Part shown: piece after piece, positions 1-64,000 of the stretch
Numbering within the stretch: position 1 is the stretch's first letter
How the letters are laid out: each line of letters opens with the position of its first letter
Origin: Kordiimonas aquimaris
Lineage (GTDB): Bacteria > Pseudomonadota > Alphaproteobacteria > Sphingomonadales > Kordiimonadaceae
Assembly (NCBI RefSeq): GCF_025574485.1
Contig: NZ_JAOBPO010000002.1
Coordinates: 684,501-748,500 of the forward strand
DNA: 64,000 nt
Direction of reading: 5' to 3'
The notes under the pieces: model-generated
Databases searched by the model: none
Seen by the model: the letters and a program-made list of their open reading frames with translations, nothing else
Told to the model about the DNA's origin: nothing
Made by a program: the position numbers and the translations under genes

Positions 1-589
1 GCTGTACAGCGTCTTCAATCTGATGCTGGACAATGTCTTGCTTGCGTTCCGAGCCACCATCAGGCCATTCGACCCTGCAATCCATCGAGCCGAGAGTTGG
101 TTCGCCAAGTAAGACAATCTCACCAGCAAAGCTCGTTGCATTTTTCATCTCATCAAGCCTAGCCGCGATTTCGTCAGTTATGCCCTCGTTAACCCGCACG
201 ACAAGTCTTGGCTCCCGTGCTGCAGTTGCCAGACAATCCTCAATCAACGCCTGAACTTCTGCGGTTGGTTTTGTGCGTATCAATGCTGAGGACAATTTGG
301 ATGCGATACCATATGCAAGATGCACCATGTCCTGTTTCAAATTGGCTTCGAGTTTTTGGTGCTGATCGAACAAAGACCCAGTAGCCTCGACAAGTTGCTG
401 CAGTACTTTCTGTGTCTCTGCTTCAATTTCACTTAAGGTTTGCGTGCGACCGTCTTCTATGCCTTTGGCATAGGCTTCCTGGCTTTGCTGCTCTGCGTCG
501 GCTTTAAGCTGGTCAATCTCTATGTCATAGCGGCTTTTTGCGCCGCCATCGAAAGCTTGATCGAATGTATATTTAACGGGATTTGCCAT
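1..589 (-). CDS. fliH: Flagellar assembly protein FliH, C-terminal part missing (window edge)
   Basis: Begins with ATG at 589, which shares one base with the fliG stop (TGATG), and reads open for 196 codons to the left edge. The N-terminal half is charged and helical, rich in E and Q. The C-terminal part carries the FliH/V-ATPase-E-like stretch with LGEPTLGSMDCRVEWPDGG near residues 165-183, typical of FliH. FliH is the cytosolic stator that holds the export ATPase FliI at the base of the flagellar type III export apparatus. Position directly after fliF and fliG in one operon supports the call. The last residues lie outside the window. Confidence 0.85.
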   Translation of the reverse strand, partial: MANPVKYTFDQAFDGGAKSRYDIEIDQLKADAEQQSQEAYAKGIEDGRTQTLSEIEAETQKVLQQLVEATGSLFDQHQKLEANLKQDMVHLAYGIASKLSSALIRTKPTAEVQALIEDCLATAAREPRLVVRVNEGITDEIAARLDEMKNATSFAGEIVLLGEPTLGSMDCRVEWPDGGSERKQDIVQHQIEDAVQ

Positions 590-1599
590 CAGTAGATCAA
601 CTCGTCCTCACCTTTGTTATCAGAGAGCAAGATTTCGCCTGCTTCTGCTAGGTCTTTGGCTTTGTTAACCATTTCCATTTGAGCATCATCTACATCACGC
701 AAGCGTACTGGACCCATGGCCTCCATATCTTCGCGAAGGATTTTTGCTGCGCGCTCAGACATGTTAGAGAAGAACAGATCGCGCAATGTGTCGGATGCGC
801 CTTTCATGGCGAGCGCAAGTTTGTCTTTATCAACGTTACGCAGCAGCGTCTGAACACCGCTTGGGTCAAGGTTGGCAAGATCTTCAAATGTAAACATCAG
901 TGCGCGAATGCGTTCTGCTGAATCGCGGTTGCGGTCTTCTAATGCTGCTAGAAAGCGAGATTCTGCGCTGCGATCAAGGAAGTTGAATATCTCTGCGATT
1001 GTTTCATGACTGTCACGGCGGCTCGTACGTGCCAGATTGTTCATAAATTCAACGCGGAGTGTTTGCTCCACTTTATCAAGAATGTCTTTCTGCACCGACT
1101 CCATGCGAAGCATGCGCATGATCACTTCCATAGAGAAATCTTCAGGCAATACTGATAATACGCGCGCAGCGTGTTCAGCTTTGATTTTCTGCAATACTAC
1201 AGCCACTGTTTGCGGGTATTCATTCTTCAGGTAACTGGCCAGCACCATTTCATTTACGTTGCCAAGTTTGTCCCACATCGTACGGCCTGCGGGTCCGCGA
1301 ATTTCATCCATGATCTGCTGAACACGATCGCCAGGAAGCATTTTACCGAGTAAACGCTCGGTATTTTCAAATGACCCGTTAAGGCTTCCAACAGTTGAAA
1401 CCTGAGAGGCAAATTCGACAAAGACATTCTCAACGTCATTGGCATTAAGTGCACCAAGCGTTGACATATGCTGTGACAGTTCCTTGACCTCGTCGTCTGT
1501 TAGTTTTTCCCAGATGCCACGGCCATAATCTTCGCCGATTGCTAGCATAAACGCTGCCGCTTTTTCGGAACCTGATAATTTTCCTGCTTCAATTGCCAC
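589..1599 (-). CDS. fliG: Flagellar motor switch protein FliG
   Basis: 336 residues, normal FliG length. FliG forms the upper C-ring on the MS ring and transmits torque from MotA/MotB. The EHPQ motif of the middle domain appears as EYPQ at residues 127-130. The C-terminal torque domain is clear: FEDLANLD, then [10 protein letters not shown], then the [20 protein letters not shown] segment with its charged residues. The start is GTG at 1599, preceded by AAGAGGT at normal spacing. The gene follows fliF by 45 bp and overlaps the fliH start by one base, so the three are probably co-transcribed. Confidence 0.95.
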
Positions 1600-1644
1600 T
1601 GTATGACCTCTTAACGCTTATCATTTTTACTGATTTCAACGGTT

Positions 1645-3348
1645 CTATTGTTCGGCATAGAGCCATTGTCTCACGATAGAGACTGACTCGTCAGGGTTTG
1701 ACTTGATGATGTCAGCAACTTTTTTAAGAGCCGATTCCTGAACCCGTCCTTCAACTTGCGCAACATCAATACGTGTGTCTGTTTGCATCTGGTTAGGATT
1801 GAATGTTCCGGCTTCTTTTGCCGCAACAACCAGCGCTGCAGCATTTGCATCACCGCCTGCGGCTGCGGCTAGTATTTCCGGAGTGACTTGCACAGGCCCT
1901 GCAATTGCTGGTGCAGCAGCAGCGTTGTTTTCAATTTGTGCCGTTGGATCAACTGGTGGCGGTGCATCTGGAATAGCCTCAATCAAACGAACCACAAGAG
2001 GGCGTACCACGAGTAGCAAAACAAGAATGATTGCGACGAAAGTACCGCCAGTTGTCAATACATCAATAAGGTCTTGTTTATTCAGACCGAACAGACTGAA
2101 GCCGGCTTGGGATTCACCGAAAGGTACAGGGTCTACAAAGCGAAGACTTTGTACAACGATACTGTCGTTTCGTGCTGCATCAAAAGGCACAGCAGATTCG
2201 ACTAATGCACGTAACTGTTCAATTTCGTCGGCTGCGCGGTCTTGGTAAGCGGTAGTTACACCGGTAGCATCTAGTGTTCTGATACCGTCAACCAGTACAG
2301 AAATACGGATTTGTGTCACATCGCCGGGTTCTTTAACTGTTACTGTTTCAACTTTGGAGTTTTCAAAGTTTGTAGTTTCTTCTGTGGTGTTGCTGGTGTT
2401 GTTATTATTATTTAGGTTGCCTGCAGCATCAGGTAAATTGTTTCCAATAGTTACCTGGCCACCATTTTCATTGGCTTCGCTGGAGTTTTCTTCGCGCAGG
2501 TTTGACGACAAGATCACTTGGCCATCTGGGTCATATGTTGTTTGGCTGGTCGTGGTACGATTCATATCCATATCAATCGAAACTTCAGCGCGTACTCTGC
2601 CATCGCCGACACGGCGAGCCAGTAATTGTTCAATTTTTTCACGGTATTGACGCTCTTTGGCAAGACGAGCGTCCTCAAGGCTTGATAGGCTTGAGAAGTC
2701 ACCTTCCGCGGCACCATCAATGAGCAAACGGCCATTTGTATCAGAGATAGTGACACGATCAGGTGATAAGCCTGGTACAGCAGACGCCACAAGCGACTGG
2801 ATAGCTATAGCTTGACCTTGTCCCAGAGCACCGCTTGTTTTAAGTAAAATCGAGGCAGATGGTTGACTTTCTTCCCGTTGGAATGGGCGTCTTTCAGGCA
2901 TTACGATATGAACGCGTGCTTCTGATACGGACCGAATGAATTTAATTGTGCGAGAAAGTTCGCCTTCAACGGCACGTACATAATTTACATTCAGCTCAAA
3001 GCTTGTACGACCAAAGCTGGACTCCTGATCGAAAATTTCTTTGCCAATAACACCGCCTGATAATCCGTCGCCGGCCAGTAAAAGGCGCAGTCGGTCGACC
3101 TGATCCTGCGGCACACGTACGATGCGGCCGCCGGCGGCTGTCTCATAAGGAATGCCATCATTTTCCAGACGCTGTGCAATCGAGGCTGCATCAGCTGGAT
3201 CAAGATCAGTATATAAAGGAGTCATTGGTGCATTTTGTATGCCTCCAATAACTGTAAAGAAGAAAGCTAACGTTCCGACACCAACAAGAGATATCAGCAG
3301 TAAGCGGCCCGTTCCCAGATTACGAATAAATTGTAATAAACCGTCCAT
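1645..3348 (-). CDS. fliF: Flagellar MS-ring protein FliF
   Basis: 567 residues, usual length. FliF builds the inner-membrane MS ring and is an early structural gene of the hierarchy. An N-terminal membrane segment (about residues 17-37, LLLISLVGVGTLAFFFTVIGG) is followed by the YscJ/FliF ring-building domain (PLYTDLDPADAASIAQRL). A low-complexity N-rich linker (about residues 305-325) separates the ring-building motifs. A second membrane helix near residue 445 precedes the cytoplasmic tail that binds FliG. ATG at 3348. First gene of fliF-fliG-fliH; a GGCAA-N3-TTGCC palindrome lies about 90 bp upstream. Confidence 0.95.
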   Translation of the reverse strand: MDGLLQFIRNLGTGRLLLISLVGVGTLAFFFTVIGGIQNAPMTPLYTDLDPADAASIAQRLENDGIPYETAAGGRIVRVPQDQVDRLRLLLAGDGLSGGVIGKEIFDQESSFGRTSFELNVNYVRAVEGELSRTIKFIRSVSEARVHIVMPERRPFQREESQPSASILLKTSGALGQGQAIAIQSLVASAVPGLSPDRVTISDTNGRLLIDGAAEGDFSSLSSLEDARLAKERQYREKIEQLLARRVGDGRVRAEVSIDMDMNRTTTSQTTYDPDGQVILSSNLREENSSEANENGGQVTIGNNLPDAAGNLNNNNNTSNTTEETTNFENSKVETVTVKEPGDVTQIRISVLVDGIRTLDATGVTTAYQDRAADEIEQLRALVESAVPFDAARNDSIVVQSLRFVDPVPFGESQAGFSLFGLNKQDLIDVLTTGGTFVAIILVLLLVVRPLVVRLIEAIPDAPPPVDPTAQIENNAAAAPAIAGPVQVTPEILAAAAGGDANAAALVVAAKEAGTFNPNQMQTDTRIDVAQVEGRVQESALKKVADIIKSNPDESVSIVRQWLYAEQ

Positions 3349-3435
3349 TTTGTCCCAGCTATGGCTAATTTCGTGCTCTTATGAGCAGCCCACAACTGAG
3401 GATTAAGACAACAAGGTAAACAGAAAGTTAAATCT

Positions 3436-3450
3436 AGGCAACTTTTGCCT
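3436..3450. promoter_or_regulatory. Perfect 15-bp inverted repeat upstream of fliF, candidate FlbD/ftr-like operator
   Basis: AGGCAA-CTT-TTGCCT is a perfect 6-bp inverted repeat about 90 bp upstream of the fliF start. In Caulobacter the sigma-54 activator FlbD binds GC-rich palindromic ftr elements and represses fliF through one of them. The position and GGCAA/TTGCC arms make this a candidate for the same role. FlbD itself is not in the window, and the assignment is inference. Confidence 0.35.
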
Positions 3451-3494
3451 ATTAATGTTCATGTGTGTTATAAAAAGTGCTCAAATATCCGTGT

Positions 3495-3794
3495 TTAGGC
3501 GGATTGAGTGATAAGAGACTCATCGTTGTTACGATAGTCTTTCAGGCGTGTTGTTCTTAAACCAGCGAGACCACTTGACTCGATAGCTCGCTGCCAGCTT
3601 AAAAACTCTTCGACCGACAAAGAATAACGTTCACATGCATCTGCTAAAGTTATTTCGCCAGCCTGAACTGCGTAAACCACTTGAGCTTTTCGGCGGGCAA
3701 CCCATCGTTTGGTATTACTAGGAGGTAGCTCCATACCTGACTTTACCAATTTAAGTGAAGTTTCTTTTTTACCTGATTTTAGATTTGCTGCCAT
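3495..3794 (-). CDS. sciP: CtrA inhibitor SciP (DUF1153 family)
   Basis: 99 residues. The core LPPSNTKRWVARRKAQVVYAV followed by a helix-turn-helix-like LADACERYSLSVEEFLSWQRAI and GLAGLRTTRLKDYR is the DUF1153/SciP signature. In Caulobacter SciP is made in swarmer cells, binds CtrA-controlled promoters and blocks CtrA-driven transcription. Here it stands alone on the minus strand between flgE and fliF with its own upstream gap. As I recall, sciP also sits among hook and MS-ring genes in Caulobacter. I found no TTAA-N7-TTAA CtrA box next to it. Confidence 0.85.
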   Translation of the reverse strand: MAANLKSGKKETSLKLVKSGMELPPSNTKRWVARRKAQVVYAVQAGEITLADACERYSLSVEEFLSWQRAIESSGLAGLRTTRLKDYRNNDESLITQSA

Positions 3795-3950
3795 TTTTAC
3801 TGATATCGCCTTAACAAGTTTGCCAATTTATGTGATGGCATGACCATAACGTGAGGCCATTTAAAAAAGGTCTAATGGATGTATTAAATTCTATGCAATT
3901 GGATACGTTTTGTTAATCATTGCTCGATTTTAACGTCGCAACCAGCGAAT

Positions 3951-3974
3951 GCGAGCGACCATTTGGCCGCTCGC
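3951..3974 (-). terminator. Hairpin downstream of flgE
   Basis: GCGAGCG and CGCTCGC form a 7-bp stem, continued after one mismatch by 2 further pairs around an ATTT loop, 27 bp beyond the flgE stop. No clear T-run follows on the minus strand, so it may be a weak terminator or an mRNA 3-prime stabiliser. Confidence 0.4.
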
Positions 3975-4000
3975 AAACAAGCAAAGAGAAGTGTTAGACA

Positions 4001-5368
4001 TTAAAGTCGGGTTAGTTCCTCAAGAATTTCATCAGAGGTCGTGATAATTCTTGTAGATGCTGAAAATGCTCGCTGTACCCGGATCAACTCAGAGAACTCA
4101 TTTGCCAAGTCGACAGTTGATTGTTCAAGTGAATTAGGCGCAATAGACCCGGCACCACCGAAACCAGCTTGCTGGAGCGCAAAGTCACCTGAAAGGTCAG
4201 AGATGCCAAAAGCGTTTCCTTGCTGACGGGTTAAGCCATTCGGGTTTTGGAATATTGCAACAGGTAGCTGAAATACATCAAGTGTTAGCCCGTTATCAAA
4301 TAAGGCTGATACTGTTCCGTCTTCACCAATTGATACACCGTTAACATTGTCAAAAGATGCACCATCAGCACTTGATGAAATCAAGGTGGAGATACTGTCA
4401 AATTGCGAGAAGCCATTTGCTTGACCGTCTGTACCAAAGTTAAAAACGATAGCACCTGGGTCAACAGCTGCAGCACCTGTCGCGTTGTAATCGAAGGTAA
4501 GTGCGCCATCAGGTAAGGTTACCGCTGTACCACCCGGGCCACCGCCAGTTACATTGCTGAGTGTGCTGTTAGCAAGATCAATAGATCCGTCAGTATTGAA
4601 TGCTAATGTGCCTGTACCTATAAGGCCGTTTGCACCTTGAACAGCAGTATCCAATTCGGTGGGGTCATCAAACGTTAGCTCGTAGTTCCACTGATTTGTG
4701 CCTGTTTTGAGAGCAGACAATACCACAGTATGTGATCCGCCTTGGCTATCGAAAACTTGCAGGTTTGTTTCAAAATCGGCACTCGTTGTTCCTGCAGAAA
4801 GGTCACCCAAGGTATAACCCGCGGTTACTGGTGTGCTGGATTGCAAGTTTGCGCGTAATGAAACAGACGATGTTGAATCACCAAAACCATTCAGTGCATT
4901 AATGTTAATTGGTTCTAGTTCCGTTAGGTCATTCTGGTTAGATGGAATGTTGCCATTGTCATCTAGAGGCCAGCCGAGGAGGTAATGTCCAGCGGTGTTT
5001 TGGAAGAAACCTTCAGCATCCTGACTGAATGCGCCAGCGCGTGTATAAAGCACTTCGCCTTCTGTATCCGTAGCGCTTGTTCCGTCACGTACAACAAAGA
5101 AACCAGCACCATCCACAGATAGGTCAGTTGCAGAGCTTGATGGTTGCAACAAACCCTGGTTGGAAACCAGCGTTTCAGAGAACGCTCGGACACCACCTGG
5201 TGAGTATGTGGCCAATGATGAGTTTTCCGTCACAAGTGTGGAAAACCGTGATCGGGTTTCTTTATACCCGATTGTGTTTACGTTTGTGATGTTATCGGCA
5301 ATTACGCCAACGCCTTCAGTGAAGGCTTGGAGGCCCGATACACCTGCTGCCAGAGCAGTGAATGCCAT
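4001..5368 (-). CDS. flgE: Flagellar hook protein FlgE
   Basis: 455 residues. FlgE polymerises into the hook joining motor and filament. The N terminus has the axial-protein rod signature ADNITNVNTIGYKETRSRF (about residues 24-43). The C terminus ends with the paired axial helix SELIRVQRAFSASTRIITTSDEILEELTRL. The middle is a long T/S/N/G-rich insertion typical of hook-domain surface regions. ATG 5368 follows AGGAGAAGTAAA, a strong ribosome site. A sigma-54-type promoter lies about 60 bp upstream, so flgE can be transcribed separately from fliK-flgD. Confidence 0.93.
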   Translation of the reverse strand: MAFTALAAGVSGLQAFTEGVGVIADNITNVNTIGYKETRSRFSTLVTENSSLATYSPGGVRAFSETLVSNQGLLQPSSSATDLSVDGAGFFVVRDGTSATDTEGEVLYTRAGAFSQDAEGFFQNTAGHYLLGWPLDDNGNIPSNQNDLTELEPININALNGFGDSTSSVSLRANLQSSTPVTAGYTLGDLSAGTTSADFETNLQVFDSQGGSHTVVLSALKTGTNQWNYELTFDDPTELDTAVQGANGLIGTGTLAFNTDGSIDLANSTLSNVTGGGPGGTAVTLPDGALTFDYNATGAAAVDPGAIVFNFGTDGQANGFSQFDSISTLISSSADGASFDNVNGVSIGEDGTVSALFDNGLTLDVFQLPVAIFQNPNGLTRQQGNAFGISDLSGDFALQQAGFGGAGSIAPNSLEQSTVDLANEFSELIRVQRAFSASTRIITTSDEILEELTRL

Positions 5369-5429
5369 TTTACTTCTCCTAATACTCTTTGCGTTTTCAC
5401 TTAGCTAAGGCTTTCTGCTCGTTCACACT

Positions 5430-5447
5430 TGGCAATGGTGTCGCCAA
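5430..5447 (-). promoter_or_regulatory. Sigma-54 promoter for flgE
   Basis: On the minus strand the site reads TTTGGCGACACCATTGCC. The invariant GG and GC are separated by exactly 10 bases, and the -24 TGGC and -12 TTGC cores are intact. The -12 GC is about 65 bp from the flgE ATG, leaving a leader of about 50 nt. Hook genes are class III sigma-54-dependent in Caulobacter, which agrees. Confidence 0.65.
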
Positions 5448-5452
5448 ATGAT

Positions 5453-5473
5453 AGCTGGTTACTTCGAGCCAGC
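5453..5473 (-). terminator. Hairpin between flgD and the flgE promoter
   Basis: AGCTGG (5453-5458) and CCAGCT (5468-5473) form a 6-bp stem with a 9-10 nt loop just after the flgD stop and just upstream of the flgE sigma-54 site. No T-run follows. It could partly terminate the fliK-flgD transcript or be a protein-binding inverted repeat. Confidence 0.3.
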
Positions 5474-5485
5474 TTTATCAGTGAG

Positions 5486-6157
5486 TTACTCTCCGTAAAT
5501 CAACTGTAAAAGTTCAGATTGTGTGACTTGATTTGGTCCCACATTAAAGCGTGGAACACCACTAACTGTATCAATGGATGTGATGGTTTCCACTACAGCG
5601 ATCGCTGGTTCAACGGTGTTACCGTCTTCATTTGTCGCTGCTATTTGTAATTCGTATGTACCTGGTTCAACTGGATTGCCTGCTGCATCTACACCAGTCC
5701 AGTTAAATTCATGTAAGCCAAAGCTTGCATCACCTGTTTCGGAATATATGAGAGACCCAGCTTCGTTCAACACGTTTAGTGTAAGGTCATCCGTATCTAA
5801 ACGATTTTGGTATTGCCATTGAATACCGCTTTGGCCGTCGTGATCACCGCGTGTATTTGCAATAAGGGCATCAGTACCAAGATAATTAGCCGCTGTAGCC
5901 AAGTTGTCGTTTGAAATCAGCCCTGCCAGGTTTTCCAGGTTTTGGTTCGTTTGAATCTGCTGCTCCACTCCTGAGAATGAAACCAGTTGTTGTGTAAATT
6001 CGTTGCTATCCAGCGGATCCAACGGATCTTGATTTTGCAGCTGAGTTGTCAACAACGTCAGAAAGTCATCGAAATCTTCGGCAAGTGCTGCAGCAGAGCC
6101 TGTTGCAGCTGTTTGGCCTGTGTTTGCCGCTGATGTTACATTAAAGAGGTCAATCAT
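5486..6157 (-). CDS. flgD: Flagellar hook assembly (capping) protein FlgD
   Basis: 223 residues. FlgD is the scaffold cap for hook polymerisation. The N-terminal conserved block FDDFLTLLTTQLQNQDPLDPLDSNEFTQQLVSFSGVEQQ (about residues 29-67) is diagnostic. It is followed by the FlgD Ig-like/Tudor region with FNWTGVDAAGNPVEPGTYELQIAA. ATG 6157 lies 25 bp after the fliK stop, so flgD is the second gene of a fliK-flgD unit. Confidence 0.93.
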   Translation of the reverse strand: MIDLFNVTSAANTGQTAATGSAAALAEDFDDFLTLLTTQLQNQDPLDPLDSNEFTQQLVSFSGVEQQIQTNQNLENLAGLISNDNLATAANYLGTDALIANTRGDHDGQSGIQWQYQNRLDTDDLTLNVLNEAGSLIYSETGDASFGLHEFNWTGVDAAGNPVEPGTYELQIAATNEDGNTVEPAIAVVETITSIDTVSGVPRFNVGPNQVTQSELLQLIYGE

Positions 6158-6181
6158 TTTGTTTCTCTAACTTTCAACTTG

Positions 6182-7999
6182 TTAAACGCGAACGTCCAGC
6201 CCTGTTTCAGGCGTTACATGCGCTAGTATTTCTTCAAGGTCGACGGTTTCGGTCAAGTCTTCCGGATTACGGTCATCAATAGTGCTATCTGTGCTGCTAT
6301 TCTCTTTCAGGGCGTCTTTTAGACGATCTTCCTGCATGGCCTCAGCAAAAGCTTTCCCGGCACTTTCTTCGCCGCCGCTATCGAGAGAGAAGGTAATACC
6401 ATCATCTTCGGTTTTGCTGCCGCCAGCTTCAATTGCCCGTTCAAGTCCGCGTGCTTCGCGTTGTAATAATTCAAGCGTCTCCGGGCGTTCTACAAACACG
6501 TTGGCTCTCACCATGCCATCAGCGCCGAACTTTAATTTAACAGTAACTTTACCAAGCTCAGGTGGATCCATGCGCATGGCGAATTCATTTTCGCCTGCTT
6601 TAACGGCACGCGTCACATTCACATTCAATTGTTTAGCAATGTGCCCACCCATTGTGGGGTTGGGTTTTCCACCCATTAAACCCATTCCCAGCAAGCCAGT
6701 GCCGTCACCTCTAAGGCCTGTAAGGCCGCTGGCAATTGTGTCTGTTCCAAGCCCATCGGTTAATCCAGCCGCGCGTTCAGGTGTCCAGGTGCCAGACCAT
6801 GGGGAAGACCAATCAACGGATGTTCGTTGCACAGGTGCTACCTGGTCGATGTTCGTGCGCGTGCTGATGGCTGCATCACTCGGGGTCGAAATATTCAGAG
6901 TTTCGCGTTTTTCAGTGATCGGTGTTGAACGAGCGGTTGCTGATTCAAAAGATTGTGGAGCCGCACTCGCAGCTGTCAAAGAGGCTGTCTGCGTGCTAGT
7001 GGGTGAATTTGTACTTGTTTGGTTTTGTATGCGCTGATTTGCTAGAAAACCATTTTCCCGTGATTTCTGCAGCACATTAAGCACTTGCCCGTCAGCATCA
7101 ATATTTTCATCAATGATGTTCTCGGCATTGCCTCTTGTTGCGGCACCATCGGAGGAGGCTTGTATAGCTGCCTGACGACCTAGTTGCTGCGTTTCAACTT
7201 GCTTAAAGGCGTTATTAGCAAAAGAGTTTAGCTCATCTGAAGCAGACGGCGTTTGTATCAAGGTGGCATTTACTGGAGTACCTGTTGAAGCACTTGTAGG
7301 CGATACCTGCGGTGTATTGGTATTATTAGCTGGTGATATCTCAGTAATGGGGGCAGAACCCGCTGCTGTGTTTACTGAACTTTGGACGGTGGTGTGGACA
7401 CTATTTAATTCAGCCACTGGCAAAACATGTCCGGCACCTCGAATTTGCGTTAGACTATTCGCGTTTGCTAATTCAGTAACGGTCGGTAGTGGAGAAAACT
7501 TTGCTGATACTGTATCAGTTGCTGCTTCCTGAGGTGAACTGGCAACAAGCGGCGCAGTTTGGCTTATACTTCCCAGTTCCTGAGTGGTAGCGGTAAATCC
7601 TACTGACAAACCATCTTCAAGACCAATAATTCCAATAAGAGGTGTTGCAGTTGGGTCTTCTTCATCGAATGATGGGAAGAAAACACCTGCGCCTCTTAGA
7701 GACTGGACTATAATGGGGTTGCCGTCTGTGACTGTAGGATCAATTAGTAAGTTTTCATCTGTCGGTGTTGCTGCCAAGCCAGCATTGGCTGTTTGTTGTA
7801 ACTCTGCATATGCGGCGGTTTGTTCAGTGCCCCTTGTCTCTGGCAGAACAGAAGTAAGTTGAGCGATATGTTCAGGGAAACCGTTGAGAGCTTCCTGAAT
7901 ATCTGTGGCAGATACTTCACCTGTTAGCCCGGCAAGGTCAGTTGGTGTGTTGCCAAGCAAGGGGAGTAGGTTTGTAGTTACATTTTCGACAGCGTTCAT
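6182..7999 (-). CDS. fliK: Flagellar hook-length control protein FliK
   Basis: 605 residues. FliK is a secreted ruler that stops hook growth and switches export to filament proteins. The first roughly 400 residues are low-complexity and rich in T, S, A, N and Q. The conserved C-terminal switch domain (Flg_hook) is near residues 465-530, with EFAMRMDPPELGKVTVKLKFGADGMVRANVFVERPETLELLQREARGLERAIEAGG. The low conservation of the N-terminal part is normal for the family. ATG 7999 has only a weak ribosome site. Expressed from an upstream sigma-54 site at 8065-8080. Confidence 0.85.
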   Translation of the reverse strand: MNAVENVTTNLLPLLGNTPTDLAGLTGEVSATDIQEALNGFPEHIAQLTSVLPETRGTEQTAAYAELQQTANAGLAATPTDENLLIDPTVTDGNPIIVQSLRGAGVFFPSFDEEDPTATPLIGIIGLEDGLSVGFTATTQELGSISQTAPLVASSPQEAATDTVSAKFSPLPTVTELANANSLTQIRGAGHVLPVAELNSVHTTVQSSVNTAAGSAPITEISPANNTNTPQVSPTSASTGTPVNATLIQTPSASDELNSFANNAFKQVETQQLGRQAAIQASSDGAATRGNAENIIDENIDADGQVLNVLQKSRENGFLANQRIQNQTSTNSPTSTQTASLTAASAAPQSFESATARSTPITEKRETLNISTPSDAAISTRTNIDQVAPVQRTSVDWSSPWSGTWTPERAAGLTDGLGTDTIASGLTGLRGDGTGLLGMGLMGGKPNPTMGGHIAKQLNVNVTRAVKAGENEFAMRMDPPELGKVTVKLKFGADGMVRANVFVERPETLELLQREARGLERAIEAGGSKTEDDGITFSLDSGGEESAGKAFAEAMQEDRLKDALKENSSTDSTIDDRNPEDLTETVDLEEILAHVTPETGLDVRV

Positions 8000-8064
8000 C
8001 TTATTTACTTATGGTCTGTAGTTTCGCCATTTCTGTGGCTCGCCATTCGTGTTGGCGGTATATA

Positions 8065-8080
8065 AGCAATTGGTGGGCCA
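8065..8080 (-). promoter_or_regulatory. Sigma-54 promoter for fliK-flgD
   Basis: On the minus strand the site reads TGGCCCACCAATTGCT, with GG and GC exactly 10 bases apart and a consensus TTGCT -12 element. The expected start is near 8054, giving a leader of about 55 nt before the fliK ATG, nearly the same geometry as at flgE. Confidence 0.65.
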
Positions 8081-8162
8081 GTTTTCAAAAACTGCTGAAA
8101 AGCTGGGGTTTCATGTTTCTTGTTCTTCGCAGTAGCGTGTATATTCAGAATAAATGCGGATT

Positions 8163-8179
8163 TTGCCCGGCAAGATTGC
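8163..8179. promoter_or_regulatory. Candidate FlbD/ftr-like enhancer upstream of the fliK sigma-54 promoter
   Basis: TTGCC-C-GGCAA is a perfect short palindrome (8163-8173) and continues as CCCGGCAAGATTGC to 8179. It lies about 100 bp upstream of the sigma-54 site, the usual distance for an enhancer-binding protein, and shares GGCAA plus TTGC with the fliF-proximal palindrome at 3436-3450. Inference from spacing and motif similarity. Confidence 0.35.
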
Positions 8180-8270
8180 ACAGAGCATTATTGCTCGGAA
8201 TCCCTTGCCTCTTTGCCCTATCAGTCTTATATGGCGGTTGGTGTACCCAAATTGTGTACAATGGAAAAAT

Positions 8271-9422
8271 ATGACCACAGTATTGAACAGTCTTGGATTT
8301 GAGCGCAAACCTGCGGATACGCGGGTTGTTGTTGCTATGTCTGGCGGCGTAGATAGCTCAGTGACCGCAGGCCTTCTTAAAGAGCAAGGTTACGATGTGG
8401 TTGGTATTACGCTGCAACTATATGATCACGGCGTTGCTGTTCAAAAGAAAGGTTCGTGCTGCGCAGGACAAGACATTCACGATGCTCGGCGTGTTGCTGA
8501 AGAGTTAGGTATTCCGCACTATGTACTGGATTATGAAAGCCGGTTCAAAGAGCAAGTGATGGAAGACTTTGCTGATAGCTATATCAAAGGTGAAACACCG
8601 ATCCCTTGCGTGCGCTGTAATCAGACTGTGAAATTCAAAGACTTGCTCGCGACAGCGCAAGATCTGGGCGCTGATTGTATGGCGACAGGTCATTATGTTC
8701 AGCGTGTTGTTGGTGAAGGTGGTAAAGCGCACCTGCTACGCGGTAAAGATAATGGCAAAGACCAAAGTTATTTCTTATTTGCCAGTACGCAGGAACAAAT
8801 TGACTTCTTGCGTTTTCCGCTTGGCGGTATGGATAAGGAAGAAACTCGTGCGCACGCAGAGCGTTTCGGCCTTATTGTTGCGGACAAGCCGGATAGTCAG
8901 GACATATGTTTTGTGCCAGAAGGCGGTTATGTAAGCGTGATTGAACGCTTGCGTCCCGGCGCTATGGAGCCAGGCGATATCGTTGATATAGACGGTAACG
9001 TCTTGGGTCAACACAAGGGCATTGTGCGCTATACTATTGGCCAGCGCCGTGGCATAGGCATTGGCGGCACCGAAGATCCTCTATATGTTTTGAAGCTGGA
9101 CCCTGCACGCCGCCGTGTGATTGTTGGCCCGAAAGAGGCACTGGCTACTCGTGAAATTTTGGTTAAGGAAGTGAGCTGGATTGGTGAAGATGTACCTAAT
9201 GACGGTTTGTTGGTAACGGCAAAAATTCGCTCTACGCGACCGGGTGTGTCTGCAAAACTGTTCGCGGGCAATGATGGTACAGCACGAATAGAATTGCTTG
9301 AGCCTGAAACCGGCGTTTCACCGGGGCAGGCCGCAGTGTTTTATCATGATGACCGCGTTTTAGGTGGCGGTTGGATCAGCGGTGCAATAAGTACTGATCC
9401 ACGTCTTGAGGACGCTGCCTAG
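8271..9422 (+). CDS. mnmA: tRNA-specific 2-thiouridylase MnmA
   Basis: 383 residues from ATG 8271. MnmA inserts sulfur at position 2 of the wobble uridine in tRNA-Lys, -Glu and -Gln. The PP-loop ATP site SGGVDSS is at residues 24-30. The first catalytic cysteine lies in CVRCN (residues 113-116) and the second in SQDICFVPE (Cys215). The reading frame is open back to 8154, but the extra residues look random and cover the flagellar regulatory region, so [13 protein letters not shown] is taken as the start. The TAG stop shares CTAG with the convergent amidohydrolase stop. Confidence 0.95.
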
Positions 9423-10753
9423 CGGAACAGTACACCGCCTTTGATAACATGTTTCACGCGCCGCATGTCAGATAGGTGCGATAGCGGATCACCGTCTACA
9501 ATAATAATATCTGCCAGTTTGCCAGCTTCAAGTGTGCCAATTTTGTCTTGTTGTTGCATGACCAGTGCATTGGTTTTTGTTGCTGCAACTAGAACTTCCA
9601 TATTGGTCATGCCGGTTTCTTCTTGCATCAGCACCATTTCTTTCCACATCGCGTCATGATGTGGATTTGCACGTGTGCCACTGTCAGTCGAAACGGTGAA
9701 AATTGCGCCGGCTTCCTTGAGTTGACGCAGCTTTGCCATGCGTCCAGCTCGATGAGCGCTTGCCTTATCGTATAGCGGGTGGTCAGTCAGGTCCACTTCA
9801 CGATATGATTTGCGCACATCTGCGTACAAGTCGGCTGGCAGATCACGTATCCAGCGCGGGTCATCTGTTAGTTCAGGGTTTTCTATGATTTGACGCAAAC
9901 CATCTCGGGCAATGATGGTGGCTGCCATGGCAACTTTTTGATCAAGGATCATTTGCACGATATCGTCGTCATAAGCAGTTGCTTCATATTCGCCGATATG
10001 TTCGATGGTGTCGTATTCGCCGATGCCAGCTTTCAAGGCGGTGCGAATAGCTTCGGCGGCATAAATATGTGATGCAACACGCAGGCCTTGCTTGTGCGCT
10101 TCATCATATATCGCGGCTAACTCTTCCTGAGACAGTGCTTCATCTTGTGTTTTTATAACATCTGCGCCCATTTCTTTTAATTTGCGCACTTTTTCGCGGG
10201 CGTCTTCAGGGCTCTCAATAACCCATGTGTCTTTATAGCCATCAGATACGAAGGCTGTTGCTGTCTTACGTAAAAAAGGACCGGCGATAAAAGTGCGAGG
10301 CCCAGGGATTTTGCCAGAGTTAACCTGGTCGCGTAGCCAGAAAATATTGCTAACATCAGCGCCGAGGTCACGCACGCTGGTTACACCTGCCATCAACATG
10401 GCTTTCGCTGCTGCAGGCATGATATCTGATCGCATACGGTTTTCGTATTTACCAAACCAGTGATTATAATCGCTATGGCCGAGGATATCGAAATGTACAT
10501 GGATGTCGATCAAGCCGGGCATCACGGTCATGCCGTTAGTATCAATTATTTTGGTGCCTGTTGGAATGTTGATATCGTCTTCATTGCCAACCGCAATGAT
10601 ACGTTCGCCGTCCATTAAAATGACGCCGTCAACAATGGGTGCACCGCCATTGCCATCAATTATGCGGCCACCTTTGAGTGCGGTGATATCAACGGCATTT
10701 GCAGCCGAGATAGTGAAAAGAGCAATGATAAGGCAAGAGAGATAACGAAACAC
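9419..10753 (-). CDS. Exported amidohydrolase (imidazolonepropionase-like family)
   Basis: 444 residues from GTG 10753, chosen because CAGGGGA precedes it and the product then begins with a clean signal peptide, [20 protein letters not shown]. This is a metal-dependent TIM-barrel hydrolase of the amidohydrolase superfamily. The N-terminal metal motif HVHFD follows GLIDI. Further ligands are the carbamylated-Lys region (DVIKTQDEA), [16 protein letters not shown] and TDSGT. The C-terminal [17 protein letters not shown] strap is typical. Likely periplasmic; related enzymes are prolidases or lactonases, and the substrate cannot be told. Its stop overlaps the convergent mnmA stop by 4 bases. Confidence 0.85.
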
Positions 10754-10853
10754 AAAAATTCCCCTGATATTATGTTTGGCAACGCATTGAAAGACATACC
10801 ACGTTCGCAGCAATTCCGGCAAATACGACAGCTTTGTATCGCGTGATACTTAT

Positions 10854-11330
10854 TTATTGTTTGAACTGGGCTGGGAAATCGTCTGGTTTTACGCGTTCAA
10901 ATTTTGCTGTGCGCCCAAGCAGTGAAATCCCAATATAACCGCGCATCTTGAGAATATTTCCATTTTCCTCAAGTTCCATTTTGGCATCATAGGTTTTGCC
11001 ATTGTTTGGATCGTAGACCTTACCATTTTTCCAGCGATTTTTTCGCGCGTCATATTTGAAACCCCACAAGAAAACAACACCTTTCAAACTGCGTTCCTTC
11101 AGTGCCGGGTCAGGGTTTTTTGTATCAATAGCAGGCTTTTCACTCCAGCGAGTGATACCTTCCACAGACGGTGAGCCAGTGTTTTCTGTCAGGCGAATTT
11201 CAAAAATCGCGTCTTTGGTCTGATTCCAGAAAAATCCATTATATGCATCAGCATCGTTAGCACTCGCATTCCATGCAAGCGTTATTGATGTGCAAACTGC
11301 AAAGAGCAACAAAGTGAGGTGGCGCATCAT
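10854..11330 (-). CDS. DUF2147 family exported protein
   Basis: About 158 residues. Two adjacent ATGs (11330, 11327) begin a signal peptide, MRHLTLLLFAVCTSITLAWNASA. The mature part is a small beta-rich domain of DUF2147 type: a short FFWNQTKDAIFEIRL strand pair, ALKERSLKGVVFLWGFKYDARKNRWKNGKVYDPNNGKTYDAKMEL, and KMRGYIGISLLGRTAKFERV. DUF2147 proteins are envelope proteins of unknown role, often near lipid metabolism genes. It lies 66 bp downstream of alkB on the same strand, so co-transcription is possible. The frame is open further upstream but that part looks non-coding. Confidence 0.75.
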   Translation of the reverse strand: MMRHLTLLLFAVCTSITLAWNASANDADAYNGFFWNQTKDAIFEIRLTENTGSPSVEGITRWSEKPAIDTKNPDPALKERSLKGVVFLWGFKYDARKNRWKNGKVYDPNNGKTYDAKMELEENGNILKMRGYIGISLLGRTAKFERVKPDDFPAQFKQ

Positions 11331-11396
11331 TATATTCGCTTTCTGTTGTGATTGCAGTGACCATTGCATGGTCAACTAGAAACAGAAAGAGCGAAT

Positions 11397-12575
11397 TTAC
11401 TCGGCAGCCACTGCATCCATCTCAGCAGGTGCATGAAAGCGTTTCATAATAGTATCACGCTTGGATGGCTTTATGTATGCTTTCGACATATCACCGTTCA
11501 TCTGTTTTGCTACTAAAGGATCCATAATTTTAAACCAGATAGGGGGATTCCATGCGGCTAAATACATGGTGAAGTATCCTGCAGGTAACTGCGGTGATGT
11601 ATCAAAATGGCGAAGGCATTGATAAGGTCGTTCAGCATGTGCGTGATGATCAGAATGGCGTTGTAGATGAAACAGTAATACATTGGACACAACGTGATTT
11701 GCATTCCAGCTATGATGTGGTTGCACGCGTTCATATGTTCCGTCCGCGCGTTTGCTGCGCATTAAACCATAATGCTCGATGTAATTTGCGCTCGAAAGCA
11801 TCAGGTTAGAGAGCAGGGCGGCAATAAGAAGAAATGGAACGACTATCAAACCGAAAATCGCTGTTATGCCAGCGTAAAGGCCAATTGTGATAAGACTATT
11901 TAACAGGACTTCGTTTTCAAGTGAAAAGGCAGACTTTCCTTTGCGTTCCAAACGTTTGCTCTCGATTGACCATGCACGTTTGAAGCCGCCCGGGAGTTCA
12001 TGCAGCACAAACTCATAAAAGCTTTCACCCATCATTGATGTGGCACTGTCTTCAGGTGTGGCAACCTGAACATGGTGCCCAAAGTTATGCTCAATACGGA
12101 AGTGGCCCATGCCGCATAGGCAAAGAAAGAAGCGTGTGAACAACAAGGAAGTTTTGTCACGCCTGTGGCCAACTTCATGGCCTGTGTTCAGTGCGCCAGC
12201 ACCTACTAGGCCAACTGTAATTGTTGTTGCAATGTAAACATTCCAGTCAAATGGTTGCGACGAGATAAACCACGCGCCTGCAATCCAAACAAGGTACGCA
12301 AGAGGTGCCCCCGAAAATGCGGACCAACGATAAAATGGGTCATCGCGTAATGCGGGGATCGCTTCCTTTGGTGGGTTGCTCGTATCTTCGCCCACCATCA
12401 TTTCAATGACAGGAATGAAAACATAGAAAAAGATAGGCGTGAACCACAGTGCTAATCCATTGCCTGTTTCCATGTAAAGCCAGAACCCTAAAAAAGGTAA
12501 TATTACCAAGATGGTTGCGAGTGGCCAAAGATACTTCTTGGGGTCTTTATATGGTGTGGTTGCAGCTTGAGACAT
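11397..12575 (-). CDS. alkB: Alkane 1-monooxygenase AlkB
   Basis: 392 residues. Integral-membrane non-heme diiron enzyme that hydroxylates medium-chain n-alkanes at the terminal carbon with electrons from rubredoxin. All hallmark histidine boxes are present: HEVGHRRD (133-140), EHNFGHHVQVATPEDSA (162-178), the AlkB-specific NYIEHYG (264-270) and LQRHSDHHAHAERPYQ (304-319). The NYIEHYG box separates it from fatty acid desaturases and xylene monooxygenases. Several hydrophobic helices lie at residues 17-60 and 90-130. No rubredoxin gene or domain is in the window. Upstream are a TTGACA element, an inverted repeat and a divergent tetR. Confidence 0.93.
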   Translation of the reverse strand: MSQAATTPYKDPKKYLWPLATILVILPFLGFWLYMETGNGLALWFTPIFFYVFIPVIEMMVGEDTSNPPKEAIPALRDDPFYRWSAFSGAPLAYLVWIAGAWFISSQPFDWNVYIATTITVGLVGAGALNTGHEVGHRRDKTSLLFTRFFLCLCGMGHFRIEHNFGHHVQVATPEDSATSMMGESFYEFVLHELPGGFKRAWSIESKRLERKGKSAFSLENEVLLNSLITIGLYAGITAIFGLIVVPFLLIAALLSNLMLSSANYIEHYGLMRSKRADGTYERVQPHHSWNANHVVSNVLLFHLQRHSDHHAHAERPYQCLRHFDTSPQLPAGYFTMYLAAWNPPIWFKIMDPLVAKQMNGDMSKAYIKPSKRDTIMKRFHAPAEMDAVAAE

Positions 12576-12600
12576 GATTCTACCTTCAGCGTAGTTAATC

Positions 12601-12651
12601 TAATTCACAATACAGGCTATCTTTAATGATAAAATTGTCAATAGTGAATTA
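12601..12651. promoter_or_regulatory. alkB upstream region: TTGACA element inside an inverted repeat
   Basis: TAATTCAC (12601-12608) and GTGAATTA (12644-12651) are perfect inverted arms flanking a minus-strand TTGACA (12636-12641). No strong -10 is visible at 16-18 bp. The arrangement would let a regulator, perhaps the divergent TetR, cover the alkB promoter. Inference from spacing. Confidence 0.4.
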
Positions 12652-12707
12652 ATTTTCTGATAACGCTATATATTTCAGAGGATTATGACTGGTATGGTTA
12701 TGGAATT

Positions 12708-12741
12708 AAAAAAGCACGCCCCACAGTGTGGAGCGTGCTTT
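12708..12741 (-). terminator. Rho-independent terminator of the small RNA
   Basis: On the minus strand AAGCACGC and GCGTGCTT form the base of a long stem with a CCAC/GTGG upper part, followed by TTTTTT (12708-12713). This is one of the strongest terminators in the window, although no protein gene lies just upstream on that strand. Confidence 0.85.
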
Positions 12742-12813
12742 ACGAATCACCTATTCGGGGGAGGAGGAAAACCAATGCTTGGGGGAGGAGGTTTTCTTTG
12801 GTGATCTGCGCTT
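12708..12813 (-). ncRNA. Candidate small RNA with two anti-Shine-Dalgarno motifs
   Basis: Read on the minus strand, about 106 nt contain CCTCCTCCCCC twice (12781-12791 and 12757-12767, exact copies 24 nt apart). One copy lies in the 16-nt loop of a 7-bp hairpin (12790-12796 with 12767-12773). The other is single-stranded between that hairpin and a closing 6-bp stem (12800-12805 with 12746-12751). A long GC-rich hairpin followed by six T ends it. A promoter-like pair (12844-12849, 12821-12826) gives a start near 12813. Alphaproteobacterial RNAs of the alpha-r14 and cuckoo types expose similar CCUCCUCCC loops to bind ribosome sites. It could instead be an attenuated alkB leader. No protein fits the interval. 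Confidence 0.7.
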
Positions 12814-12820
12814 GAAAAGA

Positions 12821-12849
12821 TATTTAGCAACTATGCTAAAATTATGCAA
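12821..12849 (-). promoter_or_regulatory. Promoter of the candidate small RNA
   Basis: Minus-strand TTGCAT (12844-12849), 17-bp spacer and TAAATA (12821-12826), placed 7-8 bp before the expected RNA start. The hexamers match the housekeeping consensus only moderately. Confidence 0.4.
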
Positions 12850-12963
12850 AACGATTTAATTTATTATTATAATCGACATAAACGATATGTTGGAATTTAC
12901 ACTAGATATTGACCTTGGGTTATGATCACGTTGGTTGGTAAGTGTATTAGCAAGAGCTTTAGA

Positions 12964-13563
12964 ATGGCAGAAACGAAAAAAACACGCACAAGACTATCAC
13001 CTGAAGAACGCCGTGAACAATTGCTGCAGGCCGCTATTGATTTATTCGCTGAACGCGGTTTTGGTGAAGCCAAGCATGCTGATATTGCCAAACGTGCAGG
13101 CGTTTCAACCGCCGCAACATTTGTTTATTTTCCAACAAGAGAAGAGTTGTTGATTGCGGTGGTTGAGGAAGTTGCACGGTTCTATCTAGCGTTATTTGAT
13201 GGAATAGAAGGTGGAAAGGGCACAGCCTCAGATGTTCTGCATGGCCTAGCGGCAAGGATTGTCAGCCTTGTTGATACGCATCTGAGTTACGTTTTAGTGC
13301 AGCATGGCTGGGCTGCCCGATTTGATAAAGACCTGCGCACTCGTTTTCTCGCATTTCAGGACCAGGTGCTTAGCAAGATTAGTGAAATTCTGTGGGCGTC
13401 AGAGGATAATATGATGCGCGATGGTCGTGATGATGCGCGTATTTTACTTTCTGCTAGTGAGGCACTGGCAATCATGAAAGTGGACGGCGAACCTGATGAA
13501 AAATTGGAACGATTCACCAAACACACGATTGAGGTTGTGCTGGCATATGGTAAGTCGAATTGA
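12964..13563 (+). CDS. TetR/AcrR family transcriptional regulator
   Basis: 199 residues from ATG 12964 (MAETKKTRTRLSPEERR). The N-terminal helix-turn-helix is clear: LLQAAIDLFAERGFGEAKHADIAKRAGVSTAATFVYFPTREELLIAVVEE, residues 20-70. The C-terminal half is a helical ligand domain with no recognisable specificity. It is divergent from alkB and the small RNA, and 32 bp upstream of a VOC gene on the same strand. It could control any of these. A short imperfect repeat ACATA-N5-TATGT (12876-12890) lies in its own promoter region. The frame opens at 12922, but the extra 14 residues are atypical. Confidence 0.85.
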   Translation: MAETKKTRTRLSPEERREQLLQAAIDLFAERGFGEAKHADIAKRAGVSTAATFVYFPTREELLIAVVEEVARFYLALFDGIEGGKGTASDVLHGLAARIVSLVDTHLSYVLVQHGWAARFDKDLRTRFLAFQDQVLSKISEILWASEDNMMRDGRDDARILLSASEALAIMKVDGEPDEKLERFTKHTIEVVLAYGKSN

Positions 13564-13595
13564 TTAGAAAGGGGCGCATTTGAAGGAGATAGGTG

Positions 13596-13955
13596 ATGAT
13601 TGCAAGGTCGCGGTTCGTTATTGCGGTTCCTGATTTGGCAGTATCTTCAGCTTTTTATCGAGACATACTCGGATTTAAAATACACGCAATTGATGATCCA
13701 GGCTGGCTTTTTTATACTAAAGACAATGTATGTATTATGGCTGGGGAATGTCCAGATGCTATCCCCCCTAATGAATTGGGGGACCATTCTTTTTTTGCTT
13801 ATCTCGTGGTTGATGAAATTGATGAATATTATAAAGCTTTGAATAAGAAAGGCGTAAAGTTCACCAAAGAGCTACGTCTGGAACCATGGGGAATGATCGA
13901 ATTTGGCCTAAGAACCATTGATGGGCACCGTATAATGGTTGGTAAACCTGAGTAA
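13596..13955 (+). CDS. VOC (glyoxalase/bleomycin resistance fold) protein
   Basis: 119 residues. Compact vicinal-oxygen-chelate fold: FVIAVPDLAVSSAFYRDILGFKI at the N terminus, HSFFAYLVVDEIDEYYKAL in the middle, and FGLRTIDGHRIMVGKPE at the C terminus. Metal-ligand positions look only partly conserved, so the reaction is unknown. AAGGAG (13583-13588) is 7 bp before ATG 13596, better placed than for the GTG at 13593. Probably co-transcribed with tetR. Confidence 0.8.
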   Translation: MIARSRFVIAVPDLAVSSAFYRDILGFKIHAIDDPGWLFYTKDNVCIMAGECPDAIPPNELGDHSFFAYLVVDEIDEYYKALNKKGVKFTKELRLEPWGMIEFGLRTIDGHRIMVGKPE

Positions 13956-13980
13956 GTATTAAACCCTTTAGTTTCTCCTC

Positions 13981-14011
13981 AAAAAAGGCCCCAGCGGTTG
14001 CTGAGGCCTTT
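13981..14011. terminator. Bidirectional terminator between VOC gene and tricorn-type protease
   Basis: AAAGGCC-C-CAGC and GCTG-A-GGCCTTT form a long stem around a GGTT loop, with an A-run (13981-13986) giving a U-run for the minus-strand transcript. It lies between two convergent stops (13955 and 14048). Confidence 0.85.
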
Positions 14012-14047
14012 ATCGTTTAGTTTATTTATGTTTATGCATTTGGGCCG

Positions 14048-17000
14048 TTAGTCGCCAACCTTAGTCGGGAACTTCGGTGCATTTGGCTGTTTAACCGGTT
14101 TATATGTTTCCAGGCTTTTCAGCACTTCCTGAACGGCCCGCTCAAGCTGTGTATCCCGCCCATTGTTAACGGCACTAGGGTCAAGCTCCACATCAATATC
14201 CGGTGCAGCACCTTCATTTTCGATGCGCCATTCGCCTTCAGGCGTGAACACACGAAAGAATGGTACAGTCAGGAAGCCGCCGTCAATCAAGCGCGGGTTA
14301 GCTGAAATACCGATCAAGCCACCCCACGTGCGTTTGCCAATAAGCGGCCCAAGCCCCATACGCTTGAAGCTGTAAGGCAGGAAGTCGCCGCCCGAGCCTG
14401 CATCTTGGTCAATCAACATAACTTTTGGACCGAACACAGCGCCGCCCGGTGTGTCATACACAAGACCATCTCTGTCTTTCCAGCTAGACAAATATTGGCG
14501 TGCAAGTACATCGGTAATGTAGTTTGCGGCCTGACCGCCACCGTTTTGGCGCTCGTCAATGACCATGCCTGCCTTATCGGTTTGTGCAAAGAACATACGG
14601 TTAAAGTATGTGTAACCGCCACCACCAGTGTTGGGTAGGTAAACATAACCAACCTTGCCGCCAGAGGCTTCTTCGACTTTCTTGCGGTTCCCTTCAACCC
14701 AAGCCCAGTTGCGGATTTGGCGTTCATTAGCTATTGGTTCTACCACCACACTGCGCGCATCTGAGCCGTCAGCATTGTTGCTAACACTAAGATTAACCTG
14801 TTTGCCAACAGTTTGAACGAAATGTTGGAAGATATTGGTACTACCATCAACCGGCGCACCATTTACAGACAAGATGTAATCACCCTCATTCACGCCAATG
14901 CCAGGTGCTGATAGCGGAGCGGCAAGGAACGGATTCCAGTCTTCACCAGTGTATATGCGTTTGACGCGGTACTTACCGTTTTCAACGCGCAAGTCTGCAC
15001 CCAGTAAGCCAATGGCAACACGGTCATCGGCATACAGGTCGCCGCCACCGGTTCGGTTGTGGCCAACCTGTACTTCTGAGATCATATCTACAAGCAAGCG
15101 GTTCAGGTCTGTGCGCGTGGCAACATGCTCTACAAGCGGTTGGTATTTTGTGTAGATGCCATTCCAATCAAGGCCGTGCATGTTTGGTGCATAGAAATAC
15201 TGGTGTTCAAGGCGCCACGTTTCGTCAAAGATCTGCGCCCATTCTTCGCGCGGGTTGATGAAGGCTTTTACGTCACTTGTGTTGAGGCGTTCTGCTTTGA
15301 TGTTTGCTTCAGCTTTTGCTGTCATCAGGCGGTTGCCCGGTGTGCGTACGATAACCATTTTGCCATCAGAAGACAGGTTGAAATCGTTGATGCGTTCCAT
15401 CGCTGTGCTTGCTTTACGTTCTTTAAAGTCAAAGCGCATCAGCTCACTATCGCGCGGCCCGCGACCATTTGTTTCAACTGAGGCACCCGCTTGCGGATTT
15501 TGAACAAAGAACAAGCTGCCGTCATGAGCAACCTGTAGACCTGTGTAGAACCGCTCCGCTACTGGCAACGCTACAATGCGGTCGCTTATGCCAGCAACAT
15601 CAACTTTGGTGCCTTTGTCTTCGTCCTTATCGCTTTCTTCTGCTTTATCAGCAGGCTTTGCTTCCTCATCGCCGGTTTTTGGCAGTAATGGTGATTTGCC
15701 GTCAGCAGAGAGTACAACAGCATATATACCGTAACGCTGCGGTCGCTCCTGAGATGTCATATCAAGTCCAACAGCAGTAGAACCTGCGTTAGTGGACGCG
15801 GTGAAATACAAATACTGACCATCTGGGCTGAACGCGGGGCTTGCTGTGTTGCTCATGCGGTCTGTTACTTGTGTATGTGTACCGTCTTCAAAGCTATAGA
15901 GGAACATGTCGCTCATGAAGTTGGCGCGTGCCACAGTATACGCAAGCCATTTTCCATCGTTGCTGAGGCTGATCTCTGCACCGTTGCGTCGCTCGTCAGT
16001 ATAAATTCTGGTTTTGTCACCAGAGTCTGTATCAATTGACCAAACGCTGAGATGGTTATCTGCATAAATGATTTTGCTGCCATCATTTGCCCAAGCAAGC
16101 AAGGTGTAGTCATCTTCTCCTAGTGTAAATGTTTTGTTGGCTTCGCCCATTTGGTCCGCCAGCACTAATTCCCATTTGCGAGTTTTGTCGCTGAGGTAGG
16201 CAATACCTTCGCCTGTTGGGGACCACAGACCTGTTTCTTCTTTTACGCCTGAGGTGCGCGTCAGGTTGCGCGTGCTGCCATCTTCAAGTGGTACAGTGTA
16301 GATGTCGCCGCGTGCTGTTACAATTGCGCGTTTTCCTGTTGGCGACAGGGCGTAATTGGACAGGTTGACCATAGCATCTTTCCACTGAGGGCGTGCTTCT
16401 GGCAGGTCAGAGTTTACTGTGATGTCAATATCGCGAATGCGACCATTTTCGGTATTTAGTTCACGCAGGTCCCCAGCGGTTGTAGTAAACAGAATACTGT
16501 TGCCGTGTGCGCGGGCATAGTTAACGTCAAAGTCTTTCTGGTCTGATGCCATCGAGACAGACTTAGACCTGCTGTCGTATTTCCAGATGTTTTTCATGCC
16601 GCTGCGGTCCGACAGGAAGTACACATCACGCCCAACCCACATAGGGTTGGTGTCGCTTGCACGCTCATGTGGCACCTTTTCAAGATCGCCTGATGCCGGG
16701 TTTAAAATCCAGATAGGCGGGGTGGAACCACCACGATGGTTGCGCCAACCACTGCTGCCGCGGTGTGCTGTATTATATGGCTGGTATGCAAGGCGCTCAC
16801 CGCGTGCGTCCCAAACGCCGTCCTGGATAACTGCATCCATTACTTTTACAGGGAAACCGCCTTCTGCACTGATGTGCCAGGCTTGCGCGCTGCGGCCGCT
16901 TGTCATTTCGCGGCGCGATGTAAACAGCACGGTTTCGCCGCCTGGTGTCCATCCCTGAACGATATCAGCACCAGGGTGCCATGTCAGGCGTTTGGGTTGG

Positions 17001-17299
17001 CCGCCTGTGGCTGGAATGGTGTAAACGTCTGTGTTGCCGTCATAGTTGGCAGAAAATGCAATTGTTTTCCCATCTGGTGAGAAAGTAGGGCGCATTTCTG
17101 TAGCTTGGCGCGTGGTAAGTTGACGCGGATTTGCACCGTCTCTGTCTGCAATCCAGATGTCACCACCGTACGTGAAGGCGATATGGTCCGCTGATATAGC
17201 GCCTTCTTTAAGTAATTTTGTTTCCGCTAATGCACCGGTTGATGCGGCGATAGCACTGATACTGACTGATATTGCCAGCGACTTTAATATCTTCTTCAC
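14048..17299 (-). CDS. Tricorn-like S41 family protease, exported
   Basis: 1083 residues from GTG 17299, which follows GGGAGGG and starts a signal peptide (MKKILKSLAISVSISAIAASTGALAE). The N-terminal 550 residues are TolB/PD40-type propeller blades, such as RPTFSPDGKTIAFSANYDGNTDVYTIP and SPAFSPDGQYLYFTAS. An acidic, low-complexity linker (EEAKPADKAEESDKDEDKG) follows. The C-terminal part has a tricorn C1 region, a PDZ domain (EGDYILSVNGAPV) and an S41 peptidase core. The nucleophile is Ser969 in DAGSGGDFLPY, and a conserved glutamate lies in EWRIENEGAAPD. Likely a periplasmic or membrane-associated peptidase that trims oligopeptides. Confidence 0.9.
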   Translation of the reverse strand: MKKILKSLAISVSISAIAASTGALAETKLLKEGAISADHIAFTYGGDIWIADRDGANPRQLTTRQATEMRPTFSPDGKTIAFSANYDGNTDVYTIPATGGQPKRLTWHPGADIVQGWTPGGETVLFTSRREMTSGRSAQAWHISAEGGFPVKVMDAVIQDGVWDARGERLAYQPYNTAHRGSSGWRNHRGGSTPPIWILNPASGDLEKVPHERASDTNPMWVGRDVYFLSDRSGMKNIWKYDSRSKSVSMASDQKDFDVNYARAHGNSILFTTTAGDLRELNTENGRIRDIDITVNSDLPEARPQWKDAMVNLSNYALSPTGKRAIVTARGDIYTVPLEDGSTRNLTRTSGVKEETGLWSPTGEGIAYLSDKTRKWELVLADQMGEANKTFTLGEDDYTLLAWANDGSKIIYADNHLSVWSIDTDSGDKTRIYTDERRNGAEISLSNDGKWLAYTVARANFMSDMFLYSFEDGTHTQVTDRMSNTASPAFSPDGQYLYFTASTNAGSTAVGLDMTSQERPQRYGIYAVVLSADGKSPLLPKTGDEEAKPADKAEESDKDEDKGTKVDVAGISDRIVALPVAERFYTGLQVAHDGSLFFVQNPQAGASVETNGRGPRDSELMRFDFKERKASTAMERINDFNLSSDGKMVIVRTPGNRLMTAKAEANIKAERLNTSDVKAFINPREEWAQIFDETWRLEHQYFYAPNMHGLDWNGIYTKYQPLVEHVATRTDLNRLLVDMISEVQVGHNRTGGGDLYADDRVAIGLLGADLRVENGKYRVKRIYTGEDWNPFLAAPLSAPGIGVNEGDYILSVNGAPVDGSTNIFQHFVQTVGKQVNLSVSNNADGSDARSVVVEPIANERQIRNWAWVEGNRKKVEEASGGKVGYVYLPNTGGGGYTYFNRMFFAQTDKAGMVIDERQNGGGQAANYITDVLARQYLSSWKDRDGLVYDTPGGAVFGPKVMLIDQDAGSGGDFLPYSFKRMGLGPLIGKRTWGGLIGISANPRLIDGGFLTVPFFRVFTPEGEWRIENEGAAPDIDVELDPSAVNNGRDTQLERAVQEVLKSLETYKPVKQPNAPKFPTKVGD

Positions 17300-17370
17300 G
17301 AAGCCCTCCCTTAAACAAAAGCTATGCACAAGGGTACAGCCCGTTCCCCCACATGCATGCAACGACAAAA

Positions 17371-17390
17371 CATTGCAGTGCTGTGCAATG
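17371..17390. promoter_or_regulatory. Perfect inverted repeat upstream of the tricorn-type gene
   Basis: CATTGCA and TGCAATG are perfect 7-bp arms around GTGCTG, about 72 bp upstream of the GTG start. Regulator-sized palindrome in the 286-bp divergent gap between the protease and tRNA-Met. The binding factor is unknown. Confidence 0.35.
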
Positions 17391-17476
17391 CAGAGTCAAG
17401 CATGATCCAAAATGTATAGAGCCGATGTGGTTTATGTGTTTATGGTTTTGATGTGCGAATTATGCACAAAAGCGGC

Positions 17477-17505
17477 TTGACGGGCGCGGAGCCCTCTTAT
17501 ATACC
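17477..17505 (+). promoter_or_regulatory. Promoter of tRNA-Met
   Basis: TTGACG (17477-17482), 17-bp spacer and TATACC (17500-17505). Well-formed housekeeping promoter with a start expected near 17512, about 74 nt before the mature tRNA. Confidence 0.65.
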
Positions 17506-17585
17506 AGCCCAGCTTTTGGCGGCTGTGTAATAGTTTTGAGTTTACAAAATTACAAACGCGTTAAAGGCGTAACCATACTTATTAT

Positions 17586-17662
17586 GGCCGAGTAGCTCAG
17601 TTGGTTAGAGCAGTGGAATCATAATCCATGTGCCGGGGGTTCAAATCCCTCCTCGGCTACCA
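17586..17662 (+). tRNA. tRNA-Met (CAT), elongator type
   Basis: 77 nt cloverleaf. The acceptor stem GGCCGAG/CTCGGCT starts with a G-U pair. The D-arm is GCTC/GAGC and the anticodon loop ATCATAA has anticodon CAT. The T-arm is GGGGG-TTCAAAT-CCCTC. The discriminator is A and CCA is encoded. The ATCATAA loop with GGA/TCC stem resembles alphaproteobacterial elongator Met tRNA rather than initiator or lysidine-modified tRNA-Ile2. Confidence 0.95.
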
Positions 17663-17670
17663 TTTCGAAA

Positions 17671-17699
17671 GCCGGTCCTTAGGGCCGGCTTTTATTTTT
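17671..17699 (+). terminator. Terminator of tRNA-Met
   Basis: GCCGGTCC and GGGCCGGC pair around TTA (17671-17689), followed by TTTTATTTTT, 8 bp after the tRNA. It also faces the convergent Slam-like gene. Confidence 0.85.
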
Positions 17700-17732
17700 G
17701 CTTTAGAGTGCGCATTTTCAGATGAAAAGATA

Positions 17733-19118
17733 TTAGAATTCTTTTGTCAGACTTAGCTCGAATCTGTGTCTGGAAAACGAGAAAAAGCTTATGCTGCTGA
17801 CAGCGCTTTGATATTGATAAGCGGCTTTTATCGCAGCATCGAATATACGGAATTTGCCAAAAGTTATATCAGTACCAACCGAAAAGAATGTGTCTTTGCG
17901 AACACGATCAAATGAAGGTTGCAGACCTTTAAATTGACGATCTCCAATTGTGGCATTTATGCCCATAAGGAGTGATCCGGGAAACTCCTTTCTGAAGCTG
18001 GCATTATATTGATAGGTTCTGTTGGCTTGGCTTCGCTCTCGCGCAAAGTCTTGGCTATAAGACGCGCCAGTACGTATATGACCAGATGTGCCAATTGCGC
18101 GGCTGAAATAGGGTTCTATATACAGTGACAAGCCGCTGCGTTGTGTTATCTGATCATACCCAACCCAAATAAGGCTGGCGCTGATACCGGTGCCCCATTT
18201 TGCGTTCAATCGCTTGAAAGCGCCCAATTGTCCACCAAGCCCCCAATTGAATGTCCTGCCGCCGAACCAGCGCCGAAAGCCGCCAACTTGAAAATTAATT
18301 AACCCATTTTTGAAAAGACGCTCAGGCCCAGTGTAGAATGACAACATTGTGTCATCAAAAGCATTGCCTTTATATTCTTTGTGCCGTGTCGATAGCCGGG
18401 AAGACAAGACTGTTTTGTTGGTTAATTTTACCCGATGTTGCACGTTCAAGTCTGCCAAAGCGCCAACGCCAGATGTTTCGCGTGCGTCTTCGCTTAGCAT
18501 AAAAGGCAGGCCAAATACTTCAACGGTTCGGTCGTTTGTAGCGGCATTGATATTACTATCCGGCACGAACGCGGTCTTAAGTTGCACCTGCCAATGCCGC
18601 CTGCCGTGCATTATTTGCTTAATGCGTTCGAGACGTGTTGCGGTTTCAGTTGGAATATCTCTTTGTAACGCCAAGTCAAAATGATACCGGGCACGCGCGT
18701 CTTCTTCGATGTTAAATAAGGCAAGCCCTAGCTCAAGGCGCACTCTTTCAAGGTTTGGGTAGCGAGATATGATATTTTCAAATAACAAGACCGCGCTCAT
18801 GAAATTGCCTTCCAGCATGGCAAGGCGACCACGTAAAAACTCAAACTCTATCCATTCTTCTTTGGTTAGAGCTACTGCTTCATCAGGAGCATCAAGCGCT
18901 AAAGTAAGTGCGTCAACTATGAGGCGTGCTTGTGTATGGTTTCCTGCATTAACATAAGCTTGCAGCGTTTCTAGCGGTGAGAGAACAAGCACTCGCTCAT
19001 CGTTTGGGTTTTGTGCGTTGGTGGTAGAACAAGAGAGCGTTATCAAGAGACCAAGAAGCAGCAACATTATTTTTAAATTGTTATGCAACATACTGGTTGG
19101 GTCAGTGCGACTAGTCAT
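17733..19118 (-). CDS. Slam-like surface lipoprotein assembly modifier (TPR plus DUF560 barrel)
   Basis: 461 residues from ATG 19118, which overlaps the upstream lipoprotein stop by 8 bases (ATGACTAG); an alternative ATG is at 19091. A signal peptide (MLLLLGLLITLSCSTTNAQ) is followed by a TPR-like region (QAYVNAGNHTQARLIVDALTLAL, LEGNFMSAVLLFENIISRYPNLERVRLELGLALFN). The C-terminal beta-barrel of about 280 residues has alternating aromatic strands (GLINFQVGGFRRWFGGRTFNWGLGGQLGAFKRL) and ends in RFELSLTKEF with terminal phenylalanine. TPR plus a 14-strand DUF560 barrel is the Slam architecture, which moves lipoproteins to the cell surface. The coupled lipoprotein gene is the expected substrate. 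Confidence 0.8.
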   Translation of the reverse strand: MTSRTDPTSMLHNNLKIMLLLLGLLITLSCSTTNAQNPNDERVLVLSPLETLQAYVNAGNHTQARLIVDALTLALDAPDEAVALTKEEWIEFEFLRGRLAMLEGNFMSAVLLFENIISRYPNLERVRLELGLALFNIEEDARARYHFDLALQRDIPTETATRLERIKQIMHGRRHWQVQLKTAFVPDSNINAATNDRTVEVFGLPFMLSEDARETSGVGALADLNVQHRVKLTNKTVLSSRLSTRHKEYKGNAFDDTMLSFYTGPERLFKNGLINFQVGGFRRWFGGRTFNWGLGGQLGAFKRLNAKWGTGISASLIWVGYDQITQRSGLSLYIEPYFSRAIGTSGHIRTGASYSQDFARERSQANRTYQYNASFRKEFPGSLLMGINATIGDRQFKGLQPSFDRVRKDTFFSVGTDITFGKFRIFDAAIKAAYQYQSAVSSISFFSFSRHRFELSLTKEF

Positions 19119-20160
19119 TTTTGCCAATAAAAGCACCACCAGCAATATGACCGCTGTTGTTGGTTGCGTTCCAAAGGCCGCCAAGCTCTTCAGGAATGCC
19201 AATACGCCCGCTTCCAAAGAATGAGCCGGTAAATTGTCCAGTCCAGGCACTTCCATCATCAATACCTGACAGTGTACCCTCAAAGGCATTGTTGCCAGTG
19301 ATGATTGAGCCGGTTAATGACCAGTCAAACGTATCATTGAAGTTATCTGGTGTGCGAATAAGGTCTGGCAATTCTTGGTCTGTGACATGTGAACTGAACA
19401 GTGAACCGTCATCTCGCATTGTATCAATGCGCGTACCGTCGGTGAAACGGCCATTGAATGCCCCCGTGCCAAAATTTACTTCAGCGTCAAAGCTGGAATG
19501 CAGTTCCCATAGTTGATCATCTCCGGTCATGAAGCCGCGCATCAAGCCGCTGAACCTTGCAGAGCCGGTGTCAGGGATTTGTTGTGCACTGATTGGGACA
19601 CCGAGTATTATTGCCCCAACGGTCAGTATAGGGGCGTCAGCGTCAACCCAATATGCAAGCGAGGAATGAGATGCGCCAATACCACGTTCACCGGGCCTGA
19701 GGATTAGGATTTTTTTATTTAGGTCGCGCCGCCCGTTAGTTTCCCAGTTTGTGAATGCTTCATCAAATGTTTGAAAAATGCGGAGTGGTCCGGAAAGATC
19801 ACTGAAAAGCTGTTGGCCATTAATATTGACGTTTGAGGTAAGCTCGAAACTTTCACTGTTGAAAGATATATAATCGCGCTCTGCTAAGCCATTGTCCTGA
19901 ATAAGTCTTGCGCTGGATACATTTCTGCCGCCGTTCACATTTACTAAAAACGCTAAACCTGTCTGGTTTAAGCCTGGTTGAGACACTAAATCTACGTAGA
20001 CTTGTTGTGGATGTGGTGTTGGTCTGGAAGCCGGTGGTTGTGTTGCTGAAGGTGTGCTACCGCTTCCACCGCATGCGCTGGTCAGAAGTGCTGCAAGAGT
20101 GGCCATTACAATTAATAGATACTGCTTGTATTTGTTGAATATTGGCGTTTGATATTCCAC
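19111..20160 (-). CDS. TbpB-like surface lipoprotein, likely Slam substrate
   Basis: 349 residues from GTG 20160, preceded by GGAGGGGG. The lipoprotein signal ends at LLTSAC followed by GGSGS and a P/T/S-rich tether, as in surface-exposed lipoproteins. The C-terminal part matches the transferrin-binding-protein B barrel: NAFEGTLSGIDDGSAWTGQFTGSFFGSGRIGIPEELGGLWNAT, then GAFIGKND at the end. The GxFFG...ELGGxW...GAFxGK pattern is characteristic of Slam-dependent cargo, which often captures iron or heme ligands. The ligand cannot be inferred, and no TonB receptor gene is nearby. It is co-transcribed and translationally coupled with the Slam-like gene. Confidence 0.75.
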   Translation of the reverse strand: MEYQTPIFNKYKQYLLIVMATLAALLTSACGGSGSTPSATQPPASRPTPHPQQVYVDLVSQPGLNQTGLAFLVNVNGGRNVSSARLIQDNGLAERDYISFNSESFELTSNVNINGQQLFSDLSGPLRIFQTFDEAFTNWETNGRRDLNKKILILRPGERGIGASHSSLAYWVDADAPILTVGAIILGVPISAQQIPDTGSARFSGLMRGFMTGDDQLWELHSSFDAEVNFGTGAFNGRFTDGTRIDTMRDDGSLFSSHVTDQELPDLIRTPDNFNDTFDWSLTGSIITGNNAFEGTLSGIDDGSAWTGQFTGSFFGSGRIGIPEELGGLWNATNNSGHIAGGAFIGKND

Positions 20161-20460
20161 AGCCCCCTCCGTAGTTTGTATCAAGATAATTCACACTGGC
20201 AAGGCTACTCCCAAATGAGGTAAGTGCCGCTCTTAATGAGATGAAAAGGCGTATTATTGCGTTGCTTTGTTGTGATTTTACGATGAACGGAGTGAGTGCT
20301 AACACGCTTCAGTGTCTGGAAAAACAGCACAAAAGATGTACCGGCCATATTAGACAATAGGGCAGTGCTGAAAAGTGACAGTAATATACCCATGTATATA
20401 AGGTAGTATCTTTCTGGTAAAACCTTATGCAAAGCGTAGCAATAAAGTCGAGGGAAGAAA
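20161..20460. other. Divergent gap between the lipoprotein gene and fumC
   Basis: This 300-bp stretch carries the fumC promoter (20375-20402) and the lipoprotein leader. I see no clear Fur, Irr or RirA box despite the possible iron-related role of the lipoprotein, and no RNA gene or small reading frame with a ribosome site. Confidence 0.4.
20375..20402 (+). promoter_or_regulatory. Promoter of fumC
   Basis: GTGACA (20375-20380), 16-bp spacer and TATAAG (20397-20402). Each hexamer matches five of six consensus positions. Start expected near 20409, about 50 nt before the ATG. Confidence 0.5.
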
Positions 20461-21861
20461 ATGCACTCAAGAAAAACGCGCACGGAACGCGATAGTTTTG
20501 GCGAGATTGATGTCCCGGCAGACAAATATTACGGGGCGCAAACCGCGCGCTCCTTGATTAATTTTCCAATTGGTACGGAAACGATGCCAGCGGAAATTAT
20601 TCATGCACTTGGTATCATCAAACAAGCCGCTGCCAGAACAAATCAGACATTCAATAAGCTTGATGCTGAACGGGCAAATTTCATTGTTCAGGCTGCACAA
20701 GAGGTGGCGGCAGGTAAGCGTGATGACCATTTTCCGCTAGTTGTCTGGCAAACAGGTTCAGGCACACAAACCAATATGAACGCTAATGAGGTTATTGCGA
20801 ACCGGGCAATTGAGTTAATGGGCGGTGTTATTGGTTCCAAATCGCCAATACACCCTAATGATCATTGCAATATGAGTCAGTCGTCCAATGATACGATACC
20901 AACTGCCATGCACGTTGCAGCCAGTATTGCTATCCAGCAGAATTTATTGCCCAGTATTATTCATTTGAAAGAAGTATTGGATTCTAAGTATGCAGAATTC
21001 TCAGATATTATCAAAATTGGGCGCACGCACCTACAAGATGCGACACCACTAACTTTGGGTCAGGAGTTTTCTGGGTACAGCGCGCAAATAGAACAAAATA
21101 TTAAGCGGTTACAACATGTTAAATTAGAGTTGGCTGAATTGGCACAAGGGGGTACAGCGGTAGGAACCGGGTTAAATGCACCGTTGGGTTTTGATGTTGA
21201 GTTTGCCAAAAACATAAGCGCGATCACCAATATATCTTTCACTCCCTCTGCGAATAAATTTTCAGCTATTGCAGCACACGATGCTTATGTTTCGGTTCAT
21301 GGCGTTCTTAACACGTTGGCGGCTAGCTTACATAAAATAGCCAACGATATCCGCTTGCTTGGCTCTGGTCCTAGGTCTGGCCTTGGTGAACTTTCCTTAC
21401 CGGAAAATGAGCCTGGGTCTTCGATTATGCCAGGCAAAGTTAACCCGACGCAATGTGAGGCCGTAACAATGGTATGCGCTCAGGTTTTTGGCAACCATGC
21501 TGCAATTACTTTTGCTGCAAGTCAGGGCCAGTTTGAATTAAATGCCTATAAGCCAGTTCTTGCATACAATATGTTGCAATCTATCCGCTTGCTTGCTGAT
21601 GTTTGCCGCTCTTTTGTTGATCGGTGTGTCGTAGGCATAAGTGCGAACGAAGCTAACATTAAGTTAAACGTAGAGCGTTCTTTAATGCTTGTGACAGCTT
21701 TGGCGCCGCACATTGGCTATGATGCCGCTGCAACCATAGCCAAAAAAGCGCATCAAAATGGCACTTCGTTGCTTGAAGAGGCTATCAAGCTTGAAATGCT
21801 GTCTGAAGAAGAATTTAATCAATTGATTGATTTAAACAGTATGACAAAGCCTGACATGTGA
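20461..21861 (+). CDS. fumC: Fumarate hydratase class II
   Basis: 466 residues, normal length. Interconverts fumarate and L-malate in the TCA cycle as a cytosolic homotetramer needing no iron-sulfur cluster. Diagnostic blocks are [19 protein letters not shown] (98-116), [19 protein letters not shown] (131-149), catalytic [10 protein letters not shown] with His190, and the superfamily signature [13 protein letters not shown] (319-331). ATG 20461 follows AGGGAAGAAA. Monocistronic; a weak hairpin (21876-21893) follows the stop. Confidence 0.95.
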
Positions 21862-21998
21862 AAGTCAATCCGAGGCACCGCTGAATGTGGTGATTGAGTA
21901 TTTAACAATTTGTTTTATGCAATTAGCGAACTATTTGGCTCAATAACGATACCGCTACAAAAAAGTGGTTAATTTAGCAAGATTTATGGAGCTTAAAC

Positions 21999-23132
21999 AT
22001 GTCATTGCCATCAACGTATCTTCAGATGCTATCGACTATTTCATCCGACAATGAACTCCGTATGGAGTTGGTTGAGCATGAAATGCCCACCCCTAAAGCA
22101 GATCAAGTGGTTGTGCGTGTGGAAGCAACGCCGATTAACCCTTCTGATCTTGGCGTTATGTTCGGCTGGGCCACTATGTCGGAAGCTGCATCATCTGGTT
22201 CTGGTACTAAAACAGTTCTTTCTGCGCCGGTCTCTGAACAGGGTATGCGTGTTATGAAGGGGCGACTAGGGCAGGCCCTGCCGGTAGGAAACGAAGGTGC
22301 CGGTACAGTTGTTGCTGCAGGAGAAGATGCGCAAGGCTTGATGGGTAAACTTGTAGCAGTGATGGGCGGCGGGATGTACGCGCAGTACCGCTGCTTACCA
22401 GCAGCAATGTGCATGCCTTTGCTGCCTGAACACACAGCTAAGGACGGTGCATCAAGCTTTGTTAATCCGTTAACTGCTCTGTCTATGGTCGAAACCATGA
22501 AGCTTGAAGGACACACGGCACTTGTACACACAGCTGCGGCGTCAAACCTTGGTCAAATGTTAAACCATATCTGCAAAGCTGACGGTGTTGAGCTGGTGAA
22601 CATTGTTCGGCGTCAAGAACAAGTTGATATACTAAAGGGCCTCGGCGCAAAATATATTTGTAATAGCAGCAGTGATACATTTATGGCTGATTTGACCGAT
22701 GCAATCCACGCAACAGGCGCGACACTTGCGTTTGATGCAACGGGCGGTGGGCAACTTGCTTCTAATATCTTAACAGCAATGGAAGCCGCTGCAGCGCGTA
22801 CGCCAGGTGCTTACAGTATATACGGTTCGATTGCTCATAAGCAGGTTTATCTTTACGGCGGGCTTGATGTGTCACCAACCACACTGACCCGTGGTTATGG
22901 TATGGCTTGGGGTGTTGGTGGTTGGTTGCTACCAAATTTCCTTGCAAAAGTAGGCACTGACGTAGGTAATCGCTTGCGTACACGTGTTGTGAAAGAATTG
23001 AAGACAACGTTTGCTAGCCATTACACTGACGAAATATCATTAACGGAAGCGCTGCAACTGGATGTTGTTGATCGTTATAACGCAAAAACCACAGGCGAAA
23101 AATTCTTGGTTTGCCCGCAAAAAGACCTGTAA
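21999..23132 (+). CDS. MDR-family zinc-type alcohol dehydrogenase/quinone reductase-like protein
   Basis: 377 residues. Medium-chain dehydrogenase/reductase with a GroES-like N-terminal domain (VVVRVEATPINPSDLGVMFGW, then LPVGNEGAGTVVAAG) and a Rossmann domain. The nucleotide site lacks the usual GxGxxG and reads HTAAASNLGQMLNHIC. No structural zinc cysteines are seen, so a zinc-free NADPH-dependent quinone or enoyl reductase is more likely than a zinc alcohol dehydrogenase. ATG 21999 has GGAGCTTAAAC before it. Followed by a strong terminator. Confidence 0.8.
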   Translation: MSLPSTYLQMLSTISSDNELRMELVEHEMPTPKADQVVVRVEATPINPSDLGVMFGWATMSEAASSGSGTKTVLSAPVSEQGMRVMKGRLGQALPVGNEGAGTVVAAGEDAQGLMGKLVAVMGGGMYAQYRCLPAAMCMPLLPEHTAKDGASSFVNPLTALSMVETMKLEGHTALVHTAAASNLGQMLNHICKADGVELVNIVRRQEQVDILKGLGAKYICNSSSDTFMADLTDAIHATGATLAFDATGGGQLASNILTAMEAAAARTPGAYSIYGSIAHKQVYLYGGLDVSPTTLTRGYGMAWGVGGWLLPNFLAKVGTDVGNRLRTRVVKELKTTFASHYTDEISLTEALQLDVVDRYNAKTTGEKFLVCPQKDL

Positions 23133-23157
23133 CTAAAAGCTGAAAATTGAAAAATAG

Positions 23158-23190
23158 AGGCTGCGCTAGATCATGCGCGGCCTTTATTGT
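23158..23190. terminator. Terminator between MDR gene and DCC gene
   Basis: AGGCTGCGC and GCGCGGCCT form a 9-bp stem (one G-U pair) with an 8-nt loop, followed by TTATTGTTTGTTG on the plus strand. It serves the MDR gene and abuts the end of the convergent DCC gene. Confidence 0.75.
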
Positions 23191-23558
23191 TTGTTGTTGT
23201 CTCGGACTGCTTGACAATGCGGTAAGCGATTAAATTTCCAGTGCGCAAAACAGTTGTAACAAAAGCCTGCTATTTGCCGAATAATTGGCAAGCCAGCAAA
23301 TCGCCCTAGCCAATACCAATGGGATAGCTGGAGCCATATCAGAATAAAAGCATCAACTCCTTTGTGCAGGCTGCCGTCTGTGTCTCTTGCGTGCATTGAT
23401 AGTAGGGCATCATGAAGACTGATGTTGTCTGCCAATAACTGATCTGCGTAATCAATTGCGTCTTTCCATATGAAAGCACCTTTTGGTGCAATTGATCGAT
23501 AATGATTTATTTCGCGCGAACACAAACCACATCGGCTATCATAATATACTGTGATCAT
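23184..23558 (-). CDS. Thiol-disulfide oxidoreductase DCC family (DUF393) protein
   Basis: 124 residues. Begins ITVYYDSRCGLCSREINHYR, with the DxxCGLC motif that defines the DCC/YuxK group, a redox CxxC near residues 10-13. Downstream ALLSMHARDTDGSLHKGVDAFILIW fits the family. A further CYNCF near the end could be a second thiol pair. Members are short predicted thiol-disulfide exchangers of largely unknown partners. No neighbour suggests a specific substrate. Confidence 0.85.
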   Translation of the reverse strand: MITVYYDSRCGLCSREINHYRSIAPKGAFIWKDAIDYADQLLADNISLHDALLSMHARDTDGSLHKGVDAFILIWLQLSHWYWLGRFAGLPIIRQIAGFCYNCFAHWKFNRLPHCQAVRDNNKQ

Positions 23559-23738
23559 TTTGCTTCTGCTTGCCTAAGTGATGCATATCTTCATTATTAC
23601 AGTACTTGTACGTATTGAGAACCATGAAAGATTACAGATACACAGGGCAGATCGCATATTAACTTCTGTTAATCTTCATTGCCTTGTATTTTACCCTAGA
23701 ACGTCAAATAATGCACAAGCAAAGTGTGGGGGTGAAAC

Positions 23739-24524
23739 ATGTTGCTAGACCTGAATGATAAAACGATAGTTGTTACTGGATGTTCTTCCGGGATAGGGGC
23801 TGCGACAGCGCAGAACCTGCTACGGTGTGGTGCATCGGTCATTGGTGTTGACCGCAACGAAAGCGACAATGTTGACACTTTCTACCAATGTGACTTGAGC
23901 GATCCGTTGGCCATTGATGAGCTTGTGGCGAGGCTGCCCGGCGAAATAGATGGCCTTGCTAACATAGCAGGTGTGCCGCCAACGATGAGTGCTGAGGTGG
24001 TGTTAAAAGTGAATCTACTCGGTCTTCAACGATTAACCTTGGGTTTGATTGGAAAAATGGCAGATAATGCATCCATTGTTAATCTTGGGTCGCTTGCTGC
24101 GTTTCGCTGGATGAAATCGGTAGACGTTATTAAAGCAAGTTACGATCTGACATTTGACAATGTTCAAGCTTTTATTAGTGAACATGGCATTGATCAGCAA
24201 ACCGGACGTTCATATTTTTTTAGTAAAGAAGCTCTTGTTGCGTGGACTTTCAAAAATCGCTGGACTTGGCGAGATAGAGGTATTCGGATGAATGCTGTGT
24301 CGCCCGGCGCAGTTGATACACCAATATTAGCTGACTTCCTGTCTTCTCTCGGGGCACGAGCTGATGAAGATAGAAAAACGATGGATCGTCCTGCAACTCC
24401 GGAAGATATAGCACCTGTTGTTGCATTTCTGATGACGGATAATGCAGCCTGGTTTCAAGGGGCAAATCTAACCCTTGATGGGGGCATGTCATCGCACATG
24501 CTTGCAGGTATGTTTAATTTATAA
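23739..24524 (+). CDS. Short-chain dehydrogenase, coniferyl-alcohol/hydroxysteroid dehydrogenase-like
   Basis: 261 residues. Classical SDR: NAD-binding TGCSSGIG (13-20), acidic residue after strand 2 (GVDRN) favouring NAD(H), NIAG (75-78), and catalytic Tyr159-x3-Lys163 in SYFFSKEALVAW. The SYFFSKEAL form and the 260-residue length resemble coniferyl-alcohol dehydrogenase and 3-alpha-hydroxysteroid dehydrogenase HsdA. The C-terminal DGGMSSHMLAGM is usual for SDRs. It lies 35 bp before a second SDR gene, with a small GGCGC-TGAA-GCGCC hairpin (24530-24543) between them. The substrate is uncertain. Confidence 0.85.
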   Translation: MLLDLNDKTIVVTGCSSGIGAATAQNLLRCGASVIGVDRNESDNVDTFYQCDLSDPLAIDELVARLPGEIDGLANIAGVPPTMSAEVVLKVNLLGLQRLTLGLIGKMADNASIVNLGSLAAFRWMKSVDVIKASYDLTFDNVQAFISEHGIDQQTGRSYFFSKEALVAWTFKNRWTWRDRGIRMNAVSPGAVDTPILADFLSSLGARADEDRKTMDRPATPEDIAPVVAFLMTDNAAWFQGANLTLDGGMSSHMLAGMFNL

Positions 24525-24559
24525 CTTAAGGCGCTGAAGCGCCGTTTAAGGAGAAGATG

Positions 24560-25567
24560 ATGTCAAAAGGTTTTGCGCTCACGCGGCGGCAATTAATGGC
24601 TGGTACTGCGGCGGTTGCAGCTACAGCTTCTTTCAGTAAGGCACAGGCGCAAGCTTCAGGACTGATTGGGCCCGACCTGACGGGAAAATCTGTTTTGATT
24701 ACAGGGTCATCATCGGGCTTTGGCCGATTGGGTGCGGAGCATTACGCGCGCCTTGGCGCTAAGGTTTTTGCTACCATGCGGAATTTGCCGCGCCCTGAAG
24801 CGGATGAGCTGCGAGAGCTGGCAGAACGCGAAAATCTGGATATTCATGTATTGGAAATTGATGTTTTATCTGATGATTTGGTTGAGCGTGGTGTTAACGA
24901 AGCACTGGTGTTGGCTGATGGTAAAATTGATGTACTTATAAATAATGCTGGGATTGGTATCACAGGGCCCATCGAGGCGCAGGATATGATTGCTACCAAA
25001 CTTGCATTCGATACTAACGTATTCGGTGCACAGCGTATGGTGCGTGCGGTGTTGCCATCAATGCGCGCAGCAGGTAGTGGGCAGATATTTGCAATTTCAT
25101 CTCAACTCGGACGCCTTATTGTGCCGAGTGCGGGACATTATAGCGCTACCAAATTTGCATTGGAGGCGTTAACCGAACAATTGGCCTATGAGTTAGTGCC
25201 TCATAACATTGATGTAACTATAATACAACCAGGTGGCTATCCAACAAAAGTCTGGGTTAATCGGAATCGCTACACGCGTAATTTGAGGGAGCGTCTCACT
25301 GATGAGTTAAAAGCCGGTTATCCTCAGCTTGTTGCTGCCATGGGTGAAGAAGATGGCAGTAGCCGCCGAACTGACTCAATGGATATTCCTCGTGCTATAG
25401 CTGAAATTATGGTTATGCCAGCTGGCAAGCGTCCGCTTAGAAAGGCTGTACATCCAACCTTCCGCCCTCAAGAGGCTGTGAATGCAGCGTGTGACAAGGC
25501 TCAACTCGCGTTCCTTGGTAATTCTGGATATGGGCCTTGGGTCAAGGCTGCACACAATAAGATTTGA
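24560..25567 (+). CDS. Short-chain dehydrogenase with a Tat-like signal peptide
   Basis: 335 residues from ATG 24560, placed 6 bp after AAGGAG; an ATG at 24557 is too close. The N terminus SKGFALTRRQLMAGTAAVAATASFSKAQAQA has a twin arginine followed by a weak hydrophobic stretch and an AQA cleavage site. The SDR fold follows: LITGSSSGFG, NNAGIG, and catalytic YSATK. The segment ELVPHNIDVTIIQPGGYPTKVW resembles SDRs acting on bulky lipophilic substrates. Export of an SDR is unusual because NAD(P)H is scarce in the periplasm; Tat export would let the cofactor be loaded first. Confidence 0.8.
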   Translation: MSKGFALTRRQLMAGTAAVAATASFSKAQAQASGLIGPDLTGKSVLITGSSSGFGRLGAEHYARLGAKVFATMRNLPRPEADELRELAERENLDIHVLEIDVLSDDLVERGVNEALVLADGKIDVLINNAGIGITGPIEAQDMIATKLAFDTNVFGAQRMVRAVLPSMRAAGSGQIFAISSQLGRLIVPSAGHYSATKFALEALTEQLAYELVPHNIDVTIIQPGGYPTKVWVNRNRYTRNLRERLTDELKAGYPQLVAAMGEEDGSSRRTDSMDIPRAIAEIMVMPAGKRPLRKAVHPTFRPQEAVNAACDKAQLAFLGNSGYGPWVKAAHNKI

Positions 25568-25584
25568 AGCACGGCATTCATATT

Positions 25585-25619
25585 ATTTAAGGCCAGCACA
25601 TGTTGTGCCGGCCTTAAAT
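25585..25619. terminator. Bidirectional terminator after the Tat SDR gene
   Basis: ATTTAAGGCC and GGCCTTAAAT form a perfect 10-bp outer stem. After one mismatch GCACA/TGTGC extends it by 5 pairs around TGT. It sits between convergent genes ending at 25567 and 25648. Confidence 0.8.
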
Positions 25620-25647
25620 ATGAGTAATTCATTGGCGCGAGTTCTTA

Positions 25648-26565
25648 TTATGGTCTGAATGTTTCAATGATCTTGGCATCCATCCAGTAAACATCGCCGC
25701 CTTGTGAATAGAAGAAATACTTCCCGTCCGGAGTTACCATCGGGCAGAAATCAATAACAGGTGAATTTATCACGTCGCCCATATGGATATCGTCTGTCCA
25801 GCCGCCATTGCCGTCGCTAAAGCTGATATATAGATCATTACCGCCAAGGCTGTCTTCTCGCCCTCTCGCTACGTGAATAAGGTAGCTTTCGTCCGGAGCG
25901 ACGAAAATATCGCCTTCACCAGTGCTTGAATTTACATTTGGCCCCAGATTTACTGGTGTTTCAAATGTGCCGTTTTTATATTGGGCGCGATAACTGTCGT
26001 TGCCGCCAAGTGTATCTGCACGTTCGGTTGTGAAATACATGCTGCCATCAGCTACAATGGCAGGATAATAACTCGGCGCATCCGTGTTGATATCAGATAA
26101 TATAGGTTGCGCTTTTGCCCAGCCATCACCGTTTCTGTCCACATACCAAACATTATAACCTTTTTGCTCTACACCGTTGATCGGTCGGTCGCTGATGAAG
26201 TAAAGGCGCTGTCCGTCAGGCGCAAACATCATGTCAGCATCGCGGTGCACCGGAAAATTAGTAGAAAAAGGAGCAATGGTCGGCGCTGACCAGCCGTTTT
26301 CCGTCAAATCTGAAATGAAAATACGGAATTTTTCATTAACGGTGCGCGTAAAGAAGAACTGCTTATAGTCAGATGAAAATACAGCATTTAACTCAAATGC
26401 ATCGTCGGTTGATACAATACCTGGTGCAAATCGTTCAGGGGTCATGCCGGGAACTGCCTGACCAAAATACTTACTGTCGTTACTTTGAGACTGCGCAGCC
26501 GATACACCTGCTGCCATAAGGAACGCTGTAGCCCCGATTAGTAATTTTCCTATTATAGTGCCCAT
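25648..26565 (-). CDS. Exported PD40/TolB-like beta-propeller protein
   Basis: 305 residues with signal peptide MGTIIGKLLIGATAFLMAAGVSAAQS. The mature part consists of propeller blades with PD40-type motifs: ADMMFAPDGQRLYFISDRP, YYPAIVADGSMYFTTERADTLGGNDSY, GDIFVAPDESYLIHVARG and CPMVTPDGKYFFYSQGGDVYWMD. It has no enzymatic domain. Likely a periplasmic or surface protein with a binding or scaffolding role. ATG 26565 follows AAGGGGGTTCGTT. Confidence 0.75.
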   Translation of the reverse strand: MGTIIGKLLIGATAFLMAAGVSAAQSQSNDSKYFGQAVPGMTPERFAPGIVSTDDAFELNAVFSSDYKQFFFTRTVNEKFRIFISDLTENGWSAPTIAPFSTNFPVHRDADMMFAPDGQRLYFISDRPINGVEQKGYNVWYVDRNGDGWAKAQPILSDINTDAPSYYPAIVADGSMYFTTERADTLGGNDSYRAQYKNGTFETPVNLGPNVNSSTGEGDIFVAPDESYLIHVARGREDSLGGNDLYISFSDGNGGWTDDIHMGDVINSPVIDFCPMVTPDGKYFFYSQGGDVYWMDAKIIETFRP

Positions 26566-26735
26566 AACGAACCCCCTTTTATCTATTTACTGTAATGTAT
26601 GCGGTATTTTTGGATCGTGTAAAATAGTTAATTCGCATGATAGCTAATTATACTTTGTGGCGGTTAAACGTGAAATCATTTCGTATGGCGCGACGACTAT
26701 GTTGCCAGTATAACTACCATAAGGAGTTAGTGATT

Positions 26736-27389
26736 ATGGCAATAAATGCAGTACATCCCTATAGTTTACGCGAGGAAATTTTGCATGCTACGTCGCATGG
26801 TGTTGCTGCCATGTTAGCGGTTATTGGCCTTGTTTTGCTTTTGATGAAGGTAGATGCCGGAGCGGTTGGCATTGTTGCTGTTTCTCTGTACGGCGGTGCA
26901 ATGATTATGATGTTTGCAGCATCGGCCCTTTATCACAGCTTATTTGCAACGCGCGCACAGCGGTTCCTCAAGACATTGGATCATTCCGCCATATATCTGA
27001 AAATTGCTGGTGGATACGCCCCATTCGCATTGCTTAGTTTGCCCACTACTACGGGTTTGTGGGTAATGATTGGCGCATGGAGTGCTGCTGCAGTAGGTAT
27101 TGGTTTTAAGCTGGCCGCGTTTTTTCGGGGAACAGGTAAAAGTTTCAATATCATTTCACTGGTTATGTATTTGGCGATGGGCTGGGCAGGGGTGTTGATG
27201 ATTGATCCGCTTTCGGATGCCTTGCCAGGCATTGCTATAAATTGGATTATCGCGGGCGGCCTTGCCTACACGATTGGCGCAATTTTCTATGCTTTGAAGA
27301 TGGTGCCATATACGCATTTCGTCTGGCATTTGTTTGTAGTTGGTGGGGCTACATGCCATTTTGTGGCGATTTATTTTTTCGTTATCTAA
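26736..27389 (+). CDS. Hemolysin III / YqfA family membrane protein
   Basis: 217 residues from ATG 26736, with AAGGAG 9 bp upstream. Seven predicted membrane helices. Family motifs of the hemolysin III/PAQR superfamily are all present: EEILHATSHG near the N terminus, SALYHS, LDHSAIYLKIAGGYAPF, and HFVWHLFVVGGATCHF at the C terminus. The conserved Ser-His-Asp residues may bind a metal, as in ceramidase-like PAQR receptors. Probably an inner-membrane protein of membrane-lipid homeostasis rather than a toxin. It ends 14 bp before the methyltransferase gene. Confidence 0.88.
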   Translation: MAINAVHPYSLREEILHATSHGVAAMLAVIGLVLLLMKVDAGAVGIVAVSLYGGAMIMMFAASALYHSLFATRAQRFLKTLDHSAIYLKIAGGYAPFALLSLPTTTGLWVMIGAWSAAAVGIGFKLAAFFRGTGKSFNIISLVMYLAMGWAGVLMIDPLSDALPGIAINWIIAGGLAYTIGAIFYALKMVPYTHFVWHLFVVGGATCHFVAIYFFVI

Positions 27390-27403
27390 GGCATGCTGCA
27401 ATA

Positions 27404-28060
27404 ATGTCGGAAAACACTTCACGCAGCGTTGATAGTAATCAATCAGGTATTCACGAGCGCCTTGCCGATATAGTGATGAAGCATCTTTCTTCGTCTTTTA
27501 AGCGACCATTTGCTGACCATAGTTGCCGTGTTTTTGATAAAATATATGCCGCAGTGCGAGATAGAGATGGTCCCTTTATACTGGACGCATGTTGCGGGGT
27601 TGGAGATAGTACGCGCCATTTAGCCAAGGAATTTCCTGACCATTTAGTTATTGGCCTTGATAAATCACTACATCGCCTTTCACGCCAGCGTAGCGGCACT
27701 GATCCAGAAAATATGATGCTTGCTCGTACAGACCTTAATGACTTTTATCGCTTGGCTGTTGAAGCCGACTTAAAACCAGCGCGGCATTATATTTTATATC
27801 CCAACCCTTGGCCAAAGGCTGCACACTTGAAACGCCGTTGGCACGGTGCGCCGGTTTTTCCGTCGATTATCAATGTTGGGGGATGTTTCGAGTTGCGGTC
27901 AAATTGGGATATATATTTGTTGGAGTTTCAGGCTGCATTGAAGTTGGCGGGAAAAACCAGCGAGCTTTGTCTTATAATGCCAGAAAAACCAATCACTCCG
28001 TTTGAAGTCAAGTATCAAAGTGACGGTCAGCCGCTTTGGCAACTAACCGCCGAGCTATAG
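27404..28060 (+). CDS. TrmB-like tRNA (guanine-N7) methyltransferase, divergent
   Basis: 218 residues from ATG 27404 (MSENTSRSVDSNQ). Class I SAM-dependent fold with motif I ILDACCGVGDSTRHLAKEFPDHLVIGLDKS. The signature YPNPWPKAAHLKRRWHGAPVFP is clearly related to the PDPWPKkrHnKRR block of TrmB, which makes m7G46 in tRNA. The Asp of PDPW is Asn here, and the family's typical N-terminal region is altered. It may be a specialised TrmB paralogue rather than the housekeeping enzyme. The frame is open upstream to 27242 inside the hemolysin III gene, but that part is a shadow. Confidence 0.7.
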   Translation: MSENTSRSVDSNQSGIHERLADIVMKHLSSSFKRPFADHSCRVFDKIYAAVRDRDGPFILDACCGVGDSTRHLAKEFPDHLVIGLDKSLHRLSRQRSGTDPENMMLARTDLNDFYRLAVEADLKPARHYILYPNPWPKAAHLKRRWHGAPVFPSIINVGGCFELRSNWDIYLLEFQAALKLAGKTSELCLIMPEKPITPFEVKYQSDGQPLWQLTAEL

Positions 28061-28153
28061 TTAAAGACAGTTGGCGGCGCCCCGCACTGTTGAATATCCA
28101 GTACTTGAAAGAAAAATACGTAACTTTCTTGACGCTTTGAAATATCGCAATAC

Positions 28154-28165
28154 TTCGTATACGAA
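28154..28165. promoter_or_regulatory. Perfect palindrome before marR, candidate autoregulatory operator
   Basis: TTCGTATACGAA is a perfect 12-bp palindrome centred 27 bp upstream of the marR start. MarR dimers bind such palindromes. A related sequence lies before the next gene. Confidence 0.5.
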
Positions 28166-28186
28166 ATAAATGACGTTGAGATGGGC

Positions 28187-28639
28187 ATGAGTATTCCGAA
28201 AGATAAGATAAAACTGTTTCATATGGTGAGTAGAATGCATCAGGCACTGTTTCGCGCATCTGATAAGATGCTCGCTGCGCATGCCGGCATCTCGACGACC
28301 CAGAGTGCGGTTTTGCTTTATCTAAATGGCAGGGCTCCAGTTTCCATAGGCGATGTAGCGGAAACAATAGGTATCAAAATAACGTCTATGTCCGGTCTTA
28401 TTGATCGCATGGAAAAGAAAGGTCTGATTAGCCGCACGCGCGACTCTGCTGACATGCGAACAGTATTGTTGTCGCTGACAGAGTTAGGGAAAATTGTTTC
28501 AGAAGAAACAGGACCGAAAATTAAACAGGCTAATGATCAAATGCTTGCTGCTGGAGGCTCGCCTGAAGACTGGGCGGTTTTTACTGCGGTATGCGAAAGG
28601 CTTATTCAAAAAGCGGATGAGACTAAGGATTTTAATTGA
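28187..28639 (+). CDS. MarR family transcriptional regulator
   Basis: 150 residues; ATG 28187 has GAG 6 bp upstream and is preferred over 28181. Winged helix: STTQSAVLLYLNGRAPVSIGDVAETIGIKITSMSGLIDRMEKKGLISRTRDSADMRTVLLSLTELG, with the DxR wing (SADMRTVLLSLT). Dimerising helices flank it. It stands 57 bp before a crotonase gene and has a perfect palindrome at its own promoter, suggesting autoregulation and control of acyl-CoA metabolism. The inducer may be an aromatic or fatty acyl ligand. Confidence 0.88.
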   Translation: MSIPKDKIKLFHMVSRMHQALFRASDKMLAAHAGISTTQSAVLLYLNGRAPVSIGDVAETIGIKITSMSGLIDRMEKKGLISRTRDSADMRTVLLSLTELGKIVSEETGPKIKQANDQMLAAGGSPEDWAVFTAVCERLIQKADETKDFN

Positions 28640-28674
28640 ATTGCTGCAAGCGGCATAAGCAACAGCAGCTAACT

Positions 28675-28687
28675 GTTTTGTACGAAA
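28675..28687. promoter_or_regulatory. Second MarR-like operator before the crotonase gene
   Basis: TTTTGTACGAAA, a near-palindrome with the same TNCGTAxACGAA style as 28154-28165, lies about 10 bp upstream of the crotonase ATG and just after marR. The similarity between the two sites is visible but imperfect. Confidence 0.4.
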
Positions 28688-28696
28688 GGGTACATT

Positions 28697-29455
28697 ATGA
28701 GTGACCATATCCTCGTTTCGGTTGAAGACCGAATTATGACTATTACTTTTAACCGGCCTGAAAAAAAGAATGCGATCACATCAGCAATGTATGGTGCTAT
28801 GGCCGATGCATTGCTGGATGCCAATGGCCGTGATGATGTAAGAACGATTATGTTTACAGCTAACGGCGATGCCTTTACCGCAGGTAATGACCTGATAGAT
28901 TTCCGTGATAACCCGCCGCGAGGCCCTGAAGCAGGTGTTGCACGTTTTCTGAAGCAAATTACCGTTGCTGAAAAACCAATTGTTGCTGCCGTTAATGGTA
29001 TGGCGGTTGGTGTTGGTCTTACTATGTTACTTCATTTTGATTTTGTGTACATGGCAGACAGTGCGAAACTTCAAGCCCCATTTGTTGATTTGGCATTAGT
29101 GCCTGAGGCAGCATCGTCACTATTGTTACCAAAGCGTATTGGGCATGTAAAAGCTGCTGAAATTTTCATGCTTGGTAAATGGGTAAATGCCGAAGAGGCT
29201 TCTTCTATGGGCATGGCGTGCGGCGTGTTTAAAGCTGATGAACTAAATGCCGCAGCCAGAAAGACAGCTATCTTACTAACTAAAAAGGCGCCAGAATCGC
29301 TCAAGCAAACAAAACGCCTTATGCGCGGTGATTTAAATGTTGTGTCTGCACGCATGGAAGAAGAAAGCGAACTGTTTTCTGCTCGGCTTCAATCTCCGGA
29401 GCTAATGGAAGCTGTGATGGCTTTCCTGCAGAAACGAGAACCTGATTTCGGTTAG
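28697..29455 (+). CDS. Enoyl-CoA hydratase/isomerase (crotonase) family protein
   Basis: 252 residues. Crotonase fold: ITFNRPEKKNAITSAMYGAMADAL, oxyanion-hole segments DAFTAGNDLIDF and AAVNGMAVGVGLTMLLHFDFVYM, and catalytic-region LALVPEAASSLLLPKRIG. The Glu of the second half (LVPEAASS) matches one hydratase glutamate. The other catalytic glutamate position is Val/Gly, so isomerase or dehalogenase-like activity is possible. ATG follows AAGGGTACATT. Probably controlled by the upstream MarR. Confidence 0.88.
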   Translation: MSDHILVSVEDRIMTITFNRPEKKNAITSAMYGAMADALLDANGRDDVRTIMFTANGDAFTAGNDLIDFRDNPPRGPEAGVARFLKQITVAEKPIVAAVNGMAVGVGLTMLLHFDFVYMADSAKLQAPFVDLALVPEAASSLLLPKRIGHVKAAEIFMLGKWVNAEEASSMGMACGVFKADELNAAARKTAILLTKKAPESLKQTKRLMRGDLNVVSARMEEESELFSARLQSPELMEAVMAFLQKREPDFG

Positions 29456-29545
29456 TTATTATTAGGCCAGGCTCAGAAATGAGCGCTTTATGTCCGTGAT
29501 AAACTTGTTAAGGTGCGCACTTGATTGTACTGGAGTGCGCGCCGT

Positions 29546-30769
29546 ATGAACGCCGAAAATAAAACGCAGCAGGCCAAGTTAAAGTCATGGCAAAATCCTG
29601 AAATGTGTCTGCTTATCATGGCAGGTGCAGCACCGTTTAGCTTTGCTATTTGGCTGGCACTACTGAATAATTTTGCGATAGAAGTCGCATCATTTACCGG
29701 GCGTGAGATTGGCATTCTTCAAAGTTTACGTGAAGTACCCGGTTTTTTGGCTTTTACGGCTGTTTTCTTGTTGTTGGTTATGCGGGAGCAGGTGTTTGCT
29801 GTGCTGTCACTTGCTTTGCTTGGTCTCGGCATCACAATCACAGGCTTTTTTCCGACTGAGTACGGTTTGTATTTTACGACCGTGTTAATGTCTGTTGGCT
29901 TTCATTACTTCGAGACTGTACAGATGTCACTGTCACTACAGTGGTTAAGCAAAGAGCGTGCACCTCGTATGATGGGGATGCAACTGTCAGCTAAATCTGT
30001 CGCCTCCATTGTTGCCTATATTTTGTTATGGGTTGCTCTCGACCAGTTATCTGTTTCGTATACATGGCTCTATGTGTTCGGTGGTGGTGTAACCATTGTA
30101 GCGGCTTTGTTTATCTGGTTGGCTTTTCCAAGGATTGAAGGTCATTCGCCGCAGCATAAAACCATGATACTGCGAAAACGTTACTGGCTGTATTACGCAC
30201 TCACATTTATGGGTGGTGCCCGCCGGCAAATATTTGTTGTTTTTGCCGGTTTCTTATTGGTGGAAAAGTTTGGCTTCTCGGCGTCAATGATTGCCGGACT
30301 GTATTTGGCTAATCATCTTATTACCAGCATATTGTCACCAACACTTGGATCTATAATCAGCCGTTTTGGTGAGCGTAACGTGCTCATCTTTGAGTATGTC
30401 GGTTTAATTGGTGTATTTGCGGGCTATGCTTTCGTGGACAACGGCACAACCGCATCTGTTTTATATGTGGTTGATCATGTATTTTTTGCTTTTGCAATCG
30501 CGCATAAAAGCTATTTGCAGAAAATTGCTGACGGACGCGATATTGCTGCAACATCAAGTGTTAGCTTTTCGATTAACCATATCGCAGCGGTTATCATCCC
30601 GTGGGCATTCGGCGCGTTTTTGTGGCTCAAATCGCCATCATATGTATTTATAGCTGGTGCAATAATGGCGTTTATATCGCTTATTTTATCTTTGAACGTG
30701 CCCCGCCTTCCCAAACCCGGTAATGAGGTTGTGGTTGGCAAAGTCCCGCACGCAGTTCCTGCGGAGTAA
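29546..30769 (+). CDS. MFS family transporter
   Basis: 407 residues from ATG 29546, preceded by GGAG; an upstream TTG at 29525 is less likely. About 12 hydrophobic helices with loops such as GREIGILQSLREVPG and MREQVFAVLSLALLGLG, fitting the MFS fold. The inner-half motif SRFGERNVLIFEYVGLIG resembles MFS motif A. The substrate cannot be told. The next gene starts 5 bp after its stop, so the two are coupled. Confidence 0.82.
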   Translation: MNAENKTQQAKLKSWQNPEMCLLIMAGAAPFSFAIWLALLNNFAIEVASFTGREIGILQSLREVPGFLAFTAVFLLLVMREQVFAVLSLALLGLGITITGFFPTEYGLYFTTVLMSVGFHYFETVQMSLSLQWLSKERAPRMMGMQLSAKSVASIVAYILLWVALDQLSVSYTWLYVFGGGVTIVAALFIWLAFPRIEGHSPQHKTMILRKRYWLYYALTFMGGARRQIFVVFAGFLLVEKFGFSASMIAGLYLANHLITSILSPTLGSIISRFGERNVLIFEYVGLIGVFAGYAFVDNGTTASVLYVVDHVFFAFAIAHKSYLQKIADGRDIAATSSVSFSINHIAAVIIPWAFGAFLWLKSPSYVFIAGAIMAFISLILSLNVPRLPKPGNEVVVGKVPHAVPAE

Positions 30770-30774
30770 AGTGT

Positions 30775-31776
30775 TTGTCTCGAGAGCGTCTATTAGAGCA
30801 ATTTGTTGCCAATAGTAACTGGGCTGGTGCCAGCGCATCGCCGTTAAAGCAGGATGCATCTTCCCGTCGTTATTTCCGGTTAAAGAAGGGCGCACGTACC
30901 TGTATGCTTATGGATGCTCCGCCAGACAGTGAGAACATTGATGCTTACCTAAAGGTCACAACCTATTTACGCGACCTTGGCCTGCGTGTGCCAAAAATCT
31001 ATATGGAAGACAGGGCCCTCGGTTTTGCGCTTATCGAAGACTTTGGCACAGATACTTTTACCAGTTTGCTGGTGGCAGGCACAAGTGAACATGACTTGTA
31101 CATGCTCGGAGTTGATGTGCTTGTGCAGTTACATGAACAAGCAAGCTTAGACGCACTGGATATTCCGACATATACGATTGATACCGCTTTGATGGAGTTA
31201 GGGCGTTTTCTGGATTGGTTTGTCCCAATGGCAACGGGTGGGGACGTCGCCTCTAACAAGCGACAGGCGTTCAATGACGCATGGACATTAGTACTGAAGG
31301 ATATTCTGTCCAAGCCGGATACATTGATGATGCGAGACTATCATGTTGATAATCTCATGATAGTTGATAAGAAATTTGATCTGGAACACTGTGGTCTGCT
31401 TGATTATCAGGACGGTATGCGTGGTCCGTATATATATGACCTGATGTCGCTACTGAAAGATGAGCGATATGATGTGCCTGACGTGGTGCAAAGTCGTGCA
31501 ATAGAACGATATATTACGGGGCGCAGCAAACCTTTGGATCCTTCACATATTAATCACGAAATGCTTATCCTGGGAGCCCAACGTCATTGTAAAAACCTTG
31601 GTGTATTTGCGCGGTTAACGTGCAGGGATAAAAAAGATTGGTATATGCGTTATATGCCGCATGTGCGTAGCATGCTGCAACAAGAACTAAGAAACCCAGT
31701 TATGAATGAGGTCAGAGAAAGTATCTATGCTCTAGTCCCGGATATGGATACTATGGAATTTGTCGCCCCAACCTAA
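30775..31776 (+). CDS. AmgK-like sugar kinase (aminoglycoside phosphotransferase fold)
   Basis: 333 residues from TTG 30775, with GGAG 8 bp upstream inside the end of the MFS gene. APH fold: N-lobe ASSRRYFRLKKGARTCMLMDAPP, then the catalytic loop MMRDYHVDNLMIV and metal site GLLDYQDGMRGPYIYDLMSLL. Close to AmgK, which phosphorylates the anomeric position of N-acetylmuramate and N-acetylglucosamine in cell-wall recycling. The partner murU (uridylyltransferase) usually next to amgK is absent here. The last 4 bases overlap the convergent glycosyltransferase stop. Confidence 0.75.
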   Translation: MSRERLLEQFVANSNWAGASASPLKQDASSRRYFRLKKGARTCMLMDAPPDSENIDAYLKVTTYLRDLGLRVPKIYMEDRALGFALIEDFGTDTFTSLLVAGTSEHDLYMLGVDVLVQLHEQASLDALDIPTYTIDTALMELGRFLDWFVPMATGGDVASNKRQAFNDAWTLVLKDILSKPDTLMMRDYHVDNLMIVDKKFDLEHCGLLDYQDGMRGPYIYDLMSLLKDERYDVPDVVQSRAIERYITGRSKPLDPSHINHEMLILGAQRHCKNLGVFARLTCRDKKDWYMRYMPHVRSMLQQELRNPVMNEVRESIYALVPDMDTMEFVAPT

Positions 31777-32885
31777 TTTGTGAGTGACATAAAGAGATCA
31801 TCATAAGCTTGTATCATACTCTCTAGGCTATAGCGTTCACGAGTGAGCGTTTGATTGGCATTGCCGAGCGACAGGCGGCGCGGAGCGTCGTTTAGCAAGG
31901 CGGCAATATTCTCGGCAAGAATGCCAGCATCAACACCTGACACCAATTCGGCATTGTCTTGTGCGACCATGGCTCGAACATCGCCGACATCAGTACTTAC
32001 AACAGGTTTGCCTGCAGCCATGGCCTCAAGCACTGAGATAGGCATTTGCTCTGTATCTGAGGAAAGAGCAAATATATCAAATGCGGGAACGATATTTTCT
32101 GGCGTTTCAAGTGCGCCAGTGAAAATTACATTTTCTTGTACACAAATACGTTCTGCCAGCATTTTCAAAGCTGCCATACCTATGCCGTCTCCGACAATGA
32201 CAAGTTTAGCTTCGGGGAAGTCATTTTCAATCAAGCTGAAAGTTTCAATCAGACGGCCAATGTTCTTTTCCGGTTTCAGGCGGGCGATTGTACCAATAAT
32301 GACGTGTTTGTCTTTTACACCGTGCGGCGCGAGCAGTGATAAATCTTTGGTATGATTGAAGGCGTTAACATCTATACCATTTGGTATGTAATGTAACTTG
32401 TTGATTTTTATACCCCAGCTGGTTTTTGCAAGCTGAGCTAGCTGGTTTGACGGCACTACAACTGCATTACATCTCTTGTACATAAACTGGCGCATCAAAC
32501 GCCGCGTGAGTTTTTCCCCGCTATGTTCATCATCAGCAAATCCGTCCTGAATATGCATCATGGGGCATACATTTTTACCGATGTTTGCGATATTCCATTC
32601 AATACTACCCCAGTTATAGCTGACAAGCAGATCCGGATTGAACGCTTTTAGGTGGCTACGGCATGTTCCAATCGCACTTCGAATGTTGTTTTTAGGAATG
32701 GCTTTTTCAGGAAAAGGCGCTTTGTTAAAGTTTTTAACAGCATTACTTGCACCGTAATTTCCGTCCATTGCATATATGTAATGATCCAGAGAGGCAGTTG
32801 TTTGATTTAAGTAACCAACTAAACGGCGCTGTGAACCACCGACTTCAAATGACGGGAAAACATGTAAAACCTTGGGTTTGTTCAT
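31773..32885 (-). CDS. Glycosyltransferase family 4 protein
   Basis: 370 residues from ATG 32885 (MNKPKVLHVFPSFEVGGSQRRL), the usual GT4 beginning with a Gly-Gly loop for the acceptor. The C-terminal GT1/GT4 nucleotide-sugar domain has IIGTIARLKPEKNIGRLIETF, VIVGDGIG, and the EX7E motif region EQMPISVLEAMAAGKPVVSTDVG. Likely a cytoplasmic, membrane-associated retaining enzyme making a surface glycan. It is isolated from other glycan genes, so the acceptor is unknown. An upstream frame extension to 32921 has no ribosome site. Confidence 0.85.
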   Translation of the reverse strand: MNKPKVLHVFPSFEVGGSQRRLVGYLNQTTASLDHYIYAMDGNYGASNAVKNFNKAPFPEKAIPKNNIRSAIGTCRSHLKAFNPDLLVSYNWGSIEWNIANIGKNVCPMMHIQDGFADDEHSGEKLTRRLMRQFMYKRCNAVVVPSNQLAQLAKTSWGIKINKLHYIPNGIDVNAFNHTKDLSLLAPHGVKDKHVIIGTIARLKPEKNIGRLIETFSLIENDFPEAKLVIVGDGIGMAALKMLAERICVQENVIFTGALETPENIVPAFDIFALSSDTEQMPISVLEAMAAGKPVVSTDVGDVRAMVAQDNAELVSGVDAGILAENIAALLNDAPRRLSLGNANQTLTRERYSLESMIQAYDDLFMSLTN

Positions 32886-33013
32886 AGGTAACTTTCTGTC
32901 TCTGGTGGCTTTCCTGATCAAGGCTTCGGGCCAAAGGCTAGTTAGGTTATGACTTTATGTAAACGGTGCTTCGATTATTTTTTGCATTAACACTGGTAAT
33001 TTAAAAAGCCATT

Positions 33014-33035
33014 GCTGCGGACAGCATACCGCAGC
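33014..33035. other. Hairpin in the divergent gap before the PepSY operon
   Basis: GCTGCGG and CCGCAGC form a 7-bp stem with an 8-nt loop. T-rich stretches lie on both sides (TATTTTTAT to the right; TTTTT in the minus-strand reading to the left). No gene ends nearby on either strand, so what it terminates or controls is unclear. Confidence 0.3.
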
Positions 33036-33070
33036 GAGTATTTTTATATCAACACGTTGTTTCTTTGGCT

Positions 33071-33091
33071 TGATGAAGGCATAATTCATCA
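33071..33091. promoter_or_regulatory. Perfect 7-7-7 inverted repeat before the PepSY/two-component operon
   Basis: TGATGAA (33071-33077), 7-bp spacer, TTCATCA (33085-33091), about 34 bp upstream of the PepSY ATG. Candidate operator for the operon, possibly for the response regulator it encodes. Confidence 0.4.
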
Positions 33092-33124
33092 TGCGTTAAG
33101 CACGCAGCTGAGAAAGTGTAGTTC

Positions 33125-33448
33125 ATGAAACATATTTTTGTATTTTTACTGCTGACCATTACGGTTCTTGTGGGGCTAAATACCGTGCCATTTGCAGGCA
33201 TTTCGGTACAGCAAGCTTTGGCTGATGAGCATGATGATGCGCGTGAGGCACTGAGGCGCGGCGATATTTTGCCATATTCGCAAATCAAAAGAATAGTTGA
33301 AAGCCAATTGGATGGAAAAGTGGTGGGCCAAAAGCTCAGGCGTACCAACCGCGGTTGGCAATATGACTTGCGTTTACGACCGCCAAACGGACGCGTGATG
33401 GTTTTGGTCGTGAATGCAAAAAATGGAAATATTATCAGTAAGCGATAA
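33125..33448 (+). CDS. Exported PepSY-domain protein
   Basis: 107 residues. Signal peptide MKHIFVFLLLTITVLVGLNTVPFAGISVQQALA, then a single PepSY-like domain: AREALRRGDILPYSQIKRIVESQLDGKVVGQKLRRTNRGWQYDLRLRPPNGRVMVLVVNAKNGNIIS. PepSY modules occur beside two-component systems and in protease propeptides and are thought to modulate envelope sensing. The gene is 37 bp before the response regulator, giving PepSY-regulator-kinase order. It may be a periplasmic modulator of the sensor kinase. Confidence 0.82.
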   Translation: MKHIFVFLLLTITVLVGLNTVPFAGISVQQALADEHDDAREALRRGDILPYSQIKRIVESQLDGKVVGQKLRRTNRGWQYDLRLRPPNGRVMVLVVNAKNGNIISKR

Positions 33449-33485
33449 CGCTGCACGATAAGCGAATGTGCAAAAGGGGTATGAG

Positions 33486-34157
33486 ATGCGTGTTTTGTTA
33501 GTAGAAGATGATTTGACACTTGCGGGTCAGGTCGCGCAAAGCCTTAAGGATGCAGGGTATACGGTTGATCAGGCTCATGATGGTGAGGAAGGTCATTTTT
33601 TGGGCGATACTGAGCCATATGATGCTGTTATTCTTGACTTGGGTCTGCCCGTTATGGACGGCGCAAGTGTGCTTAAGAAGTGGCGTAGTGATGGTCGTCA
33701 GATGCCAGTGCTCATTTTAACAGCAAGGGATAGCTGGACCGACAAGGTCGAAGGTTTGGATGCTGGAGCAGATGATTATCTGGCAAAGCCGTTCATTTTC
33801 GAAGAGATGTTGGCGCGCTTGCGTGCTCTCATTCGTCGTTCTGCAGGACAAGCTTCTTCAGTCTTGACCTTGGGCCCAGTACAGCTTGATACCCGTAGTA
33901 GCAAGGTGACAGTTAACGGTAGCGCTGTAAAACTCACTGCGCAGGAGTTCAAGCTTTTGTCTTATTTGATGCATCATGAAGGCAAGGTGATCTCACGCAC
34001 GGAATTGACTGAACACATTTATGATCAGGATTTCGACAAGGACTCAAACACAATTGAAGTGTTCGTTAACCGTATCCGTAAAAAGTTGAATGTACCAATT
34101 ATTCATACGGCACGGGGGCTCGGTTACCAAACAGAATGGCTAGGTGAAGATACGTAA
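33486..34157 (+). CDS. OmpR/PhoP family response regulator
   Basis: 223 residues from ATG 33486, with AAGGGG 6 bp upstream. Receiver domain: acidic pocket EDD (7-9), phosphoacceptor Asp51 (LDLGLPVMDG), and Lys101 in AKPF. The C-terminal winged helix (about 128-218) has VKLTAQEFKLLSYLMHHEGKVISRTELTEHIYDQDFDKDSNTIEVFVNRIRKKL, typical of OmpR/PhoP regulators. Its partner is the sensor kinase 50 bp downstream. A perfect inverted repeat upstream of the PepSY gene is a candidate target. Confidence 0.93.
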   Translation: MRVLLVEDDLTLAGQVAQSLKDAGYTVDQAHDGEEGHFLGDTEPYDAVILDLGLPVMDGASVLKKWRSDGRQMPVLILTARDSWTDKVEGLDAGADDYLAKPFIFEEMLARLRALIRRSAGQASSVLTLGPVQLDTRSSKVTVNGSAVKLTAQEFKLLSYLMHHEGKVISRTELTEHIYDQDFDKDSNTIEVFVNRIRKKLNVPIIHTARGLGYQTEWLGEDT

Positions 34158-34208
34158 GTAAGGTTATGCTAATCAATAGTATGCCTGCTAGGTAGCTTTA
34201 GGTATTTT

Positions 34209-35570
34209 ATGCATCGTAAACGCATCATGAAAACTTTGACAGGACGGTTGATTATATCAGCTGTTGTGTGGTCAGTTGCTGCGCTTACGGTGGGTGGTAT
34301 TGTTCTGTCATTTGCATTCAGGTCTTATGTTTTGACCGATGTAGACAAGCGACTTGAGCTTATACTCGATACACTTGTTGGTGTAAGCGAAGTGTCGCCG
34401 GATGGTAATTTCAGGTTTAACCAAGCGCTAGTAGATCAGCGGTTTGCGACGCCGTATTCTGGTTGGTATTGGCAAGTTTCTGAAGTAGGCAATGAACCGC
34501 TTCGTTCTCGTTCTTTATGGGATTTTGCACTGGATGCAGATCATGAAGAACGTAAATTTGCATTAAGGTATTCGATAGTAGCTGGACCAGACGGTCAGAC
34601 TCTGCGGCTTGCAGAACATGATATAATTTTACCTGAGGCTGACAGGATATTTCATTATCAAGTTGCAACAGATATGGCAGAAGTACAACGAGCCATTGCG
34701 CGGTTTAACTGGTTACTCGCAAGCGCACTGGGGCTCATTCTGTTAACTGTAACGCTTGCGCTGGTATTGCAAGTGAGATACGGGTTGCAACCGTTGCGCA
34801 AAATCGAGCGTGACCTCGCAGATGTCCGTGCTGGTCGTGCTGAGAAGCTAACTGGAAGTGACACATTGCCAGATGACCTGAAGCCACTTGTTGACGAGGT
34901 GAATGGTTTACTTGAGCAAAATCATAAACTTGTTGATCGCGCGCGCACACATGTTGGTAATTTGGCGCATGCATTAAAAACACCACTGAGTATTATTCAA
35001 AATTCCACTGAAAAACTGGATGGTGACACTGCGGATTTGATTACGGTTCAAACGCGGCGTATCCGTGTTCATGTTGATCACCACTTGAAACGTGCCCGGA
35101 TTGCTGGTGGCGGTACCGGGCCAGGTTTGCCGGCTAAAGAGCGGATCGACAAACTTGTTAAAGCCGTCAGCGTAATCGCTGCTGATAAGAACCTGACGAT
35201 GAATGTCGATTGTTCACCTGAGTTATTGTTTGACGGTGAAAAAGAAGATTTTGATGAGGTCATGGGTAATTTGGTTGAAAATGCAGGCAAGTGGGCGGCT
35301 AGCAGAGTTGCAATATCGGTGAACCGTATAACAGACGGTGTACGACGGCCGATGCTGGAGATATCGGTAGATGATGATGGTGAAGGCGTTGCTGAAGATA
35401 AGCGCGATGGGCTATTTCAACGAGGGCACAGATTGGATGAACAGGTTCCTGGAACAGGACTTGGGTTGGCAATAGTGCAGGATATCGTTGAAATGTACGG
35501 CGGGACTGTTCAACTGGTTGACGGCAAATTAGGTGGATTGGGCGTGTTAATGATGTTGCCAGCTAAATGA
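34209..35570 (+). CDS. PhoQ-like sensor histidine kinase
   Basis: 453 residues. TM1 at about 13-37 and TM2 at about 168-188 frame a periplasmic sensor of 130 residues containing SGWYWQVSEVGNEPLRSRSLWDFALD, which resembles PhoQ-type or McpS-like sensors. A HAMP-like linker follows. The H-box NLAHALKTPLSII has His254 and the N-box is NLVENAGKWA. The ATP lid is VDDDGEGV and GTGLGLAIV. With the preceding regulator it forms a PepSY-coupled two-component system responding to an unknown envelope signal. Confidence 0.92.
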   Translation: MHRKRIMKTLTGRLIISAVVWSVAALTVGGIVLSFAFRSYVLTDVDKRLELILDTLVGVSEVSPDGNFRFNQALVDQRFATPYSGWYWQVSEVGNEPLRSRSLWDFALDADHEERKFALRYSIVAGPDGQTLRLAEHDIILPEADRIFHYQVATDMAEVQRAIARFNWLLASALGLILLTVTLALVLQVRYGLQPLRKIERDLADVRAGRAEKLTGSDTLPDDLKPLVDEVNGLLEQNHKLVDRARTHVGNLAHALKTPLSIIQNSTEKLDGDTADLITVQTRRIRVHVDHHLKRARIAGGGTGPGLPAKERIDKLVKAVSVIAADKNLTMNVDCSPELLFDGEKEDFDEVMGNLVENAGKWAASRVAISVNRITDGVRRPMLEISVDDDGEGVAEDKRDGLFQRGHRLDEQVPGTGLGLAIVQDIVEMYGGTVQLVDGKLGGLGVLMMLPAK

Positions 35571-35613
35571 GGATAATAATCGACTGGACTGAAAATGTAA
35601 ATTGTGACGCACA

Positions 35614-35636
35614 AGTTGTTTCAATATGAAACAACT
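35614..35636. promoter_or_regulatory. Perfect 10-bp-arm palindrome between the two kinase genes
   Basis: AGTTGTTTCA and TGAAACAACT are perfect inverted arms separated by ATA. They lie 44 bp after the PhoQ-like kinase stop and 80 bp before the hybrid kinase start. No T-run follows directly, so an operator fits at least as well as a terminator. A half-site-like GGTTGTTTTA follows at about 35645. Confidence 0.5.
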
Positions 35637-35715
35637 ATACTCTTGGTTGTTTTATAGTTTTCTTAACGTGCCGAAACCTGCTACACTGAATTGATAAAAA
35701 CATATAGGTAAATTG

Positions 35716-37257
35716 ATGTTTAATGCTGCAAATATGCAAGATGCTCCTTTGTCACTGTGTGTAGTGGATATTGAAGGACGCGTGTCTTTCTGCAATGCAG
35801 CTTTTGAGCAGCTTGTTGGTGGCATACCTGCCGGGCAATCCATTGAAGAAACACTTATATTCGACGGTGTTATTTCAGACCTTATCAACACAATGGCTGG
35901 TCAGCCTTTAGTTGTTCGTGCGCGTGCAATTTCAGATGCTACGCTTGATTTTCATGTGATATTGACGCCGATGGAAGACGATTCGTCTTTCTTATTGCAG
36001 CTTATTAGCAGCGAAGGCGCTGAATTGCCCGTGAAAGCACCTTCAGCTACAAACCGGGTTAATATCGATTTCCTGTCAGCTGTCAGTCATCAAATTCGCA
36101 CGCCTGTTAATGGTGTACTAGGTATTGCAGAGTTATTGACCGAGACAAGTCTATCACCTGAACAAGCTAAATATGTTGATATCCTGTCGCGTTCGGGTCA
36201 TGCGCTTATTCATTTGGTGAATGAAATTCAGGATATAGCGTTACTTGAACAGGGTGCGTCTACAGTTTCTAAAGATGTCTTCAATGTTCGTGATGTTGTG
36301 CGAGACGCAATGGATTTGTTCTCGGTGTCTGTGTCGCAAAAGGGTATCGTTGGGGTTGCGGATGTTGATATTTCTGTTCCTGATGCTGTTGTTGCTGACC
36401 GTAAGAAATTACATCAGATATTGGTAAATTTAGTTGGTAACGCTTTCCAATATAGTGATCAGGGTAAAGTAACCGTTTCAGTAAAAATGTTGAACGATGC
36501 CGGGCAAAATAGCTTGGCTATTGATGTTATTGATCAGGGTATCGGTATTGACGCTGACCGTTTGCCGGAACTTCTCAATAAAACAGCTATCTCGAAGAGC
36601 AATGATAGTCGTGCATACAGTAAAACTGGCTTGGGACTCATTCTATGCCATGAGTTTGTAAAACTCATGGGCGGCACAATAGCGATTGAAAGCGCGGTTG
36701 GGCGCGGCACTCATGTGAAAATGTCTATTCCTGTTGCCGAAGCTGGTCATGAGGAAAATACACCTGAAAACGATAGTATTTCTGATGAGCAGCCTAGCGC
36801 ATATAATGAAGATGGCGGCCCGTGGCATTTGCTGGTTACAGAAGATAATCCGGTTAATCAGATGCTATTTAAAAAGATACTGGAACGGTATGGCCATAAA
36901 GTCACTGTTGCATCTAATGGGCAAGAGGCTGTTGCTAAGGTTCAATTGGGAACAAAGTTTGATGCAATCTTGATGGACATCTCCATGCCTGTAATGGATG
37001 GTCTGGACGCTACCGCAATGATCCGTTCACTATTTGGCCCCGCAGGTTCAACACCCATTTTGGCGCTAACTGCGCATGCTATGGATGGTGACCGCGAAAA
37101 ATTCCTGAATGCGGGAATGGATGGTTACCAAAGCAAGCCAGTCGATCCCGCAACGCTCCAACAGGCAATTGGAGAGGTTATTCGTGCACACAGTGAAAGT
37201 ATGGACCTTACGGCACCAACACAATGGGCACCCCAAGGGAATGGGCAAGGGCATTAG
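35716..37257 (+). CDS. Hybrid histidine kinase with PAS and receiver domains, cytosolic
   Basis: 513 residues from ATG 35716. No membrane helix. An N-terminal PAS-like module (APLSLCVVDIEGRVSFCNAAFEQLVGGIPAGQSIEETL, about 10-48) is followed by HisKA with His125 in AVSHQIRTPVNGVLGIAELL. The HATPase_c domain has NLVGNAFQYS, IDQGIGID and TGLGLILCHEFV. A C-terminal receiver has EDNPVNQ, Asp421 (MDISMPVMDG) and the usual Lys (YQSKPVD). This is the BarA/Ack-like core arrangement without Hpt. No partner Hpt gene is visible nearby. The final 50 bp overlap the convergent usp gene. Confidence 0.9.
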   Translation: MFNAANMQDAPLSLCVVDIEGRVSFCNAAFEQLVGGIPAGQSIEETLIFDGVISDLINTMAGQPLVVRARAISDATLDFHVILTPMEDDSSFLLQLISSEGAELPVKAPSATNRVNIDFLSAVSHQIRTPVNGVLGIAELLTETSLSPEQAKYVDILSRSGHALIHLVNEIQDIALLEQGASTVSKDVFNVRDVVRDAMDLFSVSVSQKGIVGVADVDISVPDAVVADRKKLHQILVNLVGNAFQYSDQGKVTVSVKMLNDAGQNSLAIDVIDQGIGIDADRLPELLNKTAISKSNDSRAYSKTGLGLILCHEFVKLMGGTIAIESAVGRGTHVKMSIPVAEAGHEENTPENDSISDEQPSAYNEDGGPWHLLVTEDNPVNQMLFKKILERYGHKVTVASNGQEAVAKVQLGTKFDAILMDISMPVMDGLDATAMIRSLFGPAGSTPILALTAHAMDGDREKFLNAGMDGYQSKPVDPATLQQAIGEVIRAHSESMDLTAPTQWAPQGNGQGH

Positions 37258-37648
37258 CCACACTGCCAATGATCAGGTCTGAAATACGTGACCTGCCACG
37301 CCTACCCACAAACACCATATTGGCGCGTTTTTTCTTGGCTATATTTGCAATGACTTTAACAGGATTGCCCCAATCGAAAGCCGTTGAAATCTCAACGCCA
37401 GAGTCTTGGTGTTTATCGAGTAAAGGTTTTAGAATAGCTTCGTGTGCGTGCGCTTCTTCTTGCTCTTTTACCATTGGACGTAGTGATAGTTCTTCAAGTG
37501 TTATCGGTTGATAACCTGACCAGGGAATAACGGTGACTAACTCAACAGTTGAATCGGTTTCTTTTGCAAGATTAACCGCGCGCTGTGTTGCACGTTCTGA
37601 CCATTCACTACCATCAACGGCAACTAGATACAGTTTTTTCTTCGGCAT
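37208..37648 (-). CDS. Universal stress protein UspA family
   Basis: 146 residues. Rossmann-like Usp fold: LYLVAVDGSEWSERATQRAVNLAKETDSTVELVTVIP and the ATP motif VFVGRRGRSRISDLIIGSVANALAHSLGVPIVLVP with the G-2x-G-9x-G-S pattern, so probably ATP-binding. ATG 37648 follows AAGGGAGAATACC. It runs convergent to the hybrid kinase with a 50-nt coding overlap (37208-37257), in which both proteins keep recognisable C-termini. General stress role expected. Confidence 0.9.
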   Translation of the reverse strand: MPKKKLYLVAVDGSEWSERATQRAVNLAKETDSTVELVTVIPWSGYQPITLEELSLRPMVKEQEEAHAHEAILKPLLDKHQDSGVEISTAFDWGNPVKVIANIAKKKRANMVFVGRRGRSRISDLIIGSVANALAHSLGVPIVLVP

Positions 37649-37721
37649 GGTATTCTCCCTTTATTTGCCAGTTGAATTTAGCAAAAGGTGAGGACGATGC
37701 CTTGATTATGGTCAAGAATAG

Positions 37722-39329
37722 CTAGAGTTCTGATTTAATCATATCAGCGCATTTTTCGGCAATCATGATTGTTGGGGCATTTGTGTTGCCACCAATGAGG
37801 CACGGCATAATTGAGGCATCAGCGACACGAATACCGTTAAGACCAATTACTTTTAAGCTGGGGTCAACCACACTATTCTTATTGTCAGGTGGCCCCATGG
37901 AACACGAGCCAACGGGGTGATATATCGTTTCTGACTCTGACCTTATAATTTCAATCATTGCTTCTTCATCATCAAGGTGAACGCCTGTTAAAGGTGCTTT
38001 TTCTTTTTCAATGAAATCGGCAAGAGCAGGTTGATGAATCAACTGCCGCGCCATTTTGATACCAGCAAGCATAACGCGCATATCATCTGGGTCAGCAAGA
38101 TAGTTGGGGTTAATTTTTGCTGGCACTAAAGGATTGTCACTAGCAAGTGATATTGTACCGCGACTGCGAGGTCGTAACTGACAGACATGAACACCAAAGC
38201 CATGTTCATGTGGTTTGGCAAATCCGTGTGGTTTGTCAGCCATGCCGAGCAGGATATGGAATTGAATGTCTGGCCGCTCAAGCGCTTTATCAGTTTTTAC
38301 AAATGCACCAACTGGTAAAACAACGTCGGATAATACTCCCGGTTTTTTCATGAACCATTTTGCAAGTTCGCCTATAGCGCGCCGAGGTGACTGATAACGT
38401 ATAAGCGAAACGGGTTGCTTCAGGTGCGCAGCAACCAACATATCCAGATGATCTTGCATGTTTCTACCGACGCCGGGTAGCTCGTGAAGCAAGGGCAGGC
38501 CAACCGACATAATATCTTCAGCGTTACCTATGCCTGATAGTTGCAATAACTGAGGGCTGTTGATCGCACCGCCGCACAAGATAACTTCTTTAGCCGCAAC
38601 GAGGTTATCAATAGTTCCTCCAGTCGTGATCTCAACGCCCGTAACCGTTTTTCCTGATAAAGTCAGGCGTTGCACTTGAGTGTCGGCGATTATAGTTAGA
38701 TTCTCACGTCCGGCAGCTTCAGCTAAGTATGTTTTGGCGGTGGTTTGTCGCCTGCCGTTTCTAATCGTTTGATCAAACCAACCCACACCTTCTTGATTTT
38801 CACCATTGAAGTCTCCTGTGAATGGTAGCCTCATTTGACCACCAGCAGCCAAAAATGCTTCATTTAATGGATTAACAGAGGTGCGTTGGCTTACTTTCAA
38901 CGGGCCGTCACCTTTGTGATAAGGGTCATCAGGCCTATCGCTTCCCTCTGATTTCTTAAAATACGGCAGTACATCGTCGTATGACCAACCTTTACAGCCA
39001 AGCTGCGCCCATTCGTCATAGTCCCTTGCATGGCCTCGGATGTAGATCATGCCATTTATGGCGCTTGATCCGCCCATGACCTTACCGCGCGGCCAATATA
39101 ATTTGCGATTATTCAGGTGCTTCTGTGGTTCGGTCCAGTAATTCCAGTTCATTGGATTGGGAGGGACAACTTTGCTTAACAGGCCAGGTACATCAACTTT
39201 CAAACCACCACTGCGTTTGCCTGCTTCTACTAGCGCGACAGTGATATTGCTGTTCTCGCTCAGGCGTGCAGCTAAGGCACAGCCAGCCGAACCGCCGCCA
39301 ACAACAATATAATCGAACTGTTTGCGCAT
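37722..39329 (-). CDS. GMC family oxidoreductase (choline dehydrogenase/AlkJ-like)
   Basis: 535 residues, FAD flavoprotein of the glucose-methanol-choline family. N-terminal FAD site DYIVVGGGSAGCALAARLSE. GMC signature 1 is GKVMGGSSAINGMIYIRG, followed by DYDEWAQLGCKGWSYDDVLPYFKKSEG. Signature 2 is GGAINSPQLLQLSGIG. The catalytic His lies in YHPVGSCSMGP near the C terminus, followed by VADASIMPCLIGGNTNAPTIMIAEK. AlkJ-like members oxidise aliphatic alcohols. The gene is 16 bp after the P450 stop on the same strand, which suggests oxidation of a P450-made alcohol. Confidence 0.92.
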   Translation of the reverse strand: MRKQFDYIVVGGGSAGCALAARLSENSNITVALVEAGKRSGGLKVDVPGLLSKVVPPNPMNWNYWTEPQKHLNNRKLYWPRGKVMGGSSAINGMIYIRGHARDYDEWAQLGCKGWSYDDVLPYFKKSEGSDRPDDPYHKGDGPLKVSQRTSVNPLNEAFLAAGGQMRLPFTGDFNGENQEGVGWFDQTIRNGRRQTTAKTYLAEAAGRENLTIIADTQVQRLTLSGKTVTGVEITTGGTIDNLVAAKEVILCGGAINSPQLLQLSGIGNAEDIMSVGLPLLHELPGVGRNMQDHLDMLVAAHLKQPVSLIRYQSPRRAIGELAKWFMKKPGVLSDVVLPVGAFVKTDKALERPDIQFHILLGMADKPHGFAKPHEHGFGVHVCQLRPRSRGTISLASDNPLVPAKINPNYLADPDDMRVMLAGIKMARQLIHQPALADFIEKEKAPLTGVHLDDEEAMIEIIRSESETIYHPVGSCSMGPPDNKNSVVDPSLKVIGLNGIRVADASIMPCLIGGNTNAPTIMIAEKCADMIKSEL

Positions 39330-39345
39330 TAATATTCGCCTTAAG

Positions 39346-40713
39346 TTAGCTGAGGACTGGTCTTAGCGAAACCGGTAGCCCGTCAACAGGTTTAATAATC
39401 GGCATAATTTGAAATTTGGTAGTGTAATTTTCTGGCAGAACAATTTCATATTGCGGCAAGAGATGGGTCATTATTACCTTCGTCTGCATATAGGCAAAGT
39501 GTAGACCGAGGCACATATGCGCGCCGCCGCCAAAGGGTATCCATGCATATCTATGGCGCTCTTTAACGCCGCCTTCTGGCGAGAAACGCATCGGATCAAA
39601 CTGATCCGGTTTATCCCATATATTGGAATCTCGGTGCGTTGCAACTGTGCTAACCCCAACAACGGTATCTTTCGGTATGCGATGCCCCTTAAATTCAATA
39701 TCGCGCACTGTTTGCCGAGGCATAGCAGGAACAGGTGGGTTCATACGCAGCGCTTCCTTTATCGCGTACTCGGTTAGCGGTAGATCATTCATTTTTGTAT
39801 AGCTAAGGCGATTATCATTTAAACTGAGGCCATTAATCTCATTGCGCAGTTTGTCTTGCCATTTTGTATTTCGCCCTAGCTCGTAAACCAGCGTTGTCAC
39901 TGAACTGGTGATGGTGTCGTGTGCTGCCATCCACAGGAAAATCATGTGATCAACAATTTCCTGATCGGTGAATGTGTTGCCATCATCATCGGCTGCATTG
40001 CACAGTCGTGTAAAGATATCAGTTTTATCACTACCGCGTCGTTGAGGTATTTCGGCTTTTAAAAATTGGTTCATAAATTTACGACCGGCAACGCCGCGCG
40101 CCATTAATGTGCCGGGAATGGGAATACGTACAACACCCATACTTGCCGCTACCATGTCAGTGAGTGCCTTGTTGATTTTTTTTGTTTCAGCGTTGGGCTC
40201 CAGACCTAGAAAAACAACTGTTGCCATATCCAGAGTAAGCTTTTTGATGGCTGGGTAGAACTCAAATGAACCAGTTTTGCCCCACGCAGCAATGCGTTCT
40301 GGCATGGCGTCATTTAGTCGTTCCATATACCCTTTCATCGGTTCTGTCTTAAAGGCAGCTGCCATGATGTGGCGGTGGGCACGATGTTCATCAAAATCTA
40401 TCAGCATTAGGCCGCGAGGAAAGAGTTTAGCAAGATAGGGCGCCCAGCCTTTCTCACTTGATAAGTTCTTGCCTTTATCCATAAGGACAAATTCATTTGC
40501 CTCTGGCCCAAGCATGGAAACATTGTCACGAAAGAAGCTGTTAGTGCGATACACATCACCGTATTTGTTGCGCATATATGTGCCAAAACCCACAGGGTCT
40601 TTGATCATTTTGAACGTATTGCCAAAAATTGGCATACCGTTTTCGCCGGGAATATCGCTCAATCTTGGTGGCGATTTGCTGTTTGTGCTCTCAGACGATG
40701 CGTTCGCAGACAT
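39346..40713 (-). CDS. Cytochrome P450
   Basis: 455 residues from ATG 40713 (AGGA 8 bp upstream), soluble. Heme-thiolate Cys401 in PFGGGAHMCLGLHFA. The I-helix region MAAHDTITSS is a variant of [AG]GxDTT, the K-helix is KEALRMNPP, and the PERF region FDPMRFSPEGG. The FGGGAHMCLG heme loop and overall layout resemble CYP51/CYP26/CYP120-like enzymes rather than CYP153 alkane hydroxylases, so sterols, terpenoids or retinoid-like lipids are as plausible as alkanes. The gene precedes a GMC dehydrogenase in a two-gene operon. No ferredoxin or reductase partner is in the window. Confidence 0.92.
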   Translation of the reverse strand: MSANASSESTNSKSPPRLSDIPGENGMPIFGNTFKMIKDPVGFGTYMRNKYGDVYRTNSFFRDNVSMLGPEANEFVLMDKGKNLSSEKGWAPYLAKLFPRGLMLIDFDEHRAHRHIMAAAFKTEPMKGYMERLNDAMPERIAAWGKTGSFEFYPAIKKLTLDMATVVFLGLEPNAETKKINKALTDMVAASMGVVRIPIPGTLMARGVAGRKFMNQFLKAEIPQRRGSDKTDIFTRLCNAADDDGNTFTDQEIVDHMIFLWMAAHDTITSSVTTLVYELGRNTKWQDKLRNEINGLSLNDNRLSYTKMNDLPLTEYAIKEALRMNPPVPAMPRQTVRDIEFKGHRIPKDTVVGVSTVATHRDSNIWDKPDQFDPMRFSPEGGVKERHRYAWIPFGGGAHMCLGLHFAYMQTKVIMTHLLPQYEIVLPENYTTKFQIMPIIKPVDGLPVSLRPVLS

Positions 40714-40840
40714 GGGCTTTGTCCTCATATGGGCTGTTATGGCGTAGCGTTCATATTTTTCATACTCAACAGTCTAGTAATTAACTATAGATGATAAATG
40801 TAGTGGGTCAAGCAACTCTCTTTCGTGCTGGTGTGTATCA

Positions 40841-43800
40841 TTAAGCGTTGCCATACCCACCGCCACCAGGTGTCTTAAGCAGTATTCTATCACCTTTATC
40901 TACCGTTGCTAAGTCAGCGGAACTGAGGGAAATTTTGGTATTGTTGGCTTTGATTATAAGTGCGCTACCCGGTGTGCCTGCATCTCCCCCGTTTAACCCT
41001 GGTGCACCTTCAATGTAGTGGTTGGCGAGTAAAGATACTTCCATTTCTTCCAGAAACTCGATCTCTCTAATAACACCATTACCTCCTTTGTATTTGCCGC
41101 TGCTGCCAGTATTGTCCTGCCTAACGCCAAACTGATGCACAATAATAGGGTACCGCCATTCCATCACTTCAACATCGGTTAGCCGACTGTTGGTCATATG
41201 TGAGTGAATTGCGGATGTGCCATCAAACCCTGGCCCAGCACCTGTGCCGCCTGCAATTGTTTCATAATATTGGTACTGGGCATTACCAAAAGTTAGGTTG
41301 TTCATTGTACCTTGAGCACCAGCCAATGTGTTAGTTGCCAAGAATAATGCGTTTGTAATTGCTTGGCTTGTCTCCACGTTACCGGCAACCACGGCGCTAC
41401 CATGTGGGGCCCTTAACATTGAACCTTCGGGCGCAATAATATCTATAGGCTCAAGACACCCAGCATTCAACGGAATGTTGCCGCCAGCAAGAACGCGAAA
41501 TACATATAGAACGGCTGCTTTAACGACAGCGAAGGGAGCATTATAATTATTATCTAAAGCAGGACTGCTGCCTGTGAAATCAATGGTAAGGCGTTCATTC
41601 TCTTTGTCAGGAACAACGGCTACCTTGATGACAGCACCGCAATCCATTTGATAACTGTATTGTCCCGTTTCGATGCGACTAATAACACGACGAACGGCAC
41701 TTGCCGCGTTTTCACGCACAAAGCCCATATAGGCATTGACCGTTTCCAGTCCGTAATAGGTTACCAAACCTTCAACAAGTTTCACACCGCGGGCATTAGC
41801 AGCAACTTGGGCTTTGAGGTCTGCAATGTTTTGATCTGTATTGCGGGCCGGATAAGGATGATCCAATAAGCTGTTTCTAACGGCATCTGTCCGGAAGTGC
41901 CCTTGGTCAACTAGATGGAAATTGGTGAAACATATACCTTCGTCCTCAAGGGTTTTGGAATGAGGGGGCATGGAACCGGGCGTAATGCCGCCTACATCTG
42001 CATGATGCCCTCGTGAAGCCACATAAAATGCGGGTTGTTCTTGATCAGCCAGAAATACCGGCGTGACAACTGTAATGTCTGGTAAATGTGTGCCGCCTGC
42101 TGATGGGTCATTGACCATGAAAACGTCACCGCGTTTGATTGTGGCGCCACGTCCATCAATAATAGCGGCAACGCTGTCTCCCATACTGCCAAGGTGCACG
42201 GGCATGTGTGGTGCATTTGCTATTAAATTGCCGTCACTGTCAAAAACGGCGCACGAGAAATCCAGACGTTCTTTAACATTCACTGAATGCGCAGTTTTAG
42301 CTAAGACGCCGCCCATTTCCTCGGCAACAGACATGAACAGGTTATTGAAAATCTCTAATAGTATTGGGTCGGCGCTCTCACCAACATTGTGCGTATTTTT
42401 TCGCTCGACAAGTCTCTTTAAAACAAGACTGTCATGTTTGGTTCTTTCAGCGGACCAACCAGGTTCTACAATTGTTGTGCCCCCATTCTCGATGATGATT
42501 GCAGGGCCAGTTACTGATTGATTGAGCAGCATAGTGTCGCGGTGAAGGGCTTGTGCATTACGTTCACGGCCTTCACTGAAGAAAGTTTCTGTTTTAGTTT
42601 CGCGGTCATTTGATATTTCAGCAATAAACGCAGCGGTTTCATTATGATTATTCGATATTGCCTCCGCCTCAACAGACTCAACAACCAGTGCGGTGTCTGG
42701 TTCTACAAATCCGAACTGTAGTAAATGCTGGGCTTCGAAAGCTTGTTGCATAGCGCTGGCACTGCCAAAGTTAATCGGTAGCGTTGTGTCAGTTCCTGCG
42801 TACTTTATGCGGGCAGTGAGTTCTGTTCGTTGATCTGTTCTTGCAACTCCTTGTGTAGCGAGTGCTGACATGGCCTGTTGTGTGGCTTCATTTATGGCGT
42901 TCTTAATTGTGTCGTACTCAGAGAATGACACTTCTAATGCTTTTTCAGTGATAAACCGTTGCTCTGCCAAACCCATACCAAGTGCCGATAAAACGCCGGA
43001 AAAAGGCGGCACCAAGACGGTTTCGATGCCAAGAGCATCAGCAACGAGGCATGCGTGTTGACCGCCTGCGCCGCCAAATGTTAGCAGGCTATAGTCTTTA
43101 ACGTTATGGCCGCGTTCAATGGAGACACGCTTAATGGCTCGTGCCATATGCTCGACGGCAACCTTCAAGAAACCCTCCGCGATTGCCTCAAGTGACATCT
43201 GGGTGCTTGTGTGCGTGGCAATATCGTCAGCAATTTGTTCAAAGCCGCGTTTTACAGCATTGACATTAAGCGGCTCGTTGCCGCTTTCACCAAACACTGA
43301 AGGAAACAGGTGTGGTTTTATTTTGCCAAGCAGCACATTACAGTCTGTTACTGTTATTGGGCCATTCTTACCGTACGCAGCAGGGCCGGGCATCGCTCCA
43401 GCTGACTGTGGGCCTACTTGAAACCTGCCTTCAGCAAATCGGCAGACAGAACCACCACCAGCGGCTACAGTATGGATGTCCATCATCGGTACTGTCATTC
43501 TTACGCCAGCTACAACGGTGTCAAAGACACGTTCGAAGGTACCTGCGTAATGACTGACATCAGTAGAGGTGCCACCCATATCAAAGCCGACGATGCGATC
43601 ATGGTTTTCGCGTGCAGCAGATTTGGCTGCGCCTACGATACCTCCTGCAGGTCCAGAAAGCACAGCGTCTTTGCCCTCAAATGCCGTAGCTAAAGCGAGA
43701 CCGCCGTTTGATTGCATGAAATATAGTGGTACTCCGCCGGTGGCGTGACGCACTTGTTCCACGTAAAGGCGCAATATGGGGGAGAGATAAGCGTCAGCGA

Positions 43801-44434
43801 CAGTGGTATCTCCGCGTGGTACCAATTTCATTAATGGACTGACTTGATGACTTACGGATACTTGCTCAAAGCCAACGTTTTTGGCGATGGTTGCAACAGC
43901 ATTCTCGTGTGCCTGATGGCGATACCCATGGACGAATGCAATTGCTACACTTTCAAATCCGGCTGCTTTTGCATCTATCAAGTCTTGTTTGACTTGGTTT
44001 TGATCAAGCGTTGCCATAACTTTGCCGTGTGCATCAATACGCTCGGATACTTCAAGAACCTTATTATATAGTGGTTCTGGCCGAGTTGGTTTTAATGCGA
44101 AAAGGTCGGCTCTGTGCTGTTGGCCAATACGTAAAACATCGGCAAAACCTTTTGTCACAACAAACAGTGTGCGTGCACCCTCGCGTTCCAATAACGCGTT
44201 GGTGGCAACTGTTGTGCCCATTTTTATGGCCCGCACATTATCAGAAGGGAAGGGGGCATCTTTGGGTACAGCCATGATGTCACGCATTGCAAATACTGCA
44301 GCGTCTTCATATTGAGTGGGGTTTACAGATAAATACTTATGGCTTGTGACGCCACCTTCAGGTGATACGGCGACAACATCGGTGAATGTGCCACCACGAT
44401 CAACCCAAAATTCCCATTGCATTGTGCCCACCAT
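40841..44434 (-). CDS. Fused hydantoinase A/B (5-oxoprolinase-like) protein
   Basis: 1197 residues from ATG 44434 with GGGGA before it. The N-terminal HyuA-like ATPase half includes WEFWVDRGGTFTDVVAVSPEGG, RIGQQHRADLFALK, GFDMGGTSTDVSHYAG and GGGSVC. The C-terminal HyuB half (from about residue 690) has DPILLEIFNNLFMSVAEEMGGVLAKTAHSVNVKERLDFSCAVFD, HLGSMGDSV and DVFMVNDPSAGGTHLPD. This is the full length of ATP-dependent 5-oxoprolinase (OPLAH) and related N-methylhydantoinases, which use ATP to open cyclic amides. The substrate is uncertain. It stands alone between the P450 operon and a divergent DUF188 gene. Confidence 0.88.
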   Translation of the reverse strand: MVGTMQWEFWVDRGGTFTDVVAVSPEGGVTSHKYLSVNPTQYEDAAVFAMRDIMAVPKDAPFPSDNVRAIKMGTTVATNALLEREGARTLFVVTKGFADVLRIGQQHRADLFALKPTRPEPLYNKVLEVSERIDAHGKVMATLDQNQVKQDLIDAKAAGFESVAIAFVHGYRHQAHENAVATIAKNVGFEQVSVSHQVSPLMKLVPRGDTTVADAYLSPILRLYVEQVRHATGGVPLYFMQSNGGLALATAFEGKDAVLSGPAGGIVGAAKSAARENHDRIVGFDMGGTSTDVSHYAGTFERVFDTVVAGVRMTVPMMDIHTVAAGGGSVCRFAEGRFQVGPQSAGAMPGPAAYGKNGPITVTDCNVLLGKIKPHLFPSVFGESGNEPLNVNAVKRGFEQIADDIATHTSTQMSLEAIAEGFLKVAVEHMARAIKRVSIERGHNVKDYSLLTFGGAGGQHACLVADALGIETVLVPPFSGVLSALGMGLAEQRFITEKALEVSFSEYDTIKNAINEATQQAMSALATQGVARTDQRTELTARIKYAGTDTTLPINFGSASAMQQAFEAQHLLQFGFVEPDTALVVESVEAEAISNNHNETAAFIAEISNDRETKTETFFSEGRERNAQALHRDTMLLNQSVTGPAIIIENGGTTIVEPGWSAERTKHDSLVLKRLVERKNTHNVGESADPILLEIFNNLFMSVAEEMGGVLAKTAHSVNVKERLDFSCAVFDSDGNLIANAPHMPVHLGSMGDSVAAIIDGRGATIKRGDVFMVNDPSAGGTHLPDITVVTPVFLADQEQPAFYVASRGHHADVGGITPGSMPPHSKTLEDEGICFTNFHLVDQGHFRTDAVRNSLLDHPYPARNTDQNIADLKAQVAANARGVKLVEGLVTYYGLETVNAYMGFVRENAASAVRRVISRIETGQYSYQMDCGAVIKVAVVPDKENERLTIDFTGSSPALDNNYNAPFAVVKAAVLYVFRVLAGGNIPLNAGCLEPIDIIAPEGSMLRAPHGSAVVAGNVETSQAITNALFLATNTLAGAQGTMNNLTFGNAQYQYYETIAGGTGAGPGFDGTSAIHSHMTNSRLTDVEVMEWRYPIIVHQFGVRQDNTGSSGKYKGGNGVIREIEFLEEMEVSLLANHYIEGAPGLNGGDAGTPGSALIIKANNTKISLSSADLATVDKGDRILLKTPGGGGYGNA

Positions 44435-44598
44435 TATAATCCCCACGTTACTCAATGTAATACTGTGAAATAGTTCTAAGGGTTCACTCGAGCGTTGCCA
44501 ATCATAGAACGATTTTTTGATGAATAATTTGTGGAACTGTCATAAACCATGATGTGTCAGGGCAAATTATAATATGCCATGCCAAATGCAGGTGGAAA

Positions 44599-45054
44599 AT
44601 GACCAGAATTTTTGTTGATGCAGATGCTTGTCCCGTAAAGAACGAAGTGCTCAAGGTTGCAGAGCGTTTTGACCTTGAAGTGTATCTTGTTTCTAACCAA
44701 TGGATGCGGATGGCAGTGGGCCCCAAAGTACATAAACAAGTTGTGCCAGAGGGAGCGGACGCTGCAGATGATTGGATTGCAGAACATATAGAAATTGGCG
44801 ATGTCGCCATCACCAGCGATATACCACTTGCATCGCGTTGCCTGGAAAAAGGGGCGGACGCGATGGGGCCAAGTGGCAAGGCCTTCACCAAGGACAATAT
44901 TGGTATGGCACTGGCAATGCGCGAGCTGAAATCGCATTTGCGTGAAACAGGTGAAGACAGAGGATTTAATGCATCCTTTACTCAGCGTGACCGGTCCGAC
45001 TTTTTAAATGCTATTGATAAAACGCTTGTGCGTTTAATTCGAACATCGCGTTAG
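44599..45054 (+). CDS. YaiI/YqxD (DUF188) family protein
   Basis: 151 residues from ATG 44599 with AGGTGG just upstream. Family signature IFVDADACPVKNEVLKVAERFDLEVYLVSNQ, then DAADDWIAEHIEIGDVAITSDIPLASRCLEKGADAMGPSGKAFTKDNIGMALAMRELKSHLRETG. The PIN-like acidic residues (DADACP, TSDIPLA) suggest a nuclease fold; the function is not established. A TATAAT sits at 44568-44573 upstream. Confidence 0.9.
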   Translation: MTRIFVDADACPVKNEVLKVAERFDLEVYLVSNQWMRMAVGPKVHKQVVPEGADAADDWIAEHIEIGDVAITSDIPLASRCLEKGADAMGPSGKAFTKDNIGMALAMRELKSHLRETGEDRGFNASFTQRDRSDFLNAIDKTLVRLIRTSR

Positions 45055-45139
45055 ATAATTTATCTTTCTGTTTTATCTTTCTTTACATTTTAATGGATTT
45101 GATTAAATTTAATTGAAAGAAAATGTCCGGGGGATAGGC

Positions 45140-46597
45140 GTGTCTGAACGAGCATCACCAACTATTGCCATTATTGGTTCTGGCCTTGCAGGTATGTGTA
45201 TGGGTATCCAGCTAAAGAAAGCTGGCATTGATAGTTTTATTATATTTGAAAAAGCAGATGAAGTTGGTGGTACATGGCGCGAAAATACATACCCTGGTGT
45301 AGCGTGTGATGTACCATCGCATTTATACTCATACTCTTTTGAGCCTAACTCGAATTGGAGCCATGTATTTTCACCGGGCGCAGAAATTCAGGAATACGCA
45401 CTCCATTGTGCTAAAAAGTACGATTTGTATCCTCACCTGAAATTTGGCCATGCGCTTGTGAGTGCAATATATGAAGATGGATGGAAACTTACCTTTGAAA
45501 ATGGTCATACCGAAACATTTGATTTCTTGATCAATGGCATTGGTGGTCTTCATGTTCCAAGTTTCCCTGATATTCCGGGCCTCGAAGCATTTAACGGTGC
45601 TAAATTTCATTCAGCCCAATGGGATCATGATCATGATTTGACCGGCAAAAATGTTGCTGTAGTTGGGACGGCAGCAAGTGCTCTTCAATTAATACCCGAG
45701 ATCGTGGATAAAGTGAAGTCGTTGACAGTTTTTCAACGCACACCAAACTGGATACGTCCACGGATGGATGAAAGCTATCGCTCATCAACCAAAAAGCGAT
45801 TTCAACGCTTTGACTTCATGCGCGCCCTGCATCGTCTACGCATATATCTTATGTTAGAGTCAAACTGGCCAGCATTTAAGAATAACCGTGTATTTCAGGC
45901 ACTTGCTCGTCGTGTCATGATGAAGCATCTGGAAGAGCAGGTTCCAGATGAGGACTTGCGTGCAAAACTAACGCCGGATTACCCTGTTGGATGCAAGCGA
46001 ATACTTATTTCGGATGATTATTTTCCGGCTATCCAGCGCAGCAATGTAACTTTCGTCACTGATGGTATTGATAAAATTGAAAAGGATCATTTGATTGATG
46101 CCAATGGGGCCAAGCATGCTGTGGATACGTTGATTTTAGCGACCGGGTTCAAGCCGTTTAGCTTACTTGAAAATTTGGAAATAACGGGTCCTGATGGCAC
46201 CCGTATGACGGATTATTTCACGAGTGGCGGTATTCGTGCCCATAACACTGTATGGGTTCCAGGGTTTCCGAACTTTGCAATGCTGGTCGGCCCGAACAGT
46301 GGCCTTGGGCATAACTCTATAATTCTCATGATTGAAGCACAGGTGAATTACATTATCGGCTGTATTAAGGCGACCCTGCAAAAAGAAGCGCGTACTATTG
46401 ATGCGCGTAAGGATATTGCGCAACGATTTGATGACAAAGTGCAGCATGAACTGGAAGATACCGTATGGCATACTAACTGCAAAAGCTGGTATGTAGGAGA
46501 TGATGGTCGTAATTATACACTCTGGTCAGGTACGACTTTGCGATATCGGCGTTTGTTATCTCGCGTTGATTTAGACGATTTTGTTTTTGAAAAATAA
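45140..46597 (+). CDS. Baeyer-Villiger-type flavin-containing monooxygenase
   Basis: 485 residues from GTG 45140, preceded by GGGGGATAGGC. N-terminal FAD motif IAIIGSGLAGMCMGIQLKKAG, then EVGGTWRENTYPGVACDVPSHLYSYSF. The fingerprint FNGAKFHSAQWDHDHDLTGKNVAVVGTAASA fits the FxGxxxHxxxW BVMO motif plus the NADPH Rossmann site. The C-terminal LILATGFKPF is typical. BVMOs insert oxygen next to a ketone using NADPH and O2. The enzyme may act on ketones from steroid, terpene or alkane breakdown; the substrate is not visible in the sequence. Confidence 0.9.
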   Translation: MSERASPTIAIIGSGLAGMCMGIQLKKAGIDSFIIFEKADEVGGTWRENTYPGVACDVPSHLYSYSFEPNSNWSHVFSPGAEIQEYALHCAKKYDLYPHLKFGHALVSAIYEDGWKLTFENGHTETFDFLINGIGGLHVPSFPDIPGLEAFNGAKFHSAQWDHDHDLTGKNVAVVGTAASALQLIPEIVDKVKSLTVFQRTPNWIRPRMDESYRSSTKKRFQRFDFMRALHRLRIYLMLESNWPAFKNNRVFQALARRVMMKHLEEQVPDEDLRAKLTPDYPVGCKRILISDDYFPAIQRSNVTFVTDGIDKIEKDHLIDANGAKHAVDTLILATGFKPFSLLENLEITGPDGTRMTDYFTSGGIRAHNTVWVPGFPNFAMLVGPNSGLGHNSIILMIEAQVNYIIGCIKATLQKEARTIDARKDIAQRFDDKVQHELEDTVWHTNCKSWYVGDDGRNYTLWSGTTLRYRRLLSRVDLDDFVFEK

Positions 46598-46628
46598 ATG
46601 CCTAGCAGCACTAGACATTTAAATATTT

Positions 46629-47225
46629 TTATTCTTCAAGGTCGCTTGTAAGCGTATTATAACGATCGCGCATGTTACTTCGCATACCGTTGCAGAAACT
46701 TTCCGTACCAAAATCGGTTATGAGCGAGTCAAACAAACCACGCCGACGGCCAATATTATGCATAAATACAATTGTTGAAATATCGGCAAGCAAATTCATT
46801 CTGTCCCGTATGGGTTGTTGTTGGCTTATTTCGCTTAACTTGGCAACGATGGGCGAACGACCAGCAACGACGGCGATTTTATATGTGCTGGCTGTTGCGA
46901 TGTGTTGTAGGCCATTTGCGTTAATAACGTCGTCACCGCATACAACATCAAAAGCAAGAACCTGGCTGGCTTCTTCTATCAGATGAATTTCAGGCGAGGC
47001 TGCATTTTTGTCCATGTGAACTAGTAGTTCGGCCGCAAGCGCGCGCGCTAAATCAGCACGGCGCAGCATGTATGACATTGATTTTTCATAGCGCTGACGA
47101 AGCTGATCTTCTGATAGTTCAGCTTGAGGCTGGTTTTCCTGTGTTTTTTCGTCTTGTTGTGCACTGACTTGCATGGCTGGATGGAAAGTCGCCAATAAAA
47201 AACATAGGGCAAATATTTTTCTCAT
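46629..47225 (-). CDS. Exported protein of unknown function
   Basis: 198 residues with signal peptide MRKIFALCFLLATFHPAMQVSAQ. The mature part is mostly helical: LRQRYEKSMSYMLRRADLARALAAELLVHM, then EEASQVLAFDVVCGDDVINANGLQHIATASTYKIAVVAGRSP. It has two cysteines (Cys in VVCGDD and ESFCNG) that could pair in the periplasm. I do not recognise the family. ATG 47225 follows TAGGAGTTTAAG, a strong ribosome site. It runs parallel to the MAPEG gene 57 bp upstream. Confidence 0.65.
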   Translation of the reverse strand: MRKIFALCFLLATFHPAMQVSAQQDEKTQENQPQAELSEDQLRQRYEKSMSYMLRRADLARALAAELLVHMDKNAASPEIHLIEEASQVLAFDVVCGDDVINANGLQHIATASTYKIAVVAGRSPIVAKLSEISQQQPIRDRMNLLADISTIVFMHNIGRRRGLFDSLITDFGTESFCNGMRSNMRDRYNTLTSDLEE

Positions 47226-47282
47226 CTTAAACTCCTAACACGTTATCAAGCCAAGTAATCAATATGTTTTCTGATTGCGATG

Positions 47283-47669
47283 CTAGAAAAGCGCAATAGC
47301 AATCATACCCATTCCAATGACACTAACGAACCATATCACCGGACGTATCTTGGGCCAGCCTGCAAGATACACAACTGCGTGAGCGAGGCGCGCATAAAAG
47401 AAGATTTGGGCACCAAGAACAGTATTTTCTGTGGATATGTCGGTTGCATTTGCAATTAAAATAAGCGGTGCAAAAAGCACCATATTTTCAAGCATGTTGG
47501 TACTAAGGCGTGATGCACGTTTGTTGAAAACACTCGGCTCCGGCACATTATCTCGTGCACCAGCCTGAGTGTCGGCACCGTTTTTCATTAAAGCATCTCC
47601 GGCCGGTATCATAATCAGCACGAATGTTAAGATTACGCTCCACAAAAGATATGTCATTTCAAGTGTCAC
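47283..47669 (-). CDS. MAPEG family membrane protein
   Basis: 128 residues from GTG 47669, with AGGAG 7 bp upstream. About four membrane helices. Family-like segment FNKRASRLSTNMLENMVLFAPLILIANA followed by GAQIFFYARLAHAVVYLAGWPKIRPVIWFVSVIGM, where the RLxHxxxY and NxxE patterns recall membrane-associated eicosanoid/glutathione metabolism proteins. Bacterial members are mostly uncharacterised; a glutathione or lipid-peroxide role is possible. Confidence 0.82.
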   Translation of the reverse strand: MTLEMTYLLWSVILTFVLIMIPAGDALMKNGADTQAGARDNVPEPSVFNKRASRLSTNMLENMVLFAPLILIANATDISTENTVLGAQIFFYARLAHAVVYLAGWPKIRPVIWFVSVIGMGMIAIALF

Positions 47670-47708
47670 TTTAGGTCTCCTCTTATCCCATGTTCAGCAT
47701 ATCTATAC

Positions 47709-47743
47709 AAAAAAACGTGTCCAGTAATGAATTGCCGGACACG
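47709..47743 (-). terminator. Terminator of the BlaI/BlaR1-type operon
   Basis: On the minus strand CGTGTCC and GGACACG form a 7-bp stem with a 14-nt loop, followed by seven T (47709-47715), 40 bp after the stop of the M56 gene. It insulates the downstream MAPEG gene. Confidence 0.85.
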
Positions 47744-47782
47744 CCACGAGGGTAAGGAGTTAAGGTACTATGATGGGTGAGG

Positions 47783-50251
47783 TTATTCACTGTCATCTAG
47801 TAAGAGGTTGCGCTCGTATTTTCCCGAGATTGACTTCGCCGCTTTTTGCCATGCATCACGCAGTGCTTTTTCATTGGGAAGCTCGTCGCGAATTTGCTCT
47901 AATACAAGTCGCTTTGCGCGGTCACTACCCATTGCTTCAGCCTGTTCGATCACATTTTTCCACGCTTTCGTTGTCAGCATTTCGGCTTCTTCGACGATAG
48001 ACTCAAGAGCTAAGCGTTTTTCGTAATCGCTTTCAATTGACTTCAGGGAATTCACCAAGTCTTCCATAACTTTGCCGGTCATTCCTTCGATTTCAGAAAC
48101 GTCTTCCAGCAGTAGCCTTAACTCATAATCGCTTTCAATTGATTCTGTCACTTCCAGAAGCTTGGCCACATTTTCCTCGGAAAACTCATTGTGCGTTGCT
48201 TCTGAGAGTAGCAAGCGTAGCTCATAATCGCTTTGAATTGTTTTGGCGAGATCCAGCAATTTGTTCATGCTTTTGTCGTCAATGCTGAAACGCTCCAGCA
48301 TTGGACTGAGGGTCAACCTCATTTCATAATCGCTATCAAGGTTTTTTGCGATATCAAGTGCTTCATTCAAATTGCGCGGCGTTAGTGTTCCTGTATTCAT
48401 CATCTCAAGTAATGTAAGCCGCACCTCATAGTCGCTTTCCATTGTACGGATGTTGCTCAGCAATTTCCTGAACTGTGGTTCGCTGAATTCAGCTTGGCGC
48501 AATAAATGGGCGGTGAAAATGCGCTTCACATAATCAGACTTTACATCTGATAAGCGCTCAAGTGCAGCATCGGTGCCGCCTTCGCGAAGGTATCGAGCTA
48601 CGCGTTTTTCCATATCGATTGCAGTATTTTGAATAAGGTGTTGAACTGTTATAGCAAGCCATTCTTCACCTTCTGCGTCAAACTCGGTTTTCTTGCCATC
48701 TTCCCAATAAGTCGTATCCAGTGTGCCTTCATCATTGAAGAAGCGAATACGCCGACGATCGTTGCCAAAATTGGTCCGAATTTGTAATGCACCATCCTCT
48801 TCGATTGAAGCAATGCTGCGTTCATCTTCACTTATGGTGAAACGACCATCCCAGGATACTTTTACTGAATTGTTGTCATCTGACCAATGCATGTTTCCAG
48901 TTTCTATACCGCTATTATCATTCTCGATATAAATATGGGAAGGTTCCTCGTGAGAAAGAGAAGGTTCGTTTACTTTGGAAACCGGTATAATGATTGTTCC
49001 ACTGCCATCAGCAGGTGTGTATAATCTGAATTCTTTATCGGCATTCGCGACGATGTTGTCCGGTGCATCAGTTGTTAGTGCAGTAGCAAACTCGATGCCA
49101 GGTGTAGCTAAAACTACAGCTGCGATAGCAAGGCTAACGCCAGTGCGTTTAAGTGTGCTTGCACCTTCAAATTTACTGGTGTCAGCGTTTACCAAACGTT
49201 CAACGCGTTGACGTAAAATAGATTTATCTCCTGCCATGGCTAATCCCCATTGTATCTGTCGTTTTTGTGTTATTTTTTGTGCACAGGTATACAGGGCTTC
49301 CGCGACTGTATTTGCGCTTGAGAGTTGTTTGGCTGCCCATTCATCTGCTGCCAATTCGGCACAGTCTTCCAATCTTCTGCGGGCAACGGCGAACAAAGGT
49401 TGGAAAAAGCAAATTCTGCATAGCGTTTGTAAGAATATAATTTGTGCGGGATCCCGGCGCAGCATATGGGCCAACTCATGTGCAATTAAGCTATTTAGAG
49501 CTTTGCTATCCATATCTTCGAAAGCCCATGCAGGTAGACATATCTCGCGGCGTGGCAAGCAAACTGGACTGTTAATGTCATCTGAGCGGCTAAGGTATGG
49601 CACATGTCGAATGTCGGCCTCTACACATATTGCCCGAAGTGCTTTGTTTGCATCATGCTCGGCGTCAACGCGTGTGCGTGTACCCAGGCTGGCGATTGCG
49701 CGTCTGTATGATAAAGCCAGCGCAGATAACGCGATTGCTGCCAATAAAAGCCAAGTAATGGCTAATAGCATTGTAAACGAAAAGCTTGCTTCATTATCTG
49801 ATGTTTCAGCGCCGCCCATGAGTGTAGGGCTAGGTTCATATGAATTTACGTCTGTAATAGGGGTGCCACTCGCACGTACAGGTGCTTCAGGTGCTGGAGG
49901 AAGTACCGTAGTTTCGCTGTCGGACCCGTTATTATAATTTGGTGGGCTATTCTGTAACAACCCAGCATTAGTATTGGGCGCCTGCACGGCGAGCGGACTT
50001 TGTGAGCGTGCAACTTGCGCTGCATTTTCGCTCAAAGGAACAGTAATATTCGATGGTGTGATCGAAATCGGTAAAACAGAAATGAAGCTAGCGGCAATGG
50101 CAAGTTTCCAAGCCATTTCAGCAATATCTGGTGTGTTTATTATGCCGGCTTTTTCCATAAGCCAAACGCCGCCCAGTAAACATGTGCTGGCAATCATGAA
50201 TTTGATGAAAAGGCCAACGAAGGGAAGGTCTATGATGATCTGCTCAATCAT
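47783..50251 (-). CDS. BlaR1-type M56 peptidase sensor with C-terminal SDYE repeats
   Basis: 822 residues. N-terminal membrane helices (6-32, 45-65, 158-182) frame a P/N/S-rich outer loop. The M56 zinc site HELAH is at 258-262 in SLIAHELAHMLRRDP, as in BlaR1/MecR1 antirepressors that cleave a BlaI-type repressor. Another hydrophobic segment follows near 365. Instead of a penicillin-binding sensor, the rest is a beta-rich stretch (about 400-540) and then about eight 34-residue helical repeats with the motif SDYExRLxL (SDYVKRI, SDYEVRL, SDYEMRL, SDYELRL twice, SDYEKRL, SDRAKRL, GKYERNL). The ATG overlaps the blaI-like stop by 8 bases. Confidence 0.88.
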   Translation of the reverse strand: MIEQIIIDLPFVGLFIKFMIASTCLLGGVWLMEKAGIINTPDIAEMAWKLAIAASFISVLPISITPSNITVPLSENAAQVARSQSPLAVQAPNTNAGLLQNSPPNYNNGSDSETTVLPPAPEAPVRASGTPITDVNSYEPSPTLMGGAETSDNEASFSFTMLLAITWLLLAAIALSALALSYRRAIASLGTRTRVDAEHDANKALRAICVEADIRHVPYLSRSDDINSPVCLPRREICLPAWAFEDMDSKALNSLIAHELAHMLRRDPAQIIFLQTLCRICFFQPLFAVARRRLEDCAELAADEWAAKQLSSANTVAEALYTCAQKITQKRQIQWGLAMAGDKSILRQRVERLVNADTSKFEGASTLKRTGVSLAIAAVVLATPGIEFATALTTDAPDNIVANADKEFRLYTPADGSGTIIIPVSKVNEPSLSHEEPSHIYIENDNSGIETGNMHWSDDNNSVKVSWDGRFTISEDERSIASIEEDGALQIRTNFGNDRRRIRFFNDEGTLDTTYWEDGKKTEFDAEGEEWLAITVQHLIQNTAIDMEKRVARYLREGGTDAALERLSDVKSDYVKRIFTAHLLRQAEFSEPQFRKLLSNIRTMESDYEVRLTLLEMMNTGTLTPRNLNEALDIAKNLDSDYEMRLTLSPMLERFSIDDKSMNKLLDLAKTIQSDYELRLLLSEATHNEFSEENVAKLLEVTESIESDYELRLLLEDVSEIEGMTGKVMEDLVNSLKSIESDYEKRLALESIVEEAEMLTTKAWKNVIEQAEAMGSDRAKRLVLEQIRDELPNEKALRDAWQKAAKSISGKYERNLLLDDSE

Positions 50252-50633
50252 TGCTCTCTCCCGTAACTGTTTTGTTGTTTAGTATTTGTTGGATGGCATT
50301 TAGTTCAGCATCGTCAATTTCATTTTCCTTAACAAGATGCGCCAGAAGCTGACGATCATCACCCTTAAACAAGGTGCCGACGAGCGAAGAAATCATTGAT
50401 TTTTGTGCTTCGTTTTCGCTAATGCGCGGTGTGAAGATGCGTTCTCTGCCTTCCGTACGTGATGTGAGTACGCCCTTCTTTTCAAGTCTGGTAAGAATAG
50501 TAGCAATTGTGGTGTGTGCCAGCGTGACGTCTTCAAGCCCGCTTTGGACCGTTTTAGCGGAGCCTTCACCTATATTCCACAATACTGACATGAGTTGGTA
50601 TTGCTGGTCGCTGAGCTTGGTATTTTTTGTCAT
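50244..50633 (-). CDS. BlaI/MecI/CopY family repressor
   Basis: 129 residues. Winged helix with LSDQQYQLMSVLWNIGEGSAKTVQSGLEDVTLAHTTIATILTRLEKKGVLTSRTEGRERIFTPRIS, the classic BlaI layout, and a C-terminal dimer region (SMISSLVGTLFKGDDRQLLAHLVKENEIDDAELNAIQQIL). Two identical-type palindromes CTACA-N2-TGTAG stand just upstream, one inside the promoter spacer. Likely represses its own operon until cleaved or released through the M56 partner. Confidence 0.92.
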   Translation of the reverse strand: MTKNTKLSDQQYQLMSVLWNIGEGSAKTVQSGLEDVTLAHTTIATILTRLEKKGVLTSRTEGRERIFTPRISENEAQKSMISSLVGTLFKGDDRQLLAHLVKENEIDDAELNAIQQILNNKTVTGESND

Positions 50634-50648
50634 TGCACTTCTCTATTA

Positions 50649-50682
50649 CTACATTTGTAGAAGTTAATTACTACATGTGTAG
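50649..50682. promoter_or_regulatory. Twin BlaI-type operators
   Basis: CTACATTTGTAG (50649-50660) and CTACATGTGTAG (50671-50682) are two CTACA-N2-TGTAG palindromes with centres 22 bp apart, about two helical turns. TACA/TGTA palindromes are the known BlaI/MecI target type. The upstream copy is between a minus-strand TTGACT (50687-50692) and the -10 region, so binding would block RNA polymerase. Confidence 0.75.
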
Positions 50683-50686
50683 AAAG

Positions 50687-50692
50687 AGTCAA
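50687..50692 (-). promoter_or_regulatory. -35 element of the BlaI/BlaR1-type operon
   Basis: Minus-strand TTGACT, followed at 16-17 bp by an AT-rich TAATTAA region as the probable -10. The operator at 50671-50682 occupies the spacer. Confidence 0.5.
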
Positions 50693-51018
50693 GTTTTTAT
50701 TGAATCTTCATATTCGGTTTTTAATGTATATCAGATTGAAGCATTGCTAAATGCGCCTGAATTGGCTGTGTTATAGCCGCCGTTAGATATGTTGAATTAG
50801 TAGCTGATTAACTGATTCCATAAGCAAAGCGGCGTACTGATATTATTCAAACTGATGTAATCAGTGTTTCAATTTATGGTAATTTTCATTCATGAATGCA
50901 CTGAAGGCAGAAAGCCTTTGATCAATGTGTTTATTTTGGAAGCTCGTTAAACAGCGACCTCTATCTTACTTTTGTGAGGCGTATTTTAAATAATGTCACT
51001 ATGAATAAATGCAGTTTC
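50693..51018. other. Gap between the BlaI promoter and the KAS III pair
   Basis: AT-rich stretch of about 325 bp without a credible gene. It contains ACTGAT-GTA-ATCAGT (50851-50865), a perfect palindrome CATTCATGAATG (50887-50898) and a short AAGGC/GCCTT hairpin (50903-50917). None has a good T-run for the minus-strand KAS transcript. Possibly a 3-prime region or undetected small RNA. Confidence 0.3.
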
Positions 51019-52149
51019 CTAAAGACGTTCCACAGTAAAGCACCCAATAGAGTAACTTGCTCCGAACGAGCAGATAATTCCGTGATCGCCGGATTGAAGA
51101 TCATGTTTGTGATTATTGAAAGCAATCATGCAGCCAGCACCGCCGGTGTTCGCATATTCATCGAGTATTATAGGTGCTTCGCCATTTTTTGGCTCACGAC
51201 CCAACAATTTTTTGATCGCAAACATGTTCATATTAATGTTGGCCTGATGTAGCCACATGCGTTGGAAATCCGAAAGAGCCATCCCAATGTCATCGAGATG
51301 TGACTGAACATGGTCGATAACTTTCGGGAGTAACTCTTTGAAAACGGCGCGACCACTTTGTGTGAAGCGTTGGTTAGGGTCATTAATTCTGTCGCGTTCT
51401 ATCAACACGCGTGACCCGAATCCGGCGCGAATATTGGTTGAGTACTCGGTGAATAGCTTGCGCGTGTTGACGCGAAACACGCAGTCGGAACTTGTTTCAC
51501 CTTCTCGTTCAATTACAGTAGCAACAGCAGCATCTCCAAAAATAAAATGGCCGTCTCTGTCTTCAAATGCAAGGAGTGGTGAGAGGTATTCAGCAGTAAC
51601 AACTAAAGCCTTGTTGGCCATACCTGATTGTACAGCATCGCATGCCGTGGACATGCCAAATGTTGCACTTGAACAACCCATTGCCATATCAAAAGCAAAG
51701 CCTTTTGCACCGAGAATTTGTTGGAGCTCGGTTGCCATTGAGGGAATAAAACGTTCCCAGACAGAAGCTGATATGATCACCATATCAATATCGCTTCCTG
51801 ATAGCTTTGCTTCGCTGAGAGCTTCCTCTGCAGCAGCTAAGGCCATTTTTACTTGAACAGGTGTGTCGAAAAAATCACCTTCAGCAAGGTCGGACAAATT
51901 TGGGTACAGGCGATCAGGGTCTGCAACACCTTTTGCTTCCATCAAGTAGCGGTTTTTAATCCCTGAAGCTTTTTCAATGAAAGCACTGGATGACATTTCC
52001 TTGGCGGTCAATGTGCCGGCACTAATTTCGGCGGCATGTTCTGCATTCCATGCTTCAGCGTGCGTATTATATGCTTCAACTAATTCATCATTCGACAAAC
52101 TATTTGGCGGCGTATAAACGCCGGTACCACTGATAACGACGTTTTGCAC
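51019..52149 (-). CDS. KAS III-like 3-oxoacyl-ACP synthase, second of a tandem pair
   Basis: 376 residues from GTG 52149, with AAGGGA 6 bp upstream; the frame extends to 52206 inside the neighbour but lacks a ribosome site there. Thiolase-fold condensing enzyme with an intact KAS III triad: Cys in MAMGCSSATFG, His in RMWLHQANINMN and Asn in DEYANTGGAGC. The FabH-like family with WLHQANINMN includes Pseudomonas PA3286, which condenses octanoyl-CoA with malonyl-ACP. Tandem with a second copy of exactly the same length, 10 bp upstream. Confidence 0.88.
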   Translation of the reverse strand: MQNVVISGTGVYTPPNSLSNDELVEAYNTHAEAWNAEHAAEISAGTLTAKEMSSSAFIEKASGIKNRYLMEAKGVADPDRLYPNLSDLAEGDFFDTPVQVKMALAAAEEALSEAKLSGSDIDMVIISASVWERFIPSMATELQQILGAKGFAFDMAMGCSSATFGMSTACDAVQSGMANKALVVTAEYLSPLLAFEDRDGHFIFGDAAVATVIEREGETSSDCVFRVNTRKLFTEYSTNIRAGFGSRVLIERDRINDPNQRFTQSGRAVFKELLPKVIDHVQSHLDDIGMALSDFQRMWLHQANINMNMFAIKKLLGREPKNGEAPIILDEYANTGGAGCMIAFNNHKHDLQSGDHGIICSFGASYSIGCFTVERL

Positions 52150-52159
52150 TTGAATTCCC

Positions 52160-53290
52160 TTACTGTTTTTCGACCAGAAGGCTGCCGATAGAATAGCCCG
52201 CGCCAAAAGAGCAAATTAAACCTTGTTGGCCGACTTTTAGATCATCACGGTGATGATGAAACGCGACAACAGAACCGGCACCTGCGGTATTGCCGTATTT
52301 TTCTAGAACAGTGGGCGCTTCTTCGAATTCAGGTTCTCGACCTAAAAGTTTTTTCGCTGCAAACATATTCATGTTGATGTTTGCCTGATGAAGCCACATA
52401 CGCGATAGATCTGACACGCTCATGTTTAGGTCTTCAAGTTGCTCACTTATAAAGCTTGTCACTAAAGGCAACAATTCTTTGAAAACTTTACGGCCTTCTT
52501 GCACAAAAAACATGTCGTCACGGAAAAGGCTATCATCATCAATCCGTGTCATTGGTCCGTAATTAGAGCGAATATTATTTGAATACTGCGTGCTCTGTTT
52601 TGTATTTTTGATCAACCACTTTTCTTTGCCTTTGGCAAGATCGGCGCGTTCCAGAACAACTGCTGTGGCTATATCGCCAAAAATGAAGTGGCTATCACGG
52701 TCACGGAAGTTCACCATTGTGCTGAAAATTTCAGGGTTAACCATCAGTACGCGGTCAGCATTGCCGCTTTTGATTGCATTCACGCCAGCTATCAGACCGT
52801 AGGTAGCACTTGAACACCCCATGACCATATCAAAGGCGGAACCACTTGTGCCCAGATGATGCTGTACTTCAATACCCATTGCCGGAAACGCGCGCTGCAT
52901 AATGGCGGATGTGCATACAAGCTGATCAATCTCTGAAGCTTCGATGCCGGCACTTTTCAAGGCTTGATGAGCTGCATTTATGCCCATTTGCGCTTGAAAT
53001 GAAGGTGTATCGTTATCGCCGTGTGCATTTTCAGGCATGGATGACATCATACGGTTTAAGTCCATAACACCTGAAGCATCCACCAGATGACGTTCTTTGA
53101 TGCCAGATGCTTTTTCTATGAATGCAGCACTTGAGTGTTGTTTTGCAGGCATAAGGCCTGCTTCAATATCTGCCTTGTGCTCAGCATTGAATTGATCAAC
53201 ATGTTCATTGAACGCCAGAACCAGTTCTTCGTTCGTGATCTTACTCTCAGGAACATGCAGGCCAGTCCCTGTAATAACCACATCGACCAT
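52160..53290 (-). CDS. KAS III-like 3-oxoacyl-ACP synthase, first of a tandem pair
   Basis: 376 residues from ATG 53290 (AGAGGA upstream). Same fold and triad as its neighbour: Cys in MVMGCSSATYG, His in RMWLHQANINMN, Asn in EKYGNTAGAGSVVAF. Both proteins share the HAE-rich N-terminal segment (NAEHKADIEAG / NAEHAAEISAG) and FIEKASGIK. This copy seems closer to the usual members of the PA3286-like group. Tandem duplication with divergence suggests different acyl primers or a heterodimer. Confidence 0.88.
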   Translation of the reverse strand: MVDVVITGTGLHVPESKITNEELVLAFNEHVDQFNAEHKADIEAGLMPAKQHSSAAFIEKASGIKERHLVDASGVMDLNRMMSSMPENAHGDNDTPSFQAQMGINAAHQALKSAGIEASEIDQLVCTSAIMQRAFPAMGIEVQHHLGTSGSAFDMVMGCSSATYGLIAGVNAIKSGNADRVLMVNPEIFSTMVNFRDRDSHFIFGDIATAVVLERADLAKGKEKWLIKNTKQSTQYSNNIRSNYGPMTRIDDDSLFRDDMFFVQEGRKVFKELLPLVTSFISEQLEDLNMSVSDLSRMWLHQANINMNMFAAKKLLGREPEFEEAPTVLEKYGNTAGAGSVVAFHHHRDDLKVGQQGLICSFGAGYSIGSLLVEKQ

Positions 53291-53460
53291 AAGTAGTTTC
53301 CTCTTGGGTACGCTTAAATATATTGCATCTTTATGACACTTGAGAACAGATATAAAGCTTTTAACGGTATCCGCCAAGTGTACTTTATCTTCTCACATAA
53401 AAACAAAAATTTGCCTAATTTTGAGTGGGATAGCACTTGGTGCTGTGCTAGGTGTTGCGC

Positions 53461-54192
53461 ATGTCTATTTGGGGTAAAATAATTGGCGGAACAGCGGGCC
53501 TGGCGCTAGGCGGGCCTATAGGAGCACTCATAGGGGTGACAGTCGGCGCTGCTGTAGATGCATCTATTGAACAGGTATCACCTGAAACCGACGAAACACG
53601 ACAGGTCACCTTTACTATAGGTGTGATTGCCTTGGCAGCGAAAATGGCGAAAGCCGATGGCAAAGTAACTCGTGAAGAGGTTGAGGCTTTTAAGCAGGTA
53701 TTCAAAGTGCCGCCGCATGAGATGGCAAATGTTGGACGTGTTTTTGATATGGCACGAAAGCATACTGCCGGGTTTGATGCATATGCGCAGCAAATAGCTG
53801 ACTTGATGCGTGGCAAACGCACAGTCCTTGCCGATTTGATTGAGGCTTTATTCTTTATTGCGAAATCAGATGGTGAGTTGCATCCAAATGAGCTGAATTA
53901 TATTCGCGTTGTGGCAAAAATATTTGGCTACAGCCCTGCTGAAATTGAAACTCTGGTTTCACGCCATGCAGGCCATCAAGCCGACTCTCCATATAGTGTA
54001 CTTGGTGTTGAGCCTGGCATTAGTACTGATGATTTGAAGAAGAGATACCGGCAGCTTGTGCGTGAAAGCCATCCTGATCGTTTGATTGCCGAAGGTGTGC
54101 CGAGCGACTTGATCGCAGTTGCGACACGCCGGTCTGCAGAAATTAACGCGGCTTATGATACAATTCTTAAGTCTAGAGGGATAAAAGGCTAA
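53461..54192 (+). CDS. TerB-DnaJ fusion protein (DjlA-like)
   Basis: 243 residues from ATG 53461. A glycine-rich hydrophobic N terminus (IIGGTAGLALGGPIGALIGVTVGAAVDA, 5-32) probably inserts in the membrane. A TerB-like helical domain follows (FTIGVIALAAKMAKADGKVTREEVEAFKQVF ... LFFIAKSDGELHPNELNYIRVVAKIFG). A C-terminal J domain has the HPD motif in VRESHPDRLIAEG. This is the DjlA arrangement, a DnaK co-chaperone at the inner membrane. The stop overlaps the next gene start (TAATG). Confidence 0.88.
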   Translation: MSIWGKIIGGTAGLALGGPIGALIGVTVGAAVDASIEQVSPETDETRQVTFTIGVIALAAKMAKADGKVTREEVEAFKQVFKVPPHEMANVGRVFDMARKHTAGFDAYAQQIADLMRGKRTVLADLIEALFFIAKSDGELHPNELNYIRVVAKIFGYSPAEIETLVSRHAGHQADSPYSVLGVEPGISTDDLKKRYRQLVRESHPDRLIAEGVPSDLIAVATRRSAEINAAYDTILKSRGIKG

Positions 54193-55082
54193 TGCAGTTC
54201 CGTGATGTGTTGTTGGCGGTGCTAATTTCGGCGGTTTGGGGATTTAACTTCCTGGCAAGTAAATGGGCGGTTGCTGATTTGCCACCACTAACAGCTAATT
54301 TGTTTCGCTTCCTGATAGTTCTTGCTGTGCTAGTACCATTTTTGAAGGTTGTTCAAGGTAAGATGCGCCAAATGCTGGCTGTTGCGTTTTTGTTAGGCGT
54401 TTTACATTTTGGATTATTGTTTTCCGCCATGAGTCTTGCTGATGGCGTAAGCTCCATCAGTGTTGCTTCACAGCTAAATGTACCGTTTGCAACCTTGTTG
54501 GCCGTGCTTGTTTTGAAAGAAACTGTTGGCTGGTACCGCATTTTGGGTATTTCACTCAGCTTTGTTGGGGTGCTCATTCTAGGGTTTGACCCTGAAGTGT
54601 TCGCATACTGGGACGCTATACTTTTAATTGTTTTAGGTGCTTTTGTATTTGCCTTGGCCTCGGTAATGATGCGGCAATTAAAGGAAGTGCCTGCCGTTAC
54701 CGTTCAGGCTTGGGTTGCATTTGCTGCTGTATCAGGCTCGATATTATTGTCTGGTTTCTTTGAAAGTGGACAGATAGAGGCAGTTAAAAACACGGGTATG
54801 CGCGCATGGCTGGCTGTTGTTTATACTGCCGTTGGTTCATCGCTTATTGGTCATGGCGGAGCAAACTATCTATTTCGGAAGTATGAAATATCCACAGTAA
54901 CGCCTTATTTTCTTGTTATGCCATTGTTCTCAATTATCAGCGGAGTTGTCTTCCTAGGTGAAGTCATTCATTGGGAATTGATTGTTGGTGGTCTTTTCAC
55001 GATTTCGGGGGTGTTGATTGTGACAATTCGTAACAATATTCGACTGAAGCCTTCGAAGGCACCGCGTTCTTATGTTCCCTGA
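54192..55082 (+). CDS. EamA/DMT family transporter
   Basis: 296 residues, about ten membrane helices in two EamA repeats (first with VWGFNFLASKWAVADLPPLTANLFRFLIV; second from VTVQAWVAFAAVSGSILL). Drug/metabolite transporter superfamily, inner membrane; the direction and substrate are unknown, and RhtA/YdcZ-like exporters are relatives. ATG 54192 shares a base with the djlA-like stop, and its own end overlaps the amidase start by 11 bases, so the three are translationally coupled. Confidence 0.87.
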   Translation: MQFRDVLLAVLISAVWGFNFLASKWAVADLPPLTANLFRFLIVLAVLVPFLKVVQGKMRQMLAVAFLLGVLHFGLLFSAMSLADGVSSISVASQLNVPFATLLAVLVLKETVGWYRILGISLSFVGVLILGFDPEVFAYWDAILLIVLGAFVFALASVMMRQLKEVPAVTVQAWVAFAAVSGSILLSGFFESGQIEAVKNTGMRAWLAVVYTAVGSSLIGHGGANYLFRKYEISTVTPYFLVMPLFSIISGVVFLGEVIHWELIVGGLFTISGVLIVTIRNNIRLKPSKAPRSYVP

Positions 55083-55833
55083 GCTTGTATATACACCTTC
55101 GTCTAACTGGAATGAACGTCCGCCGATAGTAGATGGTCAGCCTTTAATTGATACGGTGATATTGCATTATACTGGTATGCAATCAGCAGAAGAGGCGCTT
55201 GAACGTTTATGCGATGAAGCCGTTGAGGTTTCCGCGCATTACCTTATTGAAGAAAATGGAATAGCACATCAGCTAGTGCATCCAGACAAGCGGGCATGGC
55301 ATGCTGGTGTTTCCAAATGGCAAGGACGAGATAATCTCAATCATACTTCCATAGGTGTTGAGTTGGTAAACCCCGGCTATGAATTTGGTTATCGAGCGTT
55401 TCCGGTAAGGCAAATTGATAGCCTTTTGGCGTTGCTGAAACATCTTAAGCAAACATATTGTATTCCGGAGAGCCGCTTTATTGGCCATAGCGATATCGCG
55501 CCAATACGCAAGCAAGACCCTGGTGAATTATTCCCATGGAAACACCTCGCATTAAATGGTTATGGCATATGGCCTAGTGTCGATGCTGGTAGCGCTGAAC
55601 CCATCGAAGATAGTGACTTAGGTGTAGAGGGAACGGCTTCACTTCTCGAAGATTTGAAAATTATTGGGTATGACATAGAAAATTGTAATAGTATAACGAA
55701 CGCATCGAATGTGTTGAAGGCATTTCAGCGCCATTGGCGTCCGGAAAAAGTAACTGGGGTTTTGGATTCTGGTACGCTGACGGCGATATTGGCAGTTGCT
55801 AATCTGACACGGCAACATCAAAGCGTGCTATAA
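55072..55833 (+). CDS. N-acetylmuramoyl-L-alanine amidase (AmiD/AmpD-like)
   Basis: 253 residues. Amidase_2 fold: VILHYTG with the first zinc His, AHYLIEENGIAHQLVHPDKRAWHAG, NHTSIGVELVNPG with the catalytic Glu, and GHSDIAPIRKQDPGELFPW supplying His and Asp. The C-terminal third (LLEDLKIIGYDIENCNSITNASNVLKAFQRHWRPEKVTGVLDSGTLTAI) looks like a peptidoglycan-binding domain. No signal peptide is seen, so cytosolic recycling like AmpD is likely. ATG 55072 overlaps the eamA-like end by 11 bases. Confidence 0.92.
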   Translation: MFPELVYTPSSNWNERPPIVDGQPLIDTVILHYTGMQSAEEALERLCDEAVEVSAHYLIEENGIAHQLVHPDKRAWHAGVSKWQGRDNLNHTSIGVELVNPGYEFGYRAFPVRQIDSLLALLKHLKQTYCIPESRFIGHSDIAPIRKQDPGELFPWKHLALNGYGIWPSVDAGSAEPIEDSDLGVEGTASLLEDLKIIGYDIENCNSITNASNVLKAFQRHWRPEKVTGVLDSGTLTAILAVANLTRQHQSVL

Positions 55834-55865
55834 AGCAAGCGCGTGAGTTCTGTTAAGGAAGTATA

Positions 55866-57071
55866 ATGAAAATAATAACGACAGTAGTTTTAGCCCTTGC
55901 TGTTTCCAGTGCAAGTCTTGCACAAAATGGAACAGTTGCACAAAGCCATCGGCCTAATGATTATACGTTAGCCTGCCTTGAGGCTCTAACAAGAGATTGC
56001 GCTTTCTCGGCAGCTTTGCAAACGGTTATTGCTGAGGAATTTGGTGTCGAACGTGCCAAAGTCTTGATAGCTGTCGCGCGGGCACTTTCTGAAACAGGTC
56101 AGCAAGGCCAGGCGATTGAGACATTGATGCTTGCTTTGGACGAGGCGAGGTCCGTTAATCTGAATTTAGTCACTCAGGAAAAAATAACTGAAATTGCTCC
56201 TTTGCTTGCGCGTGCAGGTGACAGTGCCAGCGCCTTGGCATTGACCGAAGAGCTTGAAATCAAAAGTGTCAAAGAGCGCACGTTGATCGCAATTGCCAGG
56301 GAAAACATGTTAGCGGGCAGAGTTGCTGACGCCAATGTTGCACTATCGCAAATGGAAAATGGCTCGCGTGCGTCATGGCAACGCCTCCGTATGTTACCAT
56401 TTGCGCCAGCAAGTGCGATTGCCGCTTTGAATCTAATTGAGCTCGATCAACAGATTCGTGAATACACATTACCGTCGCAGTTGTATCGCGGTCTGATTTT
56501 GATGGCGGTTGTTGCAGATAAACGAGGCGACACCGAAACACGCCAAGCCTACATAAATGAAGCTGACGAATTCTTCGCGTCCCTTGTCAGCATTAATGAT
56601 CGGGCTCTTTCTACGGCTCATCGGTTACGTATCATGCATGACGGTGGTTTAAATGAAGCGATGCTGACTGAAAGTTATAATTTGGCTTTGTTGCACTTGG
56701 GGCGTGTTCGTGGTGCTGAAACTCTTGAAAGTGTTGCGCTCTTGATAGGTGAAGTTGAAGCGAGCTTGGGGAATTTGGAGAGCGCTTTGGCGCGTCAGGA
56801 AGTATTCACTGACCTTGCCAATAAGGCGCGGTATTTGAGTTCGATTGTTATGTCTTCTGAACGTGCATTGATTGCGGAGCAGACTAGTGCAGTGATGGCA
56901 GAGGTGTCTGAACTGGAAGGTGTTTATGAACGTGACTTAATTCGACTTCAATTGCTTGAAGGTGCTTTGGGAAACAAGGATATAGTTCTGGCTGCAAATA
57001 TTATTCGCAGTATTGAAGATGATGATAACCAAGCGCGTGGTTTGGTTCTTGCTGCATCTTTACTTGAATAA
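55866..57071 (+). CDS. Exported helical-repeat protein of unknown function
   Basis: 401 residues; signal peptide MKIITTVVLALAVSSASLAQ. The mature chain is built from A/L/E-rich helix pairs resembling TPR-like repeats, for example RAKVLIAVARALSETGQQGQAIETLMLALDEAR, LLARAGDSASALALTEELEI and AIARENMLAGRVADANVALSQM. No enzymatic motif is visible. Likely a periplasmic adaptor. ATG 55866 has AAGGAAG upstream. It follows the amidase by 32 bp and may belong to the same operon. Confidence 0.7.
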   Translation: MKIITTVVLALAVSSASLAQNGTVAQSHRPNDYTLACLEALTRDCAFSAALQTVIAEEFGVERAKVLIAVARALSETGQQGQAIETLMLALDEARSVNLNLVTQEKITEIAPLLARAGDSASALALTEELEIKSVKERTLIAIARENMLAGRVADANVALSQMENGSRASWQRLRMLPFAPASAIAALNLIELDQQIREYTLPSQLYRGLILMAVVADKRGDTETRQAYINEADEFFASLVSINDRALSTAHRLRIMHDGGLNEAMLTESYNLALLHLGRVRGAETLESVALLIGEVEASLGNLESALARQEVFTDLANKARYLSSIVMSSERALIAEQTSAVMAEVSELEGVYERDLIRLQLLEGALGNKDIVLAANIIRSIEDDDNQARGLVLAASLLE

Positions 57072-57132
57072 TCGTATCCTAACAGTGCGAGGGTTGATAC
57101 AATTAGCCTGACAGAACATTGAGGTAATGTTA

Positions 57133-57792
57133 ATGAGTCAGTCTATGCTGAAAACTGAACAAGCCGAAGCCGCAGCAAAGCCTGCGCGTGGCAGGCCGCG
57201 CGATGTTGAAAAAAACAATGCGATCCTTGCAGCCGCAATTGACTTGTTTCTCGAGCAGGGTTTTGACGGCACCAGCATGGATAAGGTTGCCCAGCGCGCA
57301 GGTGTTTCTAAACAAACGGTCTATAGTCATTTCTCAAGTAAAAAGCAGCTGTTTGGCGAGGCTGTTCATTCTGAAATCGCTGTTCATTATCCTGAACGTG
57401 CCTTGGAAACTGTTGAAACGCACACGTTGGAGGCAGACCTTACTGCAGTTTGTAATAGACTGGCAGCATTGCTGATGAGCGAACGTGCATTTGCTATGTT
57501 TCGTCTACTTGTTTCTGCTGCTGCTCGCGGTCCAATGCTTGCTGATATATTCTGGCAATCAGGGCCCGCTGATGTACAAGAGCAGCTCGCTAAATTTTTG
57601 CAGACCTGGGTTGATCGGGGCCAGCTAGAGATTGACGACACAGTAAAGGCAGGCCAGCAATTAGTAGCCCTCATTAAAGAGCCATCACATTTCAAAGTCT
57701 CTATTGGCGTTGAAAAGCCGCCAACAGATGAGGAAATAGAATCTCAAGTAACAATTGCGGTGGCAAGTTTTCTAAAAATTTATGGCGTATAA
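57133..57792 (+). CDS. TetR family transcriptional regulator
   Basis: 219 residues from ATG 57133, with GAGG 8 bp upstream (57127 is too close). A K/R-rich N terminus (KPARGRPRDVEKNN) leads into the helix-turn-helix AILAAAIDLFLEQGFDGTSMDKVAQRAGVSKQTVYSHFSSKKQLFGEAVHSE. The C-terminal half has the TetR_C_7/AefR-like layout (RAFAMFRLLVSAAARGPMLADIFWQSGP). It follows the repeat protein by 61 bp. Its target is unknown; AefR-type members often control efflux pumps. Confidence 0.88.
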   Translation: MSQSMLKTEQAEAAAKPARGRPRDVEKNNAILAAAIDLFLEQGFDGTSMDKVAQRAGVSKQTVYSHFSSKKQLFGEAVHSEIAVHYPERALETVETHTLEADLTAVCNRLAALLMSERAFAMFRLLVSAAARGPMLADIFWQSGPADVQEQLAKFLQTWVDRGQLEIDDTVKAGQQLVALIKEPSHFKVSIGVEKPPTDEEIESQVTIAVASFLKIYGV

Positions 57793-57814
57793 CAAGCCTG
57801 ACTTGTTTTGCGTG

Positions 57815-58042
57815 TTATCTGGTAGAGCCGTCGTCGCTCTCCATTTGCTGGCCTTTTAGGTTTTCTGTCGAATAATTTGCACGCGCTGTATCGCCTTCCA
57901 GTGTTGACGGTAGTCCTTCGATTTGCACCTCAGTCTCAGGGCCCAGAACCGTATCGAAAACAATGGCATCACCTTTGCTGCCACATGCGGACAAAACCAG
58001 TGCACTACCAATGATGACAGAAAACTTAAAACTCTTACTCAT
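57815..58042 (-). CDS. Small lipoprotein
   Basis: 75 residues from ATG 58042 with GAGG 6 bp upstream. Signal KSFKFSVIIGSALVLSAC with an LSAC lipobox, so probably a lipoprotein. The mature part is short, acidic and unstructured (GSKGDAIVFDTVLGPETEVQIEGLPSTLEGDTARANYSTENLKGQQMESDDGSTR). No known family recognised. Convergent with the tetR gene, which ends 23 bp away. Confidence 0.65.
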   Translation of the reverse strand: MSKSFKFSVIIGSALVLSACGSKGDAIVFDTVLGPETEVQIEGLPSTLEGDTARANYSTENLKGQQMESDDGSTR

Positions 58043-58156
58043 GAACGTCCTCAATTGTCGAAAATGACCAGTAATAGGAACATAGCCTAACTACCAGAAA
58101 CTGTATTTCTATTTTCGCTGCGACTGTGCCTTATTTTTTGGTGTATATCAATATCC

Positions 58157-58186
58157 TTGACGCATAAGTACAAGCACGCCTATGAC
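58157..58186 (+). promoter_or_regulatory. Promoter of rnpB
   Basis: TTGACG (58157-58162), 18-bp spacer and TATGAC (58181-58186), ending 6 bp before the first base of the RNA. The position fits a stable-RNA promoter. Confidence 0.6.
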
Positions 58187-58192
58187 ATCATT

Positions 58193-58566
58193 GGCAGATG
58201 GCTGGATGATCGCCGCCGCGCTTGACGCGGGGGAGGAAAGTCCGGGCTTCACGAAAACACGGTACCGGTTAATGGCCGGCGAGGGCGACCTTAGGGAAAG
58301 TGCCACAGAAAGCAAACCGCCTTACCCATTTTGGGGCAAGGTAAGGATGAAAGGGTGCGGTAAGAGCGCACCGCGTCTTTGGTAACAAGGATGGCAAGGT
58401 AAACCCTACCGGAAGCAAGACCAATAGGGATGGTTGCTTTAAGTAGCAGGCGAGTTTTCGCGCCGCCGTCCGGGTCGGTTGCTTGAGTGTGCTGGCAACA
58501 GTACACCTAGAGGAATGATCATCACCAGCTTTGTTGGTACAGAACCCGGCTTACACGCCATCTGCC
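58193..58566 (+). ncRNA. rnpB: RNase P RNA (M1-type, alphaproteobacterial)
   Basis: About 374 nt. The ends GGCAGATGGC and GCCATCTGCC form the P1 helix. The conserved core is present: GAGGAAAGTCCGGGC (CR I) at about 58232, GGGTGCGGTAAGAGCGCACCGC in the specificity-domain region, AGGCGAG near 58448, and ACAGAACCCGGCTTA (CR V) near 58540. It is the catalytic subunit of RNase P, which makes mature tRNA 5-prime ends. A short open frame within it (58182-58385) is not a gene. Confidence 0.96.
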
Positions 58567-58695
58567 ACTTATTTTCCGCATACAACAACATTTGTGTGAT
58601 CAGGCTTTCGATTTTCCAATCACCTCTATATGGTAATTCTCGATTTGGGGCGTTGGTTTTTAACCTGCGCATATAGAAAAGAGGGTTTGGTTGAT

Positions 58696-61158
58696 ATGTC
58701 AGCTCGTATTACGAAGATGTTTGGGCTTTTAATCGCGCTAGTTATGGCACCTGCAACTGCGGTGATGTCTGCAACGTTTGCAGAATCAGTTGAAGGTCTT
58801 GAAAAGCGTGAAGGTTTGGTAACTGCATATGTAGATCATGGTAAAGCGCGTGTATTGCTGGAGCTTGAACAGCAGACTGATGGCACGTTTGGGCGTTATA
58901 TTTATACGCCATACTTAACCGCGGGTTTGGGGTCTAATCCGGTTGGTCTGGATCGTAGTAGTCCGGCTGGTAACTTTATCATGTCGTTCCGGCGTGCCGG
59001 CGACATGGTAATAGCCGTTGTTGAAAACCAAAGCTTTCGTGCAACAGCAACTAATCCAACAGAGAAGCGTGCTGTTGAAACCAGCTTTGCCCAGTCTGTT
59101 ATCTGGTCAACGTCAATTGTGGCTGAGAATGAAGATGGCTCACTACTGATCGATTTCAGTAGTTTTCTGAAACGCGATGCGCGTGGAGTTGTTGCGCAGT
59201 TGCGCAACAGGGGGCAAGGCTCTTTTAAGCTGGAAAATAGCCGTAGTTACGTTGATACAAACGCAGCTCATGCCTTTCCACGTAACTTGGAATTTGATGC
59301 ACATGTAACATTTTCCAGTACAGCGCCGGGTGGCGAAGTGCGAGCAACAACGCCGGTACCGCAAGCCGTTAGTTTGATTATGCATACAACGCTGCTTGCG
59401 TTGCCTGATGATGGCTACACGCCGCGTGAGTACGATGAACGTGCAGGCTTGATCAATACATCTTATACAGATATGTCAGCGCCTCTGGACGGTAGTACAG
59501 TTGTGAATGTGGCGCGTCGTTTCCGTCTGGAAAAAGACGCATCAGGCAATGTGGTAAACCCTATTATCTTTTATATTGATAACGGTGCACCGGAACCTAT
59601 CCGTTCCGCGTTGCTCGAGGGAGCTCGCTGGTGGGAAGATGCCTTTACTGCGGCAGGATTCCCTGGCGGATATAAAGCTGAAATACTTCCTGAAGGTATT
59701 CACCCGCTAGATGCACGCTACAATATGGTGAACTGGGTACACCGCGCCACGCGTGGATGGTCATATGGTACCAGTATCACTGACCCGCGCACTGGTGAAG
59801 TATTGCGCGGCGTGGTTATTCTTGGATCACTTCGTGTGCGCCAAGATATCAAGATATTTGAAGCTTTAGCTGGGGCGAAGAAAACAGGGACTGGAGCAGC
59901 TGATGATGCAGTTGAATTGGCTCTTGCCCGTATCCGTCAATTATCTGCGCACGAAATTGGACATACACTTGGTTTTGCTCACAATATGGCTGCTAGCTCA
60001 TATGGCCGTGAAAGCGTGATGGATTATCCAGCACCTGATGTGCGGATGACGACAAATGGTGATGGCCTCGATTTTTCAAATGTATATGGCATCGGTATTG
60101 GTGCGTGGGACAAATGGGCTACTACGTACCTGTATGGTGATTATGCTGAAGATGATGCCGCGGCTAAAGCGGCCATGTTCCGCGAAGCAGATTCAAAAGG
60201 TTTGATTTATGTTGCTGACCGCGACAGCCGTTCTATTGGGTCTGGTCATATTCGTGGTTCCTTATGGGATAATGGCTCGGACGCTGTTGATGAGTTAGCT
60301 GCTGTGATGCAGGTGCGTGCTTATGCGCTTGGCCGTTTTGGTAAGGATAACTTGCGTGACGGCGAAAGCTATGAAGCGTTGCAAACAAAATTTGTTCCGC
60401 TTTACTTGTATCACCGTTATCAGCTAGAGGCGGCAGCCAAGTTTGTTGGTGGTTATGATTTTGCTTACCGTTCGGAAGGCGATGGCCGAAAGGCACCAGT
60501 GCCAGTGAGTTGGAGTGAACAAGTGCGTGCCTTGGGCGGCATTACCGCGACTATTGAGCCAAGTGCTTTGTCTATCGCTCAAGAGACGTTACTTGAACTC
60601 ACGCCGCGCGGCGCAGGATCAGGTGACCCGCAGTTCAGGCGTGAATCGTTTTCGGGCAGTGCCTCAACTGCGTTTAGCATGGAAGCGGCGGCTTCTGCCG
60701 CAATCGATGTTACACTGGATGCTTTAATGCACCCTGCGAGAATGCAACGTCTGACCGAGCAGAAAACCTATGTTGAGGACCATGAAGGTATTCAAGGGGT
60801 TGTAAGCAGGGTATGGGCGGCTTTGTCTAACCAAAGCCGAGGTGATAGTGCGGCTGATACTGCTCTGCGCGGTATCGTTCTCGAGCGGATCACTGAAAGG
60901 CTTATCGTTACACTTCATAATCCTGGCACAGGACTGTTGGTGCGCACGGAAGTACGGCAATCATTAGAGTATATTAAACAGTCAGCGGCCCGTATGCGGG
61001 GCGGCCTCGCACCTTATGGTGATTTGATTGCTCGTCGTATTGAGGATGCGTTTGCTCAGGCTAGAACACCAGCCGTTAAAGCACCAAATCCTCCACCTGT
61101 TCCGCCTGGAAGTCCGATTGGTGCTATGGGGGAAAGTTGTTGGCATTGTAATAATTAA
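58696..61158 (+). CDS. Large zinc-dependent metalloprotease (DUF5117/DUF4953 type), exported
   Basis: 820 residues from ATG 58696. Signal peptide MSARITKMFGLLIALVMAPATAVMSATFA. An N-terminal domain (DUF5117/5118-like: GLVTAYVDHGKARVLLELEQQTDGTFGRYIYTPYLTAGLGSNPVGLDRS) is followed by a zincin core. The catalytic HEIGHTLGFAH (from His419) follows LSA and is completed by DYPAPD. The C-terminal 300 residues are helical and end with CWHCNN. Members are periplasmic or secreted metalloproteases of unknown substrate, common in marine alphaproteobacteria and Bacteroidetes. A strong terminator follows. Confidence 0.85.
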   Translation: MSARITKMFGLLIALVMAPATAVMSATFAESVEGLEKREGLVTAYVDHGKARVLLELEQQTDGTFGRYIYTPYLTAGLGSNPVGLDRSSPAGNFIMSFRRAGDMVIAVVENQSFRATATNPTEKRAVETSFAQSVIWSTSIVAENEDGSLLIDFSSFLKRDARGVVAQLRNRGQGSFKLENSRSYVDTNAAHAFPRNLEFDAHVTFSSTAPGGEVRATTPVPQAVSLIMHTTLLALPDDGYTPREYDERAGLINTSYTDMSAPLDGSTVVNVARRFRLEKDASGNVVNPIIFYIDNGAPEPIRSALLEGARWWEDAFTAAGFPGGYKAEILPEGIHPLDARYNMVNWVHRATRGWSYGTSITDPRTGEVLRGVVILGSLRVRQDIKIFEALAGAKKTGTGAADDAVELALARIRQLSAHEIGHTLGFAHNMAASSYGRESVMDYPAPDVRMTTNGDGLDFSNVYGIGIGAWDKWATTYLYGDYAEDDAAAKAAMFREADSKGLIYVADRDSRSIGSGHIRGSLWDNGSDAVDELAAVMQVRAYALGRFGKDNLRDGESYEALQTKFVPLYLYHRYQLEAAAKFVGGYDFAYRSEGDGRKAPVPVSWSEQVRALGGITATIEPSALSIAQETLLELTPRGAGSGDPQFRRESFSGSASTAFSMEAAASAAIDVTLDALMHPARMQRLTEQKTYVEDHEGIQGVVSRVWAALSNQSRGDSAADTALRGIVLERITERLIVTLHNPGTGLLVRTEVRQSLEYIKQSAARMRGGLAPYGDLIARRIEDAFAQARTPAVKAPNPPPVPPGSPIGAMGESCWHCNN

Positions 61159-61196
61159 TGTTGAATGCCGTTTAGCATTCCTTTGTCTATAAAAAT

Positions 61197-61233
61197 TAAG
61201 CAGCTGGTCTCATATGAGGCCAACTGCTTTTTG
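61197..61233. terminator. Terminator after the zinc protease gene
   Basis: AAGCAG/CTGCTT, TGG/CCA and the self-complementary CTCATATGAG stack into a long stem, then TTTTT follows. The minus-strand reading also ends in a T-rich stretch, so it may serve the convergent YHS gene. Confidence 0.8.
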
Positions 61234-61260
61234 GTTTTGGTTCAGTCGAGGGGAGGTGAC

Positions 61261-61770
61261 TTAGCCGTCAAAACCAATTGGTGTTAGTTTGCTTGCAGCA
61301 ACGTTTTTGATTTTCTTCCAGTGACCGTTTGCCGCTTTGATGCGACCATTTGGGTTTTCAAGCCACATGTTGTGGATGTCGAGCGAGTTGTTGAGGTATA
61401 GTTTACCGTCTACAATTTTGAATGCTTCAGGATCAACTTCCAATTTAAGCCCTACAGAAGTACCGAACGCGCAGAAGCCGCCATACTGTGGTGCATACTT
61501 GGATGGTGATTTTGCGAACTTGTCTCTGTTGTTTGCTGTTGAAAAACGGTATTCAACATCTTTGTATGTATGAGAAAATTGGCTTTTGCCAGGTGTTGGT
61601 TCACCTTGGTTGAAGTAAGCAACGGCATCGTAACCCTTCAGTGCCAGGTTATGATCACTTACATTGCTTGTGCGAACTTTGTCTTCAGCTGAAGCAGGCT
61701 CCACGACAGATACTAAACTGAATAGGGCGACGGTAAACACAGCTAGTGTGCGATAGATAGATTTTAACAT
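61261..61770 (-). CDS. YHS-domain exported protein
   Basis: 169 residues from ATG 61770, with AAGGAA 6 bp upstream. Signal peptide MLKSIYRTLAVFTVALFSLVSVVEPASAE. The mature part: LALKGYDAVAYFNQGEPTPGKSQFSHTYKDVEYRFSTANNRDKFAKSPSKYAPQYGGFCAFGTSVG. YHS-type domains bind metal ions; the Tyr-His-Ser-like pattern and the FCAFG cysteine are conserved. This form (LKGYDAVAYF...GGFCA) is common as a standalone periplasmic protein in marine bacteria. The function is unproven. Confidence 0.88.
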   Translation of the reverse strand: MLKSIYRTLAVFTVALFSLVSVVEPASAEDKVRTSNVSDHNLALKGYDAVAYFNQGEPTPGKSQFSHTYKDVEYRFSTANNRDKFAKSPSKYAPQYGGFCAFGTSVGLKLEVDPEAFKIVDGKLYLNNSLDIHNMWLENPNGRIKAANGHWKKIKNVAASKLTPIGFDG

Positions 61771-61936
61771 GTGCATTTCCTTTCTTGCATGTTGGTACAG
61801 CTTAAATAGGCTGCTTAATCAAATGTATCTATGCGTACTAATCTGTAAAAAATGCTCATTCGTCTTATTCGCTCCATTTGTCAGGACTAACGCTATATAT
61901 AAAGTGTCTAGCTTATAAACTAAGGAAAGCGTGGTA

Positions 61937-62521
61937 ATGATGTCTGTTGATTTAGAAAAGCTCTCTCGTGAAATCAGAGCATGTGAAATATGCAAAGACG
62001 CTTTGGTGGACGGTGTTCGTCCTGTATTTCAGGTGAGCGAAACATCAAAAATATTGATAGTCGGCCAAGCACCCGGGCGTAAAGTTCATGAAACAGGTGT
62101 TCCGTTCGACGATCCAAGCGGTGACCGGCTGAGAGATTGGTTGGGTGTTTCTAAAGATGTTTTTTATGATGCGCGCCAAATGGCAATTGTGCCGATGGGG
62201 TTCTGTTTTCCTGGTACCGGTAAGTCTGGTGATTTACCACCACGGAAAGAATGCGCCCCTGCATGGCGAGATGAGTTGCTGCAGTGCTTGCGCAATGTGT
62301 CATTAACGATTGTCATCGGGCAGTATGCAATGGATTGGCACCTTCCTTTAGACAGACCGCGCACGGTTACAGACACTGTTAAGGCATGGCAAAACTATTG
62401 GCCTGACACGGTTGTTCTGCCGCATCCTAGTCCTCGCAACAATATTTGGTTGAAAAAGAACGCATGGTTCGAAGTCGATATTTTGCCTGCACTGCGTGCA
62501 AGGGTTGCTTCATTATTGTGA
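61937..62521 (+). CDS. Uracil-DNA glycosylase superfamily protein
   Basis: 194 residues from ATG 61937 (AAGGAA 9 bp upstream). UDG superfamily: motif 1 ILIVGQAPGRKVHETGVPFDDPSGDRLRDWLG and motif 2 VVLPHPSPRNN. The N-terminal CEICKDAL supplies two cysteines, but not the complete four-cysteine cluster of family 4 UDGs. It may remove uracil or another modified base, or be a divergent family member. It ends directly before the convergent araC stop; the two stops form TGATCA. Confidence 0.85.
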   Translation: MMSVDLEKLSREIRACEICKDALVDGVRPVFQVSETSKILIVGQAPGRKVHETGVPFDDPSGDRLRDWLGVSKDVFYDARQMAIVPMGFCFPGTGKSGDLPPRKECAPAWRDELLQCLRNVSLTIVIGQYAMDWHLPLDRPRTVTDTVKAWQNYWPDTVVLPHPSPRNNIWLKKNAWFEVDILPALRARVASLL

Positions 62522-63469
62522 TCAAGCGGCTCTGGCATTTAACAAGCTGTGATCTTTGCGATATTTACCTGGACCGATACCAATGGTTTTCTTGAAAACT
62601 TTGCTAAATGCGGCAAGAGATTGATACCCGACTTCCTCCGCAATCAAATCGGTTGGCATATCGTTTTGGATTAGAAAATTGCAAGCCTTTTGCATACGCC
62701 ACATTGTGACATAATGCATGGGTGTTGTTTGCATAAGGTATCGAAAGCGGTCAGCGAAAACGGAACGAGATAACCCTGCTTCTGCCGCAAGAAGTTCAAT
62801 TGTCCAGGTGTCGGCTGGTTTTTGGTGGAATGCTTTTAATGATCGCCCAATATGTCTGTCTGCAACTGCTTTAAGGAATCCTTTTTCATGCCCTGTAAAT
62901 TTGTTCCATACGCGAACGGCATGAATGAAGAGAATTTCAGATAGATGCTTGATAATAACTTCATTACCCATATTGCTTGACTGAGACTCGTATGACATGA
63001 AGCGCATTGCTTGTTCAAACCACGAGAAATCAAGCGCTTGTTTGCCGCTAATTAGTATGTAGTCCGGTAGCTCAGAAATAAGGGGGTGATGAAAGTTTTG
63101 ATCGAACTGAAAATGACCACATACCAGTTTGTTCATCCCGTCGTCGTTACCGCCGTATATAAGATGACCTTCGCCAGTAAATCCGCTGGTCTCCAAAACG
63201 GCGTCCAATGTCGCCGGAGGAGTGTCTAACTTGTCCAGCAAAACATGTGCTTTACCATGCGGTATTATGATCATGTCGCCAGGAGACAGCAAAACAGGTT
63301 TTTCGACACCTTCGACCTTTACCCAGCATTCCCCGCCTATAGCGAGATGAAAGCGTGCAACATTTTGATAAGCAGGCACCTGAACGCCCCACGGCGGCGA
63401 AAATTCGGTGACAAAATACAGAGAGCCTCTAAATTGTAGAAGGTCCAATATATCACTCAAAACATCCAT
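62522..63469 (-). CDS. AraC family regulator with cupin sensor domain
   Basis: 315 residues. N-terminal cupin of AraC_binding_1/6 type: RFHLAIGGECWVKVEGVEKPVLLSPGDMIIIPHGKAH. The C-terminal double helix-turn-helix is IELLAAEAGLSRSVFADRFRYLM and LIAEEVGYQSLAAFSKVFKKTIGIGPGKYRK. Divergent from a VOC-family gene 162 bp away, with a perfect 8-bp inverted repeat in between. It probably controls that gene. The stop adjoins the convergent UDG-like stop. Confidence 0.92.
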   Translation of the reverse strand: MDVLSDILDLLQFRGSLYFVTEFSPPWGVQVPAYQNVARFHLAIGGECWVKVEGVEKPVLLSPGDMIIIPHGKAHVLLDKLDTPPATLDAVLETSGFTGEGHLIYGGNDDGMNKLVCGHFQFDQNFHHPLISELPDYILISGKQALDFSWFEQAMRFMSYESQSSNMGNEVIIKHLSEILFIHAVRVWNKFTGHEKGFLKAVADRHIGRSLKAFHQKPADTWTIELLAAEAGLSRSVFADRFRYLMQTTPMHYVTMWRMQKACNFLIQNDMPTDLIAEEVGYQSLAAFSKVFKKTIGIGPGKYRKDHSLLNARAA

Positions 63470-63556
63470 TTTAGTCTCCGTTACAAACTCGCTGATATCT
63501 ATGTATGCCTGTTAATTTAGCTTTAGCAAGAAATCAGGACGAATAGTCAAAAAATC

Positions 63557-63581
63557 AAGATTAATGCACATTGTTAATCTT
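63557..63581. promoter_or_regulatory. Inverted repeat between araC and the VOC gene
   Basis: AAGATTAA (63557-63564) and TTAATCTT (63574-63581) are perfect 8-bp arms with a 9-bp spacer. They lie 50 bp before the VOC ATG and 88 bp before the araC start. Candidate site for AraC-family binding or a divergent-promoter regulator. Confidence 0.45.
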
Positions 63582-63631
63582 ATTGGCATGGTTAATTTCT
63601 CTTTTCCTTCAATGAGACAGGAAAAAGAAAA

Positions 63632-64000
63632 ATGATCGACCATTTAAGCGTTGGGGTAGATAACTTGGCTCGCGCCAAGAAATTCTACGACAAGAGCCTT
63701 AATGCGCTAGGCCTGAGTTGCCTCGCAGAGATGGATGGCTTGATTGCATACGGTGCCGAGCACATTCAGTTTTTAGCAATGATGCCATTTAATGGTGAAA
63801 CCTTCACTAGCGCTAATGGTATGCACATTGCTTTTCATGCCAGTTCTTCGCAGGCGGTTGACGCATTCTATAATGCCGCATTGAGCGAAGGCGCGACATG
63901 TGAAGGTGCCCCAGGTACACGTGCTTATCCACATAAAGAAGTTTACGCCGCATATGTGCGTGACCCATTTGGCCATAAGCTTGAAGCATTAACAAATGGC
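63632..64000 (+). CDS. VOC family protein (glyoxalase-like), C-terminal end outside the window
   Basis: ATG 63632 opens a frame that reads to the right edge (123 codons so far). Start: MIDHLSVGVDNLARAKKFYDKSLNALGLSCLAEMDGLIAYG. Later AYVRDPFGHKLEALTNG, the usual VOC C-terminal strand with a metal-ligand-like position. GACAGGAAAAAGAAAA precedes the ATG. Divergent from araC, so probably its target. A frequently seen AraC partner is a glyoxalase or dioxygenase-like enzyme. Confidence 0.88.
   Translation, partial: MIDHLSVGVDNLARAKKFYDKSLNALGLSCLAEMDGLIAYGAEHIQFLAMMPFNGETFTSANGMHIAFHASSSQAVDAFYNAALSEGATCEGAPGTRAYPHKEVYAAYVRDPFGHKLEALTNG

Follow-up and report, generated by a model that had tools for sequence, protein, structure and literature searches.

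The minus strand between about 12813 and 12708 of the window (the whole stretch of 64,000 nucleotides that was analysed) appears, with moderate confidence on our part, to carry a real, young and lineage-specific gene for a trans-acting small RNA (sRNA), which would work in the manner of NfeR1 and SisA. An sRNA directed against Shine-Dalgarno (SD) sequences is the best reading of its anatomy, in which a segment of about 106 nt bears two exact copies of a motif, one in a hairpin loop and one single-stranded, as the initial annotation had described and as both the coordinates and the fold confirm. The elements of the locus and its neighbours are as follows:

12708..12813, minus strand: candidate sRNA of about 105 nt, delimited by the fold (z -5.27), the terminator and the coordinates, its 5' end placed from the -10-like element
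12781..12791, minus strand: anti-SD copy 1, CCUCCUCCCCC, mostly within the inner hairpin loop
12757..12767, minus strand: anti-SD copy 2, CCUCCUCCCCC, unpaired between the inner and closing stems
12790..12796, minus strand: 5' arm of the inner stem, GAAAACC, from the fold
12767..12773, minus strand: 3' arm of the inner stem, GGUUUUC, from the fold
12800..12806, minus strand: 5' arm of the closing stem, GAUCACC, from the fold
12745..12751, minus strand: 3' arm of the closing stem, GGUGAUU, from the fold
12708..12741, minus strand: intrinsic terminator, a hairpin (12741-12711) followed by Us, from a terminator scan
12844..12849, minus strand: weak -35-like element TTGCAT, read by eye and missed by the sigma-70 scan
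12822..12827, minus strand: -10-like element CTAAAT, 16 nt from TTGCAT, read by eye, agreeing with CTATAT (PMC10746234) at 5 of 6 positions
12823..12840, no strand assigned: perfect palindrome TTTAGCA-NNNN-TGCTAAA in the promoter spacer, a candidate operator and the sole copy in the genome with 0 mismatches
12621..12643, minus strand: conserved TetR-operator-like palindrome resembling ATTGATAANNTTATCA, in the neighbouring alkB upstream region, outside the sRNA
11397..12575, minus strand: neighbouring alkB-type gene for an alkane 1-monooxygenase (Pfam FA_desaturase), 48% to plasmid-borne proteins annotated as alkane 1-monooxygenases
12964..13563, plus strand: neighbouring tetR gene (TetR_N)

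Read along the minus strand from about 12813, the element presents the first closing arm, an inner arm running into CCUCCUCCCCC, the loop, the other inner arm, the second CCUCCUCCCCC, the remaining closing arm and the terminator. The two exact minus-strand copies of CCTCCTCCCCC (12791-12781 and 12767-12757) are 24 nt apart, and under a dinucleotide model only about 7e-9 same-strand 11-mer pairs separated by 40 nt or less are expected in the window. Both occurrences of CCTCCTCCC in the 64-kb window fall within this element, and at least two copies were present in one of 100 dinucleotide shuffles. Its own genome (G000; 3.8 Mb in 26 contigs) contains three copies, the only one outside the element (L003) lying antisense to an open frame of 473 codons. 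In a motif enrichment test across the genus, CCTCCTCCC was no commoner than the reversed control in 16 of 19 genomes.

Folding recovered the closing stem, the hairpin loop and the Rho-independent terminator as earlier described, the last on the minus strand only. The whole candidate reaches a minimum free energy (MFE) of -37.7 kcal/mol (z -5.27), a stability that 0 of 200 shuffles match; once the terminator is removed z falls to -1.9 and 49 of 1000 shuffles fold equally well, and hence the terminator supplies most of the fold-stability signal. This terminator comprises 14 pairs (12741-12711) and its T-run is found on the minus strand only; the scan that detected it was lenient, with 0.9 terminator-like sites expected by chance in such a region. 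The start of an RNA ending at 12708 would lie most simply in the short gap to tetR. Exposing the last nine bases of copy 1 costs 0.25 kcal/mol and all eleven 6.0, the corresponding values for copy 2 being 0.94 and 4.0.

The promoter-like pair reported upstream fared less uniformly. TTGCAT-16-CTAAAT is readable by eye, and this reading fits, if weakly, an RNA start near 12813; against this, a sigma-70 consensus scan of 12300-13300 returned 0 promoter-like sites, with 2.1 expected in shuffles. The ar14 promoter is described as CTTAGAC-N17-CTATAT with a conserved upstream stretch (PMC10746234), and in a comparison with it the pair seen here is a by-eye reading only, the consensus scan being negative. 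The palindrome TTTAGCA-NNNN-TGCTAAA occupies most of the TTGCAT/CTAAAT spacer, overlaps the -10-like element and lies between the sRNA and tetR promoters, and it might control the sRNA. With up to two mismatches this pattern occurs at 33 places in the genome versus 15 for the reversed control. On the plus strand a TATAAT is present at 12868, before tetR, and therefore the sRNA and tetR would be divergent.

Genes for AlkB are present in 17 of the 19 genus genomes, including the one studied here, and 15 of the others possess a divergent tetR-alkB pair, whose projected start codons are 137-302 nt apart versus 388 in the window. In the remaining AlkB genome (G010) a contig end cuts the locus, which places it outside the comparison of 15 gaps (L038-L051 and L055, with G015 represented by the broken locus L055). 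A palindrome with at most two mismatches from ATTGATAANNTTATCA precedes alkB in all 15 syntenic gaps, as it does at 12643-12621 of the window, and is probably the operator of the divergent tetR. The motif pair occurs in 0 of these 15 gaps, a single copy being found in one of them (L040), and CCTCCTCC is missing in 14 of the 15 relatives on the alkB strand over 320 nt upstream of the alkB match. The element is therefore best seen as gained in this lineage, on the side of the alkB control region that faces tetR. The initial annotation had held that a lack of motif conservation in related genomes would count against its reading, and the locus indeed lacks such conservation; we argue that this points to a lineage-specific element, and not against an RNA gene. 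Its emphasis on the placement beside alkane oxidation is not borne out: pairing of the motif at the alkB start does not surpass that of an average window gene (-6.9, against a mean of -7.7; the tetR start gives -6.8), the relatives' tetR-alkB pairs do without the motif pair, and the link to alkane oxidation looks incidental. A promoter duplication was considered for the AT-rich 30-base stretches at 12626-12655 and 12833-12862, which show 73% similarity.

Cuckoo RNAs consist of 2 to 4 adjacent hairpins with a loop motif in each, a layout that differs from the one here, where the motifs sit in nested elements and not in adjacent hairpin loops. The alphar14 RNAs are described as having three hairpins whose loops each expose an unpaired CCUCCUCCC (PMC10746234, PMC7143759), and their member NfeR1 provides a precedent for an anti-SD sRNA (PMC10746234). 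With alphar14/NfeR1 (RF02344) and the cuckoo RNAs the element shares the CCUCCUCCC core in open regions, an intrinsic terminator and the proposed redundancy of anti-SD sites. It differs in its two copies, of which one occupies a loop and the other an internal loop beneath the closing stem, and in a terminator loop that lacks the motif; the three-hairpin layout is thus absent, and no homologue was found. In an Rfam search of the locus (601 bases) ar14 was the best match, covering the full model at 29 bits (E 0.0016) against a curated cut-off of 58.8, and neither RF00519 (mmgR/suhB) nor RF02791 (CcsR1) matched up to E 10 in 12500-13100. The early comparison with alpha-r14 and cuckoo-type RNAs accordingly holds for the anti-SD anatomy and the closest Rfam model and gives way on the score, half of the cut-off, and on the layout; the proposed covariance-model check thus gave a match below the cut-off for alpha-r14 and none up to E 10 for CcsR.

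The alphaR8/MmgR/SisA-D RNAs (RF00519, suhB) similarly combine a hairpin, a single-stranded UUU(U)CCUCC stretch and a terminator (PMC12559287), whereas the element has UUUUCCUCCUCCCCC in place of the UUUCCUCCCU core, an extra motif copy in the hairpin loop, no match to RF00519, and a position away from the FGase gene, both genomic copies of which are outside the window. CcsR1-4 (RF02791) resemble it in being CCUCCUCCC-motif RNAs of alphaproteobacteria. CcsR is described as co-transcribed with a DUF1127 gene (PMC10253847), unlike the element, which has no RF02791 match and is flanked by FA_desaturase (alkB) and TetR_N genes with no DUF1127 gene. By the tests made, it belongs to neither the NfeR1 family nor the SisA family, and we regard it as a lineage-specific variant of a known RNA type that differs in layout. 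Elsewhere in the window just two Rfam matches exceed their cut-offs, a class A RNase P RNA (58194-58569) and a tRNA (17586-17659).

A canonical representative of the alphaR8 type also exists in G000. These RNAs are described as a weak hairpin, a single-stranded UUUCCUCCCU 10-mer and a terminator, with a copy beside the FGase gene in most species, and SisA, by means of its anti-SD 10-mer, as repressing TonB-dependent receptor mRNAs in Caulobacter (PMC12559287). The copy in G000 (L363, 1258-1346) is likewise beside FGase and scores 52.9 bits versus an Rfam mmgR cut-off of 41; the alphaR8 16-nt motif was recovered from 8 of the 30 FGase loci fetched, in 8 genomes that include G000 and G013. Since G000 has this separate canonical alphaR8, the window RNA would be an additional anti-SD RNA.

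Searches for further copies of the element pointed to its own genome. BLAST with the 99-nt core matched there and in 0 of 39 other genomes, and the double motif was found among 40 relatives in the same genome and in G028, where the place was rejected because by eye it reads as a gene's coding end together with an SD. A double-motif scan gave at least 118 stretches in genome contigs, from which the own genome may be missing, and 28 in viral contigs; 8 of 151 motif pairs among the matches listed had a five-T run within 110 nt, and by eye none of the 8 resembled a terminator-ended sRNA. A covariance model built from the window sequence alone, run with strict filters on 396 genomes of the order, scored 139.5 bits in the own genome and at most 38.3 in the others. 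Seven genomes, the own included, gave a match at E 0.1 or below, with no convincing homologue in the 395 others. None of the six model-matched loci read contains CCUCC: L240 and L242 resemble terminator matches, and L237, L238, L239 and L241, with ACCCC-type repeats, were rejected as the same RNA. These four loci, corresponding as a group to G062, G083, G085 and G089, which belong to a single genus from a different family of the order, have near 1501-1604 a similar layout of closing stem, inner hairpin, C-rich stretch and terminator. The Rfam ar14 model found some match at E up to 10 in 29 of 59 genomes and 0 above the cut-off; several of the better ones, and L007 and L013 for example, look like plain C-rich terminators.

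Four other explanations were weighed. We consider it unlikely that the element is a degenerate alphar14 or cuckoo member whose hairpins were lost or rearranged: it has the same core motif, and RF02344, matched over the full model at E 0.0016, is its best Rfam match, but 29 bits stand against the 58.8 required, the terminator-like L007 (40.4 bits) and L008 (36.5 bits) both score higher, the layout differs and no synteny was found. Nor do we see much probability in a chance C-rich stretch beside a stray terminator, with no gene involved. The lack of conservation, the weak promoter and a z of only -1.9 for the fold outside the terminator are all compatible with this explanation, which would nevertheless have to account for two 11-mers that are identical and spaced by 24 nt, when the whole genome has three copies of the 9-mer, and for a directed terminator that no annotated gene precedes on the minus strand in the gap.

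Two proposals would give the element another role. As an alkB leader or attenuator, which its position directly upstream of alkB on the same strand would allow, transcription would start upstream and mostly stop at the terminator, with read-through feeding alkB; we hold this to be improbable, given that the operator-like palindrome at 12643-12621 is downstream of the terminator and also occurs in 15 relatives that lack the motif pair. Still more remote is the idea that the plus strand is what matters, its two strong SDs and a 9-codon frame, MLGGGGFLW (12775-12804), serving as a leader peptide or as a sponge for anti-SD RNAs. Here GGGGGAGGAGG, 7 nt and ATG, within 12757-12804, form an ideal start, CrfA is described as a known sponge of such a type (PMC12559287), and folding is as stable on the plus strand as on the minus strand (-37.9 versus -37.7 kcal/mol) and more stable once the terminator is left out (-18.1 versus -13.8 kcal/mol). 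However, the minus-strand fold contains three G-U pairs, two of them in the stems and one in the terminator, that would be mismatches on the plus strand, the hairpin there has a mismatch and no U-run, and TATAAT at 12868 is downstream, such that no plus-strand promoter is apparent upstream. The predicted sRNA gene thus remains our preferred reading, the chief doubts about it being that its transcription is deduced from sequence and that it is not conserved.

With regard to targets, GGAGGAG-N3-11-ATG occurs 14 times in G000 versus 5 for the reversed control, and as many times or more in 16 of the 18 other genus members. One of the 14 sites is the plus strand of the element itself. Three of the 13 outside it are starts of TonB-dependent receptors (the tandem paralogues L274 and L275, and L284), six more precede frames of at least 129 codons (PspC-domain, hydantoinase-B, DAO oxidoreductase, alpha/beta-hydrolase-like, FtsL-like and one unassigned; the alpha/beta-hydrolase-like and FtsL-like names were given by eye, the FtsL-like protein being without a Pfam match) and four precede frames of at most 69 codons. 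The motif pairs better with 30 Plug-domain genes of G000 than with 52 window genes (means -11.7 versus -7.7; p 1.7e-4), a receptor excess that persists after regression on 16S-tail pairing (p 0.0036) and that 0 of 100 shuffled motifs reach. In the control genome G013, which has no RF02344 match but has an alphaR8 copy (L369), those Plug genes with loci (30 of 41) average -10.9 (p 0.54 versus G000), and the seed of the own alphaR8 gives the same contrast between receptors and window genes. The receptor targets are therefore not specific to the window RNA: receptor mRNAs are good targets for any anti-SD RNA in this genome, and the preference indicates compatibility, not proof. The automatic choice of start codons led to some errors, among them the tricorn-type gene, whose start was missed. 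There GGGAGGG stands 4 nt before GTG and pairs at -16.5 kcal/mol, more strongly than the best of the 52 automatic window starts (-14.9), making the initial choice of this gene as a possible target a fair one. Three neighbouring TonB-dependent receptor genes (L305, L310 and L308) lie at about 9,000-17,200 of contig C1 of the same genome, with the ribosome site CTTGGGAGGAGTTTAATATG common to two and absent at the automatically chosen start of the third.

Based on these observations we propose a putative sRNA gene divergent from tetR, with its own terminator ending it before the alkB control region. The two largely open CCUCCUCCCCC sites, probably redundant, would prevent the translation of several mRNAs by pairing with their G-rich ribosome binding sites (GGGGAGGAG and similar). 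The leading candidates, judged by their ribosome sites, would be the window's tricorn-type gene and, as likely targets, the TonB-dependent receptor mRNAs with GGGGAGGA-type sites. RNAs that block ribosome sites are known; what is new here is a different layout, found in one of the species searched. If correct, the proposal implies a young sRNA gene that obtains a ready-made regulon from its seed alone, alongside a conserved alphaR8 RNA with the same target preference already present in the genome. How an sRNA arises, and how it competes for receptor mRNAs with an older RNA that also targets them, would then become testable. It would also mean that family models based on one layout miss anti-SD RNAs of another.

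Other species of the genus contain C-rich hairpin-loop candidates, near 1501-1650 in L010, L014, L016 and L032 and near 1-120 in L065. These five retained candidates overlap open frames of 52-142 codons; L008 and L011 were dropped, overlapping open frames of 442 and 309 codons. Comparison of the neighbourhoods of L010, L011, L014, L016, L032 and L065 yielded a sole protein pair, between L014 and L016 (39% over 112 aa). Because such candidates occupy loci without clear common neighbours, one might speculate, although we think it doubtful, that anti-SD sRNA genes were born repeatedly at unrelated places in the genus, converging on the same C-rich code since surface-receptor mRNAs retain G-rich ribosome sites. 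Anti-SD RNAs could also arise from terminators whose loops carry an anti-SD sequence. In three species the loop of the hairpin directly 3' of alkB is of the CCTCCTCCC type (AAAGGCCCCTCCTCCCGGGGCC and similar), at 295-303 of L041, about 2532 of L052 and 695-703 of L053.
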